Assembly (NCBI GenBank): GCA_016872645.1
Contig: VGZH01000014.1
Coordinates: 1 to 64,000, forward strand
DNA from: Planctomycetota bacterium
GTDB lineage: Bacteria > Planctomycetota > Planctomycetia > Planctomycetales > Planctomycetaceae
Direction of reading: 5' to 3'
Length of the DNA: 64,000 nucleotides
This document shows positions 1-64,000 of the stretch, piece by piece (positions within the stretch are counted from its first letter, which is position 1; the number at the start of each line of letters is the position of its first letter). The position numbers were made by a program, and so were the translations under genes. The notes beneath the pieces are model-generated. The model had not been told where the DNA came from. It was given only the letters and a program-made list of their open reading frames with translations, and did no database searches.

Positions 1-292
1 ACGAAGACATTCCCTCGGATCCGTTACTCAGCAAGAGGATTGACGGCACCGACCGGGAAGATGACATGCTCGCCCAGATCGGCAACCGAGGTGGCCGGGC
101 GAGAAAACAAGCACGACCGCAGGCCGCCGATCAGCAGCCACTTCGCGGCCGGGTGCATGTGGAGTCACTCCGTTTTTAAAACCATCGCCGCTCCGCCTGA
201 TGAGCCCGACTGTTACACAACTGGGATCGCGTGGGAATCCAGTGATCGCGAAACGTTCGGCTCTTCACGCGGAGCAACGACGACTAGGTTTC
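1..292. other. Intergenic stretch at window start
   Basis: I see no gene I can support here. It lies downstream of the minus-strand nuclease gene that ends at 293. A 44-codon minus-strand frame (158 to 24) has GGAG nine bases before its ATG and a hydrophobic first half, but nothing else argues for it. The window may cut a neighbouring gene's regulatory region. Confidence 0.4.
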
Positions 293-3160
293 TTAATCGG
301 CACTAAACACATTGACTTGGCAGATGTCCTCGAAGTCGCGGAACTGATTCGGCGCGGATGACGTCGGCGGCCAGAACTCCCGGCGTGCGATCCGCAACGC
401 GACTTGTTTGGCCTGCTCATCCGCATCCGCCAAATCGTTCGGCGACCATTCGGCCAATGCGTCACCGACTTCTGTCAAGTCCTTCGGCAGGTTGATGTAG
501 CCCAAGACCGGATCGTCCGACAGCATGAGACTCCGAGCCAAATGCCGATACAACGGCAATTGCAGGTCGATCCAGGCCCCTTTACTCCGATGACTCAGTT
601 CCGGAGAATCCCCTCGCTCTCCCGACTTGTAATCGAAGATCGCGCAGACTCCGGTCGCCTCGTTGCGATCGACCCGATCCAATCGGCCGTGCAACCAGAC
701 GGAGACATCGTCCGCTTGAAAGGAAGCCGGCGAGTCGTGCGGTTGTGGTCGGATCGAGCGTTCGACACATTCGATCTTCCATCCTTGGCGTCGCCACTTC
801 GCCTGCCACGTCGCGAAGACTTCCAGCCGCGACTCCATCTGCTTGAGCTGCACGTTGACCGCCGCTCGGCGTCGCGGTCCGTACCGTTCGTTCGCCACTT
901 TGTCGAGCAATTGCTGCAGACACTTCCGCAAACGGTTCTCGTCATCGGAATCCCGAACGTCCGACTCACCGAACAGTCTCAGCACATCGTGCAGCACGTT
1001 GCCGAACGCTAAGGCGTCCAGCTCAACCGCACGATCAGTGACCGATCCTAGTTCGAGCACATGCCGCAAGAAGTATCGGTACGGGCAGGCGATGTGCGAC
1101 TTGAACTCCGTGACGTTAAGCGTCAGCTCACGCACCGGCTTCAGCAAATCCGACATGCCGAACAAGTCGGCGATCCGATCGGGCCGGGGGACTGTGAGGA
1201 CTGAGGACCGAGGACTGAGGACTTCGTGAGGTGCACAACACTCACCTCTTGTCTCTCCACTCTCGTCTTTTGTCTCTCGACTCTCGGCTTCGTCTCCCAT
1301 CAACCTCAGCACACGCTCCGGCAATTGCTCAGCATCAGTTGCGAACAGCAGGCGGCTGGGGAGCAGCGGGTTGTCATCGGCATCGCGACGACCGACCAAC
1401 CACACGACCTCGCGTCGGGTCTGTTGCAACAAGGTCACGGCGTACGCATCGCGCGCGTATCGCCGAGCGTTGTCGTTCAGCCCTAATCGGCGCCGCAGAC
1501 CGTTCGGGAGGAAAAGATCGGAGTTTAAACTCGTCGGCACGAAGCCCTCGTTGAATGAGGTCACGATCGCCGCCTGCGTGTCATCCAGCGGCAACTCCAA
1601 CCAGCCGAGCAGTTCGACTGCATCGGACGTGGGTTCGGGAGGAACTGGCTCATCGGACATCCGTCGCACGGCACAACGAATCGCATCGGCCGCTGCAACC
1701 GAGGGAGCAACGGACGGCGGCACACTTGCCAACTCGTCGATGACTTTGCTGAGTTCCCTGAGCGCGGCGACCAACACTCGGCCTTCGCGCGACGATTCGT
1801 CGACTTTGCGCGCGCCGTAGATCGACGCCAACCACGCTCTTAACGGTTCGGCCCAGGCGTTCAACGGTCGGGCCGCGATCCGCAACGGCGCGAGCAAATC
1901 GCGGACATTGCAGAGCATTTCGCGGGACAGGCCGTTTCGTCCCGTTCGCCACCGAGCTTGCGTTGTCTTAGGCTGCTCCAGAATTGACAGCAGCACATCC
2001 GGCCCCAACGGGAGGTGATCGCAGAACGTTTCATCGAGAGCTTCCAGATTCACCTGACCGGCGAGGGATGCATCAAGGTCCGGATGCCGTACCAGCGACG
2101 CGAAGCTTTCGTATCGCCCCCGCTCTAAAACTTCCGCGACCGCCAGCAGCAGACGGCAGGGGCCGGAATCCGACACCTTCGTCCCTTCGATCCACCGAGT
2201 CGCCACGCCACACGCCGCAAGCTGCCGCTCGACGAACGGCCCCTGACGCTCGTCCGTCAGACCAACAACGACTTCGTCGGCTCGGAATCGAGCACCCAAC
2301 GCGGACAACTCACGAGCGACCTGCTCCGCCTGTTCAGTCGGTCCTTGGCAGACACGAATCCGCTCCAACGGAATGTCGATCGGCGATCCGCACCACCGCT
2401 CTGGCAACAAGCAGCCGTGCGTGTCGAACCAGTCATCTCGATCCGGCGGTGCGGCGATCAACGCCGTGACGCGAACCGCGACAAGGTTGAGAATCTGCCG
2501 CGTCGCCTGATTCATGTCGACCGTCCCGACCAACACAATATCGCGATCCGTCTGCGGCTCGCGACGCCGGATCGCTTCCAGCCGCGCGGTCTGCATATCC
2601 CATAAATTCAATTCATCGAGCTTTCGCAGGTACGCCGTCTGAAGGGCGTGCAGTCCTTTCCAGCGAAGTGCTTCGACACTCCCCGGTTCATCGCGGCCGA
2701 GTTTGACAACGTCACCGAAATCGCAACCGTCCGCCGCAAGTTCCCGGTATTGTCTCCACAGCAATGTTCCCATCGCCCACCACGCCAGCACATCATCGTC
2801 GGCAGGTGGTCGCGGCACGATCTTCTTCAACTGGTCTGTTTTCGATTCACGAAGTACTTTGGCCCACGTCAGTTGCTGAACAAGATCGCTCGCGAGCGGC
2901 CGCTGCAACGAATACAGATCTTCCGGCAGTTTTCCGATCGTTTCGATGCGTGGCGGAGTCAGTCGTCGGAGTTCCTTCTCCGCTCGAGCGACCAGCAATT
3001 CCAGCAACCGCCGCCCCGCCCGCCGCCCCGGCACGACCACGATTACGCCGCTGAGATCCAGTTCGTCGCATCCCGCGCAATTCTGGGCAAGCCACTCCGC
3101 CGCCGACTCCAGCAGCGGTCGCTCCCAACCCAAAAACTCGCGTGAGATCAACGTCGTCAT
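293..3160 (-). CDS. RecB/AddB-type PD-(D/E)XK nuclease protein
   Basis: This cytoplasmic protein of about 955 residues resembles AddB and inactivated superfamily I helicases with a C-terminal RecB-family nuclease, so a role in double-strand break resection is the likely one. The N-terminus (VIVVVPGRRAGRRLLELL) matches the start of AddB-like helicase folds, and no intact Walker A motif is visible. The nuclease part begins near residue 690 (ACPYRYFLRHVLELG). It continues with HGRLDRVDR near 825 and FDYKSG near 843, which supply the metal-binding Asp and the catalytic Lys. The C-terminal Cys cluster of AddB Fe-S nucleases is not seen, only one late Cys. I chose ATG at 3160; a GTG at 3187 in the same frame is possible, and neither has a strong Shine-Dalgarno. 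No AddA partner is in the window. Two 7-base repeat arrays lie inside the frame (1191-1285). Confidence 0.85.
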   Translation of the reverse strand: MTTLISREFLGWERPLLESAAEWLAQNCAGCDELDLSGVIVVVPGRRAGRRLLELLVARAEKELRRLTPPRIETIGKLPEDLYSLQRPLASDLVQQLTWAKVLRESKTDQLKKIVPRPPADDDVLAWWAMGTLLWRQYRELAADGCDFGDVVKLGRDEPGSVEALRWKGLHALQTAYLRKLDELNLWDMQTARLEAIRRREPQTDRDIVLVGTVDMNQATRQILNLVAVRVTALIAAPPDRDDWFDTHGCLLPERWCGSPIDIPLERIRVCQGPTEQAEQVARELSALGARFRADEVVVGLTDERQGPFVERQLAACGVATRWIEGTKVSDSGPCRLLLAVAEVLERGRYESFASLVRHPDLDASLAGQVNLEALDETFCDHLPLGPDVLLSILEQPKTTQARWRTGRNGLSREMLCNVRDLLAPLRIAARPLNAWAEPLRAWLASIYGARKVDESSREGRVLVAALRELSKVIDELASVPPSVAPSVAAADAIRCAVRRMSDEPVPPEPTSDAVELLGWLELPLDDTQAAIVTSFNEGFVPTSLNSDLFLPNGLRRRLGLNDNARRYARDAYAVTLLQQTRREVVWLVGRRDADDNPLLPSRLLFATDAEQLPERVLRLMGDEAESRETKDESGETRGECCAPHEVLSPRSSVLTVPRPDRIADLFGMSDLLKPVRELTLNVTEFKSHIACPYRYFLRHVLELGSVTDRAVELDALAFGNVLHDVLRLFGESDVRDSDDENRLRKCLQQLLDKVANERYGPRRRAAVNVQLKQMESRLEVFATWQAKWRRQGWKIECVERSIRPQPHDSPASFQADDVSVWLHGRLDRVDRNEATGVCAIFDYKSGERGDSPELSHRSKGAWIDLQLPLYRHLARSLMLSDDPVLGYINLPKDLTEVGDALAEWSPNDLADADEQAKQVALRIARREFWPPTSSAPNQFRDFEDICQVNVFSAD
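1191..1285. repeat. Two 7-base tandem arrays inside a gene
   Basis: Positions 1198-1225 read as GGACTGA, GGACCGA, GGACTGA, GGACTTC. Positions 1251-1285 read as GTCTCTC, CACTCTC, GTCTTTT, GTCTCTC, GACTCTC. Both arrays lie in the nuclease reading frame, between the helicase-like and nuclease parts. They keep the frame open and encode a charged Ser/Arg/Glu-rich linker. Confidence 0.75.
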
Positions 3161-3286
3161 GGAAGAATTGTGAAGCCTTGATGTCACGATTGCCAGCCGT
3201 CCATTTGGGTATCGCTAGACCGCCTCAAGGCGATAGATTCGTGCCTGCGAATGGTCACGGCACAGATTCGAAGACAAGGTCTCCGC

Positions 3287-5785
3287 ATGATTTCCTCAAA
3301 CATCCGTTTCTTCGGCGTCGGACTGACGCTCAGCCTGTTGTGGATGAACGGCCTGTCGGCCGAAACTCCAACGGCCACCGATGTCGCGTTTTTTGAGAAG
3401 GAGGTATTGCCGATTCTCAAGGCGAACTGTTTCGCGTGTCACGGCTCGGAAAAGAAGCTGCAAGGTGGACTGAGGCTGACCAGCCGAGAGGACATTCTCA
3501 AGGGTGGCGAGGGTGGCCCGGCGGTCGATTTGAAGAAGCCCGACGAGAGCCTGATTCTGATGGCGATCAACTACGACGGCCTCATGATGCCGCCGAAAGG
3601 AAAACTGCCGAAGGCTCAGATCGAGATCCTGACGAAGTGGATCACGCGGGGACTCGCATGGTCAGACAAGGCCGCAGCAGCGGCGGTGAAAGCTCACGGG
3701 ATACCGGTCGTCGATGATGAGGCTCGCAACTTCTGGGCGTTCCGACCGGTCGTGCAACCCACAATTCCCGAAATCAAAAATTACAAATCGAGAATCGCAA
3801 ATCCGATCGACAGCTTTGTACTCGCGAAACTCGAAGCGAACGAAGCTCGTCCCGCGCCAATGGCCTCCAAGGAGACCTTGCTGCGGCGACTGTTTTACAC
3901 GCTGACCGGCTTGCCTCCGTCGCCGAAAGAAGTCGAGTCATTTGTGAACGACAACTCGCCGGACGCCTACGAAAAGGTGGTCGATCGCTTGCTCGAATCG
4001 CGGCACTACGGCGAGCACTGGGCACGACACTGGCTCGATCTCGTGCGCTACGCCGAGTCCAACAGCTTTGAGCGAGACAACCCCAAACCGTTCGTCTGGA
4101 GATATCGCGACTACGTCATCCGCTCATTCAATTCCGACAAGCCATATGACCACTTCCTCCGCGAGCAATTGGCTGGTGACGAACTCGACGAGATCACTCC
4201 CGATTCGATCATCGCCACCGGTTACTATCGGCTCGGCTTGTGGGATGACGAACCAGCCGATCGGCCGCTGGCGTTTTACGATGGACTCGACGATATCGTG
4301 GCGACGACATCGCAGACGATGCTCGGCCTGACGGCGAATTGTGCGCGTTGCCACGACCACAAGATCGACCCGTTCACACAGCGCGACTACTACTCGCTAC
4401 TGGCCTTCTTCCACGGCATCAAACCGTACGGCGGCGACAACGAGATCCTGAGATTCATCGGCAATGAGGCCGAACGAAACCGACACGCCGCTGCGACTGC
4501 CGATTGGGAAGGCCAGATGGCGAACGCTCGAAAACAGATCGCCGCCTTCGAAGACGCGATCAAAGACAAACTCCCCGGCGGTGAGATCGATGACTTCAAG
4601 TTCGACGGCAAGCGTCGCCAGATTCTTCGCAAACAGCGAGGCAAACTGATCTCGATGGAGGAGCACGACAACTACGAGCGACTGCATCGCGAGCGAGAGA
4701 GAATCGAGCGTGAGCGCCCCAAGTCACTCGAACAAGCTCTCGCCATCAAGGAAGAAAGCCACCCGCGCGACACGTTTGTGCTACTACGAGGCAATCCGCA
4801 GGCACCAGGGGATCGTGTTGAACCGGCGTTCCCGTCCGTGCTGCTTGCAGCAAATTCGAAGCCGCCGGAGTTGCCGGCTCGGCGCGATGGCTCGGAATCG
4901 TCCGGCCGCCGCCGAGTGCTCGCCGATTGGATCGCTTCGCCGACGAACCCGCTGACGGCCCGCGTGATGGTCAATCGCGTCTGGCAATTTCACTTCGGCC
5001 GCGGCCTTGTCCGCTCGTCGAGCAACTTCGGTTACATGGGCTCGCCGCCAACTCATCCCGAATTGCTTGATTGGCTCGCCGGCGAGTTCATTCGCGGTGG
5101 GTGGAAGCTCAAACCGCTGCATCGGTTGATCGTGATGTCGACTGCGTTTCGGATGAGTTGTCAGGCAGACAGCGCCATCGCCTCCAAAGACCCAGAGAAC
5201 GATTGGATTTCACACTTCGACTTGCGACGTCTCTCGGCCGAGGAGGTTCGCGATTCGATCCTCGCCGTCAGCGGCAACTTGAATCTGAAAAAGTCCGAAG
5301 GCCCAAGCATTTATCCGGTGATCCCAAGAGAGGTGCTCGCCGGTCAATCCGTTCCAGGTCGAGGCTGGGAGAAGTCTTCCGCCGAAGAGGCCGCATCGCG
5401 GAGCGTCTTTGTCCACATCAAGCGGTCATTGGCGGTGCCCTTGCTGACGGTATTCGATGCCGCTGATCCAGACTCCCCCTGCCCTGTCCGTTTCACAACC
5501 ACGCAGCCGTCGCAAGCATTGGCACTGATCAATGGCACATTTGCGAATGAACAAGCCACATTGTTCGCCGCCAGCCTGCGACGCGAAGCGGGAACTGACT
5601 CGACAGCCTGCGTGACATTAGGACTCACTCGAGTCTTGCAACGACAACCGACCGAGCGAGACATCGCTCGTGGAGTGAAGTTTCTGGAGGACAACCTCCA
5701 TCAAGAGAACGTCTCCGCCGATGAGGCGCTGCGACGCTTCTGCCTGCTGGCAATCAACCTGAATGAGTTTGTGTATCTCGATTGA
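3287..5785 (+). CDS. DUF1549/DUF1553 protein with cytochrome-c motifs (PSD1-type)
   Basis: This exported planctomycete protein of 832 residues starts with a hydrophobic signal sequence ending near SAETPTA. A planctomycete-type cytochrome c domain follows, with CFACH at residues 48-52, so one heme should be covalently attached. DUF1549 comes next and carries a second CxxCH motif (CARCHDHKIDPF, near residue 351). DUF1553 fills the C-terminal third (LADWIASPTNPLTARVMVNR). A charged helical segment near residues 405-500 separates the two DUF domains. I chose ATG at 3287 because AAGG sits seven bases upstream and the signal peptide begins there; an ATG at 3251 would put a basic tail before it. The DUF1501 gene 81 bases downstream is the usual partner. 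The biochemical role of this pair is not established; genome context elsewhere suggests polysaccharide or redox work in the periplasm. Confidence 0.9.
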   Translation: MISSNIRFFGVGLTLSLLWMNGLSAETPTATDVAFFEKEVLPILKANCFACHGSEKKLQGGLRLTSREDILKGGEGGPAVDLKKPDESLILMAINYDGLMMPPKGKLPKAQIEILTKWITRGLAWSDKAAAAAVKAHGIPVVDDEARNFWAFRPVVQPTIPEIKNYKSRIANPIDSFVLAKLEANEARPAPMASKETLLRRLFYTLTGLPPSPKEVESFVNDNSPDAYEKVVDRLLESRHYGEHWARHWLDLVRYAESNSFERDNPKPFVWRYRDYVIRSFNSDKPYDHFLREQLAGDELDEITPDSIIATGYYRLGLWDDEPADRPLAFYDGLDDIVATTSQTMLGLTANCARCHDHKIDPFTQRDYYSLLAFFHGIKPYGGDNEILRFIGNEAERNRHAAATADWEGQMANARKQIAAFEDAIKDKLPGGEIDDFKFDGKRRQILRKQRGKLISMEEHDNYERLHRERERIERERPKSLEQALAIKEESHPRDTFVLLRGNPQAPGDRVEPAFPSVLLAANSKPPELPARRDGSESSGRRRVLADWIASPTNPLTARVMVNRVWQFHFGRGLVRSSSNFGYMGSPPTHPELLDWLAGEFIRGGWKLKPLHRLIVMSTAFRMSCQADSAIASKDPENDWISHFDLRRLSAEEVRDSILAVSGNLNLKKSEGPSIYPVIPREVLAGQSVPGRGWEKSSAEEAASRSVFVHIKRSLAVPLLTVFDAADPDSPCPVRFTTTQPSQALALINGTFANEQATLFAASLRREAGTDSTACVTLGLTRVLQRQPTERDIARGVKFLEDNLHQENVSADEALRRFCLLAINLNEFVYLD

Positions 5786-5789
5786 GTTT

Positions 5790-5850
5790 TCTCTGTGCCC
5801 TTTGTGCTCTCTGTGTAAGAATTGGAAACACACAGACACAGAGGAACACG
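5790..5850. repeat. Inverted repeat with 9-base period
   Basis: The left arm is three 9-base units (TCTCTGTGC, CCTTTGTGC, TCTCTGTGT). The right arm at 5828-5850 is an imperfect reverse complement rich in ACACAGA and CAGAGGA. It fills most of the gap between the DUF1553 and DUF1501 genes and would fold as a hairpin in their shared transcript. A similar element is at 35652-35715. Confidence 0.7.
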
Positions 5851-5866
5851 GACTTGGAGAAAAACA

Positions 5867-7312
5867 ATGACGATCAATTTCTGTGGACGCACTCGCCGCG
5901 AATTCTTGTGGCAAACCGGAGCTGGGTTCACCGGTGTCGCATTGGCCGGAATGCTCGACCAGCCATTTTTTGCACAGGCCGCGGACGGCAAGCCGGCCTT
6001 CGCGAATCCGCTGGCTCCGAAGAAGCCGCACCTCGACGCCAAAGCCAAGAGCGTCATCTTCCTGTACATGTACGGCGGTCCGAGCCACATCGACACATTT
6101 GATTACAAGCCGTCGATGATTGGCCGCGACAACCAAACGATTGCCGTCAAAACTTTCGGCCGTGGCGGCAAGAAGAATCAGGGACGGATCGTTGAACCAC
6201 GCTGGAAGTTCCAGCAGTACGGGCAGTGCGGCCATTGGGTCAGCGAACTGTTTCCGAATCTCGCCAAGCACGTCGATGACATCGCGTTCTTGCACTCAAT
6301 GACCGCCGACTCGCCGATTCACGGATCGGCGATGTTGCAAATGAACACGGGCAAGGTGCAGAGCGGCTCGCCGTGCATTGGCTCATGGGTAAACTACGGC
6401 CTGGGCAGCGAGAACGAGAATCTGCCCGGCTTCGTCGTGATGCTCGATCCACGCGGCGGTCCGATCAGCGGGGCCAAGAATTGGAACAGCGGCTACATGC
6501 CGGCGCAGTACGAGGGAACGATTTTTCGCTCGCAAGGGACTCCGATTCTGGACCTGGCTCGTCCGACCGAATTGAGCGAAGCAGGCCAGCGGCGTTTGCT
6601 TGACACGCTGCGCGAGTTCAACGACGACCACGCCGCGAGGCTCGGCAACGATTCAAAATTGGCAGCGCGCGTTGCCAGCTACGAACTCGCCTTCAAGATG
6701 CAGTCGTCTGCCCCGGAGGCGGTCGATTTCTCGCAGGAGCCACGGCACATCCAAGAGATGTATGGTCTCAACGACAAACGTTGCGGCACAGTCGCTCGGC
6801 AGTGTCTGCTTGCTCGACGGCTCGTTGAACGGGGTGTTCGCTTTGTGCAGATTTACTCCGGCGGAGCACACAACGACGACAACTGGGATGCTCACGGTGA
6901 TCTCAAACACAACCACGACCTGCACGCCGGTGAGACCGATCAACCGATCGCCGCGCTGCTGACCGATCTGAAGGCTCGCGGCCTGCTCGATTCAACGTTG
7001 ATCGTCTGGGGAGGCGAGTTCGGGCGACAGCCGACCGCCGAATACGAGAAGGGGACCGGCCGTGACCACAATGCCTATGGCTTCACGATGTGGGCCGCTG
7101 GTGGCGGAGTCAAAGGGGGGATCTCTGTTGGCACGACCGACGAACTTGGCAGCGCAGCGGTGGAGAAACCGTTCCACGTCAAACACCTGCACGCCACGAT
7201 GCTGCATCAACTCGGACTTGACCCGGAGCGTCTGACGTACTTTTACGGCGGCCTCGATCAGAAACTTGTCGGCGTCGAAGGGGCGGAACCGATTCGCGAG
7301 ATCATGGGTTAA
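5867..7312 (+). CDS. DUF1501 protein, Tat-exported
   Basis: The protein has 481 residues. A twin-arginine signal is clear at residues 8-14 (RTRREFL), followed by a hydrophobic stretch, so folded export is expected. The core motif MYGGPSHIDTFDYKP and the late GGEFGRQPTAEYEKGTGRDH segment are typical of DUF1501, a family related to the alkaline phosphatase/sulfatase fold whose substrates are unknown. I chose ATG at 5867 because the Tat motif starts directly after it; an in-frame ATG at 5822 lies inside the repeat and would add an unlikely leader. The gene follows the DUF1549/1553 gene on the same strand, and that pair recurs across planctomycetes. The repeat at 5790-5850 lies between them. Confidence 0.9.
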   Translation: MTINFCGRTRREFLWQTGAGFTGVALAGMLDQPFFAQAADGKPAFANPLAPKKPHLDAKAKSVIFLYMYGGPSHIDTFDYKPSMIGRDNQTIAVKTFGRGGKKNQGRIVEPRWKFQQYGQCGHWVSELFPNLAKHVDDIAFLHSMTADSPIHGSAMLQMNTGKVQSGSPCIGSWVNYGLGSENENLPGFVVMLDPRGGPISGAKNWNSGYMPAQYEGTIFRSQGTPILDLARPTELSEAGQRRLLDTLREFNDDHAARLGNDSKLAARVASYELAFKMQSSAPEAVDFSQEPRHIQEMYGLNDKRCGTVARQCLLARRLVERGVRFVQIYSGGAHNDDNWDAHGDLKHNHDLHAGETDQPIAALLTDLKARGLLDSTLIVWGGEFGRQPTAEYEKGTGRDHNAYGFTMWAAGGGVKGGISVGTTDELGSAAVEKPFHVKHLHATMLHQLGLDPERLTYFYGGLDQKLVGVEGAEPIREIMG

Positions 7313-7368
7313 TTGTCGTTCGTTGTTCTGCCAAAGCCTCTTTGACAAATCAATCTTGGTGGAACGAT

Positions 7369-10300
7369 TTACGCCGGCGGCTCGGGCGGCTTCTTTTTGG
7401 TTCCCCGCTTACGAGGCGTGAGTTGCAGCCAAGTGTCAAGTTGTTTGCTGACCTCGTCTAGGCTGACGTTTCGGGGCGTGACGTCGAACTCTGCCTCGGC
7501 CGGTGAATTGGCTGGGGTTGCGAAGTTCAGCCGCAAGACTTCCTTTTCCAGGTTCTGCATCCAGGCGGGAAGCTCAATGCCGGAGCCGGTGCTGTCGGAA
7601 AGGTAGGTGTCGATCTCGCGACGAAGTGCGTCGAAGGCTGGCGATTCGGGGCGTTGCGCTTGCGCGTCGGCGACCACTTGCGGAAGGTGCGCCAGCATTC
7701 GATTCACAGCGAGCGGTTTGGTGAAGTGTTCATTGAGCCGGTCGCTGACGGCCGGGAGCCTCATGCCGTATTTGCGTTCGGCGGCGTGCAGTCGCCGAAG
7801 GTGTCCAGCGGAAGACTCGCGGGCCCGTTTCTCGAAGCTTCGTTCCCAGGCGGCGACGGCCTCTTGCAGATTCCCGTTGCAAAGGACTTGATGGACCAGG
7901 TTCAGCGGAGTGAAGTTCCAAGCGTCGCGGTCGTAGTCCGCTTCGACGCGCAAAAAGTCGAGCAGGAAGAAAAACTTTTCGCCGTAGTCCGACTGCGTCG
8001 TCGTCGTGTTGTATTCGAGGAAACGATCGAACTTATCCACGACCGTCGTGTAGATCAGCTCAAGCACATGCACAACGTGATCAGTTTCGATTGCACCATT
8101 GTCGAGAGCCTCCAGCAGCGGGCTGGGACGCAATGGGTCTTGTGACTCGGCCAAGAAATTCAAGAACCACGGAATGCCGCTGTGCAGGATCGCACGGACG
8201 TTACCGAGTGTCAGCATTTTGGCGTGGAAGAGTTCCGCACCATACTTGGTGATGAATTCGCGGACCTCGTCCCAGATCGCATCGCGTTTCATGCTTTCGA
8301 CGGCCGAGAGTCGCATTGTCGCGCTGTGGCTGACCCATTCCTCGACGAACGGCTTCAGCATGTGATGCAGCAATTCGACCAGCTTCTCTTGCGGGAAGGT
8401 TCCGTTCTGCCATGTTTCGGCGGAACGAAGCAATGCTTCCGCCGAAGATTTCACCGCCGTGCGAAACAACCGGTCGAACTCGGTAACAGCCATCTCCCCC
8501 GGGCGCGAAGCCTTTTCCATGCGATGTGCTGTTCGCAGCAGATGCCACGTCTCTTTCAGCAGTCCCAATCGCGGCAGTTGCGTGAGCAGGAAACGGATAT
8601 CCGATTGCAACAACCGCGCGGCGAGCACTTGCTTGGGATGCCCACCAACATCCAACGGCACGTACAGCAACGGCTTGCGGGCGAGCGTCGTCAGCAGGCC
8701 GGGCAGTGTCGTTTTGACCTCATCGACATCGCCGCGCAGGACCGCCCGGTACAGCGCAGTCATGTGCAGGTCCTCGCTCACCGCTTTCGACTTCTTGCGA
8801 TTGTCACCGCCGGGTAAGAAGCAGCCGAGACCACGCTCACCGATTCGGCACGCGAGCTGCGCGGCGATCACCGTCTGCACCATGTAGAGCTTCGTCTGAA
8901 GTTGCAGGTCATATTCGACATTCGAGTCATGCTCGCCCGATGGCGTTGCAATCTCAAAGTCCCAAAGCGCCCCCATCAATTTGCGGAGCCCAGTCTGCAT
9001 CTCGCCAAGATGTTTGACCCAGCTGCTGATGACGGACTGCGGATCTTCGAGATCCGGTCGCCGAGCCTCTTTCGGATTCCGTTGCAGCCCAGCCGGCGGA
9101 TTGCGCATCAAACAGGCCACCGCCATCTGCCAGACTTGCGCCAGCGTGACTGTGAACTTCAGTCGCGGCTCCAAAGCCTTACTGAGGTACTCCATTTCCG
9201 TCGAACCGGTCGAGGCACCGTCGTCCATCAATTCGCCAGAGACACCGTCGTCCGCGCTGTCTTTGAACGAGACATCCTCGTAGGCGTTGCGAAACGGGTT
9301 GTCATCATCGTCGACGTCGTCGTCCGAATCGAGCAACGCGCTATCGTCATCGAAGTCGTCGAGGTCTTCGTCAAGCGAATCCTGTCCGAGCTTCGGCTTC
9401 GTTTTCTTCTTGGGAAAATCACCCGCTAAGCCATCAAGCACCGGGACATCCCAGAACTCACCCGCGTTGACTTCCAGATACGCGAAGAACCGTCGAATCA
9501 GCGGCCAGCGGTCGGGGTGCGAGCCGTCGGGCAGTTCCGCCGTGACTTGCGCCATCCATTCGGTCAACAGCGCCGGCAATGAGTACGAACCGGACTCGAT
9601 GCCAACCTCGTCGTTCTGGCTGAGCCACTGCATCAACAGCGCCATCGCAGCAACGTAGTCTTCTTTTTCGAGCAATGCTTTCACGACCAGCGCGTACGAC
9701 TTGGCCGTCGTGAAACGGTCGATGTGTCGCCGCCAGAAGCTCACATCGCCAGCCGCCTCACCCGCCGCCCGCCATTCAGAGAGGACGTCGGCAACGTGCG
9801 TGGCCGATTCCCAACTCTCGCGACCGGCGACGTGCGGCATGTCCTCGACCGTGACGCTGGCAAACTGATCCCAATACTCGGCAAATGTGCGGAAGCAATC
9901 CGAAAGCCGCCGCGTTAACTCACGGTCACCTTGTGCCGCCGACTCGCCCAAAGCTCGCGAATAGACCGAGAGGTATTGCTCGACGATCGACAGCAATTCT
10001 TCGAGCCGCTGATCGGGGATGCTGTCCTCACGCGACGAAAACAACTGGAACTGTCCCTGGAAGCCGAGAATGTTCCACGGATCGGGAAACGCTCCGCATT
10101 CGATGCCGCGTTTGAAATGATCCTCGATTTCGGCAATCAACGAGACCGCCGGCAGGAGTTGTCCCTCGCTCAGATGTCGATGCGCCGCCGTGATTCGCCA
10201 ATGCACCTCGCAAGCAAACCGTGCCGCGACTGACGGGATCACCGCCGCAGTTTCTCGTGCGGCCTGTGGCTGGCCGAGCATGGCATACAAACCCGCGAGC

Positions 10301-11508
10301 TGCCGGTACTGAATCTGTCTCGCCCCATAATTTGCGAGATACAGATTCAGCGACTGCCGCACATGACCGAATGGCTGTTGCGTCTTCTTCGCGGCGGCTC
10401 GCAGTCGATCGGCTCGTTCCCCTTGCGCGTCGTCGAGCAGCCGTTCATAAAACGCGTCGCGCTGCCGGGCGACACGCGGCAACAGCGAGGTCAGCGTGAT
10501 GGTTGAGTCGTGTGTGTCTGGTCCCGCGCCACTGATTGCCGAGGCCATCAACATCGTACCGCACAGCACCGACGCGGCGTCGAACAGCGACTCTTCCGGA
10601 GGTTGATCGGTCTGCTCAGCCATCCAGTTCAGCAGCGAGTCGAGAATGATCTTCCGCAGGATGAATCGGCGATAGTTTCCCCTGTTGTCGATGTGGTGCG
10701 GATCCCACTCACCGAACATGTAGTTCGTCCGCTTGTAAACCGGATGATTGTGATCGTGAGCGCGGACGTCGCAGGCGATCTCTTCCAGGTTCCGCAGATC
10801 AAAGTAGGCATTCTGCAACAGATTCGCCGGCACCCCCTGCATCAGTTCCATCGTCCGTTTGATGAGTTCCTGATACGGCCCGCGTCCCGCACCAACTCCT
10901 TGAAAATAGATCGGCACAGGCCGGAACCGCTCCTTCGGATACGGTTCCATCTTGCGGTCATTTTCCAGCACCGCGACCGGCCGGAATCCGATGAAGTCGT
11001 TGAGCGACTCCAATGCACCGTTGACAATCCGCTCAGTCTCGTCCCACGGAGAACCTTGGACGAGCACCGCCTCAAACAACCGAGCGAGAAACAGCGGCTG
11101 TTGGAAGTCGGCATCGCTGAGATGAAACAGCAAGTCTGCGTGGTGCCGTCGATAGGCCGGCCACAATTGGTGAAAGGTCAAATGCAGGACCGCTCGAGCC
11201 TGTGCCGAATCCTTGAACGCCGCAGACGTCGCTTCCAGTTCGCTCAGCCGTGCGATCAGCGCCGTCTCAAAAGAATCCCACGGATTCGGCCAGCCCCATT
11301 CTGGGTGGCAACGATTCAGCCGATCCTGAAATTTCACATCCGGCTTGCCGCCGGAGAAATTCAGATAGCCCAAAATGTCCTGAAACCCGCTGGCGAGTGC
11401 AGCGGTCGCGACCTCCTTCGGGACGGTTGGGCCGGAAGCATTTTGCAAACTCTCCGGCTCAAGCGGAGTTATCTCAGCAGAATCCTCAGTTGGCTGACTT
11501 CCCGACAT
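7369..11508 (-). CDS. Large cytoplasmic protein of unknown function (1379 aa)
   Basis: I do not recognise a family. The frame is open for 1379 residues with codon use like its neighbours, so it is a real gene. No signal peptide or convincing membrane segment is visible. The sequence is mostly amphipathic helix, with many Leu/Ala/Arg/Glu repeats and Trp-rich patches. It could be an alpha-solenoid, though I cannot assign TPR or HEAT units with confidence. Near residues 695-735 there is a very acidic stretch dominated by Asp (DSDDDVDDDDNPF), flanked by a Lys-rich patch (KKKTKPKLG). The C-terminus is short and basic (TPRKRGTKKKPPEPPA). The start has only a distant GGGGGA. It stands alone between a convergent DUF1501 gene and the transporter gene upstream on the same strand. 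Confidence 0.8.
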   Translation of the reverse strand: MSGSQPTEDSAEITPLEPESLQNASGPTVPKEVATAALASGFQDILGYLNFSGGKPDVKFQDRLNRCHPEWGWPNPWDSFETALIARLSELEATSAAFKDSAQARAVLHLTFHQLWPAYRRHHADLLFHLSDADFQQPLFLARLFEAVLVQGSPWDETERIVNGALESLNDFIGFRPVAVLENDRKMEPYPKERFRPVPIYFQGVGAGRGPYQELIKRTMELMQGVPANLLQNAYFDLRNLEEIACDVRAHDHNHPVYKRTNYMFGEWDPHHIDNRGNYRRFILRKIILDSLLNWMAEQTDQPPEESLFDAASVLCGTMLMASAISGAGPDTHDSTITLTSLLPRVARQRDAFYERLLDDAQGERADRLRAAAKKTQQPFGHVRQSLNLYLANYGARQIQYRQLAGLYAMLGQPQAARETAAVIPSVAARFACEVHWRITAAHRHLSEGQLLPAVSLIAEIEDHFKRGIECGAFPDPWNILGFQGQFQLFSSREDSIPDQRLEELLSIVEQYLSVYSRALGESAAQGDRELTRRLSDCFRTFAEYWDQFASVTVEDMPHVAGRESWESATHVADVLSEWRAAGEAAGDVSFWRRHIDRFTTAKSYALVVKALLEKEDYVAAMALLMQWLSQNDEVGIESGSYSLPALLTEWMAQVTAELPDGSHPDRWPLIRRFFAYLEVNAGEFWDVPVLDGLAGDFPKKKTKPKLGQDSLDEDLDDFDDDSALLDSDDDVDDDDNPFRNAYEDVSFKDSADDGVSGELMDDGASTGSTEMEYLSKALEPRLKFTVTLAQVWQMAVACLMRNPPAGLQRNPKEARRPDLEDPQSVISSWVKHLGEMQTGLRKLMGALWDFEIATPSGEHDSNVEYDLQLQTKLYMVQTVIAAQLACRIGERGLGCFLPGGDNRKKSKAVSEDLHMTALYRAVLRGDVDEVKTTLPGLLTTLARKPLLYVPLDVGGHPKQVLAARLLQSDIRFLLTQLPRLGLLKETWHLLRTAHRMEKASRPGEMAVTEFDRLFRTAVKSSAEALLRSAETWQNGTFPQEKLVELLHHMLKPFVEEWVSHSATMRLSAVESMKRDAIWDEVREFITKYGAELFHAKMLTLGNVRAILHSGIPWFLNFLAESQDPLRPSPLLEALDNGAIETDHVVHVLELIYTTVVDKFDRFLEYNTTTTQSDYGEKFFFLLDFLRVEADYDRDAWNFTPLNLVHQVLCNGNLQEAVAAWERSFEKRARESSAGHLRRLHAAERKYGMRLPAVSDRLNEHFTKPLAVNRMLAHLPQVVADAQAQRPESPAFDALRREIDTYLSDSTGSGIELPAWMQNLEKEVLRLNFATPANSPAEAEFDVTPRNVSLDEVSKQLDTWLQLTPRKRGTKKKPPEPPA

Positions 11509-11606
11509 AAAAGATGCAATCCCCCGCAGGGACAGAAAAAGTTTCAGAGGCAGTTTCGCAACCCATCGCAGGGTTGGGAAGCATCATTCGTCTCTGCGAA
11601 TTCCAA

Positions 11607-13433
11607 TCACACAACGCCCGCAAACTTGAGCACGCCCATCACGCCGAGAAATGAGAAGTACACGCCCCCGAACGCCATCAGCACACGGATGAGGAGGCTC
11701 GGGCGGAGTTCTCGCGGAAGCAGGACCGTGTTGACGGCAATCGTGTGCCAGCAACTGAACGCGAACGCGAAGTTGTAGCCGGTCGTCGCCAGTTGGAAGA
11801 CCTTGGCCGCTCCACTACCAGCAAACCAAATGATTGAGAGACACGCGACTGAATACGCCACCAACACGCCAAAATAGACGTACTTGATGAACTTCGTGTC
11901 GAGCGTTCGGAGTTGTGGAAGCGCCGTCCAGCAGACATCGACCCAGCGACGAATGAAACCATCCACAGTCGAAATCATACTCGTCATCAGCACGAGGAAG
12001 CCGCAGAACAGAGTCGCAATGCGCAGCCCTGACGACCAACTTGGTCCCGTCAGCCAAGACATCGACGGCAGCGCGGCCAATGTTCCCGGATTGGGGTTCA
12101 ACGCCGTTTTCGCCATCCCTTCGGAAGTCATCGCCGCCACGAGGTCTCCATCAACCTCCATACCACGTTGCAGAAAGCCGACGGACAAGATGCTCGGCAA
12201 CGAAACGCCAATCAAGCAGGCCATCATCCAGACACACACCTGATCGCGAGCCACATGCCGATACCAACCCTTCCAGCGCGGCAGCGATTCCTCAGTCACT
12301 TTGAAGACACAACCGACGTGCGACAACTCGATATCGTGGCCTCCGACGATGCTGGGAATTGCGCCAACGTGATGCCCCATGCCCCAGCCTTGATCTCGCG
12401 TGAAATTGCTGATTGGAGTGTTGGTCAAGCCGCCGTTGCCAGCGATTGCGGCTAATCCGGCAATGAAGCCGATGAGCGCCCAATCGACTTTCGGAAGTCG
12501 TCTCTCCGTCAGCAGCGAAATGACAAAGTTGTCGATGTTGGGGCCATCGGCCTTTCCATCGCCGTCCTCGTCGACAAACTTGCGCGGACGGCCCAAGCTG
12601 TCTTTTTCCCATTCGTCAGGCTTTCCGTCGCCGTCCGTGTCGACTGTTTTGGGGAGTTTCTTTTCGACAACGTCCAGATGCCCGTCGCCGTCGAAGTCCT
12701 CACCCGGATCAAGCGTGCCGTTTCCGTTGCGATCCTCATCCGCGCTGATCGGCACCGTACCGACCTTGAAGAGTCCCGAGGCAATTTCGAACCAGTGCGA
12801 CGGTCGCGAATAGACCGCCGACACGAACAGCAGGAAGCCGATCACTATGACCAGTTTCGCTGACATGATGACTTTCAGCGAGTTGAAGACCTTGCCGCCA
12901 ATCAATAACGGAAAGGCACACAAGAAGAAGATGCCGGTCGAGACAAACTTGTGGAGCCACCAGTGCGTCGTGTTGGCGTCAAACTCCGCACCAATAAACA
13001 TCTTTTCGATGACGACGGCCGCATTGACGACGAGATACGGGAAGATCGCTCCCCAGTCGAGCAGCACATAAAACAGCAACCAGAACATCGGATGCGGCGG
13101 GATGCGAAACTTGCCCGTGAAAATCGGCTCGCCGGTGTAGAGGGCGTAGCGGCTGATCTCGATGTTATAGAGCACCTGAACCAGGATGCTGACGGTCGCG
13201 ACCCACAACAGTGCCGCTCCGTACTTCGCCGTCACAGCAGGACCGGATAACCACTCGCCGCCGCCGATGGCCGAGGCACCCATCACCAAGCCTGGCCCGA
13301 TCATCGCCAGAATGCTCTGCCTCGTGAACTTCGGAGCTTCGATCAATTCCGCCGTCGTCCAGCGCGGCATGTGCTTGGAACCTGGATGCGGAGCCTCAAA
13401 CGATGCGGCGGAAGAGCGGCTTTCATCGGACAT
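11607..13433 (-). CDS. Nramp-like membrane transporter with calcium-loop insert
   Basis: This 608-residue protein has about eleven hydrophobic segments and resembles the Nramp divalent-metal transporter superfamily. The first membrane segment reads GPGLVMGASAIGGGEWLSGP, so the metal-binding DPGN of true Nramp proteins is absent and the substrate cannot be inferred. Between two mid-protein membrane segments, about residues 235-295, is an insert with four Asp/Gly-rich calcium-loop motifs: DRNGNGTLDPGE, DFDGDGHLD, DTDGDGKPDEWE and DEDGDGKADG. These are the EF-hand or thrombospondin-3 style. The start at 13433 is well supported by AAGGAG six bases upstream; the frame stays open a further 65 codons, but that stretch has no such site. 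A small hairpin (AACCC/GGGTT) lies just downstream at about 11560-11580. Confidence 0.8.
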   Translation of the reverse strand: MSDESRSSAASFEAPHPGSKHMPRWTTAELIEAPKFTRQSILAMIGPGLVMGASAIGGGEWLSGPAVTAKYGAALLWVATVSILVQVLYNIEISRYALYTGEPIFTGKFRIPPHPMFWLLFYVLLDWGAIFPYLVVNAAVVIEKMFIGAEFDANTTHWWLHKFVSTGIFFLCAFPLLIGGKVFNSLKVIMSAKLVIVIGFLLFVSAVYSRPSHWFEIASGLFKVGTVPISADEDRNGNGTLDPGEDFDGDGHLDVVEKKLPKTVDTDGDGKPDEWEKDSLGRPRKFVDEDGDGKADGPNIDNFVISLLTERRLPKVDWALIGFIAGLAAIAGNGGLTNTPISNFTRDQGWGMGHHVGAIPSIVGGHDIELSHVGCVFKVTEESLPRWKGWYRHVARDQVCVWMMACLIGVSLPSILSVGFLQRGMEVDGDLVAAMTSEGMAKTALNPNPGTLAALPSMSWLTGPSWSSGLRIATLFCGFLVLMTSMISTVDGFIRRWVDVCWTALPQLRTLDTKFIKYVYFGVLVAYSVACLSIIWFAGSGAAKVFQLATTGYNFAFAFSCWHTIAVNTVLLPRELRPSLLIRVLMAFGGVYFSFLGVMGVLKFAGVV

Positions 13434-13684
13434 GAGCACTCCTTGTCGGGGATTAGGCCAAGTTCCAAACTCGCCAGACGATATCCCTGTCCTCTCGCGC
13501 TTGCCAGCATCCCCGATCCGACCAAATCCGTGGCGGAACTCGCCGAAGGAACCTGACTTCCGAGTAAGTCCCGGTTTGAGTTCAACCGGCTGTAAATCTG
13601 CGTCGATGTTAAGGGTCGTAGCGGTCACAGCGGCGGCATCGTCGTCGCTCCGGCATTTGTTGCCGACCGCAACAAGGGGGGATC
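13434..13684. other. Divergent intergenic region
   Basis: It separates the transporter gene (minus) from the channel operon (plus). The only marked features are a strong AAGGGGGG just before 13685 and the AAGGAG for the transporter. I could not pick a convincing promoter by eye. Confidence 0.4.
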
Positions 13685-13804
13685 ATGGCACGGGCGAAAT
13701 CAGCCTCGTCGTCGGCAGTCGATGACGAGGATCGCAATTGTTACGCAACGTCGAACGAACCGGCCGGTCTCCCGCGAGTCACCCAGCTCGACGGAGCAAC
13801 ATGA
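13685..13804 (+). CDS. Possible 39-residue coupled ORF at operon head
   Basis: An ATG at 13685 follows AAGGGGGGATC, the strongest ribosome-binding site in this region. The frame runs 39 codons and ends in ATGA, so its stop overlaps the ATG at 13801 of the next gene. The peptide is polar (begins MARAKSASSSAVDDEDRN) with no membrane segment. It is either a small protein of the operon or a translated leader that couples ribosomes onto the next gene. I cannot tell these apart from one sequence, and it may be a chance frame. Confidence 0.4.
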   Translation: MARAKSASSSAVDDEDRNCYATSNEPAGLPRVTQLDGAT

Positions 13805-15939
13805 ACCGCCGACACCGAGCCAATACTGCCGCTGTGTCACTGTTTCCGTTTCTCGACGTGCTGGTCTGCACGATGGGGTCGCTGATTTTGTTGCTGTTGG
13901 TCGCCACCAGTCGCATCCGAGCCGCTGCGGTCGAGAAGGCGAAGCAAGCAGCCATCCAGGAACGACTGAAGTCCGAAAAACCACCGGAACCACCACTCGC
14001 GCCCGTCGTCATCGCCAACCATCCAGAACCTGAACCTGACCCAACGGCTGAATGGAAAACGCGCATCGAACAGCTGACCGAGGAGCGCGACGCTCTGCAA
14101 AGCCAGCTCTCGCAGTCGAAGAAGCGTCTGGCAGAAGCTCAATCGACGGTGATGCGCACCAAAGTCAAAGTCGCCTCAACCGAAGACCGGCTCCGAGAGA
14201 TTCGTACTCAGCAAGAGGAGGTCGCCTTCGAACGACAGCGATTGCAGGCGATGATCGACTCTCTGCAAAGCGATCTGACCGACGCTGAGCAGCGGCTCAC
14301 GAAAGCGGTCGAACGACTACAGACGGCAAAGAGCAAGTTCGCATTCATGCCCTTCGACGGCCGCACGGGTACAACTAAGCGGCCGATCCTCATCGAGTGT
14401 ACGCAAGACTGCATTCGCTTCCTGCCGGAGGATGTCCGACTGACTCCGGCCGAGCTGAATGGCTTCACGACCGGTTTCAATCCACTGCTGATCGCGTCGC
14501 GAGAATTAATCCACTATTGGAATGCCTACGAACGGCTTCACTCCGCCGGTGCCGATCCCACCAACCCCCAGGACTCGTTCGAGACCGACTTAGCCGCGCT
14601 CAACGATAAGGAACGTGAACCGTATGTGCTGTTGCTGGTTCGACCCAATGGTGCCACGGCATTTCACATTGCCAAACTTTTGCTGGCACAACTCAAGGTG
14701 CCGCACGGCTACGAGCTGATCACCGACGACATGGAGATTGATTCCTCAAATCCCGATCCCGAAGCCAAGCACATTTGCCAAGCCGCGGTCACGCAAGTGC
14801 TGGCCGAACGTGACAAGATCCTGATCGCTCTCGCCCGAAATCGAGACCAACAACAAGATCAGTTGCAGCTCGATCCCAACTCACGAATCTTCGCCCAGCA
14901 GGAAACTGACGATTCGCCAACGGGATTCAACCGCACAAAACCAAGTAGCGTTCTCAAACCAGGGCCAGCATCAAGAACAGGGACCAATGGTTATTCGGCA
15001 AAGAGCCCCACAACCAACGGCTCCGCATTCGACGGACCGCAAAACGACGATCCCTCAGGGAGCGTGCTCTCCGCTGATCGTTCGACAATCAACACTTCGA
15101 CATCATCAGTTCGCCCAAGCAATCAGAACGACTCATCGCGTTCATCGCTGGCCAGCCAGGGCGCAGATAGCAATGAGACACCGACTTCCGAAAAGCCAAA
15201 CAACTTGCCTCGCGACGACGAGGCATCATTGCCTGCTCAACAACGGCGCGCTGGCGGAAAGCAAATTGGGAAGACGGGCCATCTCCAATCCGGCGACTCC
15301 CCTGCCGATGAACCGAGGCCGCAGCCGAAGGAGAACCGCTACAAGAATGACGACTCGAAACCGTTTCCGTTCAGCGGCGAGCGAACGAAACTGACATCCT
15401 CCAAGACTGACGTTGCGGGATCATCCGCAGCCCAGTCCGGCACGCCGCATTCAGCCCCTCGACCGAGCAACAACAGCCCTCGCGGAACCAATGCGAACGG
15501 TTCGACAAATGGTTCTTCGGCCAACAGCAACATCGCCCAAATGAAGCGGCGCTATCTTATGCCGCATTCCGGCATCGGCGTCGAAAAGGCTATCACCATT
15601 CGGATTGAATCCCGGCGAGTTATGGTTGGAGAACAATTTGAAATTCCCGTCGATGCGGATGTGAAGACACAGAGCCTCACCGACCGAGTACTCATCGCCA
15701 TGGACCGCGTGCAGTCCGATTGGTCCAAAGCAGCTGAAGGGTATCACTGGGTGCCGACGATCAAATATGAAGTCGTCCGCGGCGGCGAGCAGGTCCACCA
15801 GCGATTGAATTCCGCGTTATTCGATTTAGGACTCGTGTCGGACGTCGAGTACCTTGACTCAGATCCAGATGTAGCAAAGCCGTCGCGCGATCCTTCCCGC
15901 TCTCGCGTGTCGAATTTGGGTGGCGGAGGTGCGCGATGA
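13801..15939 (+). CDS. Membrane-anchored coiled-coil protein, ExbD/MotB-like (B1)
   Basis: The protein has 712 residues. Its one membrane segment (residues 13-36, AAVSLFPFLDVLVCTMGSLI) holds FLDV with Asp19, placed as the ion-carrying Asp of ExbD, TolR and MotB. A long coiled coil follows at about 83-180. A globular domain is at about 185-345 (RPILIECTQDCIRFLPEDV and YVLLLVRPNGATAFHIAKLL). A Ser/Asn/Pro-rich disordered linker covers about 350-575, and a second folded segment about 580-690. By analogy the coiled coil and globular part lie in the periplasm. GGAG lies four bases before this ATG; earlier in-frame codons to 13738 lack that. It overlaps the next gene by four bases (ATGA). Function is inferred from architecture and from the channel gene two genes downstream. 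Confidence 0.75.
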   Translation: MNRRHRANTAAVSLFPFLDVLVCTMGSLILLLLVATSRIRAAAVEKAKQAAIQERLKSEKPPEPPLAPVVIANHPEPEPDPTAEWKTRIEQLTEERDALQSQLSQSKKRLAEAQSTVMRTKVKVASTEDRLREIRTQQEEVAFERQRLQAMIDSLQSDLTDAEQRLTKAVERLQTAKSKFAFMPFDGRTGTTKRPILIECTQDCIRFLPEDVRLTPAELNGFTTGFNPLLIASRELIHYWNAYERLHSAGADPTNPQDSFETDLAALNDKEREPYVLLLVRPNGATAFHIAKLLLAQLKVPHGYELITDDMEIDSSNPDPEAKHICQAAVTQVLAERDKILIALARNRDQQQDQLQLDPNSRIFAQQETDDSPTGFNRTKPSSVLKPGPASRTGTNGYSAKSPTTNGSAFDGPQNDDPSGSVLSADRSTINTSTSSVRPSNQNDSSRSSLASQGADSNETPTSEKPNNLPRDDEASLPAQQRRAGGKQIGKTGHLQSGDSPADEPRPQPKENRYKNDDSKPFPFSGERTKLTSSKTDVAGSSAAQSGTPHSAPRPSNNSPRGTNANGSTNGSSANSNIAQMKRRYLMPHSGIGVEKAITIRIESRRVMVGEQFEIPVDADVKTQSLTDRVLIAMDRVQSDWSKAAEGYHWVPTIKYEVVRGGEQVHQRLNSALFDLGLVSDVEYLDSDPDVAKPSRDPSRSRVSNLGGGGAR

Positions 15940-16994
15940 GCTGTCGCAAAAAGCCTCGGGAAGAAATGGAATTCGGTTCCGACTCGTTCCTCGACGTCGT
16001 CGCCAACGTCGTCGGCATTCTGATCATCCTGATGGTTCTCGCCGGAATTCGAGCTAAAACCGCGCCGGTGAATCTCGCCGAAGAGGCACCCGCAGCTGTG
16101 ATCGCCGAAGCCGCACCGCCCGCCGTGGTTGCACCAAGCCCGGCGGAACTCGAAGCCAAAGCCAGCCGCGAACGTGAGCTCGCAGCGTTTCAGTCACAAT
16201 CCGATTCCCTGCAGCAAGAACTTGATCGACTGCGAGTCGTGGCTGAAAGCGATGACTCGAAACTAACGGAACTGCAATCACAGGACGCCGTACAACGCAA
16301 CCGGATCGCCGCGCTGGCGGAAAACCTCGAAGGTGCCACTGCGGAGTTGCGCGACCATCAAAAGGAGTCCGAACTCCTGGAGGCCGCCGTCCATTCTGTG
16401 CGTGTTCGCTTGAAGAAGAGACAAGCCGCAGTCTCCGCCGCCGAGAATCAGCCCAATCGCATTGAACAATTGCAGCATCGCATCACGCCGGTCAGCCGAG
16501 TTATCAGCGAAAACGAGCTGGAACTGCATTTTCGCTGCCTGGGTAGTGTCGTCGCGGTCGTCCCCATCGAAGAATTAGTCGATCGCATGAAGGCACAAAT
16601 GGAACGGCAACGGGATGTCCTCCTGCGGCTGAAGAAGTACTCCGGTTCGGTCGGCCCGGTGCGAGGCTGGAACCTCAACTATGTTGTCGAGACGCAACAG
16701 CAACTCGGCATGATCCGAGCCAGCGTGTCGCAGTTTGAGATCCTTCCCGAGACCGACCTGAAGGGAGAACGCAGCGAAGTCGCGTTGCGGACTGACTCCC
16801 TCTTCCGTAATGAACTCCGCAAAGCCGAACCCGGCAGCACGATCACTTTCTGGGTCTATCCTGACAGCTTCGCCCTGTACCGCAAACTTCAAGCCCTCGC
16901 CCATCGCGAAGGCTTCACCGTCGCCGCTCGTCCGCTGCCCGAAGGGACTCCGATCATGGGATCACCCAAAGGGAGCCGGTCTGCGGCGCAATGA
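15936..16994 (+). CDS. Second membrane-anchored coiled-coil protein, ExbD/MotB-like (B2)
   Basis: The protein has 352 residues. The membrane segment (about 17-38, SFLDVVANVVGILIILMVLA) has Asp20 in the same FLDV context as its upstream neighbour. A coiled coil runs from about 70 to 170. A C-terminal globular domain covers about 185-345 and contains ITFWVYPDSFALYRKLQALA, which parallels the VLLLVRPNGATAFHIAKLLL segment of the upstream protein. The two therefore look like paralogues of one architecture, this one without the disordered linker and extra C-terminal domain. The start is set by GGAGGTGCGCG directly before ATG and by the ATGA overlap, so translation is probably coupled. It probably pairs with the upstream protein inside the channel encoded next. 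Confidence 0.75.
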   Translation: MSCRKKPREEMEFGSDSFLDVVANVVGILIILMVLAGIRAKTAPVNLAEEAPAAVIAEAAPPAVVAPSPAELEAKASRERELAAFQSQSDSLQQELDRLRVVAESDDSKLTELQSQDAVQRNRIAALAENLEGATAELRDHQKESELLEAAVHSVRVRLKKRQAAVSAAENQPNRIEQLQHRITPVSRVISENELELHFRCLGSVVAVVPIEELVDRMKAQMERQRDVLLRLKKYSGSVGPVRGWNLNYVVETQQQLGMIRASVSQFEILPETDLKGERSEVALRTDSLFRNELRKAEPGSTITFWVYPDSFALYRKLQALAHREGFTVAARPLPEGTPIMGSPKGSRSAAQ

Positions 16995-17021
16995 CCGAGT
17001 CGACCATAGAAGGACAAATTC

Positions 17022-18290
17022 ATGTCATCACAATCGCAATGCACTCGCCGTCAGGGGATGGGCTTCTCATTTCTGCTGGGAGCCGCCGCGACGGCCGGTT
17101 TTTACTCGCTCGTCTTCTTCACTCCGCTGCGAGACACAATGCTGTACCGCTACACGACGGAGCACGCCGTTGAGTATGTCATCATCTCCCTCTTCTGCTG
17201 GGGCCTGATGGACGTGCTGCTGAAAGTCGCTGCGTTCCCTAAAGAGTGCCTCGCGTTGCGGCATGACTGGTTACCTCAGCGAAACGGTCGCGAGCCGGCC
17301 ACAAACGCCCAAGTGCTGCTCGACCGCATTCGCTCGCAGCCGCAATGGTTGCAAGACTCGAAGATCGGTCAGCGATTGACCGCAGCGCTCGGCCTCATCA
17401 CCGAAAAAGGAACCGCCGACGACTATCGCGAGCACCTGCAATACCTCGCCGATCTCGACGAAGAGCACTCGCACTCCAGCTATGGCCTGATCCGTTTCGT
17501 TAGCGGCGTGTCGCCGGTCTTGGGCTTTCTTGGCACGGTGATTCACTTCGGCACTGCCCTGAGTGGAATTTCCTTTGACGACTTGGTTGAGCGCCTACCC
17601 GGCGTCGTCAGCGAAATGGGTTCCGCATTCAATACGACGACTTGCGCTCTGGCCGCGGCGATGACGATGATGTTTTCGCTGTTCGTCTGCGAGCGAATCG
17701 AACGGAGCATCGTCCACACGATCGACCGATTTATCGAACGCGAACTCCTCAACCGCTTCGAGATCAAAGATCCCAGCATTCTGCCCTTCCTGTCAGTCGT
17801 GCAGTCCGCCAATCAAGAAGCGCTCACGGCTATCGACGCGACGCTCAAGAGTCAAATCGAAATCTGGGAACGCACGCTCGAAGCCGTGTTTCAAAGATTT
17901 GATCAACGTCAGCAACACGAGTTGCAGTCCTGGCAATCCGCACTCGATGTCTTGCAGCAGCGACATGAAATCTACGACACCAACCTGGCCGAGCGGCTGC
18001 AAAAATCGCTGGTCATGGTTGACGATAAGCAAGAGCAACACTTGTCGCTTATCCAAACGACCGTGGAAAAAGCAGTGGCCGTCCGCGACGACTTTGCCGG
18101 CTTGGCCCGCTCGTTGGAAGCGATCGCTCGCGGCGAAGGGAAACTGGCTGACACTCAAACCTTGCTGTCCAACAACCTCCGGATGCTTCGCGAGACCCAG
18201 CAGATCGACGAAGCTCTGCACGGCCTCACGGCAGCCATTCACTTGATGACCGCTCGCCAAAGCCTGCCAGAACTTCGCGGAGCGGCGTAG
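17022..18290 (+). CDS. TolQ/ExbB/MotA-family proton-channel subunit with long coiled-coil tail
   Basis: The protein has 422 residues. Predicted membrane segments are at about 14-36, 51-71, 155-180 and 200-224. The last two carry the family signature: SPVLGFLGTVIHFGTALSG, then AFNTTTCALAAAMTMMF, which hold the Gly and Thr positions that line the ion path in ExbB and TolQ. A cytoplasmic loop of about 80 residues lies between segments 2 and 3. Residues 255-422 form a long Gln/Glu-rich coiled coil, an extension that ordinary ExbB lacks. A long tail is known in ZorA of the Zorya system, but no Zorya effector genes are present here. AGAAGGA lies seven bases before ATG. The gene closes the operon and ends nine bases from the convergent lyase gene. 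Confidence 0.85.
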   Translation: MSSQSQCTRRQGMGFSFLLGAAATAGFYSLVFFTPLRDTMLYRYTTEHAVEYVIISLFCWGLMDVLLKVAAFPKECLALRHDWLPQRNGREPATNAQVLLDRIRSQPQWLQDSKIGQRLTAALGLITEKGTADDYREHLQYLADLDEEHSHSSYGLIRFVSGVSPVLGFLGTVIHFGTALSGISFDDLVERLPGVVSEMGSAFNTTTCALAAAMTMMFSLFVCERIERSIVHTIDRFIERELLNRFEIKDPSILPFLSVVQSANQEALTAIDATLKSQIEIWERTLEAVFQRFDQRQQHELQSWQSALDVLQQRHEIYDTNLAERLQKSLVMVDDKQEQHLSLIQTTVEKAVAVRDDFAGLARSLEAIARGEGKLADTQTLLSNNLRMLRETQQIDEALHGLTAAIHLMTARQSLPELRGAA

Positions 18291-18299
18291 GCGTGCCAC

Positions 18300-19211
18300 T
18301 CAGTTTTGAGCCAGCAGCAGCTTCGCGGCTTCGGCGATCTTCGGTCGATCTGCGTCCGACACGTCCGACAGCAGCGGCAGGATCGGCCCGGTCGCGGCGA
18401 TGCCGACGAGGCTCAGCGCCGTGTGCAGCACGCGAATCGGGTTGATTGTGTTACGCAGGTCTTCGAGCGGTCGGAAGATTGCTTGTATTCGTTCGGCCGT
18501 AGCGAAGTCTCCAGCTTTGATCGCTCGGAGCATGTCCATCGAACGCTTGGGAGCAACGCAGACACAACCGGAGGTATAGCCAATCAGGCCGAACTCGCGA
18601 AGATGCGGCAGCGCCGGCTGCTCACCGATGCCGCTGACGATCAACGATGGCCCGACGGCATCGACAAGCTGCCGCAGGTACGAATCGTTGACCGGGTTAT
18701 CGCGGACCGTCGCGTACTTGATCCACGATAGCAGCCCGTCGTTCGCCAATTTCCGAGCGGCATCGACCTCGATGAAGCCATCGTTCTTGATGTAGAGCAC
18801 CGCCGGTCGCTGCGTCGCTTCGACAAACTTTCGCAACCCTGTCGCGACGCCGTCGGAAGTCAGCACGTCACGGCTCGGCAACATCATCGCCGTGGGAAAG
18901 GAAAACTCGCGCAGGATGCGAGCCTGGTCCATCATCATTCCGAAACCGGGACCGACAGACGGAATGATGAGCGAGTTCTCGCCCGCCAACTCAGTCAGCA
19001 TCGTGAGCAATCCGGCGTACTCGCTGATCGAGACGTGAGCCAAAACCGCATTGCCGCCGTAAAGCAATGTCGAGACTCCACCCGCCTCGAGGTGCCGAAT
19101 GATCTTGCGGTTCTCGCCCCGATTGAACGAGCCATCCGCATTTCGCGCGAGCGGCGGAACTGAAATGACCGACGACGCCAAGGTCGCGGGAGTGATCGGT
19201 TTCGTGTTCAT
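18300..19211 (-). CDS. DapA-family (dihydrodipicolinate synthase-like) lyase
   Basis: This 303-residue protein is a TIM-barrel member of the DapA/NAL superfamily, enzymes that form a Schiff base between an active-site Lys and a 2-oxo acid. The candidate Lys lies in AVLYIKNDGFIEVD, the usual place at the end of strand 6. The early GTTGE-type loop is replaced by LLYGGNAVLAHVS, so it is unlikely to be DapA itself; sugar-acid or aldol-type substrates are more likely. ATG at 19211 has AAAGGAC upstream and was preferred to an in-frame start at 19253. It ends nine bases from the convergent channel gene. The amidohydrolase gene lies upstream on the same strand, about 195 bases away. Confidence 0.8.
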   Translation of the reverse strand: MNTKPITPATLASSVISVPPLARNADGSFNRGENRKIIRHLEAGGVSTLLYGGNAVLAHVSISEYAGLLTMLTELAGENSLIIPSVGPGFGMMMDQARILREFSFPTAMMLPSRDVLTSDGVATGLRKFVEATQRPAVLYIKNDGFIEVDAARKLANDGLLSWIKYATVRDNPVNDSYLRQLVDAVGPSLIVSGIGEQPALPHLREFGLIGYTSGCVCVAPKRSMDMLRAIKAGDFATAERIQAIFRPLEDLRNTINPIRVLHTALSLVGIAATGPILPLLSDVSDADRPKIAEAAKLLLAQN

Positions 19212-19406
19212 GGTTGTCCTTTGTCGTGCGGTATCAATTCGAGCCTTCTCCACTCGGGAGGAGGTCGCCGATGGCCAGATGAGGGATTCGAGTTGTTGAA
19301 AACTCCCGATTCGAGATGCGACTGCTTATTGGCGGTCGCAACATCGATCGTTATGCCGTCCCTCGCCCTAGCCCTCTTCCACGGGGTAAGGGAATCGGCA
19401 CTCGGC

Positions 19407-20306
19407 TCATGACGCATACTCAGGGAGGAACCGTTTCCAGTTCTCGTAGATGATGTTGTGAATCACCTCGTCTGAGACCTTCGGAAAGTTCGTTCCTGCG
19501 ACGATGTCGTTGACCTTGTGTTGTCCGGCGATCACCTGCGTTGCGGTCGCCGAGGGGAAGTCCGAGCCGAAGATCAGCTTGTGGTCGACGCCGTACTCGA
19601 TCGCGGTGATGAAGGCTTGATAGTGTCGCCAGGGGCGGTAATGCAAAGCCGAGATGTTCGTGTAGAGATTCGGATGCTTGCGAATCAGCACGATGCACTC
19701 GGTCTCCCACGGGTGGCCCATGTGAGCGATCACGATCCGCAGATTCGGGCAGGCGATCGCGATGTCCTCAAGCTGAATCGGGTTCGCGTACTTCAGCGGC
19801 CCCGGCCGGACGAACGACGTTCCCTGATGTATGTTGACCGGAATACCCAGCGACTCGGCCTTCTTGAACAGCGGCAAGTGCTTTGGGTCTTGCGGGTCCC
19901 AGTTCTGGTAAATCGGCGAGCACTTCAATCCGCGCAGCCCCAGCCCATTGACATAATACTCAAGCTGTTCGACGCAATCCCGATCGTTTGGATCGACCGA
20001 GCACCAGCCGATGAATTTTTCCGAGTGCTCTTTGACAAACTTCGCGATCAATTCCTGATCGGCGTTGATCCCGGTAAACGGAGCCTTGATGCCGAAGACG
20101 ATCACCTTGTCCGATCCTTCGCTCGCCTTCAGCAGTTGCTCCGGACGCGAGTCAAAGGCGTTCTGCTCCTGCACGCTGCTGCCGGCAAAGTACACGTCTT
20201 TCGACAGCTTCATCTTCGCTCGCTTGGCCTCCCATGCGAACTTCACGAACTCGTCGGAGAGATGATCCGGGTACCACATCAAATTGGTGTGCGTATCAAA
20301 CAGCAT
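19407..20306 (-). CDS. Amidohydrolase-family (amidohydrolase 2) protein
   Basis: The protein has 299 residues and a metal-dependent TIM-barrel fold. It starts MLFDTHTNLMWYP, where the usual HxH is degenerate (HTN), so metal binding may differ from the standard enzyme. Later landmarks are present: PVNIHQGTSF, LRIVIAHMGHPWETE and KLIFGSDFPSAT, giving the His residues and the late Asp of the family. Relatives are decarboxylases or lactone hydrolases of carboxylic and sugar acids, and the DapA-like lyase next door fits such a pathway. AAGGAA lies seven bases upstream of ATG. I infer a cytoplasmic location because no signal is present. Confidence 0.8.
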   Translation of the reverse strand: MLFDTHTNLMWYPDHLSDEFVKFAWEAKRAKMKLSKDVYFAGSSVQEQNAFDSRPEQLLKASEGSDKVIVFGIKAPFTGINADQELIAKFVKEHSEKFIGWCSVDPNDRDCVEQLEYYVNGLGLRGLKCSPIYQNWDPQDPKHLPLFKKAESLGIPVNIHQGTSFVRPGPLKYANPIQLEDIAIACPNLRIVIAHMGHPWETECIVLIRKHPNLYTNISALHYRPWRHYQAFITAIEYGVDHKLIFGSDFPSATATQVIAGQHKVNDIVAGTNFPKVSDEVIHNIIYENWKRFLPEYAS

Positions 20307-20359
20307 GACTCGATTCCTTGCGGCTCAATCGGCGATCGTCAGTCGGCCTTCACGATCGC

Positions 20360-21220
20360 TCAGTACCACGCGGTCGCCAGCTTGCGGCGGTACTCGCCCG
20401 CCAGCTCCGAAGCCGGGCCGAGCAGGCCGAGGATTTTGACCATCGCTTCTTTCGCCTGAGGGCCGATCCCTGCCTTGTCGCGAGCGATCAGCGACAAGCA
20501 GAGCTCTAACGCTTCGGTGTGCTTGCCCGCGACGGCCAGCGCATCGGCCAGTGAAATCTGCAACGTGAAATCGTTCGGATTTGCCGCGGCGGTGCGGCGA
20601 GCCTCATCGACACCTCCCGACTCGGCAGCGTTGGCTCGGACTTCGAGTTCGTCCTTGATCGCTTGAGCTTCCGGCTCCAGGAAGCCGCGTTCTTCGAGCT
20701 GCTCGATCAGTCGCTCCGCCTCCTCATCGCGGTTCTGAGCCATGATGACTCGCGCGAGGGCGATCTTCAGCGTTTCCGCCTTCGGCTCCAGATTCAGAGC
20801 TTCACGAAACTTCGCTTCCGCTCCAGCCGGATCGGTTTCCTCCAGCTTCATCCCCGCCATCATCGCCAACTGCGCAGCAGACGGCAGAAACGTTTCTAAC
20901 CACTGCCGCAACTGCGACTCCGGCAACACCCCGGCGAACTCGTTGACGAGTTGCCCGTCTCGGAACGCGACCACCAGCGGAATCGACTGAATCTGAAACG
21001 CCGCCGCAATCTGCTGCTCGACTTCGATGTTGACCTTCACCAGCAGGAACTTGCCGACATATTCCTCGGCCAGCTTCTCCAATACCGGAGCCAACTGCTT
21101 GCACGGCTGACACCACGGAGCCCAAAAGTCGACAACGACCGGCAGCTCAAACGATTTTTTGATGACGTCCGCTTCAAACGTGGCAGCGGTCGAGTCTTTG
21201 ATCCAGGCAGAGGTGGGCAT
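20360..21220 (-). CDS. Thioredoxin-TPR protein (YbbN/CnoX-like)
   Basis: The 286-residue protein has an N-terminal thioredoxin domain with the redox motif WCQPC (Cys37 and Cys40) in VVVDFWAPWCQPCKQ. From about residue 125 to the end it is helical with TPR-like repeats (LDPKAETLKIALARVIMAQN style). This matches CnoX/YbbN, a holdase that protects proteins under oxidative stress and hands them to chaperones. An intact CxxC here means it could also reduce disulfides. I chose ATG at 21220 because the thioredoxin fold begins there; the frame is open to 21298 but the added residues look untranslated. No strong Shine-Dalgarno is visible. The upstream region holds a 7-base repeat array (21316-21343). 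Confidence 0.85.
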   Translation of the reverse strand: MPTSAWIKDSTAATFEADVIKKSFELPVVVDFWAPWCQPCKQLAPVLEKLAEEYVGKFLLVKVNIEVEQQIAAAFQIQSIPLVVAFRDGQLVNEFAGVLPESQLRQWLETFLPSAAQLAMMAGMKLEETDPAGAEAKFREALNLEPKAETLKIALARVIMAQNRDEEAERLIEQLEERGFLEPEAQAIKDELEVRANAAESGGVDEARRTAAANPNDFTLQISLADALAVAGKHTEALELCLSLIARDKAGIGPQAKEAMVKILGLLGPASELAGEYRRKLATAWY

Positions 21221-21315
21221 GATGGTGTCGCGAGGCTGAAGGCAATTCGGTGGTGTCAGACTGCCGAGAAGTAGACCGGGCCAAACGCGTCGACGCAAGG
21301 ATTGAGAATGTGAAA

Positions 21316-21343
21316 TTGGTCATTGCTCATTAGTCGTTAGTTC
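21316..21343. repeat. 7-base tandem array (TTGGTCA type)
   Basis: Four units: TTGGTCA, TTGCTCA, TTAGTCG, TTAGTTC. It lies upstream of the thioredoxin gene and downstream of the disulfide oxidoreductase gene. The sequence is unlike the other 7-base arrays in the window but has the same period. Confidence 0.6.
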
Positions 21344-21415
21344 GACGATTTGTCTCGCCGTACGACAATGGGAAGCCAAAAAGTCAAATGAATCACGAAT
21401 GATGTCTAACCATTT

Positions 21416-22924
21416 TCATCTCGTCCAAGAAAACCATTGCTCAAACACCCGCTTCACGAACGGCGTCAACCGGCGGCGTTGAGCTTGATCGGCCAGCCGC
21501 TTGAGAACCTCGGCCTGCGTCGGGTAAGGATGAATCGTCTTGGCCAGCGCACTCAGGCCGAGCTTCGCCGTCATCGCCAGAGTGATTTCATTGAGCATGT
21601 CACCGGCATTGCTTGCTACGATCGTCGCTCCGACGATGCGATCCGTTCCACGCTGCAGTAACACTTTCGAAAAGCCATCACTCTCTTTGTCGAGAACCGC
21701 TCGATCGATACGCGACATCTCTTCGACCAGCACATCAACCGCGATGCCAAGCTCGCAAGCCTCTGCCTCCGTCATCCCCACGACAGCGACTTCCGGATCG
21801 GTGTAAGTGCAGCGCGGGATGACCAGCGACGACACGCGGCCTCGTCCGGGGAACAGCGCGTTCTGCAACACGATGCGCGCCATCGCGTCCGCCGCGTGCG
21901 TGAACTGAAATCGCGAGCAGACATCGCCCGCCGCGAAGACTCGGCGATTGGTCGTGCGCAGGCGATCATCTACGCGGACACCCGCCTGCAAGTCGAATTC
22001 AATCCCCGCCGACTCGAAGCCCAAGCCATCCACATTCGGCGTGCGACCCACGGCGACGAGCAACTGATCTGCGATCCGCTCTTTTGATTCCAGCTTTTCT
22101 GCGTTGGCCTCAATGCGGAGCAACTTCTCCTCGCCGCGCCGCTCCACCGCTACGACGCGAGCCTGTTTGAGAATCTCGACACCGTCGCGACACAACGATT
22201 TTTCGACGACCCTTGCCGCGTCGACATCCTCTTTTGGTAACACGTTCGCGTGTGACGCGATTAAGGTCACTTGGGATCCCAACCGCGCCCACGCCTGAGC
22301 CAACTCGCAGCCGACAGGGCCTGCTCCCAAGACGACCAACCGACGCGGCAGCGATGTGAGCGAGAACGCTGTCTCATTCGTCAAGAAGCCGGTATCGACC
22401 AAACCGGGAATATCGGGGATCGCTGCGTGAGCGCCCGTCGCAATCAACGCTCGACGAAATCGGAGCGACTGACCGCCAACCTCGATCGTCTCGGAATTCT
22501 TGAAGCGTCCAGCACCAAAGAAGACATCAACACCAAGTTCTCGGAAACGTTCAGCAGAATCGTGCGGAGCCAGAGACACTCGCAATCGTCGCATCCGTTC
22601 CATCACCGCGCCAAAATCAACGCGAACGCCACCCGGAACTTCGACGCCGAAATCACTCGCAGCGCGCACAGTCGCCGCCACGCGAGCCGACTTCAACAAC
22701 GCCTTCGAGGGGACGCATCCGTAATTCAAACAGTCGCCACCAAGCCGATGCTTTTCAATCAAGGCGACTTTCGCCCCCAACCCCGCGGCTCCCGCCGCTG
22801 CCACCAAACCAGCCGGGCCTCCACCGATAACGACCAAGTGATAACGGTGCGCGGGACAGGGATTCACCCAGTCGGTCGGCGCGACGTGTCGCTCGAGATC
22901 AACGTCGAAAGGCTCGCCGCTCAT
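21416..22924 (-). CDS. Mercuric-reductase/Lpd-like FAD disulfide oxidoreductase
   Basis: This 502-residue flavoprotein belongs to the class I pyridine nucleotide-disulfide oxidoreductases. The FAD site VVIGGGPAG is at residues 32-39. The redox disulfide GGDCLNYGCVPSK gives Cys65 and Cys70, and the NAD(P) site is LVVLGAGPVGCELAQ. Near the end, TIHPYPTQAEVL supplies the catalytic His. The MerA-type C-terminal Cys pair and an N-terminal HMA domain are missing, so mercury reduction is not supported. It is closest to the mercuric reductase-like proteins found next to TVP38 genes, and that gene is 11 bases upstream here. GAGGGAG lies six bases before ATG. The physiological substrate is unknown. Confidence 0.85.
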   Translation of the reverse strand: MSGEPFDVDLERHVAPTDWVNPCPAHRYHLVVIGGGPAGLVAAAGAAGLGAKVALIEKHRLGGDCLNYGCVPSKALLKSARVAATVRAASDFGVEVPGGVRVDFGAVMERMRRLRVSLAPHDSAERFRELGVDVFFGAGRFKNSETIEVGGQSLRFRRALIATGAHAAIPDIPGLVDTGFLTNETAFSLTSLPRRLVVLGAGPVGCELAQAWARLGSQVTLIASHANVLPKEDVDAARVVEKSLCRDGVEILKQARVVAVERRGEEKLLRIEANAEKLESKERIADQLLVAVGRTPNVDGLGFESAGIEFDLQAGVRVDDRLRTTNRRVFAAGDVCSRFQFTHAADAMARIVLQNALFPGRGRVSSLVIPRCTYTDPEVAVVGMTEAEACELGIAVDVLVEEMSRIDRAVLDKESDGFSKVLLQRGTDRIVGATIVASNAGDMLNEITLAMTAKLGLSALAKTIHPYPTQAEVLKRLADQAQRRRLTPFVKRVFEQWFSWTR

Positions 22925-22935
22925 GACAAACTCCC

Positions 22936-23652
22936 TCAGGCATCAACGGACGCGTCCTTCAAGGCCTTCCGCGCGATGCGGTTGATCACAATCGTCACGG
23001 CCAGCGTTGCGAGCAACCCGACCGCAAAAAACACCTTTTGAGCGATGCCCCCTTCTGAACGTCCTGCCGCGATGTCGCTGAGACTCTTTGCCGCCGAACC
23101 AATCGAAACGTAAAGAACAGTCCCGGGGAACATCCCAATCCAAGAGGCCAAGATGAAATCTCGCACACGCACTTTTGTCAGGCCGAAGGCATAATTCAAC
23201 AATCCGAACGGCAGGATCGGCGAGAACCGCGTCAGCATCACAATTTTGAAACCTTGTTCGGCCACGGCCGCATCGAGCGATCGGAACACCACGTCACTCG
23301 ACACCTTGTGTTCGATGAACCGCCGCAAGAAGGTGCGGCCTGCCAGAAACGCCGCCGTCGCTCCGACGGTGCTCCCCAGCGACACGGCCACAACCGTCAT
23401 CGCCACCCCAAAGGCAAACCCTCCCGCTAATGTCAGCAGCGATGCCGGAAAGACAAATACGCTCGCGGGAATGTAGGCCAACCCCAGCCAGACCAATCCG
23501 AGAGTGCCCTGCGATTGCAGCCACTCAACGAAGCGCGCAGTTCGCTCGCGCATGTCGATCTCCGACTGCACAACCAGCAGTGCGACGACGACCAGCAATA
23601 TCAACACGATTCCGAAACGCCATTTCATCCGTTTTACAATCCCATCGAACAT
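22936..23652 (-). CDS. TVP38/TMEM64 (DedA-like) membrane protein
   Basis: The protein has about 238 residues and roughly six hydrophobic segments. The family core is visible: YIPASVFVFPASLLTLAGG, GATAAFLAGRTFLRR, and RFSPILPFGLLNYAFGLT, the last being the conserved R-[FS]-P-x-x-P-[FY] loop. Bacterial and eukaryotic relatives act in lipid scrambling or membrane homeostasis, though the bacterial roles are poorly fixed. I chose the ATG at 23652 with GGTGAG just upstream; ATG at 23628 or a longer start at 23724 are possible. It is co-transcribed with the disulfide oxidoreductase 11 bases downstream, a pairing seen in other bacteria. Confidence 0.8.
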   Translation of the reverse strand: MFDGIVKRMKWRFGIVLILLVVVALLVVQSEIDMRERTARFVEWLQSQGTLGLVWLGLAYIPASVFVFPASLLTLAGGFAFGVAMTVVAVSLGSTVGATAAFLAGRTFLRRFIEHKVSSDVVFRSLDAAVAEQGFKIVMLTRFSPILPFGLLNYAFGLTKVRVRDFILASWIGMFPGTVLYVSIGSAAKSLSDIAAGRSEGGIAQKVFFAVGLLATLAVTIVINRIARKALKDASVDA

Positions 23653-23759
23653 CGGGCTCACCGTACTCGGCCCATCGCTGCCAGTCGTGCTCCCACAAGT
23701 CCGGTGGCACACGATATCCTTCACGCAGTCCGCACGCTTGTCTGTTCCAGGAGTTCGCG

Positions 23760-24713
23760 ATGTGTATCTTGCAATTCAATGATTTCGCCAGCCGAAGACA
23801 GTTTTTGAAATCGCTCTTGTCGGTGACCGCTGCCGGCTGCATTCCGTCAGCCATCACCTCCCGCGCGGACGACTTGCGGTCGCGACCACTAATCGGCTTC
23901 AGTCTGTACGGCATGAAAAGCCTGCCAGTCATGGAGGCTCTGAAAGTCTGCTCAGACATCGGCTACGAGTGCATCGAACTCGCCGCAATGGCTGATTGGC
24001 CATGCGCGCCGGAGACACTTTCTGCCGAGAAACGCCGAGATATCCGCCAGCAATTACAGGATCGTCACCTCGAACTGGCCGCGTTGATGGAAAACTTGCC
24101 ACTGACTGTCGACGACGAGAAGCATCGCCACAACCTCGATCGGATCAAACGGGCGTTCGAGCTGTCGAGCGATCTCGCGCCGAGCCAAACGCCGCTGATC
24201 GAAACGATCCTTGGCGGCTCTCCCGACAAGTGGCCGATGCTCAAAGAGAAATTCGTCGAACGGCTGCGCGATTGGGCGGCGGTCGCCGCTGAGCACAAGG
24301 CGGTCATCGCGATCAAGGCGCACGTCGCAGGTGCGCTGCATCTCCCGCAGGACGCGGCGGATCTCGTCCGCACGATCAATTCGCCGTCGCTGCAACTGGC
24401 GTTCGATCAGAGCCACTTTCAGCTTCGCGAAGTTCCACTGGCAGAGGCCTGGAAGGCGATGGCCGATCGTACGCGATTTCTCCACGTCAAAGATGCCAAA
24501 GGCGCACCGGGTGCGTTTCAGTTTCTGCTTCCTGGAGATGGGACAATCGATTACGTCGAACTGTTCCGCTTGCTGAAGTCCACCCGATACTCCGGCCCGG
24601 TCGTCGTCGAGGTCAGCGGTCAACTAAGCTCCAAGCCTGACTACGACCCGACCGCCGCCGCAAAGAAATGCTGGCCGGTGCTGCGCGATGCGCGCCAGAA
24701 AGCGGTGTCGTAG
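23760..24713 (+). CDS. Sugar phosphate isomerase/epimerase-like protein, exported
   Basis: The 317-residue protein has an AP-endonuclease-2/xylose isomerase-like TIM barrel (IGFSLYGMKSLPVMEALKV, HLELAALMENLPL, FLHVKDAKGA, GDGTIDYVELFRLL, YSGPVVVEVSGQL). Acidic and His residues of the metal site are visible in the last strands (Glu in VVEVSG, His in FLHVKD). A twin-arginine signal starts at residue 11 (SRRQFLKSLLSVTAAGC). The AAGC that ends it could serve as a lipobox, so the protein may be exported or membrane-anchored. ATG at 23760 begins the signal; upstream in-frame codons to 23430 are antisense to the TVP38 gene and were excluded. It is divergent from that gene with about 107 bases between. 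Confidence 0.8.
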   Translation: MCILQFNDFASRRQFLKSLLSVTAAGCIPSAITSRADDLRSRPLIGFSLYGMKSLPVMEALKVCSDIGYECIELAAMADWPCAPETLSAEKRRDIRQQLQDRHLELAALMENLPLTVDDEKHRHNLDRIKRAFELSSDLAPSQTPLIETILGGSPDKWPMLKEKFVERLRDWAAVAAEHKAVIAIKAHVAGALHLPQDAADLVRTINSPSLQLAFDQSHFQLREVPLAEAWKAMADRTRFLHVKDAKGAPGAFQFLLPGDGTIDYVELFRLLKSTRYSGPVVVEVSGQLSSKPDYDPTAAAKKCWPVLRDARQKAVS

Positions 24714-24778
24714 AAGACGGAGCGACCTTGCCCTCCCGCACTCGGTCGCGAACAATCCCGCCGACGAAAGGATGAGTC

Positions 24779-25924
24779 GTGGATCAACGCGAACCAATTG
24801 AACTGCCCGTCGAACACATTTCGAACGCCCCCCCGCCAGAAACCGCGCGGCCCTTTGTTTTTCAAGTACGATTTGGAAATTGGGGGCAGTCTCCGCACCA
24901 GCCGCCGCTTCCCTTTCGAGCCAGACGTCCGCGACGTGTATTGCCGCTGCTGCTGTTCGTCGCCACCTGCCTGAGCACGTTTTGGGCAGGTGGAGAAATG
25001 TTCGGTTTGGTTTTCCATCCGGGTAATCCGCCGCAAGTCGCGATTGACCTCTCCAAATTCCTGGCGGGTGGACTTCAATACTCCGTCGCCCTGATGGCGA
25101 TTCTGGTTGCCCATGAGATGGGGCACTTCTTGCAAGCTCGACGCTACGGCGTTCCCGCAAGCTGGCCGTGGTTCATTCCAATGCCGATTTCCCCGTTGGG
25201 AACAATGGGGGCCGTCATCGTCCAAGCCTCGGGATACGCCGACCGCAAACAGATGTTCGACATCGGTATCACCGGACCGCTCGCCGGATTGGTCGTCGCG
25301 ATTCCCGTCACCATTTTAGGCCTGCAGACTAGCCGCATCGAAAACCTCGAAGCCTTTGGAGGCGGCCTGACATTTGGCAACCCGCTGCTCTTGAGGTGGC
25401 TTGCCGAGTGGCATTTCGGAACGCCGCTGCTGTCCCACCAGGACGTCGTCCTGACACCGCTGTTGCACGCGGGATGGGTCGGCATTTTGATCACGGCGTT
25501 GAATCTGATACCGATCGGACAGCTCGACGGCGGACACATCTTGTACGGCTTGATCGGCCGCCGAGCACACCGGGTCGCGTTCGTGTTGTTGTGGTCCGCT
25601 GTGATCTGGACGGTGACGACAGGCAACTGGTCTTACTCGGTCATGATCTTTTTGCTGTTGACGATGGGCGCACGTCATCCGCCGACACGGGATGACTCCG
25701 TTCCGCTGGGAGGCTTTCGCATCGTGTTGGGCTGGCTGACGCTGGGATTCATGCTGATCGGGTTCACTCCGAATCCCATCAGCTTTCAGAACCAACCACC
25801 GAGCAAACAGCCAGCATCAACAAGCCGCTATCGTCAACGCAATGTTCCACAGATTGAAGACACCGTGCGCGACCACCACCGACAGGTATCGCTGCTGCCG
25901 GTCGTACAGGTTGCCGAGCAGTAG
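24779..25924 (+). CDS. Site-2-protease-family zinc metalloprotease (M50)
   Basis: This 381-residue membrane protein has a proline-rich cytosolic N-terminus (about 1-50) and then six or so membrane segments. The zinc ligands are in VAHEMGHFL (HExxH at residues 112-116), and the third ligand is Asp in GQLDGGHILYG near residue 248. Site-2 proteases cut anchored regulators within the membrane. No PDZ domain is present, as in the plant EGY-like and archaeal groups. The start is GTG at 24779 with AAAGGA seven bases upstream; the ATG at 24772 is in another frame. The final 36 codons overlap, on the opposite strand, the end of the CPBP protease gene. Confidence 0.85.
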   Translation: MDQREPIELPVEHISNAPPPETARPFVFQVRFGNWGQSPHQPPLPFRARRPRRVLPLLLFVATCLSTFWAGGEMFGLVFHPGNPPQVAIDLSKFLAGGLQYSVALMAILVAHEMGHFLQARRYGVPASWPWFIPMPISPLGTMGAVIVQASGYADRKQMFDIGITGPLAGLVVAIPVTILGLQTSRIENLEAFGGGLTFGNPLLLRWLAEWHFGTPLLSHQDVVLTPLLHAGWVGILITALNLIPIGQLDGGHILYGLIGRRAHRVAFVLLWSAVIWTVTTGNWSYSVMIFLLLTMGARHPPTRDDSVPLGGFRIVLGWLTLGFMLIGFTPNPISFQNQPPSKQPASTSRYRQRNVPQIEDTVRDHHRQVSLLPVVQVAEQ

Positions 25925-26626
25925 CGCCAGCGGCAGCAAAGCAGCGCCATCCAGCGGTCCATGAATAAACGCAAAGGCCAGCGACGAAATTCCAATCGCG
26001 TACGCCGAGGCCATCTTTGTTTTCAGCCATCCCAGCAAGATGACTCGAAAGAGCAGTTCCTCGACGAGCGGCGCGAGCACCACCGCCGCGAGCACCACCC
26101 AAGCCAGCGTTGCCAAACTCCGATCCTGACTCAGCAAAACAAGCAGCGCGTTTTTTTCTCCGGGCTGACGCAACAACGCCGTCGCAACCATGATCAGCAG
26201 TACCGGCAGAAAACTGGCATGAGCGGTTTCCAACCCAGCCATCACTTGCGTTCGCCAGTTAGCCAGCGTGATTCCAAATTCACGGACAGAGCGTGCTCCA
26301 AAGCTGATCAACAGACCCAACATCATCGCCGCCAGAGCCACTCGCTCGAGACAACCGCTGCGGACTTGCTCCACAGTGATGGGTTTGCTTTCACCCGACC
26401 GAGACGTCAGGCCGTAGAACAAAAATAATCCGATGATCGCCAGTGCCACGACCACTACGGCGGAATTCCAAAACGGGGCGTCCGCCGGTTCGTGCTGCCA
26501 AATCTCTCCAAAACGTTTCCACCGCCGGAACCACATCCACCAGACCGTCAAGCTGCTCGCGATCATCAAGATGACGATCGACACTTGAGCGGCATTCAGC
26601 ACTTGAGCCTGGTTCGCATTGGGCAT
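25817..26626 (-). CDS. CPBP-family intramembrane metalloprotease (Abi/Rce1-like)
   Basis: The 269-residue protein has about eight hydrophobic segments. The first CPBP motif is APLVEELLFRVILLGWL (EExxxR), and the second is SLAFAFIHGPLDG (FxxxH). A third, conserved His lies in SVVVAHGVFNLWN. Members range from prenyl-protein processing enzymes to bacteriocin immunity proteins, and nothing here decides among them. GGAG seven bases upstream favours ATG at 26626 over an in-frame ATG at 26644. It is convergent with the site-2 protease gene and overlaps its tail by 108 bases, so both transcripts would be antisense to each other there. Confidence 0.85.
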   Translation of the reverse strand: MPNANQAQVLNAAQVSIVILMIASSLTVWWMWFRRWKRFGEIWQHEPADAPFWNSAVVVVALAIIGLFLFYGLTSRSGESKPITVEQVRSGCLERVALAAMMLGLLISFGARSVREFGITLANWRTQVMAGLETAHASFLPVLLIMVATALLRQPGEKNALLVLLSQDRSLATLAWVVLAAVVLAPLVEELLFRVILLGWLKTKMASAYAIGISSLAFAFIHGPLDGAALLPLALLLGNLYDRQQRYLSVVVAHGVFNLWNIALTIAAC

Positions 26627-26653
26627 GACAAACTCCGGCGACAACCGCAGGCT

Positions 26654-27622
26654 CTAGCGGCGATAGGCCGGGAATTCAACAAAGACTTTGATCGCGCCGT
26701 CGCGACGATCGCGAAACGTCTCGAACGCGGTTTGAATGTCCGCGAGCTTGTAGGTGTGAGTCACCAGCGGATCGACGTTGACGCGACGCTCGGCGATCCA
26801 CTGCATCGCGAGAGGGAAGTCCCGCTTGAAGTCCGGATTGATGCTGGTGTGGACCGTGCCGTTCTTGAAAATTAAATCGCGCCAGCGCAAGCCGTTGATG
26901 ATCTCCGGCGCCACGCCGAAGTACAGAATGCGGCCACCGTATCCGAGGAGTTCGATGCACAAATTGAATTGCTGTTCGGCGTGACCAACCGCCTCAATGA
27001 CGATGTCGGCCCCCTTGCCGCCTGTCAATTCCTTGAGCTTCGCAACCGGATCATCGACAGCATTGCAGATCGTCGAGGTCACTCCGCACTTCCAACTGGT
27101 CTTCAGACGGGATTCCAACCTGTCGATGCCGATGACTTGCCGAGCGCCCAGCGCCTTTACGCTCATGTTGAAGAGCTGTCCCATCGGCCCCTGTCCGACG
27201 ATCGCCACATCGAGATCAACCAGCGTCGGCAATTTCTTCAGTGCGAAGAGGGCCGTCCCCAAGGGCTGTGCGAGTACCGCCTGAGCGTCGGTACAGCGCG
27301 AGTCGATCGCGACGCCTCGGTCTTCCGAAACAAGGTAGCGTTCCCACAAGCCATTCTGTTCGGGAGGCACGCAAAGCACTCGGTCGCCGACCTTCCAGCG
27401 ATTGCCGTTGGTCGCGACGACTCGGCCGATCATTTCGTGCAGCGAATGCCCCAAACGGATCGGCCACTCGCCGCTCCACGTGAAGTACGGAGTGTCCGAT
27501 CCACAGAGGCAAGTCAACTCGGGCTCAAAGATCATCTCGCCTTTTCCACCCGGCGTGAGTTGCGGTTCCGGCGTTTCCACTAGATCGATACGGTGCGGTG
27601 CGGTGAATTGTCCAGCGAGCAT
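26654..27622 (-). CDS. MDR/zinc-type alcohol dehydrogenase-like oxidoreductase
   Basis: The protein has 322 residues, shorter than the usual 340-350. The N-terminal catalytic domain carries Cys in LTCLCGSDTPYF and His in LGHSLHEMIGRVV, candidate zinc ligands. The structural-zinc Cys4 lobe is missing, which explains the length. The NAD(P) fold has DVAIVGQGPMGQLFNMSVKAL and DIVIEAVGHAEQQ. The family oxidises sugar alcohols, threonine-like or other secondary alcohols, and the sugar-catabolic character of nearby genes fits a polyol or sugar-acid dehydrogenase. AAAAGGA precedes the ATG. It lies downstream of the PQQ-propeller gene on the same strand, with 67 bases containing a small TCCACC/GGTGGA hairpin between them. 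Confidence 0.8.
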   Translation of the reverse strand: MLAGQFTAPHRIDLVETPEPQLTPGGKGEMIFEPELTCLCGSDTPYFTWSGEWPIRLGHSLHEMIGRVVATNGNRWKVGDRVLCVPPEQNGLWERYLVSEDRGVAIDSRCTDAQAVLAQPLGTALFALKKLPTLVDLDVAIVGQGPMGQLFNMSVKALGARQVIGIDRLESRLKTSWKCGVTSTICNAVDDPVAKLKELTGGKGADIVIEAVGHAEQQFNLCIELLGYGGRILYFGVAPEIINGLRWRDLIFKNGTVHTSINPDFKRDFPLAMQWIAERRVNVDPLVTHTYKLADIQTAFETFRDRRDGAIKVFVEFPAYRR

Positions 27623-27689
27623 GTCATTCCTTTTGTGGCGTTCGTGATTCCTCCACCAGATTTTTCTCGGTGGATTGATGATTATCGGG

Positions 27690-28925
27690 CTACTTACGGA
27701 AGCAGTACAGGTTCGTGTCGGACCTCGAAAACATGTGGCCGAGCGACGGAGTCAGAGACGCTCGAAACACTTCCTGCGCCGTCGCAGGGACCGTGTTTTC
27801 GGCTACGACTTCCAGCTTTAGCCCCGGCTTGATGACGGTCGTCTTGCCGGACTCGTCTTGAAAGTATGCCAGTCCTCCGGCGGCGATCGGGGACGACGTG
27901 TGAGTGCCTCCTAACCGTTCCTTCCAAAGTTCTTTGCCGCTGAGCGCATGGTAGCAGAACCCGAAGCCGTCCATGCTGACGACAAGAACGTAGTCTCCCA
28001 CGACGACCGGCGAAGGCTGATCGCGACCGCTTTTGCGTGGCGTGTGCCAAACCATGTGCGACTGCGTGATGTCGCCGTCGCCACCGGGTCGCAGAGCATA
28101 GAAGTCACCTGGCTTGCCGTTGACGACATACAGCAGGCCGTGACCCGGAGTCACGGTTGGCTCACCGCGACCGTTGAAGGCTTTGCAACTCCAGAGCTTT
28201 CTTCCAGAGAGCGGATCGTAACCGGTGACGAACTCTTCGCCGTTGACCACCACTTCGCGCCGCGAGCCAGAATTCACAAGCACCGGCGAACTCCAACCAC
28301 CGCGCGGCGGAATGTCACGCGGCGTTTGCCAGACCACTTTGCCCGATGCGACTTCGATCGCCAGCAGCGACGCCTCACCAACTGCATCACAATTTTGAAT
28401 GACCAGACCATCCACGATCAGCGGCGATGCGGCGGCTCCCCAAGGCCCGTCGAACTTGCCGAGGTCTTTCGACCAGAGCTTCTTGCCATCAAGATCGAAG
28501 CCGTGGATGCCTCCTTTGCCGAAGAACGCCACGACATGTTTGCCGTCGGTCGCACAGGTCGCTGTCGCCCAGCCGTTCATCTTGTGCGTCGCTTCGGGAG
28601 TTCCCGTCCAGGCAGTTTCCTGCCAGAGGAGTTTGCCCGTTTTGCGATCGAGACCAAAAACGACTCGCTGCTTTCCGGCTTCGAGCGAAGATGTCAAAAA
28701 GATGCGATCGCCGAAAATCACCGGCGACGACTGACCGCTCCCCGGCAATGCCGCACTCCAGACGAGGGATTTCTCGTCCCACGTCACTGGCACATTCGTC
28801 TCTGACGAGTGCCCGTCACTCGTCGGACCACGCCACTGTGGCCAATCACCCTCCGCGCCAACCGCGGACTGAAATAGCCACACGAACATCAAATTCGCCA
28901 GCAGTAAACGTCGGTTTCTTCTCAT
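27690..28925 (-). CDS. PQQ-like beta-propeller repeat protein, exported
   Basis: The 411-residue protein begins with a signal peptide (MRRNRRLLLANLMFVWLFQS, cut after AVGA). WPQWRGP follows, a start typical of planctomycete outer PQQ-propeller proteins. Repeats of about 45-50 residues carry the blade motif (GKLLWQETAW, GKKLWSKDL, GKVVWQTP, GRKLWSCKAF, GKELWKERL). Such proteins fold as eight-bladed propellers. Whether it binds PQQ is doubtful, because the dehydrogenase catalytic residues are not evident; a scaffold or polysaccharide-associated role is equally possible. GGAGAG lies four bases upstream of ATG. RidA is encoded directly upstream on the same strand. Confidence 0.85.
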   Translation of the reverse strand: MRRNRRLLLANLMFVWLFQSAVGAEGDWPQWRGPTSDGHSSETNVPVTWDEKSLVWSAALPGSGQSSPVIFGDRIFLTSSLEAGKQRVVFGLDRKTGKLLWQETAWTGTPEATHKMNGWATATCATDGKHVVAFFGKGGIHGFDLDGKKLWSKDLGKFDGPWGAAASPLIVDGLVIQNCDAVGEASLLAIEVASGKVVWQTPRDIPPRGGWSSPVLVNSGSRREVVVNGEEFVTGYDPLSGRKLWSCKAFNGRGEPTVTPGHGLLYVVNGKPGDFYALRPGGDGDITQSHMVWHTPRKSGRDQPSPVVVGDYVLVVSMDGFGFCYHALSGKELWKERLGGTHTSSPIAAGGLAYFQDESGKTTVIKPGLKLEVVAENTVPATAQEVFRASLTPSLGHMFSRSDTNLYCFRK

Positions 28926-28966
28926 GGCACTCTCCGCGTTCCCCGTATCTCCGTGATGAACTTGGC

Positions 28967-29410
28967 CTACCCCTTGATTTCAAAAATCGCTTCGACCTCA
29001 ACGGCCGGTCCAGTCGGCAGCGACGCGAAGCCCAACGCGCTGCGAGCATGCCAGCCGTCACCCTCTTTGCCGTAGAGCTGATGGATCAGGTCCGACGCTC
29101 CGTTGACGACCAGATGCTGGTCGGTGAAGTCCTGCGTCGAATTCACGCAGCCCAGCAGCTTCACACAGCGCAGGCCGTCGAGCGTCCCGTGCGTGTGATG
29201 CACAGAGTTCAAGATTTTGACCATACATTCGCGAGCCGCCGCATAACCCTGCTCGACGGTCAGATCGCGGCCGAGTTTCCCTTTCATGTCGCTGGTGTGG
29301 CCCGACGAGAACAGCAGGTTCCCGGTCTTCGCACACAAATTGAGGTATCCCGGCTTCACTTCGGTGAACGTGAGTCCGAGTTCTTTGGCCTTCGCTTCCG
29401 GGCTGCTCAT
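28967..29410 (-). CDS. RidA/YjgF-family protein (type with long N-terminus)
   Basis: The 147-residue protein belongs to the Rid family, whose archetype hydrolyses reactive enamines and imines from pyridoxal-phosphate enzymes. It resembles the branch starting with an extra 12-residue segment (LGLTFTEVKPGYLNLCAKTG, then LLFSSGHTSD). The archetypal Arg in the C-terminal C-x-R-V motif is not present, so imine hydrolysis is uncertain. ATG at 29410 is preceded by AAGGTG; the frame is open far upstream but that part is antisense to the esterase gene. It is divergent from the esterase gene, with about 110 bases between their starts. Confidence 0.85.
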   Translation of the reverse strand: MSSPEAKAKELGLTFTEVKPGYLNLCAKTGNLLFSSGHTSDMKGKLGRDLTVEQGYAAARECMVKILNSVHHTHGTLDGLRCVKLLGCVNSTQDFTDQHLVVNGASDLIHQLYGKEGDGWHARSALGFASLPTGPAVEVEAIFEIKG

Positions 29411-29519
29411 GGTCGGCACCTTGTCGTTGGGCGTTGCGTTGTGTCTGATTCTCACTACTCCCGCCGCCGACGGTCGGCGACTGGAGATGCAGAATACTGT
29501 CCCGCTCGCGAGTTCGGAA

Positions 29520-31856
29520 ATGAACGCCCAAAGTTCGTCGCCTGTTGCCTGGCCGAGAGCCGACCGCCGATGGCCGACGGCCGTCGTACCGTTTTTGCTT
29601 GGCCTCTTTCTCAGCACGCCTGTTCTCGCCGCCGATCTGGCACTTGTCAAAGCCTTGCAATTGCTCGACGCACGCGTCGTCCCACCGGCGGAGCGCGAAT
29701 CATTCGCCAATCAAGTCCGCGATCAGCAGCGGCGAGCCATCCGTGACGCTAACGAACGCAGCAGTGCCGCGTGGCAGCAAATAAAAACGCTTGACGACTG
29801 GGAGCGATTCCGAACTCAGGAACTCGCGGCACTCAAAAGGTCACTCGGCGCTTGGCCTGACCAACCATCAGAGATCCGCACGCGAGTCGCCTCGACCTTT
29901 AACGGTGACGGCTTTGCCATCGAAAACCTCCTCTTCGAAACACGCCCGGGCTGGTGGGTCACCGCCAACTTGTATCGCCCCGCAAAACAGCGCGAGTCGA
30001 TGCCTGGAATTCTGATTTGCCACGCGCATCACACGCCGAAAGAGCACGGCGAGCTCCAAGATATGGGAATGACCTGGGCTCGAGCCGGTTGCATCGTGCT
30101 GGTCATGGATCAAGTCGGGCACGGCGAGCGGCGGCAGCATCCGTTCGCAATGGCCTCCGATTTCGACAAACCGTATCGAGTTGGCCATGCGGACTACTCC
30201 TTCCGCTACGACAGCGAAATTCAATTGAGTCTCGTCGGCGAAAGCCTCGTCGGCTGGATGTCGTGGGACATGGTGCGCGGCGTCGACCTGTTGTTGGCTC
30301 GGCCAGGTATTGATCCGAAAAGGCTGATCCTGCTGGGAGCCGTCGCCGGAGGAGGCGATCCCGTGGCCGTGACTGGCGCGCTCGATCAGCGATTTGCCGC
30401 AGTCGTCCCGTTTAACTTCGGCGGTCCGCAACCGGAAACAAGATATCCGTTGCCAGACGACGCCGAGACGTGGTTCAACTATGCCGGCAGTGGCAGTTGG
30501 GAATCGACCCGCAACCTGCGTGATTCAGCCGCATACGGCTTTCTGCCGTGGGTCATCGTCGGCGGCATCGCACCGCGACGGCTGGTCTACGCGCATGAAT
30601 TCAATTGGGATGAACCTCGCGATCCCGTTTGGAAACGGTTGCAAATAATCTTCGGCTTCTACTCTCGCCAAGATTTCATCACCTTCACGCATGGCCGAGG
30701 AGCGGTCACCGGCTCATCGCCGCAAGACACGCACTGCACGCACATCGGCAAGACGCATCGTGCCCGCATTCACGAGGCGTTCCGTTCGTGGTTCGGCATC
30801 GAAGCAACGCCAGAAACGGAATTCAGCGCACGCCTACCGGCTGACCGCTTGCGCTGCTGGACTCCAGAACTCAAAGTCGAGTTGAAGCCGAAATCGCTCT
30901 CGACAATGACGACAGAACTTGCGGATCAGTTCGCCGCACTTCGCCTTCGTGAACGGGAGACTAATCCGGCGACCGGCGTGCAATGGCGCAAACTACAACA
31001 GCGATGGGCCGAACTGTTGCGAATCAAATCAGACGATCCGTTGGCCATTGTTCAGGTAGTACCGTTCGATTCGCCGGCGGGAGTTCGCGCGGAAGCCGTC
31101 GTACTCACAAGTTCGTCCGGCAATCGCACACCAGTCCTCTTGATCAAACCGACTGCGTTGAAAGCGGGGCAAGCCGTGGTCGTCGCGATCTGCTCGCAAG
31201 GAAAGTCGCGGCTCTTGAAGGAATGTGCACACGACATCGCGGAACTGCTGGAAGGCGGCACTGCTGTCTGCCTCGTCGATCCGCGCGGGATCGGCGAATC
31301 GAAGCTTGGCGACAGTCACGGCCGCCGCAGTTCAGCGACTTCGATGTCATCCACCGCACTGATGCTCGGCACTCCGTTCCCAGGCCAGCAACTGCGCGAC
31401 GTGCGACTAGTACTTTCCTGGCTGCGCCAGCAACCCGACCTGAAAGGCCGCCAATTCGCACTGTGGGGCGAATCGCTCGCGCCCCCCAATCCCGCCACTT
31501 CGCTGTTCCGTCAACCGCGTGATGACGACGGAGCATTGCCCGCACCCTCCGAACCGCAGGCTCCGTTGCTCGCGCTGTTGGCCGGACTGTTTGAGGAGGA
31601 CGTTACCGCAATCTACACCGTTGGCAACCTGACGAGCTGGCGTTCATTGCTTGCGGACTACTTGGTACTCACCGCGTCCGACGGCCTGGTTCCTGGAGCA
31701 CTCACGTCTGGTGACATCACCGACTTGATGGAGCCGTTTTGTTCTGGCCGGCGCGTTCGCGTTGAAGCTGCTGTTGATGGCTGGAATCGTTGGGTTCCAA
31801 ATACTCCAAAACGCGATGGTCCGAAGAAGTGGTTTGACGCAGTTTCCATACCGTAG
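29520..31856 (+). CDS. Two-lobed acetyl-xylan esterase/dienelactone hydrolase-like protein
   Basis: The protein has about 778 residues. A signal peptide (TAVVPFLLGLFLSTPVLA) precedes two alpha/beta-hydrolase lobes. Lobe 1 (about 60-460) has the acetyl-xylan esterase landmarks ILICHAHHTPKEHGE and VMDQVGHGERR. Its nucleophile elbow reads ILLGAVAGGGDP, where GxSGG is expected, so the Ser is missing. Lobe 2 (about 500-770) has VDPRGIGESK and FALWGESLAPP, with Ser in a G-x-S-x-A elbow. Active site, if any, would be in lobe 2. The start is uncertain: ATG at 29520 gives a leader ahead of the hydrophobic core, with part of it (residues 12-23) encoded by a 7-base repeat array. ATGs at 29409 and 29487 are alternatives. 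The stop codon TAG lies at the edge of another repeat (31853-31918). Confidence 0.75.
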   Translation: MNAQSSSPVAWPRADRRWPTAVVPFLLGLFLSTPVLAADLALVKALQLLDARVVPPAERESFANQVRDQQRRAIRDANERSSAAWQQIKTLDDWERFRTQELAALKRSLGAWPDQPSEIRTRVASTFNGDGFAIENLLFETRPGWWVTANLYRPAKQRESMPGILICHAHHTPKEHGELQDMGMTWARAGCIVLVMDQVGHGERRQHPFAMASDFDKPYRVGHADYSFRYDSEIQLSLVGESLVGWMSWDMVRGVDLLLARPGIDPKRLILLGAVAGGGDPVAVTGALDQRFAAVVPFNFGGPQPETRYPLPDDAETWFNYAGSGSWESTRNLRDSAAYGFLPWVIVGGIAPRRLVYAHEFNWDEPRDPVWKRLQIIFGFYSRQDFITFTHGRGAVTGSSPQDTHCTHIGKTHRARIHEAFRSWFGIEATPETEFSARLPADRLRCWTPELKVELKPKSLSTMTTELADQFAALRLRERETNPATGVQWRKLQQRWAELLRIKSDDPLAIVQVVPFDSPAGVRAEAVVLTSSSGNRTPVLLIKPTALKAGQAVVVAICSQGKSRLLKECAHDIAELLEGGTAVCLVDPRGIGESKLGDSHGRRSSATSMSSTALMLGTPFPGQQLRDVRLVLSWLRQQPDLKGRQFALWGESLAPPNPATSLFRQPRDDDGALPAPSEPQAPLLALLAGLFEEDVTAIYTVGNLTSWRSLLADYLVLTASDGLVPGALTSGDITDLMEPFCSGRRVRVEAAVDGWNRWVPNTPKRDGPKKWFDAVSIP
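29553..29587. repeat. 7-base tandem array (CCGATGG type) in a coding start
   Basis: Five units: CCGAGAG, CCGACCG, CCGATGG, CCGACGG, CCGTCGT. It overlaps codons for the N-terminal segment of the esterase. The same unit family occurs at 56472-56554, with identical first and fourth units. Confidence 0.7.
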
Positions 31857-31918
31857 CCACGTCTGCCAGAACGTGGGCAATCCACCGCAGACGCAGCCCC
31901 ACGTTCTGACGAACGTGG
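31853..31918. repeat. Inverted repeat, CCACGTTC hairpin pair
   Basis: Left copy at 31857-31876 (CCACGTCTGCCAGAACGTGG) and right copy at 31899-31918 (CCACGTTCTGACGAACGTGG) are each self-complementary hairpins and also reverse complements of each other, with a few mismatches. The element starts GTAG, so the TAG stop of the esterase is inside it. A related pair is at 44021-44078. Confidence 0.7.
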
Positions 31919-31934
31919 AAACGAAAGACCTCAC

Positions 31935-32714
31935 ATGATTCGCAACTCGGTCAAACATAAACTCCGCGAAGGAGGCGTCTCGATTGGCACGATGCTGTTC
32001 GAGTTCAACACGACCGGCATCGCGCGCATCGTCGCCAACGCGGGTGCCGACTTCGCTCTGTTCGACATGGAACACTCTGGCTGGAACATCGAAACGATTC
32101 GAATGCTGATTGCCACCACGCCGAAGTCCGAGCTGGTTCCGATCGTTCGCATCCCGGCAACCGAGTATCACTTCGTCGCGAACGTGCTCGACATGGGAGC
32201 GATGGGAGTCATGATCCCGATGTGCGAGAGCGCGGACCAAGCCCGCCGGCTGGTCAGCTCCGCAAAGTACCCGCCCGTCGGTCGTCGAGGTGCCGCATTC
32301 GCGATCGCTCACGACGACTACCGCGGCAGTTCGATCCCAGAGACGGTTCAATCTGCGAACGACGAAACGCTGCTGATCGCGCAGATCGAAACCGCTCGCG
32401 GCATGGAGAACGTCGAAGAGATCGCCGCCGTCCCCGGCATCGACGCCCTGTGGATCGGACTCTACGACCTGACGCTGTCGCTTGGCATTCCCGGTGAAAT
32501 GAATCACCCGAAAGTTCTCGCGGCAACTGATCGAGTCTTCGCCGCCTGCCACGCGAACAACATCGTCCCGGCCGTGCTTGTCACCAGCATCGCCGAGGGG
32601 GAAGCTCAAATCGCTCGCGGGTTCAAGATGATCGCCTACGGTGGCGACTTGTGGCTTTATCAGTCGGTCCTCCGCACTGGAATCAAGAAGCTCCATGAGC
32701 AACAATCCTCGTAG
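31935..32714 (+). CDS. HpcH/HpaI-family class II aldolase
   Basis: The protein has 259 residues, close to the family's 250-260. DFALFDMEHSGWNIETI supplies the catalytic His and the D-x-E-H landmark. VPIVRIPATEYHFVANVLDMGAMGVMIPM is the central barrel with the substrate Arg, and MIAYGGDLWLYQS ends it. These Mg/Mn-dependent aldolases cleave 2-keto-3-deoxy sugar acids (rhamnonate, glucarate) or 4-hydroxy-2-oxo acids to pyruvate plus an aldehyde. I cannot fix the substrate. The ATG has only weak GAAAG upstream. The gene follows the esterase by 78 bases, largely filled by the inverted repeat, so co-transcription is possible. A second, more distant paralogue is at 56563-57339. Confidence 0.85.
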   Translation: MIRNSVKHKLREGGVSIGTMLFEFNTTGIARIVANAGADFALFDMEHSGWNIETIRMLIATTPKSELVPIVRIPATEYHFVANVLDMGAMGVMIPMCESADQARRLVSSAKYPPVGRRGAAFAIAHDDYRGSSIPETVQSANDETLLIAQIETARGMENVEEIAAVPGIDALWIGLYDLTLSLGIPGEMNHPKVLAATDRVFAACHANNIVPAVLVTSIAEGEAQIARGFKMIAYGGDLWLYQSVLRTGIKKLHEQQSS

Positions 32715-32846
32715 TCCGAACGAGGCGTCTCTTCTCGGTCGCGAGACTGACAGGAGGTAGGACTCCGAACGACTTTTCTTCTTCCCGAACGCGTGCCCAA
32801 CCGATTACTCTGTCGACCCTTTGATTAGCCGCAACGGAACCCGGTC

Positions 32847-34226
32847 ATGCGCAAGATGCCCAAAATGAATTCTCATTGCCGTGGTCCAGCCTCACGCCGC
32901 GAATTCCTGCGTGTCGGAGTCTCCGCTTTGGGAGGCTTGAGCCTGGCCGACCTCATGGCCGCACGCGCCGCTGCGGGAACAAATTCAACCAGCGAATTAC
33001 CAACCTCCGTCATCCTGTTCTGGATGTGGGGCGGGCCGAGCCAAGTCGAGACGTTCGATCCGAAACCCAACGCCCCATCCGAATATCGTGGCCCACTTCG
33101 ACCAATCAATACCTCGGTCCCAGGGATTGAGGTTTGCGAGTTGTTTCCACAGCTTGCAAAGATCGCCGACAAGTACTCGCTGATCCGCTCGTTGCATCAC
33201 GAGATGGCGTCGCACAACGACGGTTCGATTGAATTGCTCACCGGCAAGACGCCGAGCATCGCCGATCCGACTTCGACCGCGAAGTCCGAACATCCCGATC
33301 TCGGCATGATCGCCAGCCGCCTGCGAGGCTCGCGCTCCGACGGCCTGCCGCAATACATCGGCATTCCGACGCAACCGTTTATGACGCGCCCGCAGTACCT
33401 GGGAGTCAGTCACTCGGCGTTCGTTACCGGCGATCCGTCGGCAGAAAACTTCAAACCAGCCAACTTAACGATTCACGGCGGACTCAACGGCCAGCGGCTA
33501 GATGATCGCTTGGGGCTTGCACGGCAATTCGATCAACATCGACAACAGCTCGCCGCAACCGAAGGTCTCGAAGCTTTCCATCGGCAGGCATTTCAACTGC
33601 TGACCAGCACGTCGGTCGCGAACGCTTTTGATCTTACGCGAGAAGACCCGAAGCTCCGCGACCGCTACGGCCGACATCTCTGGGGGCAAAGCTGCTTGCT
33701 CGCGCGACGCTTGGCCGAGGCAGGCGCGGGAGTCGTCACGATCGACGCGTTGGCTCCGAAGCTGGGGATGCCGCTCTATTTCAGTTGGGACGATCACGCC
33801 AACGCGCAATCCGGCTGGGATTTGGCGAAAGGCATGGCCTTGCGTGCCGAGCACATGGATCCGGCCCTCTCCGCTTTGATCGAAGACATCCACCAGCGCG
33901 GTCTCGAAGAAAGAATCCTCGTTGTCGCCGTCGGTGAGTTCGGCCGCACGCCGCGCGTCACATCCGCCAACGGCTGTCTCGGCCGAGACCATTGGCCACA
34001 AGCCCAATCCGCGCTGATCGCCGGCGGAGGACTCCGCATGGGCCAAGTTGTCGGAGCCACCAATTCGAAAGCCGAATACCCGGCCGAACGACCACTCACA
34101 CCACAAGACTTACTCGCCACGATCTACCAACACCTCGGCATCAACCACCGCCACGAGTTCCCCGACTTCTCCGGTCGACCAATCCCGGTACTCCCCTACG
34201 GCGAACCGATTCGCGAGCTGGTGTGA
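32847..34226 (+). CDS. DUF1501 protein, Tat-exported (second copy)
   Basis: This 459-residue protein has a twin-arginine signal (SRREFLRVGVSALGGLSLAD) and the family core FWMWGGPSQVETFDPKP. Late segments are VVAVGEFGRTPRV and GRDHWPQAQSALIAGGGL. It differs from the 5867-7312 copy in having no DUF1549/1553 gene beside it. Start is ATG at 32847; ATG at 32865 would also keep the Tat motif. It ends one base before the stop of the convergent lipoamide dehydrogenase gene (34227), with no terminator between. Confidence 0.9.
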   Translation: MRKMPKMNSHCRGPASRREFLRVGVSALGGLSLADLMAARAAAGTNSTSELPTSVILFWMWGGPSQVETFDPKPNAPSEYRGPLRPINTSVPGIEVCELFPQLAKIADKYSLIRSLHHEMASHNDGSIELLTGKTPSIADPTSTAKSEHPDLGMIASRLRGSRSDGLPQYIGIPTQPFMTRPQYLGVSHSAFVTGDPSAENFKPANLTIHGGLNGQRLDDRLGLARQFDQHRQQLAATEGLEAFHRQAFQLLTSTSVANAFDLTREDPKLRDRYGRHLWGQSCLLARRLAEAGAGVVTIDALAPKLGMPLYFSWDDHANAQSGWDLAKGMALRAEHMDPALSALIEDIHQRGLEERILVVAVGEFGRTPRVTSANGCLGRDHWPQAQSALIAGGGLRMGQVVGATNSKAEYPAERPLTPQDLLATIYQHLGINHRHEFPDFSGRPIPVLPYGEPIRELV

Positions 34227-35636
34227 TCAGCGCGGCGGTCGGTACATGTGCGTCGCCTGTCCGATGAAAGCCTCCGCTGCCTCCATCAAAGTTTCGCTAA
34301 GAGTGGGGTGTGGGTGAATGCTGTCGGCGAGATCGCGGGCGACGGCGGCGGTTTCGACGGCGATCACCCCTTCGGAGATCAGTTCGCCTGCGCCGGCTCC
34401 GACGATGCCGACGCCGAGGACTCGTTCGGTTTTGTTTTCGACGATCAGTTTCGTCAGGCCCTCGGTGCGAGCCAGCGATTGCGCTCGGCCGCTGGCGGCC
34501 CAGGCAAAGCGAATGACTTTCACGTCGCGCTCTTGAGCCTTCGCTTCGGTTTCGGTCAGGCCGCACCAGGCGAGTTCCGGATCGGTGAAGACGACGGCGG
34601 GGATCGCAATATTATCGAACTCGGCCGGTTCGCCGACGAGGGCTTCGATCGCCACCTTCGCCTCGCGCGTAGCCTTGTGAGCCAGCATCGGTTCCCCCGC
34701 GACGTCGCCGATCGCCAGGATGTTTTCGTCCGCCGTGCGGCAGCACTTGTCGATCTTGATGAACCCCTTATCGTCAACTTGGACCTTCGTGTTTTCGAGA
34801 CCGAGGTTGCGACTGTTCGGACGGCGACCGACGGAGACGAGGACTCGGTCGAAGGCCTGCTTCGGCTCGACTCCTTCGCCTTGCAGTTCGGCGACGATGC
34901 CGGATTTGCTCGCGGTCAGGCTGAGCACTTTCGTGTTGACGTAAATCGCTTTGAACTGACCTTCAAGCCGCTTCTGCAACGGTCGCACGAGGTCTCGGTC
35001 AGCGGCGGCGAGGATGGTCGGCAACGCTTCGACCACGGTGACTTCGCTGCCGAGCGCGACGTAAACGCAGCCCATCTCGAGCCCGATGTAGCCGCCGCCG
35101 ATGACCAGCAGCTTCTTCGGGATGTCTTCCAACGCGAGCGCTCCGGTCGAATCCATCACGCGCGGGTCGCCGATGGCGAAGATCGGCGGCATCGCGGGTT
35201 GCGAGCCGGTCGCGATGACTGCTTTGTCGAACGTGAGCTGCTCGGTCGTGCCGTCCGGTTTCGCGAGGTTCAGCGTATTTGAGTTCGCAAACGTCGCGCG
35301 AGCCTGTACCAGCGTCACGCCTCGAGCCTTGCACAAGCTCTGAATACCGCCGGTCAATTGCCCGATGACGCCGTTCTTGAAGTTCCGCAGCTTGGCGAGA
35401 TCAATCTTCGGCGAGCCAAACGTCACGCCATGCTCGGCCGCCTCGCGAGCCTCATGAATCAACTTCGCGACGTGCAACAACGCCTTCGACGGAATGCACC
35501 CGCGCTGCAAGCAGACTCCGCCGGGGTTCTGCTCTTCATTGACGAGCACCACCTTCTTCCCATGATCCGCCGCCGCAAACGCCGCCGGATACCCACCGGG
35601 ACCAGCACCAATCACCACAATTTCCGCGTGTGACAT
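34227..35636 (-). CDS. lpdA: Dihydrolipoyl dehydrogenase (E3)
   Basis: The 469-residue flavoprotein reoxidises dihydrolipoamide on E2 with NAD+. The FAD site is [14 protein letters not shown] (residues 7-20). The redox disulfide is [13 protein letters not shown] (Cys42 and Cys47), the NAD site is [14 protein letters not shown], and the C-terminal catalytic His lies in [12 protein letters not shown]. Full family length and all key residues are present. It is transcribed on the same strand as E1 and E2, downstream of them, with a small membrane-protein gene and a repeat in between. It shares about the same fold with the oxidoreductase at 21416-22924 but has the Lpd-type C-terminus. Confidence 0.92.
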
Positions 35637-35651
35637 TTTTCACCTTCAAAA

Positions 35652-35715
35652 CTTCGTGCCTTTGTGCCTTTGTGGTCCAAATTGTTTTCACCACAAAGGC
35701 ACGAAGGCACAAAGG
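35652..35715. repeat. 24-base inverted repeat with 8-base period
   Basis: Left arm 35652-35675 (units TTCGTGCC, TTTGTGCC, TTTGTGG) and right arm 35691-35715 are reverse complements with few mismatches, around a 15-base AT-rich loop. It lies between the E3 gene start and the small membrane-protein gene stop. It resembles the 5790-5850 element (TTTGTGC units). Confidence 0.8.
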
Positions 35716-35771
35716 AGAACGATTCGGATTTGGATTCACTCAAATCCAGAAAATATAAGTTTTTGAATCTT

Positions 35772-36188
35772 TCAAGCATCCGGGAAATTGATGCCTACGG
35801 CCATGAACGAGAACGCACTCATTCCTGCTCCCAATGCGGTAATTGGTGCCCATACTCGCCATTCACGTTTGAAAAGAGCAACGATTGTCAGAACTGCTTG
35901 TGCCAATCCCGACCCAAATGTTGCAAAAAGCAATAGCGGCCATAGGCTCACCCAAAGGGACCACAAATCCATGCCACGATCACTGTTAGCGACGAACTGT
36001 CGGACGGTAGCACCATGCCCAATCAAGAAGATGAACGTCATCGAGATTGCAACTGCTGACGGAACGCTGTGGGAAAGAACGATGTTCGTTTTTTCAAGCC
36101 GTTTCCATTTTCCAAAAACATGCACTCCGATGACATACAACGACCATGTCACTAGATAAGCGATAAGAATGGATTTGTTTTCCATCAT
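35772..36188 (-). CDS. Small four-helix membrane protein, unknown function
   Basis: The 138-residue protein has four hydrophobic segments (about 8-26, 40-60, 75-100, 108-132) and few charged residues. I do not recognise a family. Its base composition is clearly lower in G+C than the genes around it, which may mean recent acquisition or weak codon selection. It sits between E2 and E3 of pyruvate dehydrogenase on the same strand, an unusual place for an unrelated gene. The E3 gene is about 135 bases downstream behind a hairpin repeat. A role in the complex is not suggested by the sequence. Confidence 0.6.
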   Translation of the reverse strand: MMENKSILIAYLVTWSLYVIGVHVFGKWKRLEKTNIVLSHSVPSAVAISMTFIFLIGHGATVRQFVANSDRGMDLWSLWVSLWPLLLFATFGSGLAQAVLTIVALFKREWRVWAPITALGAGMSAFSFMAVGINFPDA

Positions 36189-36219
36189 TGCTCAGCCATC
36201 AATTGAACCAAGCCCAACC

Positions 36220-37524
36220 TTACGCCTCCGCCAACAGTGCGAAGAAGTCATTCAACAGGCTGCCGAGTTTGGCGACGAATCTGGCTCCGTCGGCTCCGTT
36301 GATGACTCGGTGGTCGTAGCTGAGGGACAGCGGGAGCATCAGGCGTTCGACGACCGCTCCGCCGTGGAGTTTCAGTTCGGTGCGGCTGCGGCTCAGGCCG
36401 AGGATCGCGACTTCGGGCCAGTTGACGATCGGCGTGAATGCCGTGCCGCCGATGCCCCCCAGATTCGTGACCGTGAATGTCGCGCCGGACATCTCGTCGG
36501 GCTTGAGCTTGCGGTCGCGGGCGCGCGTCGCCAAGTCCATCAGATCGCCAGCGATTTGCACGATCGTCTTTTTGTCGCAGTCGCGCACGACGGGGACCAG
36601 CAGTCCATTCGGCGTATCGACCGCGCAGCCGATGTGGTAGTACTGCTTGTAGATAATCTCTCCCTTGGCCGCGTCGTAGCTGGCGTTGGCGTGCGGGAAG
36701 GCTTTCAGCACTGAGACCAACGCCTTCATCACGATGGCGGTCATCGTCACCTTCGGCTTGTCCTTGCCAAGTCCATCGGTCAAGCGTTTGCGAGCGGCTT
36801 CCAAATCCGTGATGTCGATGAGGTCGTGCTGCGTGACATGCGGAATCGTTTGCCATGACAGCGTGAGATTCGTGGCCGCGACCTTTCCGAGCTTGTTCTG
36901 CGGCTGCCGATCAATTGGCCCAAACTGGCTGAAGTCGGGCAGAGTGGGAATCGCGATGCCACCGCCGCTCGGCGCGGAGGCTCGGCCTTCGAGGATGTTC
37001 TTGACGTAGTTCTGCACGTCCTCTTGAGTGATCCGACCGCCGGGGCCAGTGCCGGTGACTTGATGCAGATCAACGCCGAGATCGCGTGCGAGTCGTCGCG
37101 TCGCGGGACCGGCAGGAGCGGGTGGCCGATCGTCACCAAGGGTTCCACCTTTCGGCGGCGCGGCTGAAGCAGCAACGGGAGGCGGAGCGTCTGGCTTGGG
37201 TGCTGGAGTTGGTGTTGCCGATGCTTTTGTAGGAGTCGCGGCGGCTGGAGCGGCTGTCGTCGGCAAGCTGGCAGCTTGCCCGGCGGTGCCAGCTTCGATG
37301 CTCAGTAAAGGCGAACCGATGGCGACAGACTGACCGGCGGAGACATGCACCTTCGCGACCGTTCCGGCGTGCGGGCATTCGAGCTCAACGACTGCCTTCT
37401 CGGTCTCCAGGTCCATCACGACCTGACCGGCAGTGATGACGTCTCCCGGTTTCACTTTGATTTCGGCGATGTCGACGGTCTTCACTCCGTCGGAAACTTC
37501 AGGCAGTTTGAATTCAATGGCCAT
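36220..37524 (-). CDS. aceF: Pyruvate dehydrogenase E2 (dihydrolipoamide acetyltransferase)
   Basis: The 434-residue protein has one lipoyl domain (residues 1-80, lipoyl Lys43 in DLETEKAVVELE), an Ala/Pro/Thr linker, and a peripheral-subunit binding domain (ATRRLARDLGVDLHQVTGTG, near 140-175). The catalytic core fills the rest. The catalytic motif reads SYDHRVINGADGARF: the His is kept but the usual Asp of HxxxDG is Asn. Azotobacter E2p also has Asn there, so this is probably an active variant. Only one lipoyl domain is present, compared with three in E. coli. ATG at 37524 starts the lipoyl domain; no Shine-Dalgarno is visible, and a 122-base palindromic repeat lies just upstream, between this gene and aceE. 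Confidence 0.92.
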   Translation of the reverse strand: MAIEFKLPEVSDGVKTVDIAEIKVKPGDVITAGQVVMDLETEKAVVELECPHAGTVAKVHVSAGQSVAIGSPLLSIEAGTAGQAASLPTTAAPAAATPTKASATPTPAPKPDAPPPVAASAAPPKGGTLGDDRPPAPAGPATRRLARDLGVDLHQVTGTGPGGRITQEDVQNYVKNILEGRASAPSGGGIAIPTLPDFSQFGPIDRQPQNKLGKVAATNLTLSWQTIPHVTQHDLIDITDLEAARKRLTDGLGKDKPKVTMTAIVMKALVSVLKAFPHANASYDAAKGEIIYKQYYHIGCAVDTPNGLLVPVVRDCDKKTIVQIAGDLMDLATRARDRKLKPDEMSGATFTVTNLGGIGGTAFTPIVNWPEVAILGLSRSRTELKLHGGAVVERLMLPLSLSYDHRVINGADGARFVAKLGSLLNDFFALLAEA

Positions 37525-37538
37525 GATGTATTTCAATT

Positions 37539-37660
37539 GGAGTTGGGCGATGCATCGCCGCTTTCCATGGCGGCGGAGCCGCTTTGGTTTGATTGCAAAT
37601 CAGCCGGACGTGAAAAGCGGCTCCGCCGCAATCCAAAGCGGTGATGCATCACCGCACTCC
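37539..37660. repeat. 122-base palindromic element (GGAGTGCGGTG family)
   Basis: Left arm 37539-37585 and right arm 37614-37660 are 47-base reverse complements with roughly seven mismatches, around a 28-base loop. Both contain the 8-base palindrome GATGCATC and GGCGGAGCCGCTTT. It fills the gap between aceE and aceF. The outer end (GGAGTGCGGTG) also starts the element at 40727. Confidence 0.85.
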
Positions 37661-37664
37661 CAAG

Positions 37665-40337
37665 TTACGCTTTGAGCGGTTCAATCTTTTCGGGGTTAAT
37701 ATTCAAGTCTTTGATCGCTTTCGGCAGCTTTTTCTTATCGAAGTTGCCTTGTTGAGCCAACGCCACCAGAGTCGTGTAGGCGACACATTCCGCGTCGATC
37801 TCGAAGTGGCGACGGAGTTCTTCGCGGGTTTCGCTGCGGCCGAAACCGTCGGTGCCGAGGACGTGGTACGGGCCAGGAATCCAAGTTCGGATTTGATCGG
37901 GGACCAGGCGAACGTTGTCGCTCGACGCAATGAAAGGGCCAGCGATCCCTTCGAGTGTTGATTCGAGATAGCTCTTCTGAGGCTTTTGCGCCGGATGCAG
38001 ACGGTTCCAGCGGAGACACATCGAGGCATCGCGGCAGAGTTCCGAGTAGCTTGTGACGCTCCAGACATCGCTGCCGATGCCGAACTGTTCCGACAGAATC
38101 TGCTGTGCTCGCAACACCTCGTTGAGGATCGGGCCGCTGCCGAAGAGCTGCGGGCGTTCTTTCTGACCCTTCGAGCTTTCAATGCCCTTGATGCGATACA
38201 AACCGCGAATGACTCCTTCGGCAACACCTTCAGGCATCGTCGGCATCGCATAGTCTTCGTTGTAGACGCTGAGGTAGTAGAAGATCTCCTCGTGCTCGAC
38301 GTACATGCGACGCATGCCGTCTTGAATGATCAACGCCAACTCGTAGCCATAGGCCGGGTCATATGCTTTAAGATTCGGAACGCTGGTCGCAAAGAGCTGG
38401 CTATGTCCATCTTCGTGCTGCAAGCCCTCGCCATTGAGAGTCGTACGGCCGGAGGTTCCGCCGACCAAAAAGCCCTTCGTGCGTGAGTCGCCCGCCAGCC
38501 AGATCTGATCACCGACACGCTGGAAGCCGAACATCGAGTAGTAAATGTAGAACGGCACCATGTGGATGCCGAGATTCGAATACGCCGTCCCCGCCGCCAC
38601 GAACGACGAGATCGCACCCGCTTCGTTGATCCCCTCTTCGAGGATCTGGCCATTCTTCATTTCCTTGTAGTACATGAGCTGATCGGCATCGACCGGCTCG
38701 TAGAGCTGGCCCTTGTGCGCGTAGATGCCGCACTGCCGAAACAGCCCTTCCATGCCAAACGTGCGAGCCTCATCGGGAATGATCGGGACGATTCGGGCAC
38801 CGATTTGTTTGTCCTTCAGCAGGCCGCTCAGCAAGTAGGTGAATGCAAAGGTCGTCGAACCCTCGGTCGCCTTCGAAATGTAGCCGAGGAATGATTCGAC
38901 TGATGGAACAGCCAGCTTCTCGTTGCTCGGTCGCCGCGCGGGCAAGTAGCCCCCCAGGGCTTGGCGGCGAGCTTGTAAGTATTGCATCTCCGGACTGTCC
39001 GGGCTGGGTTTGTAGAACGGCGCTTGATCGACTTCATCGTCGGCGATCGGGATTCCAAATCGCGAACGAAATTCGCGGAGCTCCTGTTCGTTCGCCTTCT
39101 TGACGTTGTGAGCCACATTGCGGCCCTCACCCGCTTCGCCTAAGCCGTAGCCTTTGATCGTCTTGGCGAGAATCACCGTTGGCGAACCGTGATGCTCAAC
39201 GGCGGCTTTATAGGCGGCGAAGACTTTTTCCGGATCGTGTCCGCCGCGCTGCAGCTTTTTCAATTGCTCATCGGAGAGCGAAGCGACCAGTTCCTGAAGC
39301 GCCGGCGACTTACCGAAGAAGTGCTCGCGAATGTACGAGCCGGGCTCCACAACGTACTTCTGGTACTGTCCATCGACGACCTCACCCATTCGCTGCACAA
39401 GTTGTCCGTCACGATCTTGCTGCAGGAGCGGCTCCCAATTGCCTCCCCAAATGACCTTCAGGCAATGCCATCCCGCCCCGCGAAACGCGCCTTCAAGTTC
39501 CTGAATGATCTTGCCGTTGCCTCGCACCGGTCCGTCGAGGCGTTGCAGGTTACAGTTCACGACGAAGATCAAATTGTCGAGCCCTTCGCGCGACGCGAGC
39601 GTCAGCGCGCCGAGCGTTTCCGGCTCATCAACTTCGCCGTCGCCAACGAAACACCAGACATGCGACTTTGAAGTGTCCGCGATCCCGCGATCGTGCAGGT
39701 ATCTCAAAAACCGCGCCTGGTAAATCGCCGTGATTGGGCCGAGCCCCATCGACACGGTCGGGAACTGCCAGAAATCCGGCATCAGCCACGGATGCGGATA
39801 GCTCGACAGCCCTTCACCGGCAGGCAATTCCTCGCGAAAATGTTCGAGGTTCTTTTCCGTGAGCCGACCCTCGAGGAAAGCTCGTGCATAAACCCCGGGA
39901 GATGCGTGCCCCTGAAAATAGACAAAGTCGCCGGAGTGATTGTCGGTCCGGGCGTGAAAGAAATGGTTGAAACCAATTTCGTAGAGCGTCGCGCTGGACG
40001 CATACGTCGAGATATGGCCGCCGATCCCCTTGTGATCCCGATTGGCTCGGACAACCATCGCCATCGCGTTCCAGCGAATAATCGACTTGATACGGCGTTC
40101 GATGTCTCGATTGCCCGGGAACGGCGGCTGCCCGTCGACCGGAATCGTGTTGATGTACGGCGTCGTGGCCTTAAACGGCAGAGTCACGCCGCGGATGTAA
40201 GCCCGTTCCTGCAAAGCGGCCAGCAACTGCTGGACGCCTTCGTCGCCATGTCGATGCAGGATGTCATCTAGCGAGTCGAACCATTCATCCAACTCCCCAA
40301 CCAACGGCGCGGCCGAACCGGTCGCTGCGTGCGTCAT
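37665..40337 (-). CDS. aceE: Pyruvate dehydrogenase E1, homodimeric
   Basis: The 890-residue protein matches the single-chain AceE type, not the alpha/beta type. The thiamine diphosphate motif is WCFVGDGEVDEPETLGAL, continuing to VVNCNLQRLDGPVRGNGK. Other landmarks are GHASPGVYARAFLEGRL, ILAKTIKGYGLGEAGEGRN, and the transketolase-like domain (FGMEGLFRQCGIYA). It decarboxylates pyruvate and acetylates the E2 lipoyl group. A purine-rich GAGAGAGA lies ten or so bases upstream of ATG. E2 follows on the same strand beyond a palindromic repeat, so E1-E2-E3 probably form one transcript. The start region faces the divergent cimA leader. Confidence 0.93.
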   Translation of the reverse strand: MTHAATGSAAPLVGELDEWFDSLDDILHRHGDEGVQQLLAALQERAYIRGVTLPFKATTPYINTIPVDGQPPFPGNRDIERRIKSIIRWNAMAMVVRANRDHKGIGGHISTYASSATLYEIGFNHFFHARTDNHSGDFVYFQGHASPGVYARAFLEGRLTEKNLEHFREELPAGEGLSSYPHPWLMPDFWQFPTVSMGLGPITAIYQARFLRYLHDRGIADTSKSHVWCFVGDGEVDEPETLGALTLASREGLDNLIFVVNCNLQRLDGPVRGNGKIIQELEGAFRGAGWHCLKVIWGGNWEPLLQQDRDGQLVQRMGEVVDGQYQKYVVEPGSYIREHFFGKSPALQELVASLSDEQLKKLQRGGHDPEKVFAAYKAAVEHHGSPTVILAKTIKGYGLGEAGEGRNVAHNVKKANEQELREFRSRFGIPIADDEVDQAPFYKPSPDSPEMQYLQARRQALGGYLPARRPSNEKLAVPSVESFLGYISKATEGSTTFAFTYLLSGLLKDKQIGARIVPIIPDEARTFGMEGLFRQCGIYAHKGQLYEPVDADQLMYYKEMKNGQILEEGINEAGAISSFVAAGTAYSNLGIHMVPFYIYYSMFGFQRVGDQIWLAGDSRTKGFLVGGTSGRTTLNGEGLQHEDGHSQLFATSVPNLKAYDPAYGYELALIIQDGMRRMYVEHEEIFYYLSVYNEDYAMPTMPEGVAEGVIRGLYRIKGIESSKGQKERPQLFGSGPILNEVLRAQQILSEQFGIGSDVWSVTSYSELCRDASMCLRWNRLHPAQKPQKSYLESTLEGIAGPFIASSDNVRLVPDQIRTWIPGPYHVLGTDGFGRSETREELRRHFEIDAECVAYTTLVALAQQGNFDKKKLPKAIKDLNINPEKIEPLKA

Positions 40338-40499
40338 CGTCTAATCTCTCTCTCTGCGAGTTCACGGTGGAACCCTCTTGATCGGCTGAAAGCGCTTCCC
40401 GAGCGCATCTTGCGCTCAAAAAAAGAAGGCCGAAGTATGGCGAGCCTAGGAAAGTCGAGCAACCCGAATGGGCGAACTCACAATCGGCTGTTCTAATGC

Positions 40500-40538
40500 A
40501 AACGGCCGTTTGACCCGCCTTTTCGGGTGACGTATAGT
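40500..40538 (+). promoter_or_regulatory. Sigma70-like promoter with overlapping palindrome
   Basis: TTGACC (40510-40515) and TATAGT (40533-40538) are separated by 17 bases. Each is one mismatch from consensus. A perfect 12-base palindrome AAACGGCCGTTT (40500-40511) overlaps the first two bases of the -35 and could be an operator. The spacer holds a small hairpin ACCCG/CGGGT. Transcription would begin near 40545, just before the leader peptide. Confidence 0.75.
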
Positions 40539-40567
40539 CCTTGCATCCTTTGAATAGGACAATTTCG

Positions 40568-40657
40568 ATGCGACGCCCCCCGACCAATCCGATCTCCATT
40601 ATCTCGGCCGTTGCCGGGATTGTGATTCCCGCCAGCGGCCTGTTTCGGCGGCATTGA
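40568..40657 (+). CDS. Isoleucine-rich leader peptide of cimA (29 aa)
   Basis: The peptide reads MRRPPTNPISIISAVAGIVI followed by PASGLFRRH and a TGA stop. It has five Ile codons and two Val codons between codons 9 and 20. AGGA lies eight bases before the ATG, and a good promoter lies 30 bases upstream. A hairpin overlaps the Ile codons and a terminator follows the stop. Such peptides act as sensors: the ribosome stalls at Ile codons when charged Ile-tRNA is short. The next gene makes citramalate for isoleucine synthesis, which fits exactly. The peptide itself probably has no other function. Confidence 0.85.
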   Translation: MRRPPTNPISIISAVAGIVIPASGLFRRH

Positions 40658-40714
40658 ACTTGGGGTCGTTTTTTTTGTCACGACGTTGCCACCCTCAGGT
40701 CGATCGCCTGAGGG
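40606..40714 (+). promoter_or_regulatory. Transcription attenuator of cimA
   Basis: Three mutually related RNA pairings can be drawn by hand. First, a pause hairpin pairs 40606-40619 with 40627-40640 (13 of 14 pairs, one C-C mismatch) across the last Ile and Val codons. Second, an antiterminator pairs ACTTGGGG (40658-40665, starting at the base after the stop codon) with CCTCAGGT (40693-40700), eight pairs including two G-U. Third, the terminator stem pairs 40692-40699 with 40707-40714. The second pairing takes up the 5' arm of the third. A ribosome finishing the leader would cover ACTTGGGG and let the terminator form; one stalled at Ile codons would not. Confidence 0.8.
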
Positions 40715-40726
40715 TTTTTTGTTTTT
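40692..40726 (+). terminator. Intrinsic terminator in cimA leader
   Basis: A perfect 8-base-pair stem, CCCTCAGG with CCTGAGGG, around a 7-base loop, is followed by TTTTTTGTTTTT. It lies between the leader peptide and cimA, not after a gene, as expected for an attenuator. It is the clearest intrinsic terminator I found in the window. Confidence 0.9.
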
Positions 40727-40860
40727 GGAGTGCGGTGTGTCAGCACCGTTTTGAATTTTTGGATTTTGATTTTCGATTTTGGATCGCAGCCTTCGTCACA
40801 ATCGAAAATCAAAATTCCACAATCAAAAATCCTCCAAAGCGGTGCTGACACACCGCACCT
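40727..40860. repeat. 134-base inverted repeat with 7-base periodic arms
   Basis: Outer arms (40730-40748 and 40840-40858) are 19-base perfect reverse complements that begin GTGCGGTGTGTCAGC. Inner arms pair GATTTTGATTTTCGATT with its near-complement at 40800-40818. The inner left arm is 7-periodic (GGATTTT, GATTTTC, GATTTTG). The outer sequence is kin to the element at 37539-37660. It sits in the cimA leader between the terminator and the ribosome-binding site. Confidence 0.85.
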
Positions 40861-40875
40861 CAAAGGTGACCGGTG

Positions 40876-42486
40876 ATGACCCGAATCCAAATCTACGACA
40901 CGACCCTTCGCGACGGCAGCCAGGGAGAGGGGGTGAACTTCTCGCTACAGGATAAGCTGCTCATCACACAGCGGCTTGATGAATTGGGATTCGACTTCAT
41001 CGAGGGGGGATATCCCCTGTCGAACCCCAAAGATGCTGAATACTTCCAGCGTGCGCGAGACCTCGATTTGAAGCACTCGACGGTCACGGCGTTCGGCATG
41101 ACACGGCGACGCGGAGCGGCACCCGAAGACGACACCGGCATGGTCGCGCTGCGAGACTCGCAGGCGAAGATTTGCGTGATCGTCGGCAAGACCTGGGACT
41201 TGCACGTCTACGAAGTGCTGCGCGTCGATGAGGCGGAAAATCTCGCGATGATTCGCGATTCGGTCGGGTTCCTGCACGCCGAGGGGCGGCGCGTCTTTTA
41301 CGATGCCGAGCATTTCTTCGATGGGTATCGAGCCAATCCCGAGTTCGCCCTCAAGACTATTAAAGCCGCCGAAGACGCTGGTGCCGAGATCGTCGTCCTC
41401 TGCGACACGAACGGTGGTCGGCTGCCGCAGGAGATCGCCGACGCGGTCAAAGCGGCCCGGCAAGCGTTGACGATCCCCGTTGGAATTCATTGCCACAACG
41501 ATTGCGATTTGGCGGTTGCCAATTCGCTGGCAGCGGTTGATGTCGGAGCGATTCAAATTCAGGGGACAATCAACGGCATCGGCGAACGGTGCGGCAACGT
41601 TGACTTGTGCAGCGTCGTTGCGAACCTCGCTCTGAAAAAAACCGGCTACGAAGTCTTGGCCGAAGGGGGCTTGACGCATCTCGCCGAGTTGTCGCGCTAT
41701 GTCTACGAACTTGCGAACATGAACTACCGCAACGGCCAGCCGTTTGTCGGCACCAGCGCATTCGCGCACAAGGGGGGTATGCACGTCCACGCGGTCAACC
41801 GCTTGGCGAAGAGCTATGAGCACATCGAACCGGAGACCGTCGGAAACGTGCGGCGAGTGCTCATCAGTGAGCTTTCGGGCAAGTCGAACATCGTGGCTAA
41901 GACGACGAAGTACGCGATCCAGAACGACTCGGCGATGATGCAGAAGATTCTCGACCGCGTGCAGGACTTGGAAAACGACGGCTTTCAATTTGAAGCGGCC
42001 GAGGCATCGTTTGACTTGTTGGTCCGCAAGATCGTCGGCCAGTACCAACCCAAGTTTGAAAGAGTCCATTACCGCGTGAACGTTGAATCAGACGGCGGAC
42101 TGCGGAACGAATCGGCCTCGGTCGCTTCAAAGGGCGCGATGGCACCGGCCACCGAAGCAACCATCAAACTGCAAGTCGCAGGTCGGCTGGAACACGTCGT
42201 CGCCGAGGGAGATGGCCCGGTCAACGCGCTCGACACGGCGCTGCGCAAGGCGTTGATCACGACGTACCCGAATCTCGCCGAGATGCAACTCGTAGACTAC
42301 AAGGTCCGCGTCATCAACTCGACCGCTGGCACGGCGGCTCGCGTGCGGGTGGTCATTGAAAGCCGTGATAATCACGAAGTCTGGACGACGGTCGGCGTCA
42401 GCGAAAACATCATCGAAGCCAGTTGGCTCGCGCTTGTCGACAGCGTCGAATACAAGCTCTTTAAGGATGAACAACTGGCGTCGTGA
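40876..42486 (+). CDS. cimA: (R)-citramalate synthase
   Basis: The 536-residue enzyme condenses acetyl-CoA with pyruvate, the first step of threonine-independent isoleucine synthesis. IQIYDTTLRDGSQGEGVNFS is the start signature of this DRE-TIM metallolyase, and IHCHNDCDLAVANSLAAVD supplies metal ligands. The C-terminal LeuA-type allosteric domain covers about 400-530. The EGVNFSLQDKL variant and overall length separate it from 2-isopropylmalate synthase. AAAGGTGA lies five bases before ATG 40876; a GTG three bases earlier is a less likely start. It is controlled by the leader attenuator at 40500-40726. Its last 26 bases overlap the end of the convergent hypothetical gene. Confidence 0.9.
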   Translation: MTRIQIYDTTLRDGSQGEGVNFSLQDKLLITQRLDELGFDFIEGGYPLSNPKDAEYFQRARDLDLKHSTVTAFGMTRRRGAAPEDDTGMVALRDSQAKICVIVGKTWDLHVYEVLRVDEAENLAMIRDSVGFLHAEGRRVFYDAEHFFDGYRANPEFALKTIKAAEDAGAEIVVLCDTNGGRLPQEIADAVKAARQALTIPVGIHCHNDCDLAVANSLAAVDVGAIQIQGTINGIGERCGNVDLCSVVANLALKKTGYEVLAEGGLTHLAELSRYVYELANMNYRNGQPFVGTSAFAHKGGMHVHAVNRLAKSYEHIEPETVGNVRRVLISELSGKSNIVAKTTKYAIQNDSAMMQKILDRVQDLENDGFQFEAAEASFDLLVRKIVGQYQPKFERVHYRVNVESDGGLRNESASVASKGAMAPATEATIKLQVAGRLEHVVAEGDGPVNALDTALRKALITTYPNLAEMQLVDYKVRVINSTAGTAARVRVVIESRDNHEVWTTVGVSENIIEASWLALVDSVEYKLFKDEQLAS

Positions 42487-42907
42487 GGCAATGATCGAAT
42501 TCGAACGCCTCGTCGCGAGATGCGGTCAGCGGCAGCGGTTCGCCGCGTTGTTCGGTGAGCACTCGCCAAACGTGATTTAGTCGGCACTCGGCTTCGTCGA
42601 CGGGGACACGCACGCTGATGGGCCAGATCGAACGGGTACGTCCATCGGACGCACACCATGCTCCGTAGCAACAAACCCAGATCGCGAGCGGCCAGCGACC
42701 GAGAGCTGTCGTGACGTCAGCCATTGGAAACTCGTCCGGCCAGGACTGACAGACGATGACAAGGTCGGGGGGATCGACATGCGGGTCCGACAGAAGACTG
42801 GCCTGCCGAACGATTGCCTGCAAACCAATCGAGCCAATCCAAGTTCGAATCGGCGCCATCTCCGCGCGATCCCGATCACCGACAACGAGAATTGTGGGCT
42901 GAGGCAT
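42461..42907 (-). CDS. Hypothetical protein, receiver-like start
   Basis: The 148-residue protein starts TILVVGDRDRAEM and has DLVIVCQSWPDEF, which recall the first strands of a response-regulator receiver fold. The phosphoryl-accepting Asp of that fold is not clear, and the later Thr/Lys landmarks are missing. It may be a degenerate receiver domain or just similar in pattern. The codon use is typical of the window. It overlaps cimA tail to tail by 26 bases and lies downstream of the ferredoxin oxidoreductase genes on the same strand. I assign no function. Confidence 0.5.
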   Translation of the reverse strand: MPQPTILVVGDRDRAEMAPIRTWIGSIGLQAIVRQASLLSDPHVDPPDLVIVCQSWPDEFPMADVTTALGRWPLAIWVCCYGAWCASDGRTRSIWPISVRVPVDEAECRLNHVWRVLTEQRGEPLPLTASRDEAFEFDHCLTTPVVHP

Positions 42908-42946
42908 GATCGAAAAATGGTATCACGGCGATCGGCATTCCCTTTT

Positions 42947-43981
42947 TCAATTCACGAACCAGGTGTCGCCGCTATTGAGCAGCTTCTCGACGTCACCTTC
43001 GCCGAGCTTCGCACGAGCAGCGTCGACTTGCCTCGTGACCGACTCGTCGTAGGTCGTTCGATCAACGTCCCGGAAGACACCCATCGGTTCGGGGAACTCA
43101 GGATATCTCATGCGGGAAAGCAGGAACGCAAGCGACGGTTCGGGAGCTTTCTCGTCGTGGAACAGCAGGTCGTCTTCCTTGATATCTCCACCAAGCTGGA
43201 CGATTTCCACGCGGTTCCCTTCGGCGACTCGAACTCCCTTTTCGCGATTCTTACCGAAGATCAACGGCTTGCCCTGCTCCAGGTACACGATGCTGTCGCT
43301 GCGAGTCTCTTTCTCGGTCGCGTAACTGAACGCTCCGTTATTGAAGACATTGCAGTCCTGATAAACCTCGACAAACGCCGTCCCTTTGTGGTGGGCAGCC
43401 CGTTCCAGAACCATCGTCAGATGTTTGATGTCCACGTCGACCGAACGCGCGACGAATGTGGCTTCGGCACCAATCGCGACCGACAGCGGCGTGAGCGGAT
43501 GATCGACCGAGCCATATGGCGTGCTCTTGCTCTTCTGACCCAGCGGGCTGGTCGGCGAGTACTGACCTTTGGTGAGACCATAAATCTGATTATTGAAGAG
43601 GATGATCTTCATGTCGATGTTGCGGCGGATGGCGTGCAGAAAGTGATTGCCGCCGATCGACAACGCATCGCCGTCACCGGTGATGACCCAAACTTGCAGT
43701 TCGGGATTGGCGAGCTTCACCCCGGTCGCGATCGCAGGGGCTCGGCCGTGAATGCCGTGCAGGCCGTAAGTGTTAACGTAGTACGGAAACCGACTGCTGC
43801 ATCCGATGCCCGAAACGAAGCAGAATTTTTCCTTCGGGATGCCGAGAGTCGGCAGCACCTTCTTCATCTGGGCGAGGATGGAGTAATCGCCGCACCGCGG
43901 GCACCAGCGGACTTCTTGATCGCTGGCGAAATCCTTCGACTGCAGTGGCTGGACGGGAACAGTAGGAAGATCGACGGACAT
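42947..43981 (-). CDS. korB: 2-oxoacid:ferredoxin oxidoreductase, beta subunit
   Basis: This 344-residue subunit binds thiamine diphosphate and a Fe-S cluster. WCPRCGDYSILAQMKKVLP gives the CxxC cluster ligands. A further Cys lies in FVSGIGCSSRFPYYVNTYGL. WVITGDGDALSIGGNHFLHA and NNQIYGLTKGQYSPTSP are the cofactor-binding stretch. With the alpha subunit upstream it oxidises 2-oxoglutarate (or pyruvate) to the acyl-CoA and reduces ferredoxin. The Kor assignment rests on subunit sizes and the fused alpha, so pyruvate specificity is not excluded. No delta-type ferredoxin subunit gene is adjacent. No strong ribosome-binding site is seen. Confidence 0.85.
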   Translation of the reverse strand: MSVDLPTVPVQPLQSKDFASDQEVRWCPRCGDYSILAQMKKVLPTLGIPKEKFCFVSGIGCSSRFPYYVNTYGLHGIHGRAPAIATGVKLANPELQVWVITGDGDALSIGGNHFLHAIRRNIDMKIILFNNQIYGLTKGQYSPTSPLGQKSKSTPYGSVDHPLTPLSVAIGAEATFVARSVDVDIKHLTMVLERAAHHKGTAFVEVYQDCNVFNNGAFSYATEKETRSDSIVYLEQGKPLIFGKNREKGVRVAEGNRVEIVQLGGDIKEDDLLFHDEKAPEPSLAFLLSRMRYPEFPEPMGVFRDVDRTTYDESVTRQVDAARAKLGEGDVEKLLNSGDTWFVN

Positions 43982-44020
43982 CGAGGAGTTACCTTTTTGA
44001 TTTCAGATTTGACACAGTCG

Positions 44021-44078
44021 CCACGCTCGCCAGAGCGTGGATTTGTAGTTGACTCGACCCACGCTCTGGCGAGAGTGG
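44021..44078. repeat. Inverted repeat, CCACGCTC hairpin pair
   Basis: CCACGCTCGCCAGAGCGTGG at 44021-44040 is a perfect hairpin. CCACGCTCTGGCGAGAGTGG at 44059-44078 is its reverse complement with one mismatch and is itself nearly a hairpin. It lies between the korA and korB genes. It is kin to 31853-31918 (CCACGTTC type). Confidence 0.8.
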
Positions 44079-44087
44079 CTACGTTCT

Positions 44088-45965
44088 CTAACCGTGGAAT
44101 TCGTTGATGACATTGATAAGTTCGTTCACCAAGAACGGCTTGCCTTCAATCTTGTTGTAGCCTTGAGCGTCGACGAGGTATTGATTGCGGAGCAACAATC
44201 GCAACTGACCACAGTTCAATTCCGGCACGAGCACCTTTTCATAGCTCTTCAGAATCGTGCCGAGATTGCGCGGGAGTGGGTTCATGTATTTCACATGTGC
44301 ATGAGCAACCGACTTCCCGGCAGCCTGAGCTTTCTGAACCGCCGTGCGGACGGCTCCGAAAGTTCCGCCCCAACTGACCACGAGCACCTTTCCAGACGCC
44401 GGACCATCCACCTTCTGCTCGGGAATGAAGCTGGCGATGTTCGCGATCTTTGCAGCTCGCGTGTTGGTCATGTGCTGATGGTTCTTCGGCGAGTAATCGA
44501 TGTTGCCGGTGACATCCTTCTTTTCGAGTCCGCCGATGCGGTGTTCCAAACCTTTTGTGCCCGGCTTGGCCCACGGGCGAGCGAGCTTTTCATTTCGCTT
44601 GTACGGCAAATACTCGCCATTCTGACCGTTCGCAGCTGTGATGTGCTCAACATTTAAACGGGGCAACTCTTCGACCTTCGGGATTCTCCATGGTTCGGCC
44701 CCGTTGGCGATGTAGCCGTCGGAAAGGAAGATCACCGGGCACATGAACTCGGTAGCGATACGAAACGCTTCTTGAATCGTCGAGAAGCAATCGCCGGGAC
44801 CACTCGCGGCGATGATCGGCAGCGGTGACTCGCCGTTGCGGCCGTACATGGCAAGCAATAAGTCGGATTGCTCGGTCTTGGTCGGCAGGCCAGTGCTCGG
44901 ACCGCCGCGTTGGACATCGATGATGACCATTGGCAACTCGGTCATCATGCCCAGGCCCATCGCCTCACCCTTCAGACAGATGCCGGGACCGCTGCTGGCC
45001 GTGACCGCCAGTTCTCCCGCGAATGCGGAGCCCACACATGCCGCCATCGCAGCGATCTCATCTTCGGCCTGAAACGTCTTGACTCCGAAATGCTTGAACG
45101 CCGACAGGTCATGCAAAATGTCGCTGGCCGGAGTGATCGGGTACCCGCTGAAGACGACTGTCTTCCCAGAAAGCTTGGCCATCACCGCCAAGCCCATCGC
45201 GACGGCTTCGTTGCCAGTGATCTTGCGATACTTGCCGGCCGGCAACTTGGCAGGTGGGACGTGGTAGTGAACCGTGAACGACTCGGTCGAAAAACCGTAA
45301 TTCATGCCGGCCCGAAGCGAACGCAAGTTGGCTTCGACGACGTCCGGCTTCTTGGCAAACTTCGCTCGAATGAAGTCCTCAGTGGGTTTCGGATCGCGGT
45401 CGTACAGCCAATAGACCAGGCCCAGAGCGAAGAAGTTGCGGCACATGTCCGCACCCTTCAATGAGAGTCCTAATCCCTCGACCGCGTCACGGTTGAGCCG
45501 CGTCATCGGCACCTTGTGAACGCGGAACTTGGCCATCAAAGTTTCGTTATCGAGCGGATTCGCGTCGTACAACGCTTTTTGCAAGCCGCTTTTGTTGAAC
45601 TCTTCCTCATTAACGATCAGCGTGCCGCCACGCTTGAGATCTTCGATGTTCGTCTTCAGCGCCGCCGGATTCATCGCGACCAGCGTGTCGACGGCATCAC
45701 CCGGCGTGAAAATGTCGTGATTCGAGAAGCACAACTGATAGCCGGAAACCCCGAACAACGAACCAGCGGGAGCACGAATCTCGGCAGGAAAATCGGGGAA
45801 CGTTCGCACGTCGTTGCCAAAGATGGCCGAGGCGTTCGTCATCTGTGTTCCGACCGACTGCATTCCGTCGCCGGAGTCGCCGCAAAAACGAATGACGACT
45901 GTTTCGAGGTTTTCCAGTTTCTTGCCGTTGGTGGAAGCGGGAGCATCCAGTGTGGCGGTGGACAT
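44088..45965 (-). CDS. korA: 2-oxoacid:ferredoxin oxidoreductase, gamma-alpha fused subunit
   Basis: The 625-residue chain joins the gamma domain ([20 protein letters not shown]) to the alpha domain ([37 protein letters not shown]). This is the two-subunit arrangement of many aerobic and microaerobic bacteria. ATG at 45965 follows AGGAG nine to ten bases upstream and starts the conserved gamma fold; upstream codons to 46088 lack that. The beta subunit gene follows after 106 bases that hold the CCACGCTC repeat. Its presence beside a complete pyruvate dehydrogenase suggests it mainly serves 2-oxoglutarate or reductive flux. Confidence 0.85.
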
Positions 45966-46251
45966 TACGGGTGGGACTCCTGGTCTGCCTGATAGGAAAC
46001 CAATGTTGAGGATCAGCGGACAAGACGCCGAGCCAGTTGCAAATTCAAGGTGGGAAATCACACGGCCCCGGATGATGGGCTCAATCACTTCCTCGTTCGC
46101 AAATCATCCAGCCTGTGTGCGAGACGCCTGAAGTTGTCTCGACTTTCGGGGGAGTTTGTCAATTGAGGTCTCCCTGCCGCATAGTCGAACTTGAAGCAAG
46201 ACCATTCATCGGCCAAACGGAGGGGCTGCATTTCGCATTTTTGCTGGAACT

Positions 46252-48468
46252 TTACGACTCATCGGTCTTTTTTCGACGTTGCTGCCGCTGCTTGCGAACG
46301 ACTTGCATGCCATCAATCGCCTTCTTGCGTCGCCGAGCCAGCCCCTCTTTCGGAGCCGTGCGGTAGCCCGTCACCTTCCCTTGCAGAATTTCTTTTCCAT
46401 CCGCCGTCATTGGACGAGGCGGCCGACTCTGCCGCTGGCCTCGGCCACGAGCCGGCAGTTCGCGATTACCCGCTTGTCCGTAACCGCTCGGGCCGCGAAC
46501 CGGGCGACGCTGAGCCGAATATCCTCCCGTCGATTCCTGCTGCGAATCCGCATCGTTGGAAACAGAGCGGCGACGTTGCGGACGTTCGCCACCAGCCGAA
46601 CGCGGCGGCCGTGGCCCAACAGAACGAAGCGGCCGCGCCGGACGCTGATTGAATGACGACTCCGGCGTGTCGTCCGTGACGAAGCGGCGACGACCGCCAC
46701 CGAAGTCATTGTCGGCGAATTCCGATTGAGTTGCATCTATCGCTTGGTCGTTTTGATAACGACGTCGCGGACGCTGCTCACCATCGACTCCACCCTGACC
46801 GCCGTAAGGTGGCCGTGACGAATACCTGCGTTGCTGTGCGTACCCGCCCTGCTGACTCGCGCCTTGATCCTGAGAATACCTGCGTCGATTGCCCGGCGCG
46901 GCTTGCCCGTATCCCGTTCGTCCGCGCGGTGTGCCTTGATCGTCACCGGTCACACCTCGACTGGAATAGCGGCGTGGAGGTTGTTGCGCATCTCCCTGAG
47001 CTTCATTGCGACGAGCCGATCGACGCTGACCGCGCGGCGGACCGCTGAATGATTCGCCCTCTTTGCGTCGCGTGTCTCGGCGCTGACCTCTTTGCGCACC
47101 ATAACCACCCTGCGGATATCCACCCGGTCGCGGCCGATTGCGGGGACGACGTTCGCGAGTCTCTTCCTGAAACATCTCGCCACTGTTCGCCAGATCGAGA
47201 GCTTGCTCATCGGTCATTGCCCCGAACTTTCCTCGCGGCGGTCGAGCGCCGTACGACGACGATGCCCCCATCGGTGGCTTGCTGCCGAATCTTGATGTGT
47301 TGCCGAAAGCCGGTTTGTTGCCGAACTTTTTCTTGCGTCCACGGCCTGCGGTGTTGTCGAGATGTGCTCGCTGCTCGGACAGATCTTGCAGCAGCTTCAG
47401 CTCGTCACTGGCGAGGGCCCGATAAGCACCGGCCGGCAGATCACCCAGACGGATTGGCCCGAAGCCGACTCGTTTCAAACGCATGACTTTGTGGCCAACG
47501 CGTGCCATCAGCCGGCGAATCTCACGGTTCTGACCCTCGTTGAGCACGATTTCCAGATACGCACTGTCGCCGACCGCCTTCTTCAGACGCGCCCCTTCAA
47601 CATGGAATCGTCCCTCCTCGAAGTACATACCTCGCTTCAGCGATGCGAGCGTTTCGGCCGACGGGATTCCTTTCACATGGCACAGATAAAACTTGGCGAC
47701 GCGATACCGGGGATGCGCCATGCGGTTCGCAAGCTCGCCGTCATTCGTGACGAGCAACAAGCCCTCCGATTCTTCGTCGAGCCGGCCGATCGCAAAAATC
47801 CGTTCGCGAAACTGCGGGAACAAGTCGATGACTCGCGGACGTCCCGACGGATCGTGATTCGTGCAGACGACTCCGCGAGGCTTGTTAAGCGCGAAGTAAA
47901 CCTTGCGCTGCAGCTTGATCTTCTCGCCATCGAGTTCAATCTTTTGCGAATACGGGTCGGCTCGGAATGCGACGTCGGTGATGACCTCGCCATCGACGCT
48001 GACTCGGCCTGTTGTGACGTACTCTTCGCACTTCCGCCGCGCGTCAATACCCGCCGCCGCGAGAATTTTCGCGAGACGTTGCGGAGCAAACTTCGCCGCT
48101 CCGGAGTATTGATGCTTCGCCAATCCTTCTCCCGGCGATGGATCGTTGTCGCCAGCAAATTCATCGGCGAAATCAGAGGAGTCCCCAAGGCCTTCGCCGT
48201 GATCCTGCTTCTTCGACTTCGACACCCGTTTGTGTTTCGGCTTGGCTGGGGATTCACCACCTGCGTCAGCCGACTCAGCCGAGATCACCTCAGTCGGATC
48301 ATCGTCCTCATCGTCGTAGTCAAACGACTCAACGTCGCCGTCGGCGAACTCGTCCGAAGCGTCGTCGAACTGGTCATATTCGAGCGTCTCCGCTTCGAGT
48401 TCCTCAGCCTGTTTCGAAGGGGGCGTGGCTTCGAGTTCTGGATTCGATTTGTGGATGTCGTCCGACAT
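46252..48468 (-). CDS. rRNA pseudouridine synthase (RluB/RsuA type) with long disordered tails
   Basis: This 738-residue protein carries an S4 RNA-binding domain near residues 129-190 (RLAKILAAAGIDARRKCEEY). The pseudouridine synthase domain follows, with catalytic Asp in AIGRLDEESEGLLLVTNDG near residue 230 and VLNEGQNREIRRLMARVGH. The usual enzyme ends by about 290 residues. Here an acidic N-terminal extension of about 125 residues (EFADGDVESFDYDDEDDD) is added. A roughly 350-residue Arg/Gly/Gln/Tyr-rich C-terminal tail (repeats such as RRYSS, PPRGQRR) is added as well. Such tails could bind RNA or drive condensation. AAAGGGG lies upstream of ATG. The target base is probably in 23S rRNA, by similarity to RluB. 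Confidence 0.85.
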   Translation of the reverse strand: MSDDIHKSNPELEATPPSKQAEELEAETLEYDQFDDASDEFADGDVESFDYDDEDDDPTEVISAESADAGGESPAKPKHKRVSKSKKQDHGEGLGDSSDFADEFAGDNDPSPGEGLAKHQYSGAAKFAPQRLAKILAAAGIDARRKCEEYVTTGRVSVDGEVITDVAFRADPYSQKIELDGEKIKLQRKVYFALNKPRGVVCTNHDPSGRPRVIDLFPQFRERIFAIGRLDEESEGLLLVTNDGELANRMAHPRYRVAKFYLCHVKGIPSAETLASLKRGMYFEEGRFHVEGARLKKAVGDSAYLEIVLNEGQNREIRRLMARVGHKVMRLKRVGFGPIRLGDLPAGAYRALASDELKLLQDLSEQRAHLDNTAGRGRKKKFGNKPAFGNTSRFGSKPPMGASSSYGARPPRGKFGAMTDEQALDLANSGEMFQEETRERRPRNRPRPGGYPQGGYGAQRGQRRDTRRKEGESFSGPPRGQRRSARRNEAQGDAQQPPRRYSSRGVTGDDQGTPRGRTGYGQAAPGNRRRYSQDQGASQQGGYAQQRRYSSRPPYGGQGGVDGEQRPRRRYQNDQAIDATQSEFADNDFGGGRRRFVTDDTPESSFNQRPARPLRSVGPRPPRSAGGERPQRRRSVSNDADSQQESTGGYSAQRRPVRGPSGYGQAGNRELPARGRGQRQSRPPRPMTADGKEILQGKVTGYRTAPKEGLARRRKKAIDGMQVVRKQRQQRRKKTDES

Positions 48469-48807
48469 GTTCGGCCCCTTTCATGGGCAAGAAAATCACG
48501 TCACAAGGGGAACCTTGGAAGTGGCGACAGCGCGGTGTCGCAAATGCAATGTGAGTGCGGAATAGGCAGGAATTCGCAAAAGCGTGAATGGGGTGACCGT
48601 CGAGTTTTCCCAACCGTCGGTCTTCATCGGCCGTTCGGCCGCGGGTGAGAGTGTATCAAGACCCCGCGCCGTTGACACCGTTCCCCAAAATTTCGTGACG
48701 GATTCGTCTCGCATCCGACGTGATCCACGCCCGGTTGGCTGACGGCGATGGGGGCCGATATCCTGTTGTTCCCAATTTCGTCCCCTTTTTGCCGCGAAGG
48801 ACACCCC
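48469..48807. other. Divergent intergenic region
   Basis: It separates the pseudouridine synthase gene (minus) from the DUF1080 gene (plus). I see the ribosome-binding sites of both but no convincing promoter; a TTGACA at 48672 has no partner at the right distance. No RNA gene or repeat is evident. Confidence 0.4.
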
Positions 48808-49479
48808 ATGATTCGCCCATTCCTGAACATCATCCTGCTTTCTTTCGCCGCATTCACCCCGCTACTCGCCGATGACAAGAAGGCCGACGAAGCTGGTTTC
48901 GTCTCGCTGTTCGACGGCAAGACACTCAACGGCTGGACCGGAGCTAAAGACGCCTACAAGGTCGAAGACGGCGCGATCGTCTGTGTTCAGGGAACGGCCG
49001 GCAATCTGCTCACCGAAAAGGAATTCGCCGACTTCGTGGTGCGGTTCGATTTCAAGCTCACCGCCGGAGCGAACAACGGCTTGGGCATCCGCTGCCCAAA
49101 CGTGGCCAAGGGAAACCTGCACCTCGACGGCACCGAACTGCAAATCCTCGACAACACCGCCGAGAAGTACAAAGACCTCAAGCCGTACCAGTACCACGGC
49201 TCGGTCTATGGCGTTCAGCCCGCGAAGCGCGAGCACCTCAAGCCGGTTGGCGAGTGGAACTCTCAAGAGGTCACGCTCCAAGGCCGCAAGATCAAGATCG
49301 TGCTCAACGGCGGAACGATCGTCGACTGCGACTTGGACGAGGTCACCAAGAACGGCACGATGGACGGTGCTGAACACCCCGGTCTGAAACGAACCACAGG
49401 CCATCTCGGATTTCTGGGGCACGGCGATCGAGTCGACATCCGCAACATCCGGATTAAAGATCTCGGTTCGAAAAAGTAA
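48808..49479 (+). CDS. DUF1080 (3-keto-disaccharide hydrolase-like) secreted protein
   Basis: This 223-residue protein has a signal peptide ending near LLADDKK and a single DUF1080 domain, a concanavalin-like beta-sandwich. The opening FVSLFDGKTLNGWTGAKD and VRFDFKLTAGANNGLGIRCP are diagnostic. Some members hydrolyse 3-keto-sugar glycosides, but most are uncharacterised carbohydrate-binding or hydrolase proteins. ATG at 48808 has GAAGGA eight bases upstream and starts the signal; the open frame before it is not part of the gene. It is convergent with the YjbQ gene, four bases away. Confidence 0.88.
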   Translation: MIRPFLNIILLSFAAFTPLLADDKKADEAGFVSLFDGKTLNGWTGAKDAYKVEDGAIVCVQGTAGNLLTEKEFADFVVRFDFKLTAGANNGLGIRCPNVAKGNLHLDGTELQILDNTAEKYKDLKPYQYHGSVYGVQPAKREHLKPVGEWNSQEVTLQGRKIKIVLNGGTIVDCDLDEVTKNGTMDGAEHPGLKRTTGHLGFLGHGDRVDIRNIRIKDLGSKK

Positions 49480-49483
49480 CCCG

Positions 49484-49906
49484 TCACTCGCCGATGACTT
49501 TCACAAGCACCCGCTTGGGGCGACGACCATCGAATTCGGCGTAGAAGATTTGCTCCCACGGGCCAAAGTCGAGTTTTCCATTCGTCACTGCGACGACGAC
49601 TTCGCGGCCCATGATCTGCCGCTTGTGATGCGCGTCGGCGTTGTCCTCACCCGTGCGATTGTGAGCGTATCGCTGCGGCGATGGATCGAAGGGAGCAAGC
49701 TGCTCCAGCCAACGCTTGTAGTCCTCGTGCAATCCCGGTTCGTCATCGTTGATGAAGACACTGGCCGTGATGTGCATCGCGTTGACCAGGCAAAGCCCCT
49801 CACGCACGCCGCTTTGCGTCACGATCTTCTCGACCTGCGACGTGATGTTGAGAAACTCCATCCGCGCGGGGAGATTGAACGTCAGGTACTCAGTGCGAGA
49901 TTTCAT
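49484..49906 (-). CDS. YjbQ-family protein (secondary thiamine-phosphate synthase-like)
   Basis: The 140-residue protein has the family core [35 protein letters not shown] and the metal-site motif [25 protein letters not shown]. Overproduced YjbQ members give weak thiamine-phosphate synthase activity, but the true role is open. It is the third gene of a minus-strand operon with the squalene-repeat protein and the creatininase-like hydrolase. The gap to the creatininase gene is 15 bases. Confidence 0.88.
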
Positions 49907-49921
49907 GTCAGATCGAGGGAC

Positions 49922-50722
49922 TTAGAACGGAAACTTCTCGTCGATCGGCGAATCGGCGAGTTCGACGAGGAACCCCGCGAGCCGCTCGGTGAGCCGCTCG
50001 AAGAAGGCCCGGCCTTTTTCGGCGGAGGCTTTGTGCGGATTGCCGGAGCCGCTGTTTGTCGTCAGCAGGTGCCACGGTCGCGTGAGCGTGACCCAGCCTT
50101 TGTTGACGGCATCAAAGCGGCTCTTTGCCACCATTCCGGCATCGGCGGCAATCTCGCCGGTGATCGGATTCGTCGCGACCAGATGCGGTTTCAGAAATTG
50201 AATGAGCGACGTCTCCACTTCGCCCGCGTGGTCGTCCGAGTTTTCGAAGATCTTCGCGGTCAGTTCCGAAGCCATGCCCCGATACCATTCGCACAGGAAC
50301 AACTTCACCGGCGTCTTGTCCGTCAACTCGCGCAGCACCGGCTTGAAATCATTGCCGCCGTGGCTGTTCAGGATCAGCAATTTGAGCACCTTGTGCTTGG
50401 CCAACGAATCAACGATGTCGCTGATCACGCGAGTCAGCGTGGACGGATTGACGTTCATGGCCATCGGGAATTCCATCATGTTGGTCTCGGTGCCGTAGGG
50501 CATCGTCGGCAACAGCACGACTTTGGCTCCGCGCTGCCATGCCAGCTCGCAGGCGCGTGAGCCGATTGCCTCTCCCTCGAACGCATCGGTGCCATAGGGG
50601 AGATGCAAGTTGTGCGGCTCGGTCGCCCCCATCGCCAGCACAGCGACTTGATACGGATTATCTTTGACGAAGCCGTAGTTGACTTCGCGAAGGAGCCAGG
50701 GACGAGGTCCAGGTGTGGTCAT
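49922..50722 (-). CDS. Creatininase-family amidohydrolase
   Basis: This 266-residue protein has the metal-site pattern of creatininase and related formamidases: MGATEPHNLHLPYGTDAFEG (Glu, His and Asp ligands), LLILNSHGGNDFKPVL (His and Asp) and HAGEVETSLIQFL (Glu). Related enzymes open lactam rings or remove formyl groups from cofactor and sugar intermediates. ATG at 50722 overlaps the stop of the squalene-repeat gene (ATGA), so translation is coupled; in-frame codons upstream to 51103 are antisense-like and excluded. The substrate is unknown. Confidence 0.85.
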   Translation of the reverse strand: MTTPGPRPWLLREVNYGFVKDNPYQVAVLAMGATEPHNLHLPYGTDAFEGEAIGSRACELAWQRGAKVVLLPTMPYGTETNMMEFPMAMNVNPSTLTRVISDIVDSLAKHKVLKLLILNSHGGNDFKPVLRELTDKTPVKLFLCEWYRGMASELTAKIFENSDDHAGEVETSLIQFLKPHLVATNPITGEIAADAGMVAKSRFDAVNKGWVTLTRPWHLLTTNSGSGNPHKASAEKGRAFFERLTERLAGFLVELADSPIDEKFPF

Positions 50723-52473
50723 GGCGTTTTCTCTTTGGGGTTGTTCTCTGGATAGATGGCTGCATGCCGGATCGGCGTCTCCAACACCAACAGACACAGG
50801 GCGGTGAGATAGAGTCGGCCGGCCTTGGCCGCGTATTCTTCGTTGGAACCAGGCGGCTTGTTCGGATGCCAGCTTCCCCCGATCTCGCCCCCGCCGGTGA
50901 GTTGGCCTTTCAGGATTAAGTCGCTGGTGTGCTGGTACCACGCCTGCCACTCCGGCCCACCGACGTTGTGCAGTACCTGAGCCGTGTAGTACCAAGCGTA
51001 GACATTTCGTCGACCGGGAGCCCACGACGGTTTGTTCTCTTCGGAGAGCAAGTACTTCAGCGCGTCCGTTTGTGACGGATGATCCTTCGGCCAACCGAGC
51101 CACTGCCGGCAGAGGAGTCCCTCGGCGGTCATCGCTGGGGAAATTTTTTCGAGCGGATCATTCGGCTGGTACTTGTAGCGTGCACCGTTTTGCTCGGAGA
51201 CTGATTCCAGAAACAGAGTCGCTCGCTCGAAGTTGTCGAAGGGTACGTTGAGCTTGGCGATTCTCGCCGAGTGCAATGCCATCAGTGCCCAGCCTGTCAC
51301 GGACAAATCTCCCATCGACTCGCCCGACTGCGGCTGGTAGCGCCAACCGCCATCTTTGGGATGCTGCGAATTGAGCAAGTACATCACCGCTCGTTCGCAC
51401 GACGACTTCAAGCTGGCGTCGCGTGTCAAAGCGTACGCCTCGCACATCGCGATCGTCGCCTGCGAGTGCGCGTAGAAGGCCGTCTGCCGTCCCAGCTCTT
51501 CGTGATCGTGGTAGTCGCCGTTCGCCTTTTGGATTGACTTGAGATACGCGACCCCCTTCGCGACCGACTTCGCATGCGGCCCTTCGGTCGTGGTATTCCC
51601 ATCGCCGAGCATCGCCAGCAGCGCGAGTGCGGTGGCTCCGGCATCGGTGCGAATGACTCGCTCGCCAGGATCGGGATAGCCTTCGTGCAATTTCCAGTTG
51701 CCACCTTTTTCCTGTTGTCGCGCCAGCCAGGCCAAACCCCCAGCAATTCCCATCGGAGGTTTCGTTCCTACACCGAGCCCCTGCCAAATCCCGTCCTTGC
51801 CACCGCCACCACCTCCACCCCCGCCGCCGCCAGCACCACCGCCTCCTGAACCACGACCGGCTAAAGCACCTTCGACTCCGACCAGCTTCGCGGTGCTGCC
51901 ACCGGCATCCTCTTTTTTCTCCGACGCGTTTGCGGAATCGCTGTTCGTCGTGGACTGACCTCGGCCCGATGGCAAATCCACCGGAGTAATCTTCGCGTTG
52001 ATCTGAATCGGCCCTTTGGGGCCTGCGTCTCCGCCGGGTCCCACCGTGGAAAATCCATCCAGCACGACATTGTTTGGCCGGATGACCTGCGGCAACGCCC
52101 AGAGGGCGAACACAAACAACAAGACTCCGTGAAGCCCGACGCTTGTAAGGAACCCCGTACGATTGCTCTTCCACCACAGCCGCAGCAGATCGATCGCACC
52201 CAGATCCAGCGGAATCGACCCGATCTCCACCGAGCCTCCCATCAAAAACCGCAGCGTTCGCACGCTGAACGACATCGGAGGTCGAGGCTCGCAGACCACC
52301 GCCACTTTGGCCGGAGGTTTTCTTTCGGTTGGGCTTGCAGATCGCTTCGGCGGTCCAGAGTCGGGATTGGACAAAGTCGTCGATTCACCCTGAGCCTCTG
52401 CCACGTTCGGCTTCGAACGTCGCAACCACGCGGGCTTTTCGGGCGGCTGCGAACGTGGAGTCGGCTCAGACAT
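50719..52473 (-). CDS. Squalene-cyclase-repeat protein with membrane anchor
   Basis: The 584-residue protein has a basic, Pro-rich cytosolic N-terminus, one membrane segment (about 108-130, TSVGLHGVLLFVFALWALPQ) and a linker. A pure Gly run follows (about 208-226). From about 240 it has prenyltransferase/squalene-oxidase alpha-toroid repeats (AGGLAWLARQQEKGGNWKLH, MYLLNSQHPKDGGWRYQPQ). It lacks the DxDD catalytic motif of cyclases, so cyclase activity is unlikely; such planctomycete proteins may bind or scaffold. It is the first gene of an operon with creatininase and YjbQ. The start is clear at MSEPTPRSQP. Confidence 0.85.
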   Translation of the reverse strand: MSEPTPRSQPPEKPAWLRRSKPNVAEAQGESTTLSNPDSGPPKRSASPTERKPPAKVAVVCEPRPPMSFSVRTLRFLMGGSVEIGSIPLDLGAIDLLRLWWKSNRTGFLTSVGLHGVLLFVFALWALPQVIRPNNVVLDGFSTVGPGGDAGPKGPIQINAKITPVDLPSGRGQSTTNSDSANASEKKEDAGGSTAKLVGVEGALAGRGSGGGGAGGGGGGGGGGGKDGIWQGLGVGTKPPMGIAGGLAWLARQQEKGGNWKLHEGYPDPGERVIRTDAGATALALLAMLGDGNTTTEGPHAKSVAKGVAYLKSIQKANGDYHDHEELGRQTAFYAHSQATIAMCEAYALTRDASLKSSCERAVMYLLNSQHPKDGGWRYQPQSGESMGDLSVTGWALMALHSARIAKLNVPFDNFERATLFLESVSEQNGARYKYQPNDPLEKISPAMTAEGLLCRQWLGWPKDHPSQTDALKYLLSEENKPSWAPGRRNVYAWYYTAQVLHNVGGPEWQAWYQHTSDLILKGQLTGGGEIGGSWHPNKPPGSNEEYAAKAGRLYLTALCLLVLETPIRHAAIYPENNPKEKTP

Positions 52474-52556
52474 GATGGTTCATCGTAACGCAAAAGCCCG
52501 GCCAACGGGGAGCGGTCGGGTCGGAAGAAGTTCGTTGCGCAGCGATTGCTCACAGA

Positions 52557-52718
52557 TAGTGTCCTAATTTGAGGATCAGACTTCCGAAGTCTTCGAAACT
52601 TCCGAAGTCTTTTCTCTCGAATTAGTCCCTCTGCGCACCATCGCGCCACTGGGCTTGTCCCTGTGGTTCCCGCGAGCGGGGTGGCGAGGCGATGATGCGC
52701 CGCAGGATCAGGACACTA
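52557..52718. mobile_element. MITE-like element with 9-base terminal inverted repeats
   Basis: TAGTGTCCT (52557-52565) and AGGACACTA (52710-52718) are perfect inverted ends of a 162-base non-coding stretch. Both ends begin or finish with TA, as for elements of the IS630/mariner type that insert into TA. No transposase is encoded. It lies in the 316-base gap between the prfB and squalene-repeat genes. Confidence 0.5.
52578..52613. repeat. 18-base direct repeat, two copies
   Basis: ACTTCCGAAGTCTTCGAA (52580-52597) is repeated at 52598, identical for its first 14 bases (ACTTCCGAAGTCTT). Each copy holds the self-complementary ACTTCCGAAGT, so it can fold in several ways. It lies inside the MITE-like element. 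Confidence 0.65.
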
Positions 52719-52789
52719 CTCAAAAGTTCAATAGCGACTTGTGAGCTTGATTCGCGCAATCGCAGGTTGGTCCCGCAACTGGCTCCCGG

Positions 52790-53900
52790 CTAATTCTTGC
52801 CGAGCTTCCAGCGCAAGTACGCTTCGAGGAATCCGTCGATTTCACCGTCGAGCACCGGTTGAGGATTACCCACGCGCATGCCTGTGCGAGCATCCTTCAC
52901 GAACTGATCCGGATTGAGCACATAATGCCGGACCGGTTCGCCACCGAAGCCGATCTTCGTTTTCGCACCGCGTTTGGCCGCGAGTTCCGCATCGCGTATG
53001 TCCCGTTCGATCTGAAACAGCTTGGCAATCAGCATCTTCTTCGCCGTCGAGCGATTCTTCTGTTGGCTCCGTTCGTTCTGGCACGCGGCGACGACTCCGG
53101 TCGGAATGTGCGTCAGCCGCACGGCAGAATCGGTTTTGTTGACATGCTGCCCCCCTGCTCCGCCCGATCGGTAGGTGTCGACGCGGACGTCCTTGTCCCA
53201 ATCGATGTCGATCTCGACATTTTCATCGACTTCCGGCGTGACATCGACCGCCGCAAAAGATGTCTGCCGCCGGGCCGCCGAATCAAACGGGCTAATGCGG
53301 ATCAAGCGATGCACGCCGATCTCACCCTTAAGATAGCCGTAAACGTAGCTGCCTCGGATAGCGATCGTCGCGTTCCGAATCCCCGCCTCTTCACCTGGCG
53401 AGCGATCCAGTTCTTCCACTGAGTGCCCGTGATCCTCCGCCCAACGCAAATACATGCGGAGCAACATCTCGGCCCAATCAGCGGCGTCGGTCCCCCCTTC
53501 GCCCGCTTGCACGGTGATGTAGGCTCCGCAGGTATCCTCCGGAGCGGACATCATCTCTCGCAGTTCCAGATCCGCGAGCTGTTGCTGAACTTGCTCGAGC
53601 AACTGCTGAAGCTCACGCTCGCTCTCGCCGGACTCGTCCTCTTTGGCGAACTCGGTCAGCACGGACATGTCATCCGCCGCTGAGGAAAGCGTGCTCAACG
53701 GTTTCGTGATGGCCGTGAGCCGCCGTCGCTCATTGACCAACGCTTGAGCTTTTTCTTGGTTGTCCCAAAAACCGATGCCGGCCATCGCTGCGTCAATCTC
53801 AGTGACGCGACGCTGTTTTCCAAGCAAGTCAAAGAGAGTCCCGCAGCGTTAAGATGCGGGCCTGAACGTCATCGCATTTTTCGCGAAGCGTGTGATCCAT
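52790..53900 (-). CDS. prfB: Peptide chain release factor 2, with programmed +1 frameshift
   Basis: This is RF2 of about 369 residues, which ends translation at UGA and UAA. The stop-recognition tripeptide lies in RISPFDSAARRQT, and the catalytic GGQ lies in SGGAGGQHVNKTDSAVR. The first 23 codons start at ATG 53900 (MDHTLREKCDDVQAR). An in-frame TGA (53831-53829) follows, and the main frame resumes +1 as LDLLGKQRRVTE. The slip site is CTTTGAC, the same as in E. coli prfB. The upstream internal Shine-Dalgarno is weak (GCGGGA). RF2 scarcity would favour the frameshift, giving autoregulation. It lies downstream of rfbB on the same strand. Confidence 0.92.
53828..53834 (-). other. prfB +1 frameshift site
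   Basis: On the minus strand the site reads CTT TGA C. Slipping one base forward at the stop codon reads CTT GAC, which joins the 23-codon start to the RF2 body. Confidence 0.9.
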
Positions 53901-53975
53901 TGGAGTTTTCCTCGCCACAGTGGTTCAAAGGGCGGAAAGGAATAACAAAAGCGCGACTTGAAAGCGATGGCTACG

Positions 53976-54992
53976 TCACAACCGCGCACCATATTGCTGC
54001 TCGTAGTACTTTCGATACTCACCGGACTTGATACGGTCGATCCAAGCGGTGTTGGCCAGATACCAGTCGATGGTCTCGCGCAATCCATCGCGAAAGTTGT
54101 GCTGCGGCTTCCAGCCGAGCTCCGACTCCGCCTTCACGCAATCAATCGCATACCGCAGATCGTGCCCTGGCCGATCGGCGACATATTTGATCAGCGTCTG
54201 CGGCTTGCCGAGCAATTCCAGCAGCGTTAGCGTCAGGTCGATATTGCGGACTTCGCTGTGCCCGCCGAAGTTGTAGACCTCGCCGACTCGGCCTTTTCGC
54301 AGCGCCGCGTCGATGCCCCGTGCGTGATCGAGCACGTGAATCCAGTCGCGGACATTTTCGCCAGTGCCGTAGACTGGCAGAGCTTGATCCTTCATCGCGT
54401 TTGAAATGAACAGCGGGATCAGCTTTTCGGGAAATTGATACGGCCCGTAATTGTTTGAGCAGCGGGTGATGACCGCCGGGAATCCGAAGGTGTGAACATA
54501 GCCACGCACCAGCAAATCGGCCGCCGCCTTCGACGCGGAGTACGGACTGTTCGGAGCCAGCGGCGTCTCCTCGGTGAAGAAGCCTTCCGCTCCGAGACTG
54601 CCGTAAACCTCATCCGTCGAGACTTGCAGATATTTTTGGACGCGGGCGGCTCGGCAGGCATCCATCAGTACCTGCGTCCCAACGATATTCGTCCGCACGA
54701 ACGGCCCGCTGTCGAGAATGCTCCGATCGACATGACTCTCCGCCGCGAAGTTCACAACAAGGTCCGGCTTGTGATCCTTCAACACCCGATCGACGCACTC
54801 GCGATCGCAGATGTCGCCGTGCTCAAAGGCGTATCGCGGATCGCTCGACACGTCGGCGAGGTTCTCCGGATTGCCGGCATAGGTCAGCTTGTCGAGATTC
54901 ACGATCTTCTGATCCGGATGCGCCAACAATTGCAGCCGCACGAAGTTGGCCCCAATGAATCCGCAACCGCCGGTGACAAGAAGCGTGGACAT
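53976..54992 (-). CDS. rfbB: dTDP-glucose 4,6-dehydratase
   Basis: The 338-residue SDR enzyme turns dTDP-glucose into dTDP-4-keto-6-deoxyglucose on the way to rhamnose and other deoxysugars. The nucleotide site is TGGCGFIGANFVRL at the N-terminus. The catalytic motif YSASK follows TPLAPNSP, and VSTDEVYGSLG supplies the Thr/Asp/Glu trio. Full family length and all key residues are present. A hairpin GAGCCA/TGGCTC in the leader (about 54993-55028) has the GGAGG in its loop and ends at the ATG, so it could affect initiation. No other rhamnose genes are in the window. Confidence 0.92.
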   Translation of the reverse strand: MSTLLVTGGCGFIGANFVRLQLLAHPDQKIVNLDKLTYAGNPENLADVSSDPRYAFEHGDICDRECVDRVLKDHKPDLVVNFAAESHVDRSILDSGPFVRTNIVGTQVLMDACRAARVQKYLQVSTDEVYGSLGAEGFFTEETPLAPNSPYSASKAAADLLVRGYVHTFGFPAVITRCSNNYGPYQFPEKLIPLFISNAMKDQALPVYGTGENVRDWIHVLDHARGIDAALRKGRVGEVYNFGGHSEVRNIDLTLTLLELLGKPQTLIKYVADRPGHDLRYAIDCVKAESELGWKPQHNFRDGLRETIDWYLANTAWIDRIKSGEYRKYYEQQYGARL

Positions 54993-55061
54993 GAGCCAAG
55001 AATCCTCCGTGAAAGAGAAGATGGCTCAAAAAATATCGGCTGACCTCGCTGACAGGCAACG

Positions 55062-56453
55062 TCAATCCTCAAGTTGCTTGCGGCTGGTGTCCGGAGCGAA
55101 CAGCACGGCAAGCATTCCGAGGGCGAAGATGAGACTTGTCATGCGGCCGAGTCGCGCGTAGTCGCCGCGGATGAACTCGCTGTGAATAAGTGCTCCGCTC
55201 GCGAAGACAGTGATCGCCGTCAGAATCCGGCCGAAGTTAAAGCTCACTCCCGCGCCGGTCGAGCGGACGCGTGTCGGAAACAGTTCCGGAAGGAACAGCG
55301 GCAGCCATCCAAAAAAGATGCCGCTGAAAAAGCCCAACGCTCCGACCCAATACAAAAACGACGCATCGGTCGGAATGAGAAACCAGAACGTGTACTGAGC
55401 ACTCGCCAGGCAAAGCACACTGGCCATGAAGTACGCTCGACGACGCCCCACGATGCTCCCAATCCACCCGCCCAACAGGCTTCCCACGATGCCGGTCACG
55501 GATCGAGCCTGAGACACATTCGCCTTGAGCAACGGATTCGGCGGTGTCATCGCATCACCCACTTGCCCCGCCCACGGGACCATCCAATTTGCACTCCCCC
55601 AGCCACCAAACAACGGAATCGTCGCCAACAGAATGCCCACGACTGTAATCCTCAGCAGCGGCGGATGAAAAACCTCCCAGGTCGATGCGGGTGTGGACTG
55701 TCCGTCGGCCACCTCTTTCCGAGTCGCCAGCCACCGCGGAGATTCCGGAACAGCGAACAGCGAGAACAGTCCCAGCACTAACGGCGCGGCACCGATCCAG
55801 AAAATCCAACGCCAGTCGCTAACGGTCACCGGCTTGTAGGCCGCGATCGTCGAGACGAGAAAGATGCCGATGTTGGCCGATGTCCCGATCACTCCCGCAG
55901 CCGCCGCGCGTGACAGGCTCGACCACGCTTCCGAAACCAGCGCCACGCCGTTGGGCCACATACCGCCAACACCCGTGCAGGCCAGATACCACAGCACCAA
56001 CAACTGCAGCGGCGACTGAGCGAACGAAGCCGCGGCGGCCATCGACGAGTACGTCAGAATGCTCAACGCCATCGACTTCGAGCGGCCGATCTTGTCCCCG
56101 ATACGGCCGAAGACGAGTCCTCCGGTCGCGGCTCCAAACAAAAACGCGCACACGAGCCACGCATTCCACCGAGCGACACGCGAGTTCCATTCCTCCAACT
56201 GTTGCTGGTCTGCCTCGGAAATCGCGGACGTTGCAACTGGCTTCGCACCTTTTTTCGGAGCCAGTTTGTTCAACGCCTGAAACCGCACGACGTCGAGCTG
56301 CCCCGTTTTCTCCAGCAAGTGCGTCGCCGCCGGCTGCATCGCGATCGTCGTGATCGCCAAATGAAACCCTGCGCAGAACCAACCGAGGAACGCACAGACC
56401 AACACGACGTAGCGGCCAGTGCGAGTCAACGAGTGAGCAACGGAGTCATTCAT
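55062..56453 (-). CDS. Major facilitator superfamily transporter
   Basis: This 463-residue protein has about twelve hydrophobic segments. The loop-2/3 motif reads GLVFGRIGDKIGRSKSMA and a second copy GGWIGSIVGRRRAYFMAS marks the other half. A larger first periplasmic loop (near residues 45-80) is rich in Lys, Ala and Gln. It is closest to the sugar/aromatic acid (MhpT/ShiA-type) group. Substrate is unknown; the aldolase gene upstream suggests a sugar acid. ATG at 56453 has GAGAGGA eight bases upstream, and the open frame before it is repeat sequence (56472-56554). Confidence 0.85.
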   Translation of the reverse strand: MNDSVAHSLTRTGRYVVLVCAFLGWFCAGFHLAITTIAMQPAATHLLEKTGQLDVVRFQALNKLAPKKGAKPVATSAISEADQQQLEEWNSRVARWNAWLVCAFLFGAATGGLVFGRIGDKIGRSKSMALSILTYSSMAAAASFAQSPLQLLVLWYLACTGVGGMWPNGVALVSEAWSSLSRAAAAGVIGTSANIGIFLVSTIAAYKPVTVSDWRWIFWIGAAPLVLGLFSLFAVPESPRWLATRKEVADGQSTPASTWEVFHPPLLRITVVGILLATIPLFGGWGSANWMVPWAGQVGDAMTPPNPLLKANVSQARSVTGIVGSLLGGWIGSIVGRRRAYFMASVLCLASAQYTFWFLIPTDASFLYWVGALGFFSGIFFGWLPLFLPELFPTRVRSTGAGVSFNFGRILTAITVFASGALIHSEFIRGDYARLGRMTSLIFALGMLAVLFAPDTSRKQLED

Positions 56454-56471
56454 GAACTTCATCCTCTCCGG

Positions 56472-56554
56472 CCGAGAGCCGTGGGCCGAATGCCGATGGC
56501 CGTTGTTTTTTCTTCGTGGAAACTGGATTACAGCCATCGGCTTTCGGCCATCGG
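56472..56554. repeat. Inverted 7-base array (CCGATGG type)
   Basis: The left arm has units CCGAGAG, CCGTGGG, CCGAATG, CCGATGG, CCGTTGT (56472-56506). The right arm reads CCATCGG, CTTTCGG, CCATCGG (56534-56554), the reverse complement of the same unit family. It lies between the MFS transporter and aldolase genes. It shares units with 29553-29587. Confidence 0.75.
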
Positions 56555-56562
56555 CCGGACGC

Positions 56563-57339
56563 TCAATTTAAAGCCTTGCGGAGCACTTCGATCTCACTCT
56601 TCAGGGTGCGGCTGAACGAGGCAACATCGGAACTGTGCATCACGAGGTTGCCTCCCGCCTTCGACCACTCGATTTCCTTTTCGACGCTCAGCCAGAAGTG
56701 GATGCCCGCTCCGACGCCATGCTCGCGAGCGATCGCGAAAATTTTTCGTACCGCCTCGTCGAAGCGCGGATGATCGTATTGCTCCGGGATGCCCAGATTG
56801 CACGACAGGTCGTGTGGACCGATCAGCACAGAGTCCAATCCGGGGACCGAACAAATCTCGTGCAGGTTTTCGATCGCCGGAACGCTCTCGATGTTGGCGA
56901 TTAAAATTTTGTCGCCGTTGCGTTTTTCCAAGTAGTCACGTAGTTCCGGTTCAAGAGTGTTGGGATCGCGCAGTGCCTCTTGCAGCCGTCGCCCTTTGAG
57001 CGGCCGATACTTCACCGCTCCGACAAGTCCGCGCACTTGCTCGGCCGTTTCGAGGTACGGCCCGATGATTCCGCCTGCCCCGGCGTCGAGCGCCTTACAT
57101 GCCTCAAACGGATCGTTGCACGGAATCCGCACGACCGGCGGAATGCCGGCCGCCTGATATGTCTGGCAAATCCACGAGAGCGTCTCGCGACCGATCGGCG
57201 TGTGCTCGGTGTCGACGAAGACGAAGTCGATCCCCGTCGTTTTGACGAAGTTCGGCCACAATGGCGACGTGCTGACCATCGCCGAGGAATACACTCGCTT
57301 GCCGGAGTGTAGAGCTTGAATGATTTCGCGGCCTGTCAT
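56563..57339 (-). CDS. HpcH/HpaI-family class II aldolase (second copy)
   Basis: This 258-residue enzyme has the family landmarks DFVFVDTEHTPIGRETL (His), IPPVVRIPCNDPFEACKAL (substrate Arg) and SVLIGPHDLSCNLGIP (Asp). ILIANIESVPAIENLHEI is the metal Glu strand. It differs from the 31935-32714 copy in nearly all loop sequences, so a different substrate is likely. AAGGAG lies upstream of ATG 57339, which is preferred to 57372. The MFS gene follows on the same strand beyond a 7-base repeat element, suggesting uptake and cleavage of the same sugar acid. Confidence 0.85.
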   Translation of the reverse strand: MTGREIIQALHSGKRVYSSAMVSTSPLWPNFVKTTGIDFVFVDTEHTPIGRETLSWICQTYQAAGIPPVVRIPCNDPFEACKALDAGAGGIIGPYLETAEQVRGLVGAVKYRPLKGRRLQEALRDPNTLEPELRDYLEKRNGDKILIANIESVPAIENLHEICSVPGLDSVLIGPHDLSCNLGIPEQYDHPRFDEAVRKIFAIAREHGVGAGIHFWLSVEKEIEWSKAGGNLVMHSSDVASFSRTLKSEIEVLRKALN

Positions 57340-57474
57340 GTGGCTCTCCTTGGTGTTGAATTCCAATCCCACCGGACTGGCCCCGGCAGCTTGTTGGCCT
57401 CTGCACTACTTCATGAACGAATCCTTCGAGTCGTGCAAAAGCCAAAGAACCACCGGGGCAAGCCCGGTGCGGTA

Positions 57475-59307
57475 TCAGTTACGGTTCACCTCGATCGGCT
57501 TTCCGGTGCGGCACGATTCGAGTGCGGCCGCGACGGTCAAGTAGATCGCTCGACTGGCACGGGCGTCGAGAATCGACTCGCCGTTTGTATCAATCGCCTG
57601 AGCGAAATTCTCGGCCAGCAGAAAATCGTTGTCGTTCGCGACACGTCGCTGGCGGAATTCCTTTGGTGGCTGACCTCGATAGAAGACGCCGACGGCAGGT
57701 CGCGACTCATCGACAACCAACGCGCCGTCGCTGCCGACGACGTGCAGCGTGATCGAACCGCCGCTGGAATGACTAGCGGCTCCAATGCGTCCGATGGCGA
57801 GCGTTGCGATAAGGCCGCCGTCGAGTTCCAGCGTCACACTCGCCAAATCCTCGACACCGTTGTCGGCGTGAACCTGATGAAAATGACTGGCCGATCGAGC
57901 AAACACACGGCGGACCTCGCGACCGGTCAGCAGTCGCAGATAGCCGAGCGGATAAATTCCCTCGACCGCCAGCTCTCCCATCGGCTCGACGCCAAGCCCC
58001 CCGTCCGAGCCATCGACGTGCGCGGCGATCAAATATGATTGCCAGTCAATCGGCGGATATCCCGGCAATCGCGAACCCTTCGGCGGCCCGGCATCTTTCG
58101 CGAAGTAAAAATCGAGATGCACCGCAAGCGGCAGCCCAATCGTTCCCGCCGCTACTTGATCGCGAGCGGCCAACACGGCCGGGATGAAGTTGCGATTCCA
58201 CATCAGGAACTTCACGCCGCTCTGCTCGATCGCTGCGACGAGCCGATCAGCCTCGCTGTCTCGCGTGGTCAACGGCTTGTCGGCGATGACGTGAACTCCG
58301 AGCTTCGCCGCGCGGATGCTCAAGTCGCAATGCCGCTCGGCTTCGGGGCTGACAATCGCGACATCGACGTGGAACTCGCGCAAGGCTCGTTCGACATCGC
58401 GGACGTAGGGAATCTTGAACGAGTCGGCGAGTTGCTGATTCCGCTCGTGAGTCCAATCTGGAACCTCAGGATCATCGGCCACGACGACCAACTGGAATCG
58501 CGGATGTGTCGCAACACCACGCGCGACGTAGTCATGCTTGACCGCGCTGATCGCGGCGCATCGAAATGGCGAGCCGGAGGGCATCCGCTCCCGAACGACG
58601 GGAATTGCCACATTTGTCCGTGGACTGACGCTTTCCGGCTTACCAGATGATATTACCTGCCGCACGGACTCCGCGACTTTCAGAACGTTTTGCCATTCGG
58701 TGACACAGGTTGCGACATCGTGTCCAGCTTGCAGCGAATCGATCCGCTCCTGAACTGCGATCGAGTGTCGACGGCCAGTCTCTTCGGCGAGCACGGCTCG
58801 AGCTTGTCCGCCGCGAAAGACAAGCTGTGTGTTTTGATGGTCATCCGCATACGCGGCACCCGACGAACCGATCACGGACAACGACTGGTAGCCGTCACCG
58901 CTCGGCAACCGGTTCGAATAGTCGATAAGCGCCATCGCACCGCCGGGGAACCCGAGATGCATCTGCACGAACCGGCCGGACGTATCGCTCTGCTCGACGG
59001 CGTGAATCGCATCCGGCAATTTGCCGACCAACCACAACACGAGATCAAGGTCTCGCAAGAATGGGTCATCCAGTAGCCCGACACCTTGTGAGTCGGTCGA
59101 TCCGCCGGTCAAACACGAACCACCCAGACCTCCAGGGACGGGGCTATTCATCGGCTCCCAACGATGCACACGGATCAATCCGACTTCGCCGAGCTTGCCT
59201 GCATCAAGCTGTTGCCGAATCAGTTGTCGCGACGGCAGGAAGCGATCGGGGTTGATCACGACTTCCTGCGATTCGTTATTGGTCTTGTTGATCGTCAACC
59301 GAATCAT
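57475..59307 (-). CDS. Gfo/Idh/MocA-like protein, fused 1.5-domain form
   Basis: The 610-residue chain is about 1.7 times the normal length. Residues 1-235 look like the C-terminal (substrate) domain of a Gfo/Idh/MocA oxidoreductase with no NAD domain before it: DRFLPSRQLIRQQLDAGKLG and GAMALIDYSNRLPSG match the usual second half. Residues 248-610 look like a whole oxidoreductase with its Rossmann half. The first NAD glycines are lost there (CAAISAVKHDYVARG), though VIADKPLTT stands in for the EKP motif. Such a chain may form a pseudodimer by itself. It starts 21 bases downstream of the gyrA stop, so it is probably co-transcribed with it. Confidence 0.75.
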   Translation of the reverse strand: MIRLTINKTNNESQEVVINPDRFLPSRQLIRQQLDAGKLGEVGLIRVHRWEPMNSPVPGGLGGSCLTGGSTDSQGVGLLDDPFLRDLDLVLWLVGKLPDAIHAVEQSDTSGRFVQMHLGFPGGAMALIDYSNRLPSGDGYQSLSVIGSSGAAYADDHQNTQLVFRGGQARAVLAEETGRRHSIAVQERIDSLQAGHDVATCVTEWQNVLKVAESVRQVISSGKPESVSPRTNVAIPVVRERMPSGSPFRCAAISAVKHDYVARGVATHPRFQLVVVADDPEVPDWTHERNQQLADSFKIPYVRDVERALREFHVDVAIVSPEAERHCDLSIRAAKLGVHVIADKPLTTRDSEADRLVAAIEQSGVKFLMWNRNFIPAVLAARDQVAAGTIGLPLAVHLDFYFAKDAGPPKGSRLPGYPPIDWQSYLIAAHVDGSDGGLGVEPMGELAVEGIYPLGYLRLLTGREVRRVFARSASHFHQVHADNGVEDLASVTLELDGGLIATLAIGRIGAASHSSGGSITLHVVGSDGALVVDESRPAVGVFYRGQPPKEFRQRRVANDNDFLLAENFAQAIDTNGESILDARASRAIYLTVAAALESCRTGKPIEVNRN

Positions 59308-59328
59308 GCGGCCGGCTCCGAGGACAAC

Positions 59329-62142
59329 TCAGGCGATTTCGCCACCATCCTTCGCAATCTCGGCGGGGATGCAAGCCATCGAGACCAGCTTGTCCCCCTC
59401 TTCCAGGCGGATGATGCGAACCCCTTGCGTGTTGCGGCCGATGACGCTGATGTCGCCGGCTCGGAGACGTTGGATCTTGCCGCTGGCGGTGACCATCAGA
59501 ACTTCATCGGCGTCGGTGACGGCGGTGATGTCCACCGCTTTGCCGTTGCGAGCGGTCGTCTTGATGTCACGGACACCTTTGCCGCCTCGGCCTTGCAGGC
59601 GATACTGCATTCCGCTGCGAGCGGCCTCTTCGCCGCTGTCGGCGTCGTCGGATTCGGGGGCGTCGGTGGTCGGTGCCGAGTCATCGGCTTCGGCAGTGGC
59701 CAGAGTGTCGGCCGCACTCTCGGCGACGTTCGTGTCGTTGTCGTCGGAGCCTTCCGCTTCGCCGATGCCGAACGGGGTCCGCTTGCCATAGCCGTTTTCA
59801 CAGACGGTGAGCAATGACTTTTCGGGATCGGCGATAACCATGCCGACGACGCTGTCACCTTTGGAGAGCTTGATGCCACGCACGCCTTGTGTCGCTCGGC
59901 CCATGCTGCGGGCGTCGGATTCGGCAAAGCGAATGGCCATGCCGTTGGCGGTCGCGATCAGGACGCTCTGGCCTTTACTGACAAGCTGCACATCGACAAC
60001 CAGGTCGTCATCGACAAGCGAGATCGCGATGAGGCCGCCTTTCTTCACGCGGCTGTATTCTTCGAGTGGAGTCTTTTTCACTGTGCCGTTGCGAGTGGCG
60101 ATCATCAAGCCACGATCGTCGAAGGAGCGGACAGCAACGCAATTGCAGACCTTCTCCCCTTCAGAGAGCGTCAGCAAGTTGACGAGTGCTCGGCCCTTCG
60201 CCGTGCGTGTGCCAAGCGGCAGGTCGTAGACCTTCGACCAATAGACCTTGCCTTTGTCGGTGAAGAACAGCAGCCAATCGTGCGTGCTGGCGACGAACAG
60301 GTTTTGGATCGGGTCGTCGTCTTCGGTCTTGGCTCCGATGACTCCTTTGCCGCCACGGTTTTGAGCCTCGTACTCGTTAAGCTGCGTTCTTTTGACGTAG
60401 CCGCGCTGCGAGAGGATGACCGTCATTGGCTCTTCGGTAATCAGGTCGTCACGGTTGACGTCTTCGGCTTCACCTTCCTCGATCGAGGTGCGGCGCGTGT
60501 CACCGTACTTCTCTTTCATGTCGCGCATGTCTTGCCGCACAACGGCGCGGATGTTGTTCTCGTCAGAGAGTAGCGTCAAATAGCCAGTGATGTCGGCGAG
60601 CAGCTTGCCGAATTCTTCAATGAGTTTGTCTCGTTCCAGATTCGCCAGCGAGCCGAGCTGCATCGAGACGATCGCTTCCGACTGGTTCGGCGACAGCGAA
60701 TAGGTCTCGCGCACGCCGTTTTCGTCTTGGAACAAGCGGTAGCCGTCGTCGCCAAGCGCTCGTGCGATGAGTCCGCCCGGCACGGCGATCTGTTGCAATC
60801 GAACTTTCGCTTCGGCTCGGCTGGGAGACTGACGGATCGTGCGAATGACTTCGTCGATGTCGATCTGCGCAATCATCAGCCCTTCGACCGTGTGCTTGCG
60901 CTTACGAGCCTCGCTGAGCAGAAACTCGGTGCGGCGACGGATGACATCGACGCGGTGCAGGATGAACTCCTGCAACATTTCCTTGATCGACAGCACCTTC
61001 GGCCGGTTGCCGACTAGCGCGAGCAGAATCACGCTGACCGTCTGCTGCAACGGCGAGAATTGGAAGAGCTGATTGAGCACGACCTCTTTGTCGGCGTCGC
61101 GTTTCAGTTGAATGTGAATTTGTACCTGCCACGGTTTGTCGTTGCGGTCGGTGTAGTCGGTGACTTTGGCGATCCCCTTGATCCGCTCTTCTTTGACCAG
61201 CTCTTCAAGCTTCAGGCGGATGCGGTCGCGAGTGTCTTGAAACGGGATTTCGGTGACGACGATGACATCGGAGTTTTTTTCCGTTTCAAAGTGCGTGCGT
61301 GCTCGCAGCGTGATCGTGCTGCGTCCCGTCGCGAAGCCTTGGATAATTCCCGCGCGGCCGCAGATGACTCCGCCGGTCGGGAAGTCGGGGCCTTGCATGA
61401 CCTCGAGAATCTGACCGAGATTCGCGTTCGGGTTGTCGATCAGCAGGACAGTCGCGTCGCAGACCTCGCCGAGATTGTGCGGTGGAATGCTGGTCGCCAT
61501 GCCGACCGCGATGCCGTTCGATCCGTTGACCAGCAGGTTCGGGAACTTCGCCGGCAGCACGACCGGTTCGAGATTGCGTTGGTCGTAAGTCGGAATGAAA
61601 TCGACCGTATCACGATCGAGGTCGTGCAGCATGTCGGCAGCAGGGCCGGCCAGCCGAGCCTCGGTGTAACGCATGGCGGCCGGAGGCATCCCGGCCAGCG
61701 AGCCGAAATTGCCTTGCTTGTCGACAAGCGTCTCTCGCATGTTCCAGTTCTGGGCCATGCGAACCAGCGTCGGGTAGACCGAGCCTTCACCGTGCGGGTG
61801 ATAATTGCCGCTCGTGTCGCCGCAGATCTTGGCGCACTTCACTCGACCGGAATTCGGACCGAGGTTGAGGTCGTTCATCGCGACAAGAATGCGCCGCTGC
61901 GAAGGCTTCAGACCATCGCGCACGTCCGGCAGCGCACGGCTGATGATCACGCTCATCGCGTAGGTCAGATAGCTGTTGCGAATCTCGTCCTCAATGGCGA
62001 GTGGGAGGACGTTGCCTGTGAAGTCCGGAGGGAGGTGTTCGCTGCGATCGCCTGTCTCTGGCTGCTGTTCTTCGTGACCGTCGGCCAACTGGAATACTCC
62101 TCTCGAAGACTCGCGAAATCGCCTGTCCGATACGGCCTTCAT
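59329..62142 (-). CDS. gyrA: DNA gyrase subunit A
   Basis: The 937-residue subunit cuts and rejoins DNA during supercoiling. The catalytic Tyr lies in [14 protein letters not shown] near residue 159. The quinolone region is [20 protein letters not shown] to [14 protein letters not shown]. The GyrA box [10 protein letters not shown] near 597 and the beta-pinwheel domain follow, so this is GyrA rather than ParC. The C-terminal domain has an acidic insert of about 50 residues (near 790-845, rich in Asp, Glu, Ala, Thr) before a second RGGKGV motif. ATG at 62142 with GAGG close by was preferred to a TTG at 62151. The gene is divergent from nuoJ. Confidence 0.93.
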
Positions 62143-62821
62143 GGCCCTCAAAATTCACCGGACAGGCGGCCTCAAAACCAGCGGTTCTGATAACAGCGAA
62201 TCTTAGTGGAAACCGGCTCGCCGGACAACGAACGGAGTACCATCTGAAACTGCCATCGCGAGCTGCTTTTTGCTGAGATAAGAGGCCGGGATTCGGTACG
62301 CCAAGGTGCAGCCGGGCAGTCCGCGACGGATCGGAGGAAAACCTGTTCCGGGTCACAGTGTGGCGGCGGGAACCATCTGATTGACTGGCAGGACGCGCGA
62401 GCTGCCAACGTCTCGCAACTCTGGCGATCGTCGCAGCGGCTTTGACACGCTGTAAACCGAGGGACATGATTTTTCTCGTCGTAGGATGCTCGCTCCAATC
62501 GGTTCGTGTTCGAAGCGATCAACCTGGGGCCATACAACGCTTCGGGATATTTCGGAGTGTCGGACGGAACACGAGCGAAGGCCTGCTGTTCCGCAAGCGG
62601 CTCCGGCTGGAATTATTCGTGTCCCCAGAAAGGTTTTGTCGAAGCGACATGGGTTGTCCTCTTTTGGTTAGTTCGCCACGCAGTTGCGATGAGCGACATT
62701 CACGACAAGACCGTCTGCTTCTGCGTTGTACTGGGTGCATTCCCAACGCGAAGTGAGCCAACTACAGTACGCCCGCGTTCGGGATCGCTCGTTTGACGTT
62801 TGACGATTGAAGGACAAGGGA
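62143..62821. other. Long divergent intergenic region
   Basis: About 680 bases separate gyrA (minus) from nuoJ (plus). I see no gene, tRNA or strong repeat. A 96-codon plus-strand frame (62506-62796) is Cys-rich and has no family features or good ribosome-binding site, so I do not call it. The region is large for this window and may hold promoters for both genes, or an RNA gene I cannot recognise by eye. Confidence 0.45.
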
Positions 62822-63592
62822 ATGCAGTGGCTGAAGGAGCATTGGCTGCTCGTGCTGCCAATGGTCTTGGGAGCTTTCGCGGTGGCCCGGCTGATGCCGA
62901 AGGGTGAGCCCCGCTCGTCGTTGGTCGCTCGGCTTGTGGGATTGTGCGCCGTTGGAATCGTCGGCGGAACGCTGCTGCAACCGGCCGGCTCGGTGCTGAA
63001 CGATGCCCTCTTCTTCCTTTTCTCCGGCGTTGCCGTGCTCGGCGCGATTCTCATGATCACCCACCGGAACCCCGCTTATTCGGCCTTGTGGTTCGCAGTC
63101 GTGACGCTCGCGGTCAGCGGACTGTTTCTGCTGCAATCGGCCCCGTTCTTGGCCTCTGCGACCGTCATCGTTTACGCCGGAGCGATCATCGTGACATTTC
63201 TGTTCGTGTTGATGCTGGCTCAACAGGCCGGAATCACGAACTACGATCAAAATTCACGGCAGCCGGGCGTGGCGACCTTTACCGGTTTCGTTTTGCTGGG
63301 AGCGTTGCTGTTCGTCCTGGTGCCGTCGAAGGAACAAGCCGCACCCGCGCCCATCACGGGATTCGTCTCGCTCGTGCCGAAAGCCAGTCAGGTGGCCCAG
63401 CCCCCGCATCAATCCGGCATTCCGCAGTCGACCAGTGCAACGACGGCGGAAAACTTTGGCACGATGCGCGGACTCGGCCGATCGTTGTTTGGCGATTACC
63501 TGTTTGCGGTCGAGTTGGCCGGCACGCTGCTGCTGGTCGCATCCATCGGAGCCATTGTAATTGCCCCCAAACGGTCCAGCGGAAAGTTGTAG
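62822..63592 (+). CDS. nuoJ: NADH-quinone oxidoreductase subunit J
   Basis: The 256-residue membrane subunit of complex I has five or so hydrophobic segments. FFLFSGVAVLGAILMITHRN and VIVYAGAIIVTFLFVLMLAQ are the standard NuoJ core, including the pi-bulge Tyr-Ala-Gly region. An Ala/Pro/Gln-rich loop near residues 175-215 before the last helix is longer than in E. coli NuoJ. ATG at 62822 has a GGACAAGGGA stretch upstream. It is followed 10 bases later by nuoK. It appears to be the first gene of its transcript here, because gyrA lies divergently upstream. Confidence 0.9.
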   Translation: MQWLKEHWLLVLPMVLGAFAVARLMPKGEPRSSLVARLVGLCAVGIVGGTLLQPAGSVLNDALFFLFSGVAVLGAILMITHRNPAYSALWFAVVTLAVSGLFLLQSAPFLASATVIVYAGAIIVTFLFVLMLAQQAGITNYDQNSRQPGVATFTGFVLLGALLFVLVPSKEQAAPAPITGFVSLVPKASQVAQPPHQSGIPQSTSATTAENFGTMRGLGRSLFGDYLFAVELAGTLLLVASIGAIVIAPKRSSGKL

Positions 63593-63602
63593 GAAGCGGT
63601 TC

Positions 63603-64000
63603 ATGATTGTTCTGACGAATTACTTGATCGTCGGCTGCATTCTGTTCGTGCTGGGAGCCATCGGGTTTTTGACTCGACGCAACCTGATCACGTTGATGTT
63701 GTCCGCAGAAATGATGCTGCACGGCGTGTCGCTGAACTTCGTCGCATTCTCGAATTTTCATCAGAACATGCAGGGGCAAACCTTCACCGCATTCATCCTG
63801 ACGGTCGCCGCCTGCGAGGCCGGGATTGCACTGGCGTTGATCCTCACGCTTTACAAGCGGACGAAGTCGCTGGATGTCAGTCTTTGGAGCCAACTGAGCG
63901 AAGCCGACATCGACTCGCCGCACGAAGAAGAACCAGCGGTACCGACGACTCCGCCGGCCCAGAAATTTCCGCAACTCACCCCAGCGGGACGAGCGCCTCA
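63603..64000 (+). CDS. nuoK: NADH-quinone oxidoreductase subunit K (cut by window end)
   Basis: 132 codons are seen, with no stop before the window ends. The core matches NuoK: three hydrophobic segments, with Glu in LMLSAEMMLHGVSLNFVAF and in VAACEAGIALALIL, the two membrane glutamates of the proton path. The normal protein is about 100 residues. Here the chain continues past that with a Pro/Glu-rich tail (SEADIDSPHEEEPAVPTTPP), an extension of at least 30 residues. ATG at 63603 follows AGGAAGCGG in the short gap after nuoJ. Confidence 0.88.
   Translation, partial: MIVLTNYLIVGCILFVLGAIGFLTRRNLITLMLSAEMMLHGVSLNFVAFSNFHQNMQGQTFTAFILTVAACEAGIALALILTLYKRTKSLDVSLWSQLSEADIDSPHEEEPAVPTTPPAQKFPQLTPAGRAP

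Follow-up and report, generated by a model that had tools for sequence, protein, structure and literature searches.

The AddB-like gene and its linker

The window, by which we mean the whole 64 kb stretch of DNA analysed, belongs to a planctomycete genome of 5.76 Mb in 213 contigs (G000) and carries on its minus strand, at 293–3187, a gene for an AddB-like protein, a RecB-family nuclease subunit (TIGR02786, 93 bits, under the cut-off). The frame is open across its whole length and counts 973 codons from stop to stop; the true start probably lies near 3160, since the earliest invariant residue is Met10. A PD-(D/E)XK nuclease domain (PF12705, PDDEXK_1) occupies residues 690–945 (353–1120, minus strand; E 2.7e-25). 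The linker studied here, residues 627–666 (1190–1309, minus strand), is poorly conserved, and every column from residue 626 to residue 667 varies in an alignment of nine sequences. A search of the PDB with the protein sequence found no match. An AlphaFold model built from the nine sequences has low confidence scores (mean pLDDT 48, pTM 0.32); it leaves residues 632–668 without secondary structure, and no conclusion rests on it.

Two heptamer arrays fall in this linker. They are the sole calls made by Tandem Repeats Finder at the default score in the 64 kb window, and they encode about residues 633–665, in frame and adjoining the nuclease domain. The left array (1195–1223) has period 7 with 4.1 copies at 90% match and consists of (GAGGACT)4, one unit being GAGGACC. 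The right array (1249–1290) is a 21-mer (3 × 7) in two copies at 90% match, also called with period 7 at 1253–1286; its CTC-type heptamers (CTCTCGA-type units on the plus strand) read GAGAGTC, GAGAGAC and GAGAGTG as reverse complement. Between them lies a spacer (1224–1248) containing a short GAGGTG/CACCTC inversion. A preliminary description, made from the letters of the window, had reported two 7-base arrays in an open frame, in a stretch encoding a linker; each of these points stands, with coordinates moved by a few bases.

One element with two arms

The same description took the arrays for two different repeats. They are best read instead as the arms of a single inverted element of ~96 bp with the structure (GAG-N4)n, spacer, (N4-CTC)n. 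On the plus strand a GAG-N4 array is followed by a 25-base spacer and an N4-CTC array. This order is shared by the family. A scan of 464 kb of the own genome found 16 arrays of period 6–9, ten of them with period 7, and none in one shuffled copy that kept the trinucleotide statistics. In the same 464 kb, period-7 pairs were oriented GAG..CTC in 10 cases and CTC..GAG in 0 (overlapping counts), with a single GAG..CTC pair at period 6 and none at period 8. Across 84 fetched stretches, pairs of triple arrays were GAG-first 28 times and never CTC-first. Within an element the units of the two arms are alike (2.76, vs 2.09 ± 0.09 when permuted), and the 46 two-armed elements catalogued below usually fold as hairpins, with a median z of -5.25 against shuffles from our own swap procedure, 34 of them with z < -2.

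The window copy itself folds weakly (z -0.31, and -1.57 in the family-wide run); it makes a poor hairpin because its two arms use different units. Folding no better than shuffles is what chance low-complexity sequence would do, but an origin by chance is extremely improbable, given that the window has just two default-score arrays and these lie about 25 bases apart, that shuffled sequence yielded none, and that the orientation bias is 28 to 0.

Spacers are not conserved across the family and are hardly related beyond orthologues; a candidate core motif showed no clear excess over its reversed control (28 among the matches listed); and the left-arm 20-mer, allowing at most three mismatches, matches G000 at its own place only, so this search turned up no close copy of the element in that genome. 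A mobile element of fixed sequence was rejected on the spacer and core-motif tests.

The AddB linker in sister species

Related AddB loci come from metagenome-assembled genomes labelled Planctomycetota, Planctomycetia, Planctomycetaceae or Planctomyces, with two labelled Kuenenia; by our reading of the isolate names, these are lake (freshwater) bacteria. Among 29 non-self loci, the linker was examined in nine orthologues of the same genus, and the heptamers are absent from all nine. The preliminary description had named, as the finding that would refute it, a linker and periodicity conserved at the protein level in distant relatives; a protein-level conserved repeat is rejected, since none of these nine same-genus orthologues shows the periodicity. 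Identity to seven of these proteins (L002–L008) is 83–92% before the linker, 24–39% within it and 67–81% after it.

Most of the nine orthologues carry a different inverted repeat in the linker, reading REGEAPAEP...ARREPRPPG. This is the GGCGAGGCTCCCGCCGAGCC palindrome, found inside the AddB genes of G011, G005 and G007, and it is itself dispersed, with 6 to 166 arm matches per genome vs 0–6 for the reversed pattern. The 30 rows examined correspond to 25 distinct places once five duplicates are taken out, and 14 distinct places are in genes; the window holds no copy. The linker measures 46 residues here, 44–49 in L002–L008, and 70 and 86 in L010 and L024; because it is no longer here than in sister species, the window copy has no clean empty site. 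The AddB linker is thus an exchangeable slot, filled by one dispersed palindrome in sister species and by another in this one, with little change in length.

Dispersal through the genus and the phylum

The preliminary description had supposed that the units are dispersed, and they do occur at many places in the own genome and in the genomes of the genus. The element belongs to a dispersed family in an uncultured planctomycete genus. Four consecutive GAG-N4 units (GAG-N4 x4) are present in 12/12 genus genomes at 1 to 142 overlapping matches each (G008 1, G001 10, G011 33, G000 38, G006 142), and the units GAGTGGG, GAGGGGC, GAGTGCG and GAGAGTC return at unrelated loci in several species. In the phylum, 213 of 294 genomes have at least one match at period 7. 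The period-8 control gives matches too, in 197 of the 294, and the two differ only in high counts, with at least 50 matches in 25 genomes at period 7 and in four at period 8 by our reading of the table. These counts make the family widespread but patchy.

Some planctomycete genomes, G089, G069 and G304 among them, hold 500–800 overlapping matches, and many have none.

Dispersed palindromes invite comparison with REP/REPIN-type hairpins, which are moved by a Y1 (RAYT) transposase. The GGCGAGGCTCCCGCCGAGCC palindrome of the sister-species AddB genes resembles a REP doublet in its strictly conserved inverted arms and variable spacer, and Y1_Tnp genes occur in 11 of the 12 genus genomes. Movement of the heptamer family by this route is nonetheless unlikely. 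G011 gave no Y1_Tnp match, yet has 33 heptamer and 26 palindrome matches, an absence that is no proof since this draft is 91% complete. Rank correlation with the number of Y1 genes is weak (0.36, p 0.25, and 0.40, p 0.20); Y1 number does not track copy number, and RAYT dependence is not supported. The window element also lacks the GTAG tag that marks the base of a 20–40 bp REP palindrome, neither GTAG nor CTAC being seen by eye in 1190–1290, although the tag alone does not exclude the CGTC class of REPs, because CGTC occurs in this interval.

Position inside genes and host genes

The catalogue comprises 87 arrays or elements, 46 two-armed and 41 single, taken from the window and the 84 fetched stretches, which cover all GAG-N4 x4 matches in the own genome and, among the matches listed, those in G007, G011 and part of G005. 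L166, a locus with three GAG units only, was fetched too and yielded no catalogue row. An entry was counted as in-gene when its open frame was 250 codons or longer and extended for 40 codons or more on either side of it.

The arrays had been described as repeats that normally lie between genes, and a search of the genome for intergenic units had been proposed; the catalogue shows the opposite. Long open frames hold 76 of the 87 entries, with 44 of the 46 two-armed elements and 32 of the 41 single arrays, against a null of 0.71 (75 bp) and 0.73 (25 bp) from random segments of G000 only. By genome, the in-gene share is 22/25 in the own genome, 27/34 in G007, 15/15 in G011 and 12/13 in G005. Measured against the random-segment null (0.71), two-armed elements thus show an in-gene excess (p 3e-5), which remains when five same-site orthologues are removed (39/41, p 1.4e-4). 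Single-armed arrays show no in-gene enrichment (p 0.60). One array of G000 (L145) may be N-terminal or intergenic, because it lies directly ahead of an ATG.

Pfam scans of the host frames identified UvrA (L153, L249), UvrD (L158), DnaE (L161, L213), an HrpA/B-type helicase (L147), Lhr (L219, with two elements, and L220) and SMC (L208, L232), in which the element is inside the match to the hinge domain. Other hosts are a hydantoinase, proline dehydrogenase, an M3 peptidase and many DUF1549/DUF1553 proteins; MoeA (L166) is a host outside the catalogue. The genes uvrA, dnaE, smc and lhr recur.

The in-gene enrichment of two-armed elements and these recurring hosts would suit an element that is selected for its coding function, through its repeat peptide or an mRNA hairpin, which might serve as a flexible tether or slow translation between domains. 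We consider this quite improbable: orthologues lack the heptamers or carry unrelated palindromes instead, and the low-complexity peptides that the arms encode differ from host to host.

Added residues in other host proteins

The element in UvrA occupies a loop that is 32 residues long here and two in the solved UvrA; elsewhere in the genus the loop holds unrelated repeat-like peptides, and in outgroups it is short. A second UvrA linker has an insert in L167–L173 and none in L174 or L189–L192. MoeA has 19 extra residues, and the DUF1553 protein L234 has 31 residues that are missing from an orthologue (L165) 77% identical to it. The alignment of DnaE with a solved structure revealed no clear net insertion.

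Other repeat types were seen in the same proteins. UvrA is encoded in double-length open frames of about 2300–2450 codons, with several repeat-like linkers, in most of the genus (L153; L168–L174). In G000, dnaE (L161), the hrpB-like gene (L147) and uvrA (L153) have further in-frame, insert-like stretches, which read RRRGDKE..SPSPCLPLSPC, QWPVVRGPL..GQRATDNG and DTVTRRQGDKAKK..SPPHLVTPSHP.

Proposed tolerance and origin of the element

The reading we favour, and hold to be probable, is that a coding-compatible palindromic repeat of a dispersed, mostly in-gene family is tolerated in the AddB-like linker, most likely as a neutral or selfish passenger. The element would persist because it is harmless. 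Because seven is not divisible by three, each frame of a heptamer array reads as one and the same cyclic heptapeptide, and when one frame has no stop, none has; the reading frame can also be restored when units are gained or lost. The repeat peptide is polar and low in complexity, and loops and linkers could accept it for that reason.

A trace of selection on the coding strand is consistent with a tolerated passenger. Units of the form GAG-N3-T create TGA on the strand that reads GAG, and they make up a smaller share of the 5′ arm on the coding strand (11/141) than of the 3′ arm, where they stand as reverse complement (29/143; p 0.003). The window copy has the TGA-making GAGGACT in its 3′ coding arm, and its 5′ arm is built of GAGAGTC-type units; selection against TGA-making units may be why the two arms differ and hardly pair.

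How the element was placed or grew is a separate matter. Possible routes of spread are copying or growth of hairpins, slippage with template switching, and addition at break ends; copying or growth through a hairpin intermediate would be the most likely candidate for this step. Five orthologous pairs of elements bear on it: the elements are 59–88% identical and their flanks 73–92%, the elements being at or below flank identity to within about one percent, and each pair has 1–2 compensatory pair changes, too few to decide.

These pairs would also fit growth in place, by which polymerase slippage multiplies a heptamer in an unconstrained linker and template switching across a hairpin makes the second arm, with no mobile element involved. 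This is a serious though lesser possibility. The loci have no common spacers, the core motif is not clearly above its reversed control, units differ between loci yet match within one locus, and one report (PMC4679880) cites a proposal that 7 nt is a slippage-prone length. Against growth in place, the same few units recur at unrelated loci in several species, with GAG common to all, although the sharing of GAG is partly ascertainment because the scan required it; whole blocks of 19–31 residues are, moreover, missing from homologues.

A break-repair scar, formed without any transposon, is rather doubtful as an origin. GAG-N4 heptamers would have been added to both 3′ ends of a break, from a template or by slippage, before the ends were joined. 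Such an event would predict the GAG-left/CTC-right order, an unconserved spacer at the junction, arms that are matched yet not identical, host sequence that is replaced rather than plainly inserted, and linkers re-used by different repeat types.

Relation to known repeats

Rickettsia palindromic elements (RPE), of about 105–146 bp, and the Wolbachia WPE are in-frame palindromes in conserved protein genes whose products tolerate them (PMC2229807). The heptamer family likewise lies in frame in protein-coding genes; it differs in its heptamer-array arms, its unconserved spacer, the lack of a full-length consensus and its host, a large-genome planctomycete. Intragenic GTAG/CGTC REPs form in-gene hairpins in uvrA, uvrD, dnaE2, recBCD and RNA helicases, the same kinds of host gene as here, and lie at nearly the same position of recB in two Xanthomonas species, most REPs being intergenic (PMC3733652). 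The planctomycete elements, in contrast, have heptamer-array arms and lie mostly in genes, and the window copy lacks the GTAG tag. In the absence of this tag and of an RPE consensus, the family is assigned to neither REP nor RPE; by analogy, it would work like RPE and intragenic REPs while being built of heptamers.

Dispersed tandem heptamers in convergent inverted pairs, as found here (28 vs 0), are also a feature of the GGGAATC repeats of Xanthomonas and Nostoc, often paired in this way (70 and 75 cases); those are 89–93% intergenic in Xanthomonas and 68% in Nostoc (PMC4692102), whereas the planctomycete family is mostly in genes and its N4 varies. The coding palindromes of Nematomorpha mitochondria are similarly inverted repeats in translated genes, but they are long and perfect and their arms encode conserved protein parts (PMC6649704), while the heptamer arms encode a variable linker. 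The TAACTGA heptamers of Beggiatoaceae are likewise dispersed heptamer direct repeats, but they are mostly intergenic, upstream of starts, stop-bearing and made of one direct-repeat unit (PMC4679880). A literature search, with most subscription papers out of its reach, listed none that deals with heptamer elements inside planctomycete genes.

The family points to a bacterial group outside Rickettsia in which short palindromic repeats commonly sit in frame in conserved genes, and the AddB and UvrA linkers to slots that have held several repeat types within a single genus. With it one can test by what route DNA of this kind gets into genes and leaves them working, and whether new protein linkers arise from it. 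The hosts uvrA, dnaE, uvrD and recB/addB-like genes are classes already noted for REPs, which invites a search for a common cause.

Other repeats in the window

Further inverted repeats were noted in the window. An intergenic hairpin at 35639–35719 is built on CTTTGTG/CACAAAG octamers, and an akin CTCTGTG-type pair lies at ~5786–5852, just past a gene ending at 5785. At 40724–40864, outside long open frames, the outer arms of a nested inverted repeat flank a TTTTGGA/ATTTTCG-type repeat. An inverted repeat with 47-nt arms, 85% complementary, is found at 37539–37660, also outside long frames. Two hairpins at 44008–44091 and 31852–31923, on CCACGCTC/GAGCGTGG and CCACGTTCTG, are near the ends of long frames and possibly represent another dispersed palindrome family.

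Follow-up and report, generated by a model that had tools for sequence, protein, structure and literature searches.

A predicted isoleucine-sensing leader-peptide attenuator upstream of cimA, with a leucine counterpart at leuA, in Planctomycetota

CimA commits pyruvate to the isoleucine pathway, and the question raised by the cimA locus in the 64,000-nt stretch of planctomycete DNA analyzed here (the window) is whether the short reading frame and the intrinsic terminator that precede the gene form a device coupling its transcription to the supply of isoleucine. The identity of cimA was confirmed with TIGR00977 (676 bits versus a curated cut-off of 450), and because aceE is divergently oriented upstream and the downstream gene lies on the opposite strand, cimA appears to stand alone behind the leader. 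On the forward strand, a promoter is followed by an Ile-rich leader ORF, a hairpin within its frame, a stop-adjacent strand, an intrinsic terminator, and cimA (Table 1); the attenuator parts occupy positions 40510-40726, in the order that an initial sequence-only reading had assigned to them over about 220 bases. The promoter named in that reading was likewise recovered and is kept in the genus, and promoter-grade sites (10/12) occurred at 2 per 700 nt here compared with 0.3 in shuffled sequence. The peptide encoded by the 29-codon leader is MRRPPTNPISIISAVAGIVIPASGLFRRH. It had been described as Ile/Val-rich, of which the length and the Ile content (five residues) stood, but not the Val content, as only two Val residues are present and the second is not conserved in the genus. 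The locus combines a promoter and short ORF, codons for the end product, a terminator before the gene, and a competing strand near the stop codon, which are the features by which attenuators are recognized. We therefore regard it as very probable that the cimA leader is a ribosome-mediated transcription attenuator sensing charged tRNA-Ile, the predicted signal being Ile and not Ile together with Val.

Table 1. Features of the cimA leader region, with positions counted from the first nucleotide of the window.
Feature	Position	Strand	Remarks
Promoter, sigma-70-type, TTGACC-17-TATAGT	40510-40538	+	-35 TTGACC at 40510-40515, 17-nt spacer, -10 TATAGT at 40533-40538, match 10/12; TTGACC and TATA.T invariant or almost so in 9 same-genus loci
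Possible Shine-Dalgarno AGGA of the leader	40556-40559	+	Read from the sequence; 8 nt before ATG
Leader ORF, Ile-rich, PISIISAVAGIVIP	40568-40657	+	29 codons; ATG at 40568, TGA at 40655-40657
Predicted main control codons ATC TCC ATT ATC (Ile-Ser-Ile-Ile)	40592-40603	+	ATCTCCATTAT invariant in the genus
13-pair hairpin within the leader frame, genus-specific	40606-40640	+	98% of cells paired, 9 sequences
Antiterminator strand (region 2), ACTTGGGG	40658-40665	+	Begins one base past the stop; pairs with 40693-40700
Intrinsic terminator and T-rich tail	40691-40726	+	Stem identical in almost all same-genus loci
MITE-like palindromic repeat, 135 bp, between terminator and cimA	40727-40861	.	Outside the attenuator; this genome only
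cimA, citramalate synthase, controlled gene	40876-42486	+	TIGR00977; alternative GTG start at 40873

Among ten same-genus genomes with a complete cimA, the leader, the position of its stop codon, the terminator, and the promoter were all kept in nine. The leader ORF in these loci has 29 codons (31 in L010) and encodes PISII.VAAGI.IPASG or a close version of it, and the distance from stop to terminator is 36-38 nt. The remaining complete locus, L009 (G010:C137), is the only one without the leader and has a different CDS directly upstream; a rearrangement or a misassembly is possible there.

The RNA structures proposed for the leader fared differently from one another. The terminator that had been claimed is a stem-loop of 10 pairs with a 5-nt loop (40691-40715) followed by T5GT5, and the antiterminator strand begins, as had been stated, at the base after the TGA stop and is complementary to CCTCAGGT in the terminator arm over eight pairs, two of them G-U. 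The hairpin in the leader frame consists of 8 + 5 pairs flanking a C/C mismatch, spans the last Ile-Val-Ile codons, and excludes the antiterminator strand; the pause hairpin of the sequence-only reading is thus present and conserved in the genus, but it is genus-specific and no general part of the device. Covariation in the stems had been proposed as a check. In the genus alignment (nine sequences), three pairs of the hairpin were changed on both sides, whereas no compensatory change was seen across the eight pairs of the antiterminator arm. Because the terminator hardly varies within the genus, this second count is uninformative and was replaced by a phylum-wide test of matched and permuted pairs (see below). 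Folding of the single leader sequence, also proposed, gave a structure whose advantage over shuffled sequence is modest (z = -2.4), for which reason significance rests on conservation, and the best fold of the ribosome-free window RNA did not include the 8-pair antiterminator. The window contains a second possible antiterminator as well, in which CGGCCTG pairs with CAGGTCG and can likewise keep the terminator from forming.

To place the leader in a broader context, 119 non-redundant cimA upstream regions, nearly all from Planctomycetota, were compared, and a strong terminator was present no more than 320 nt from cimA in 76 of them. Leaders were identified by an unbiased rule, under which any ATG-initiated ORF whose end lay 12-60 nt ahead of the terminator was taken and its Ile residues were counted per 14 residues. 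At least four Ile in 14 residues were found in 44 of the 76 terminator-bearing upstreams versus 0.7% of dinucleotide shuffles; Val was weakly raised in the same ORFs (12/76) and other residues little. Phylum-wide, 50 of 70 leaders had a promoter of at least 9/12 in the 110 nt preceding their start, compared with 4% in shuffles. Outside the genus, the leader peptides, for example MRPVIIVISIITTSSE (L014), MTTANASIIAIAIIITYPM (L116), MIYLINIITTIIIRYQ (L113, Sedimentisphaerales), and MSFPYSGRSLHVSTAIIAARIIVISIIGDV (L055), had Ile runs in common and were otherwise unalike, which favors a role for the codons over that of a functional peptide. The Ile-rich frame and the paired arms, whose recurrence in relatives the attenuator reading depended upon, both recur in the genus, in the family, and in other Planctomycetota families, as does the spacing between stop and terminator, with the Ile-Ser-Ile-Ile codons invariant in the genus and Ile-rich ORFs present phylum-wide. 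By family label, the device was found in 25/32 f1, 6/6 f3 (Gemmata and relatives), 3/3 f5, 1/2 f4, and 1/1 f7 loci; it was absent from all six f2 cimA loci and from 7/32 loci of the window's own family. The absence in f2 is apparently a lineage-specific loss. Five f2 loci (L035, L040, L045, L046, and L047) have no cimA attenuator, yet the f2 leuA upstreams L236 and L238 carry one. Further leaders, in L070, L081, L112, and L124, had been missed by the terminator filter; three loci were excluded, L016 and L049 because their ORFs were chance matches (that of L016 is the tail of a CDS lying upstream) and L114 because it was weak. Many leaders also have an AQGVR stretch between the Ile codons and the stop, encoded by DNA near GCGCAGGGAGTGCGC; these are of the Gemmata type and neighboring ones (e.g., L032, L070, L073, L077, L082, L086, L087, and L089), and the AQGVR-coding DNA may form a local stem.

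A metabolite riboswitch, a T-box, or a protein-bound leader could drive the terminator with the ORF being incidental, and the strong terminator, the conserved 5' region, and the both-sided changes in the genus hairpin would all fit such control. That hairpin is not general, however, whereas the Ile codons are, and no Rfam family, the T-box covariance model included, matched at gathering score in the window leader or in ten related leaders; we consider this explanation extremely unlikely. The Rfam hits in the window were all sub-threshold matches of miRNA models to the AT-rich palindromic repeat and were rejected.

The sequence-only reading had described the geometry of the antiterminator to the stop codon as what the mechanism needs. 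Terminator stems vary by lineage (CCCTCAGG, CCCCGGAG, CCCCGAAG, CCCTGAGGC, CCCTACC, and CCCTGCC), and the stop-proximal strand changes along with them, as in GTAGGGC with AGCCCTAC in L116 and CTTCGGGGT with ACCCCGAAG in L096. When a 24-nt window was moved along each leader and scored against the terminator 5' arm, pairing peaked at the stop codon (mean of -12.35 kcal/mol versus about -5 elsewhere), in lineage after lineage and with differing stem sequences, as the geometry claim would have it. Matched leader-terminator pairs scored -12.92 compared with -10.42 (sd 0.28) for permuted pairs, the best of 300 permutations reaching -11.32; the leaders in these pairing tests were chosen partly by Ile content. 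In a nascent-RNA folding model with an assumed ribosome footprint of ~15 nt counted from the A-site codon's first base, the terminator 5' arm was paired with the stop-proximal strand at 71% with the ribosome at the last usable Ile codon, at 4% with the ribosome at the stop codon, and at a mean of 44% with no ribosome. A general protector (1:2) hairpin that would hide the antiterminator strand was sought phylum-wide and not found, the upstream signal being weak; in ribosome-free RNA, the strand was sequestered by upstream sequence in several genus members and partially or not at all in the window and in many lineages.

From this arrangement, we infer translation of the leader, stalling of the ribosome, and Ile-dependent read-through in the following manner. 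RNA polymerase would start near position 40545 and make the leader RNA, with a ribosome following on the 29-codon leader. With ample Ile-tRNA, the ribosome would reach the stop codon at 40655 and cover 40658-40665, the terminator at 40691-40715 would form, and transcription would end before cimA. With scarce Ile-tRNA, the ribosome would stall at the Ile-Ser-Ile-Ile codons and leave the stop-adjacent strand free to capture the terminator 5' arm before the 3' arm is made, so that the polymerase would read into cimA.

The same layout was found at leuA in the same genomes, with Leu codons in place of Ile codons. A leader was present in 27 of 40 leuA upstreams, among them that of the window genome (L131, G000:C25; MRSSLRLLALSLLLR), and the unbiased rule gave at least four Leu in 17/18 leuA leaders and at least four Ile in 0/18, a comparison that marks the cimA leaders as Ile-specific. 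Complementarity to the terminator arm peaked at the stop codon here as well (-11.99 versus about -5). Matched and permuted leuA pairs did not differ significantly (-13.03 versus -12.52, sd 0.42) because most leuA terminators have the stem CCCTGAG, and the support for leuA therefore comes from the position profile. The leuA attenuators are thus like those of cimA in layout and stop-codon geometry and differ in having Leu codons and other terminator stems. Many leuA leaders have a TAG stop codon lying within the antiterminator strand. Upstream regions of ilvB, ilvC, ilvD, trpE, and hisG from relatives, by comparison, yielded one strong terminator in 94. Thus, the device sits at the branch-committing enzymes CimA (Ile) and LeuA (Leu) and not at shared steps, a simple and specific regulatory logic for these little-studied bacteria, in which Ile would be sensed at cimA and Leu at leuA, with the shared ilv genes outside such control. 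No threonine deaminase above the TIGR01127 cut-off was found in 17 planctomycete genomes (best match in the window genome, 70 bits), which, as judged by this one model, fits a pathway in which 2-oxobutyrate comes mainly through cimA here.

The two gene sets also bear on explanations in which the peptide itself matters. The short ORF and the terminator might together form a separate unit for a small functional peptide, cimA being transcribed from another promoter; the peptide is indeed well conserved within the genus (PISIIxVAAGIxIPASG), and such a promoter could lie within the repeat before cimA in the window genome. Outside the genus, however, Ile runs are all that the cimA leaders share, just as Leu runs are the sole shared feature of the leuA peptides; the terminator-to-cimA gap is short in most relatives, often <100 nt, and the explanation gives no role to the stop-terminator geometry and the matched complementarity. 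We judge it very unlikely. Nascent-peptide arrest of the TnaC type, in which the ribosome is stalled by a particular peptide that responds to free isoleucine within the exit tunnel, likewise combines a leader ORF and its stop codon with a termination decision farther downstream, but no peptide motif is conserved phylum-wide and the codon runs fit the end product in the cimA and leuA sets alike, so that we attach scarcely any probability to it and retain sensing of charged tRNA-Ile as the preferred reading.

Leader-peptide attenuators control ilvGMEDA, ilvBN, leuABCD, thr, his, and trp in enterobacteria. The device described here resembles them in having a short leader with many codons for the pathway product, a stop codon beside the antiterminator strand, and a mutually exclusive antiterminator and intrinsic terminator; it differs in occurring in another phylum, in its predicted control of cimA, and in that no general 1:2 protector hairpin was seen, and Ile alone is consistently enriched before cimA whereas enterobacterial ilv leaders combine it with Val and Leu. 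In Actinobacteria, candidate attenuators or leader peptides have been proposed for trp, leuS, and ilvB, together with a LEU element before leuA (PMC1262725). These predictions are similar to ours in being drawn from comparative genomics, in their codon runs, and in having leuA as a target, but the LEU element forms a pseudoknot and has no classical terminator, unlike the planctomycete leuA leaders; how ilvB is regulated was not settled there, and codon substitutions had no effect in Streptomyces coelicolor (PMC1262725). A broad survey in 2010 gave leader peptides as known from Proteobacteria and Actinobacteria only and added Firmicutes, where the His leaders of hisS/hisZ extend leader-peptide attenuation beyond those two phyla in the same way, albeit for another amino acid, gene, and phylum; Planctomycetes, cimA, and leuA are not mentioned in the text of that survey (PMC2965389). 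The sequence-only reading knew of no such leader for cimA or in planctomycetes, and no paper on either was found in the open-access literature; subscription journals lay mostly outside the search and priority is uncertain. The mechanism class, ribosome-mediated attenuation, is a known one, and its occurrence at cimA and in Planctomycetota is apparently new; judged by the open-access literature, no amino-acid-sensing attenuator seems to have been described before for the phylum, nor one for cimA. The leaders could also supply small parts responsive to isoleucine or leucine that are usable in planctomycetes.

For attenuation to work, the ribosome must trail RNA polymerase by no more than a few tens of nucleotides. 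The device was present at all six f3 loci examined, including a complete 9.0-Mb Gemmata genome, and in Gemmata sp. IIL30, and in the Gemmata-group cimA leaders L038, L039 (complete Gemmata genome of 8,999,201 bp), L041, and L096 the antiterminator strand directly follows the stop codon. In Gemmata obscuriglobus, translation is described as confined to non-nucleoid regions, according to the passages of PMC5287468 and PMC5394234 that cite Gottshall et al. 2014. Since the mechanism needs the ribosome near the polymerase, conservation of the leaders in Gemmata bears directly on the claimed spatial segregation of transcription and translation: if these leaders work, the two processes would be coupled at least at the genes they precede, and the disputed coupling becomes testable there. 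On balance, we lean toward the view that leader-peptide attenuation is ancestral for the control of cimA (by Ile) and leuA (by Leu) in Planctomycetota including Gemmata, which would imply that ribosomes closely follow the polymerase at these genes despite the reported separation.

The MITE-like repeat between terminator and cimA has ends GGAGTGCGGTGTGTCAGCACCG and CGGTGCTGACACACCGCACCTC flanking an AT-rich core, and the end motif recurs at dozens of sites in the genome. It is missing from the other cimA leaders compared and could give the cimA 5' UTR of the window genome a second hairpin.
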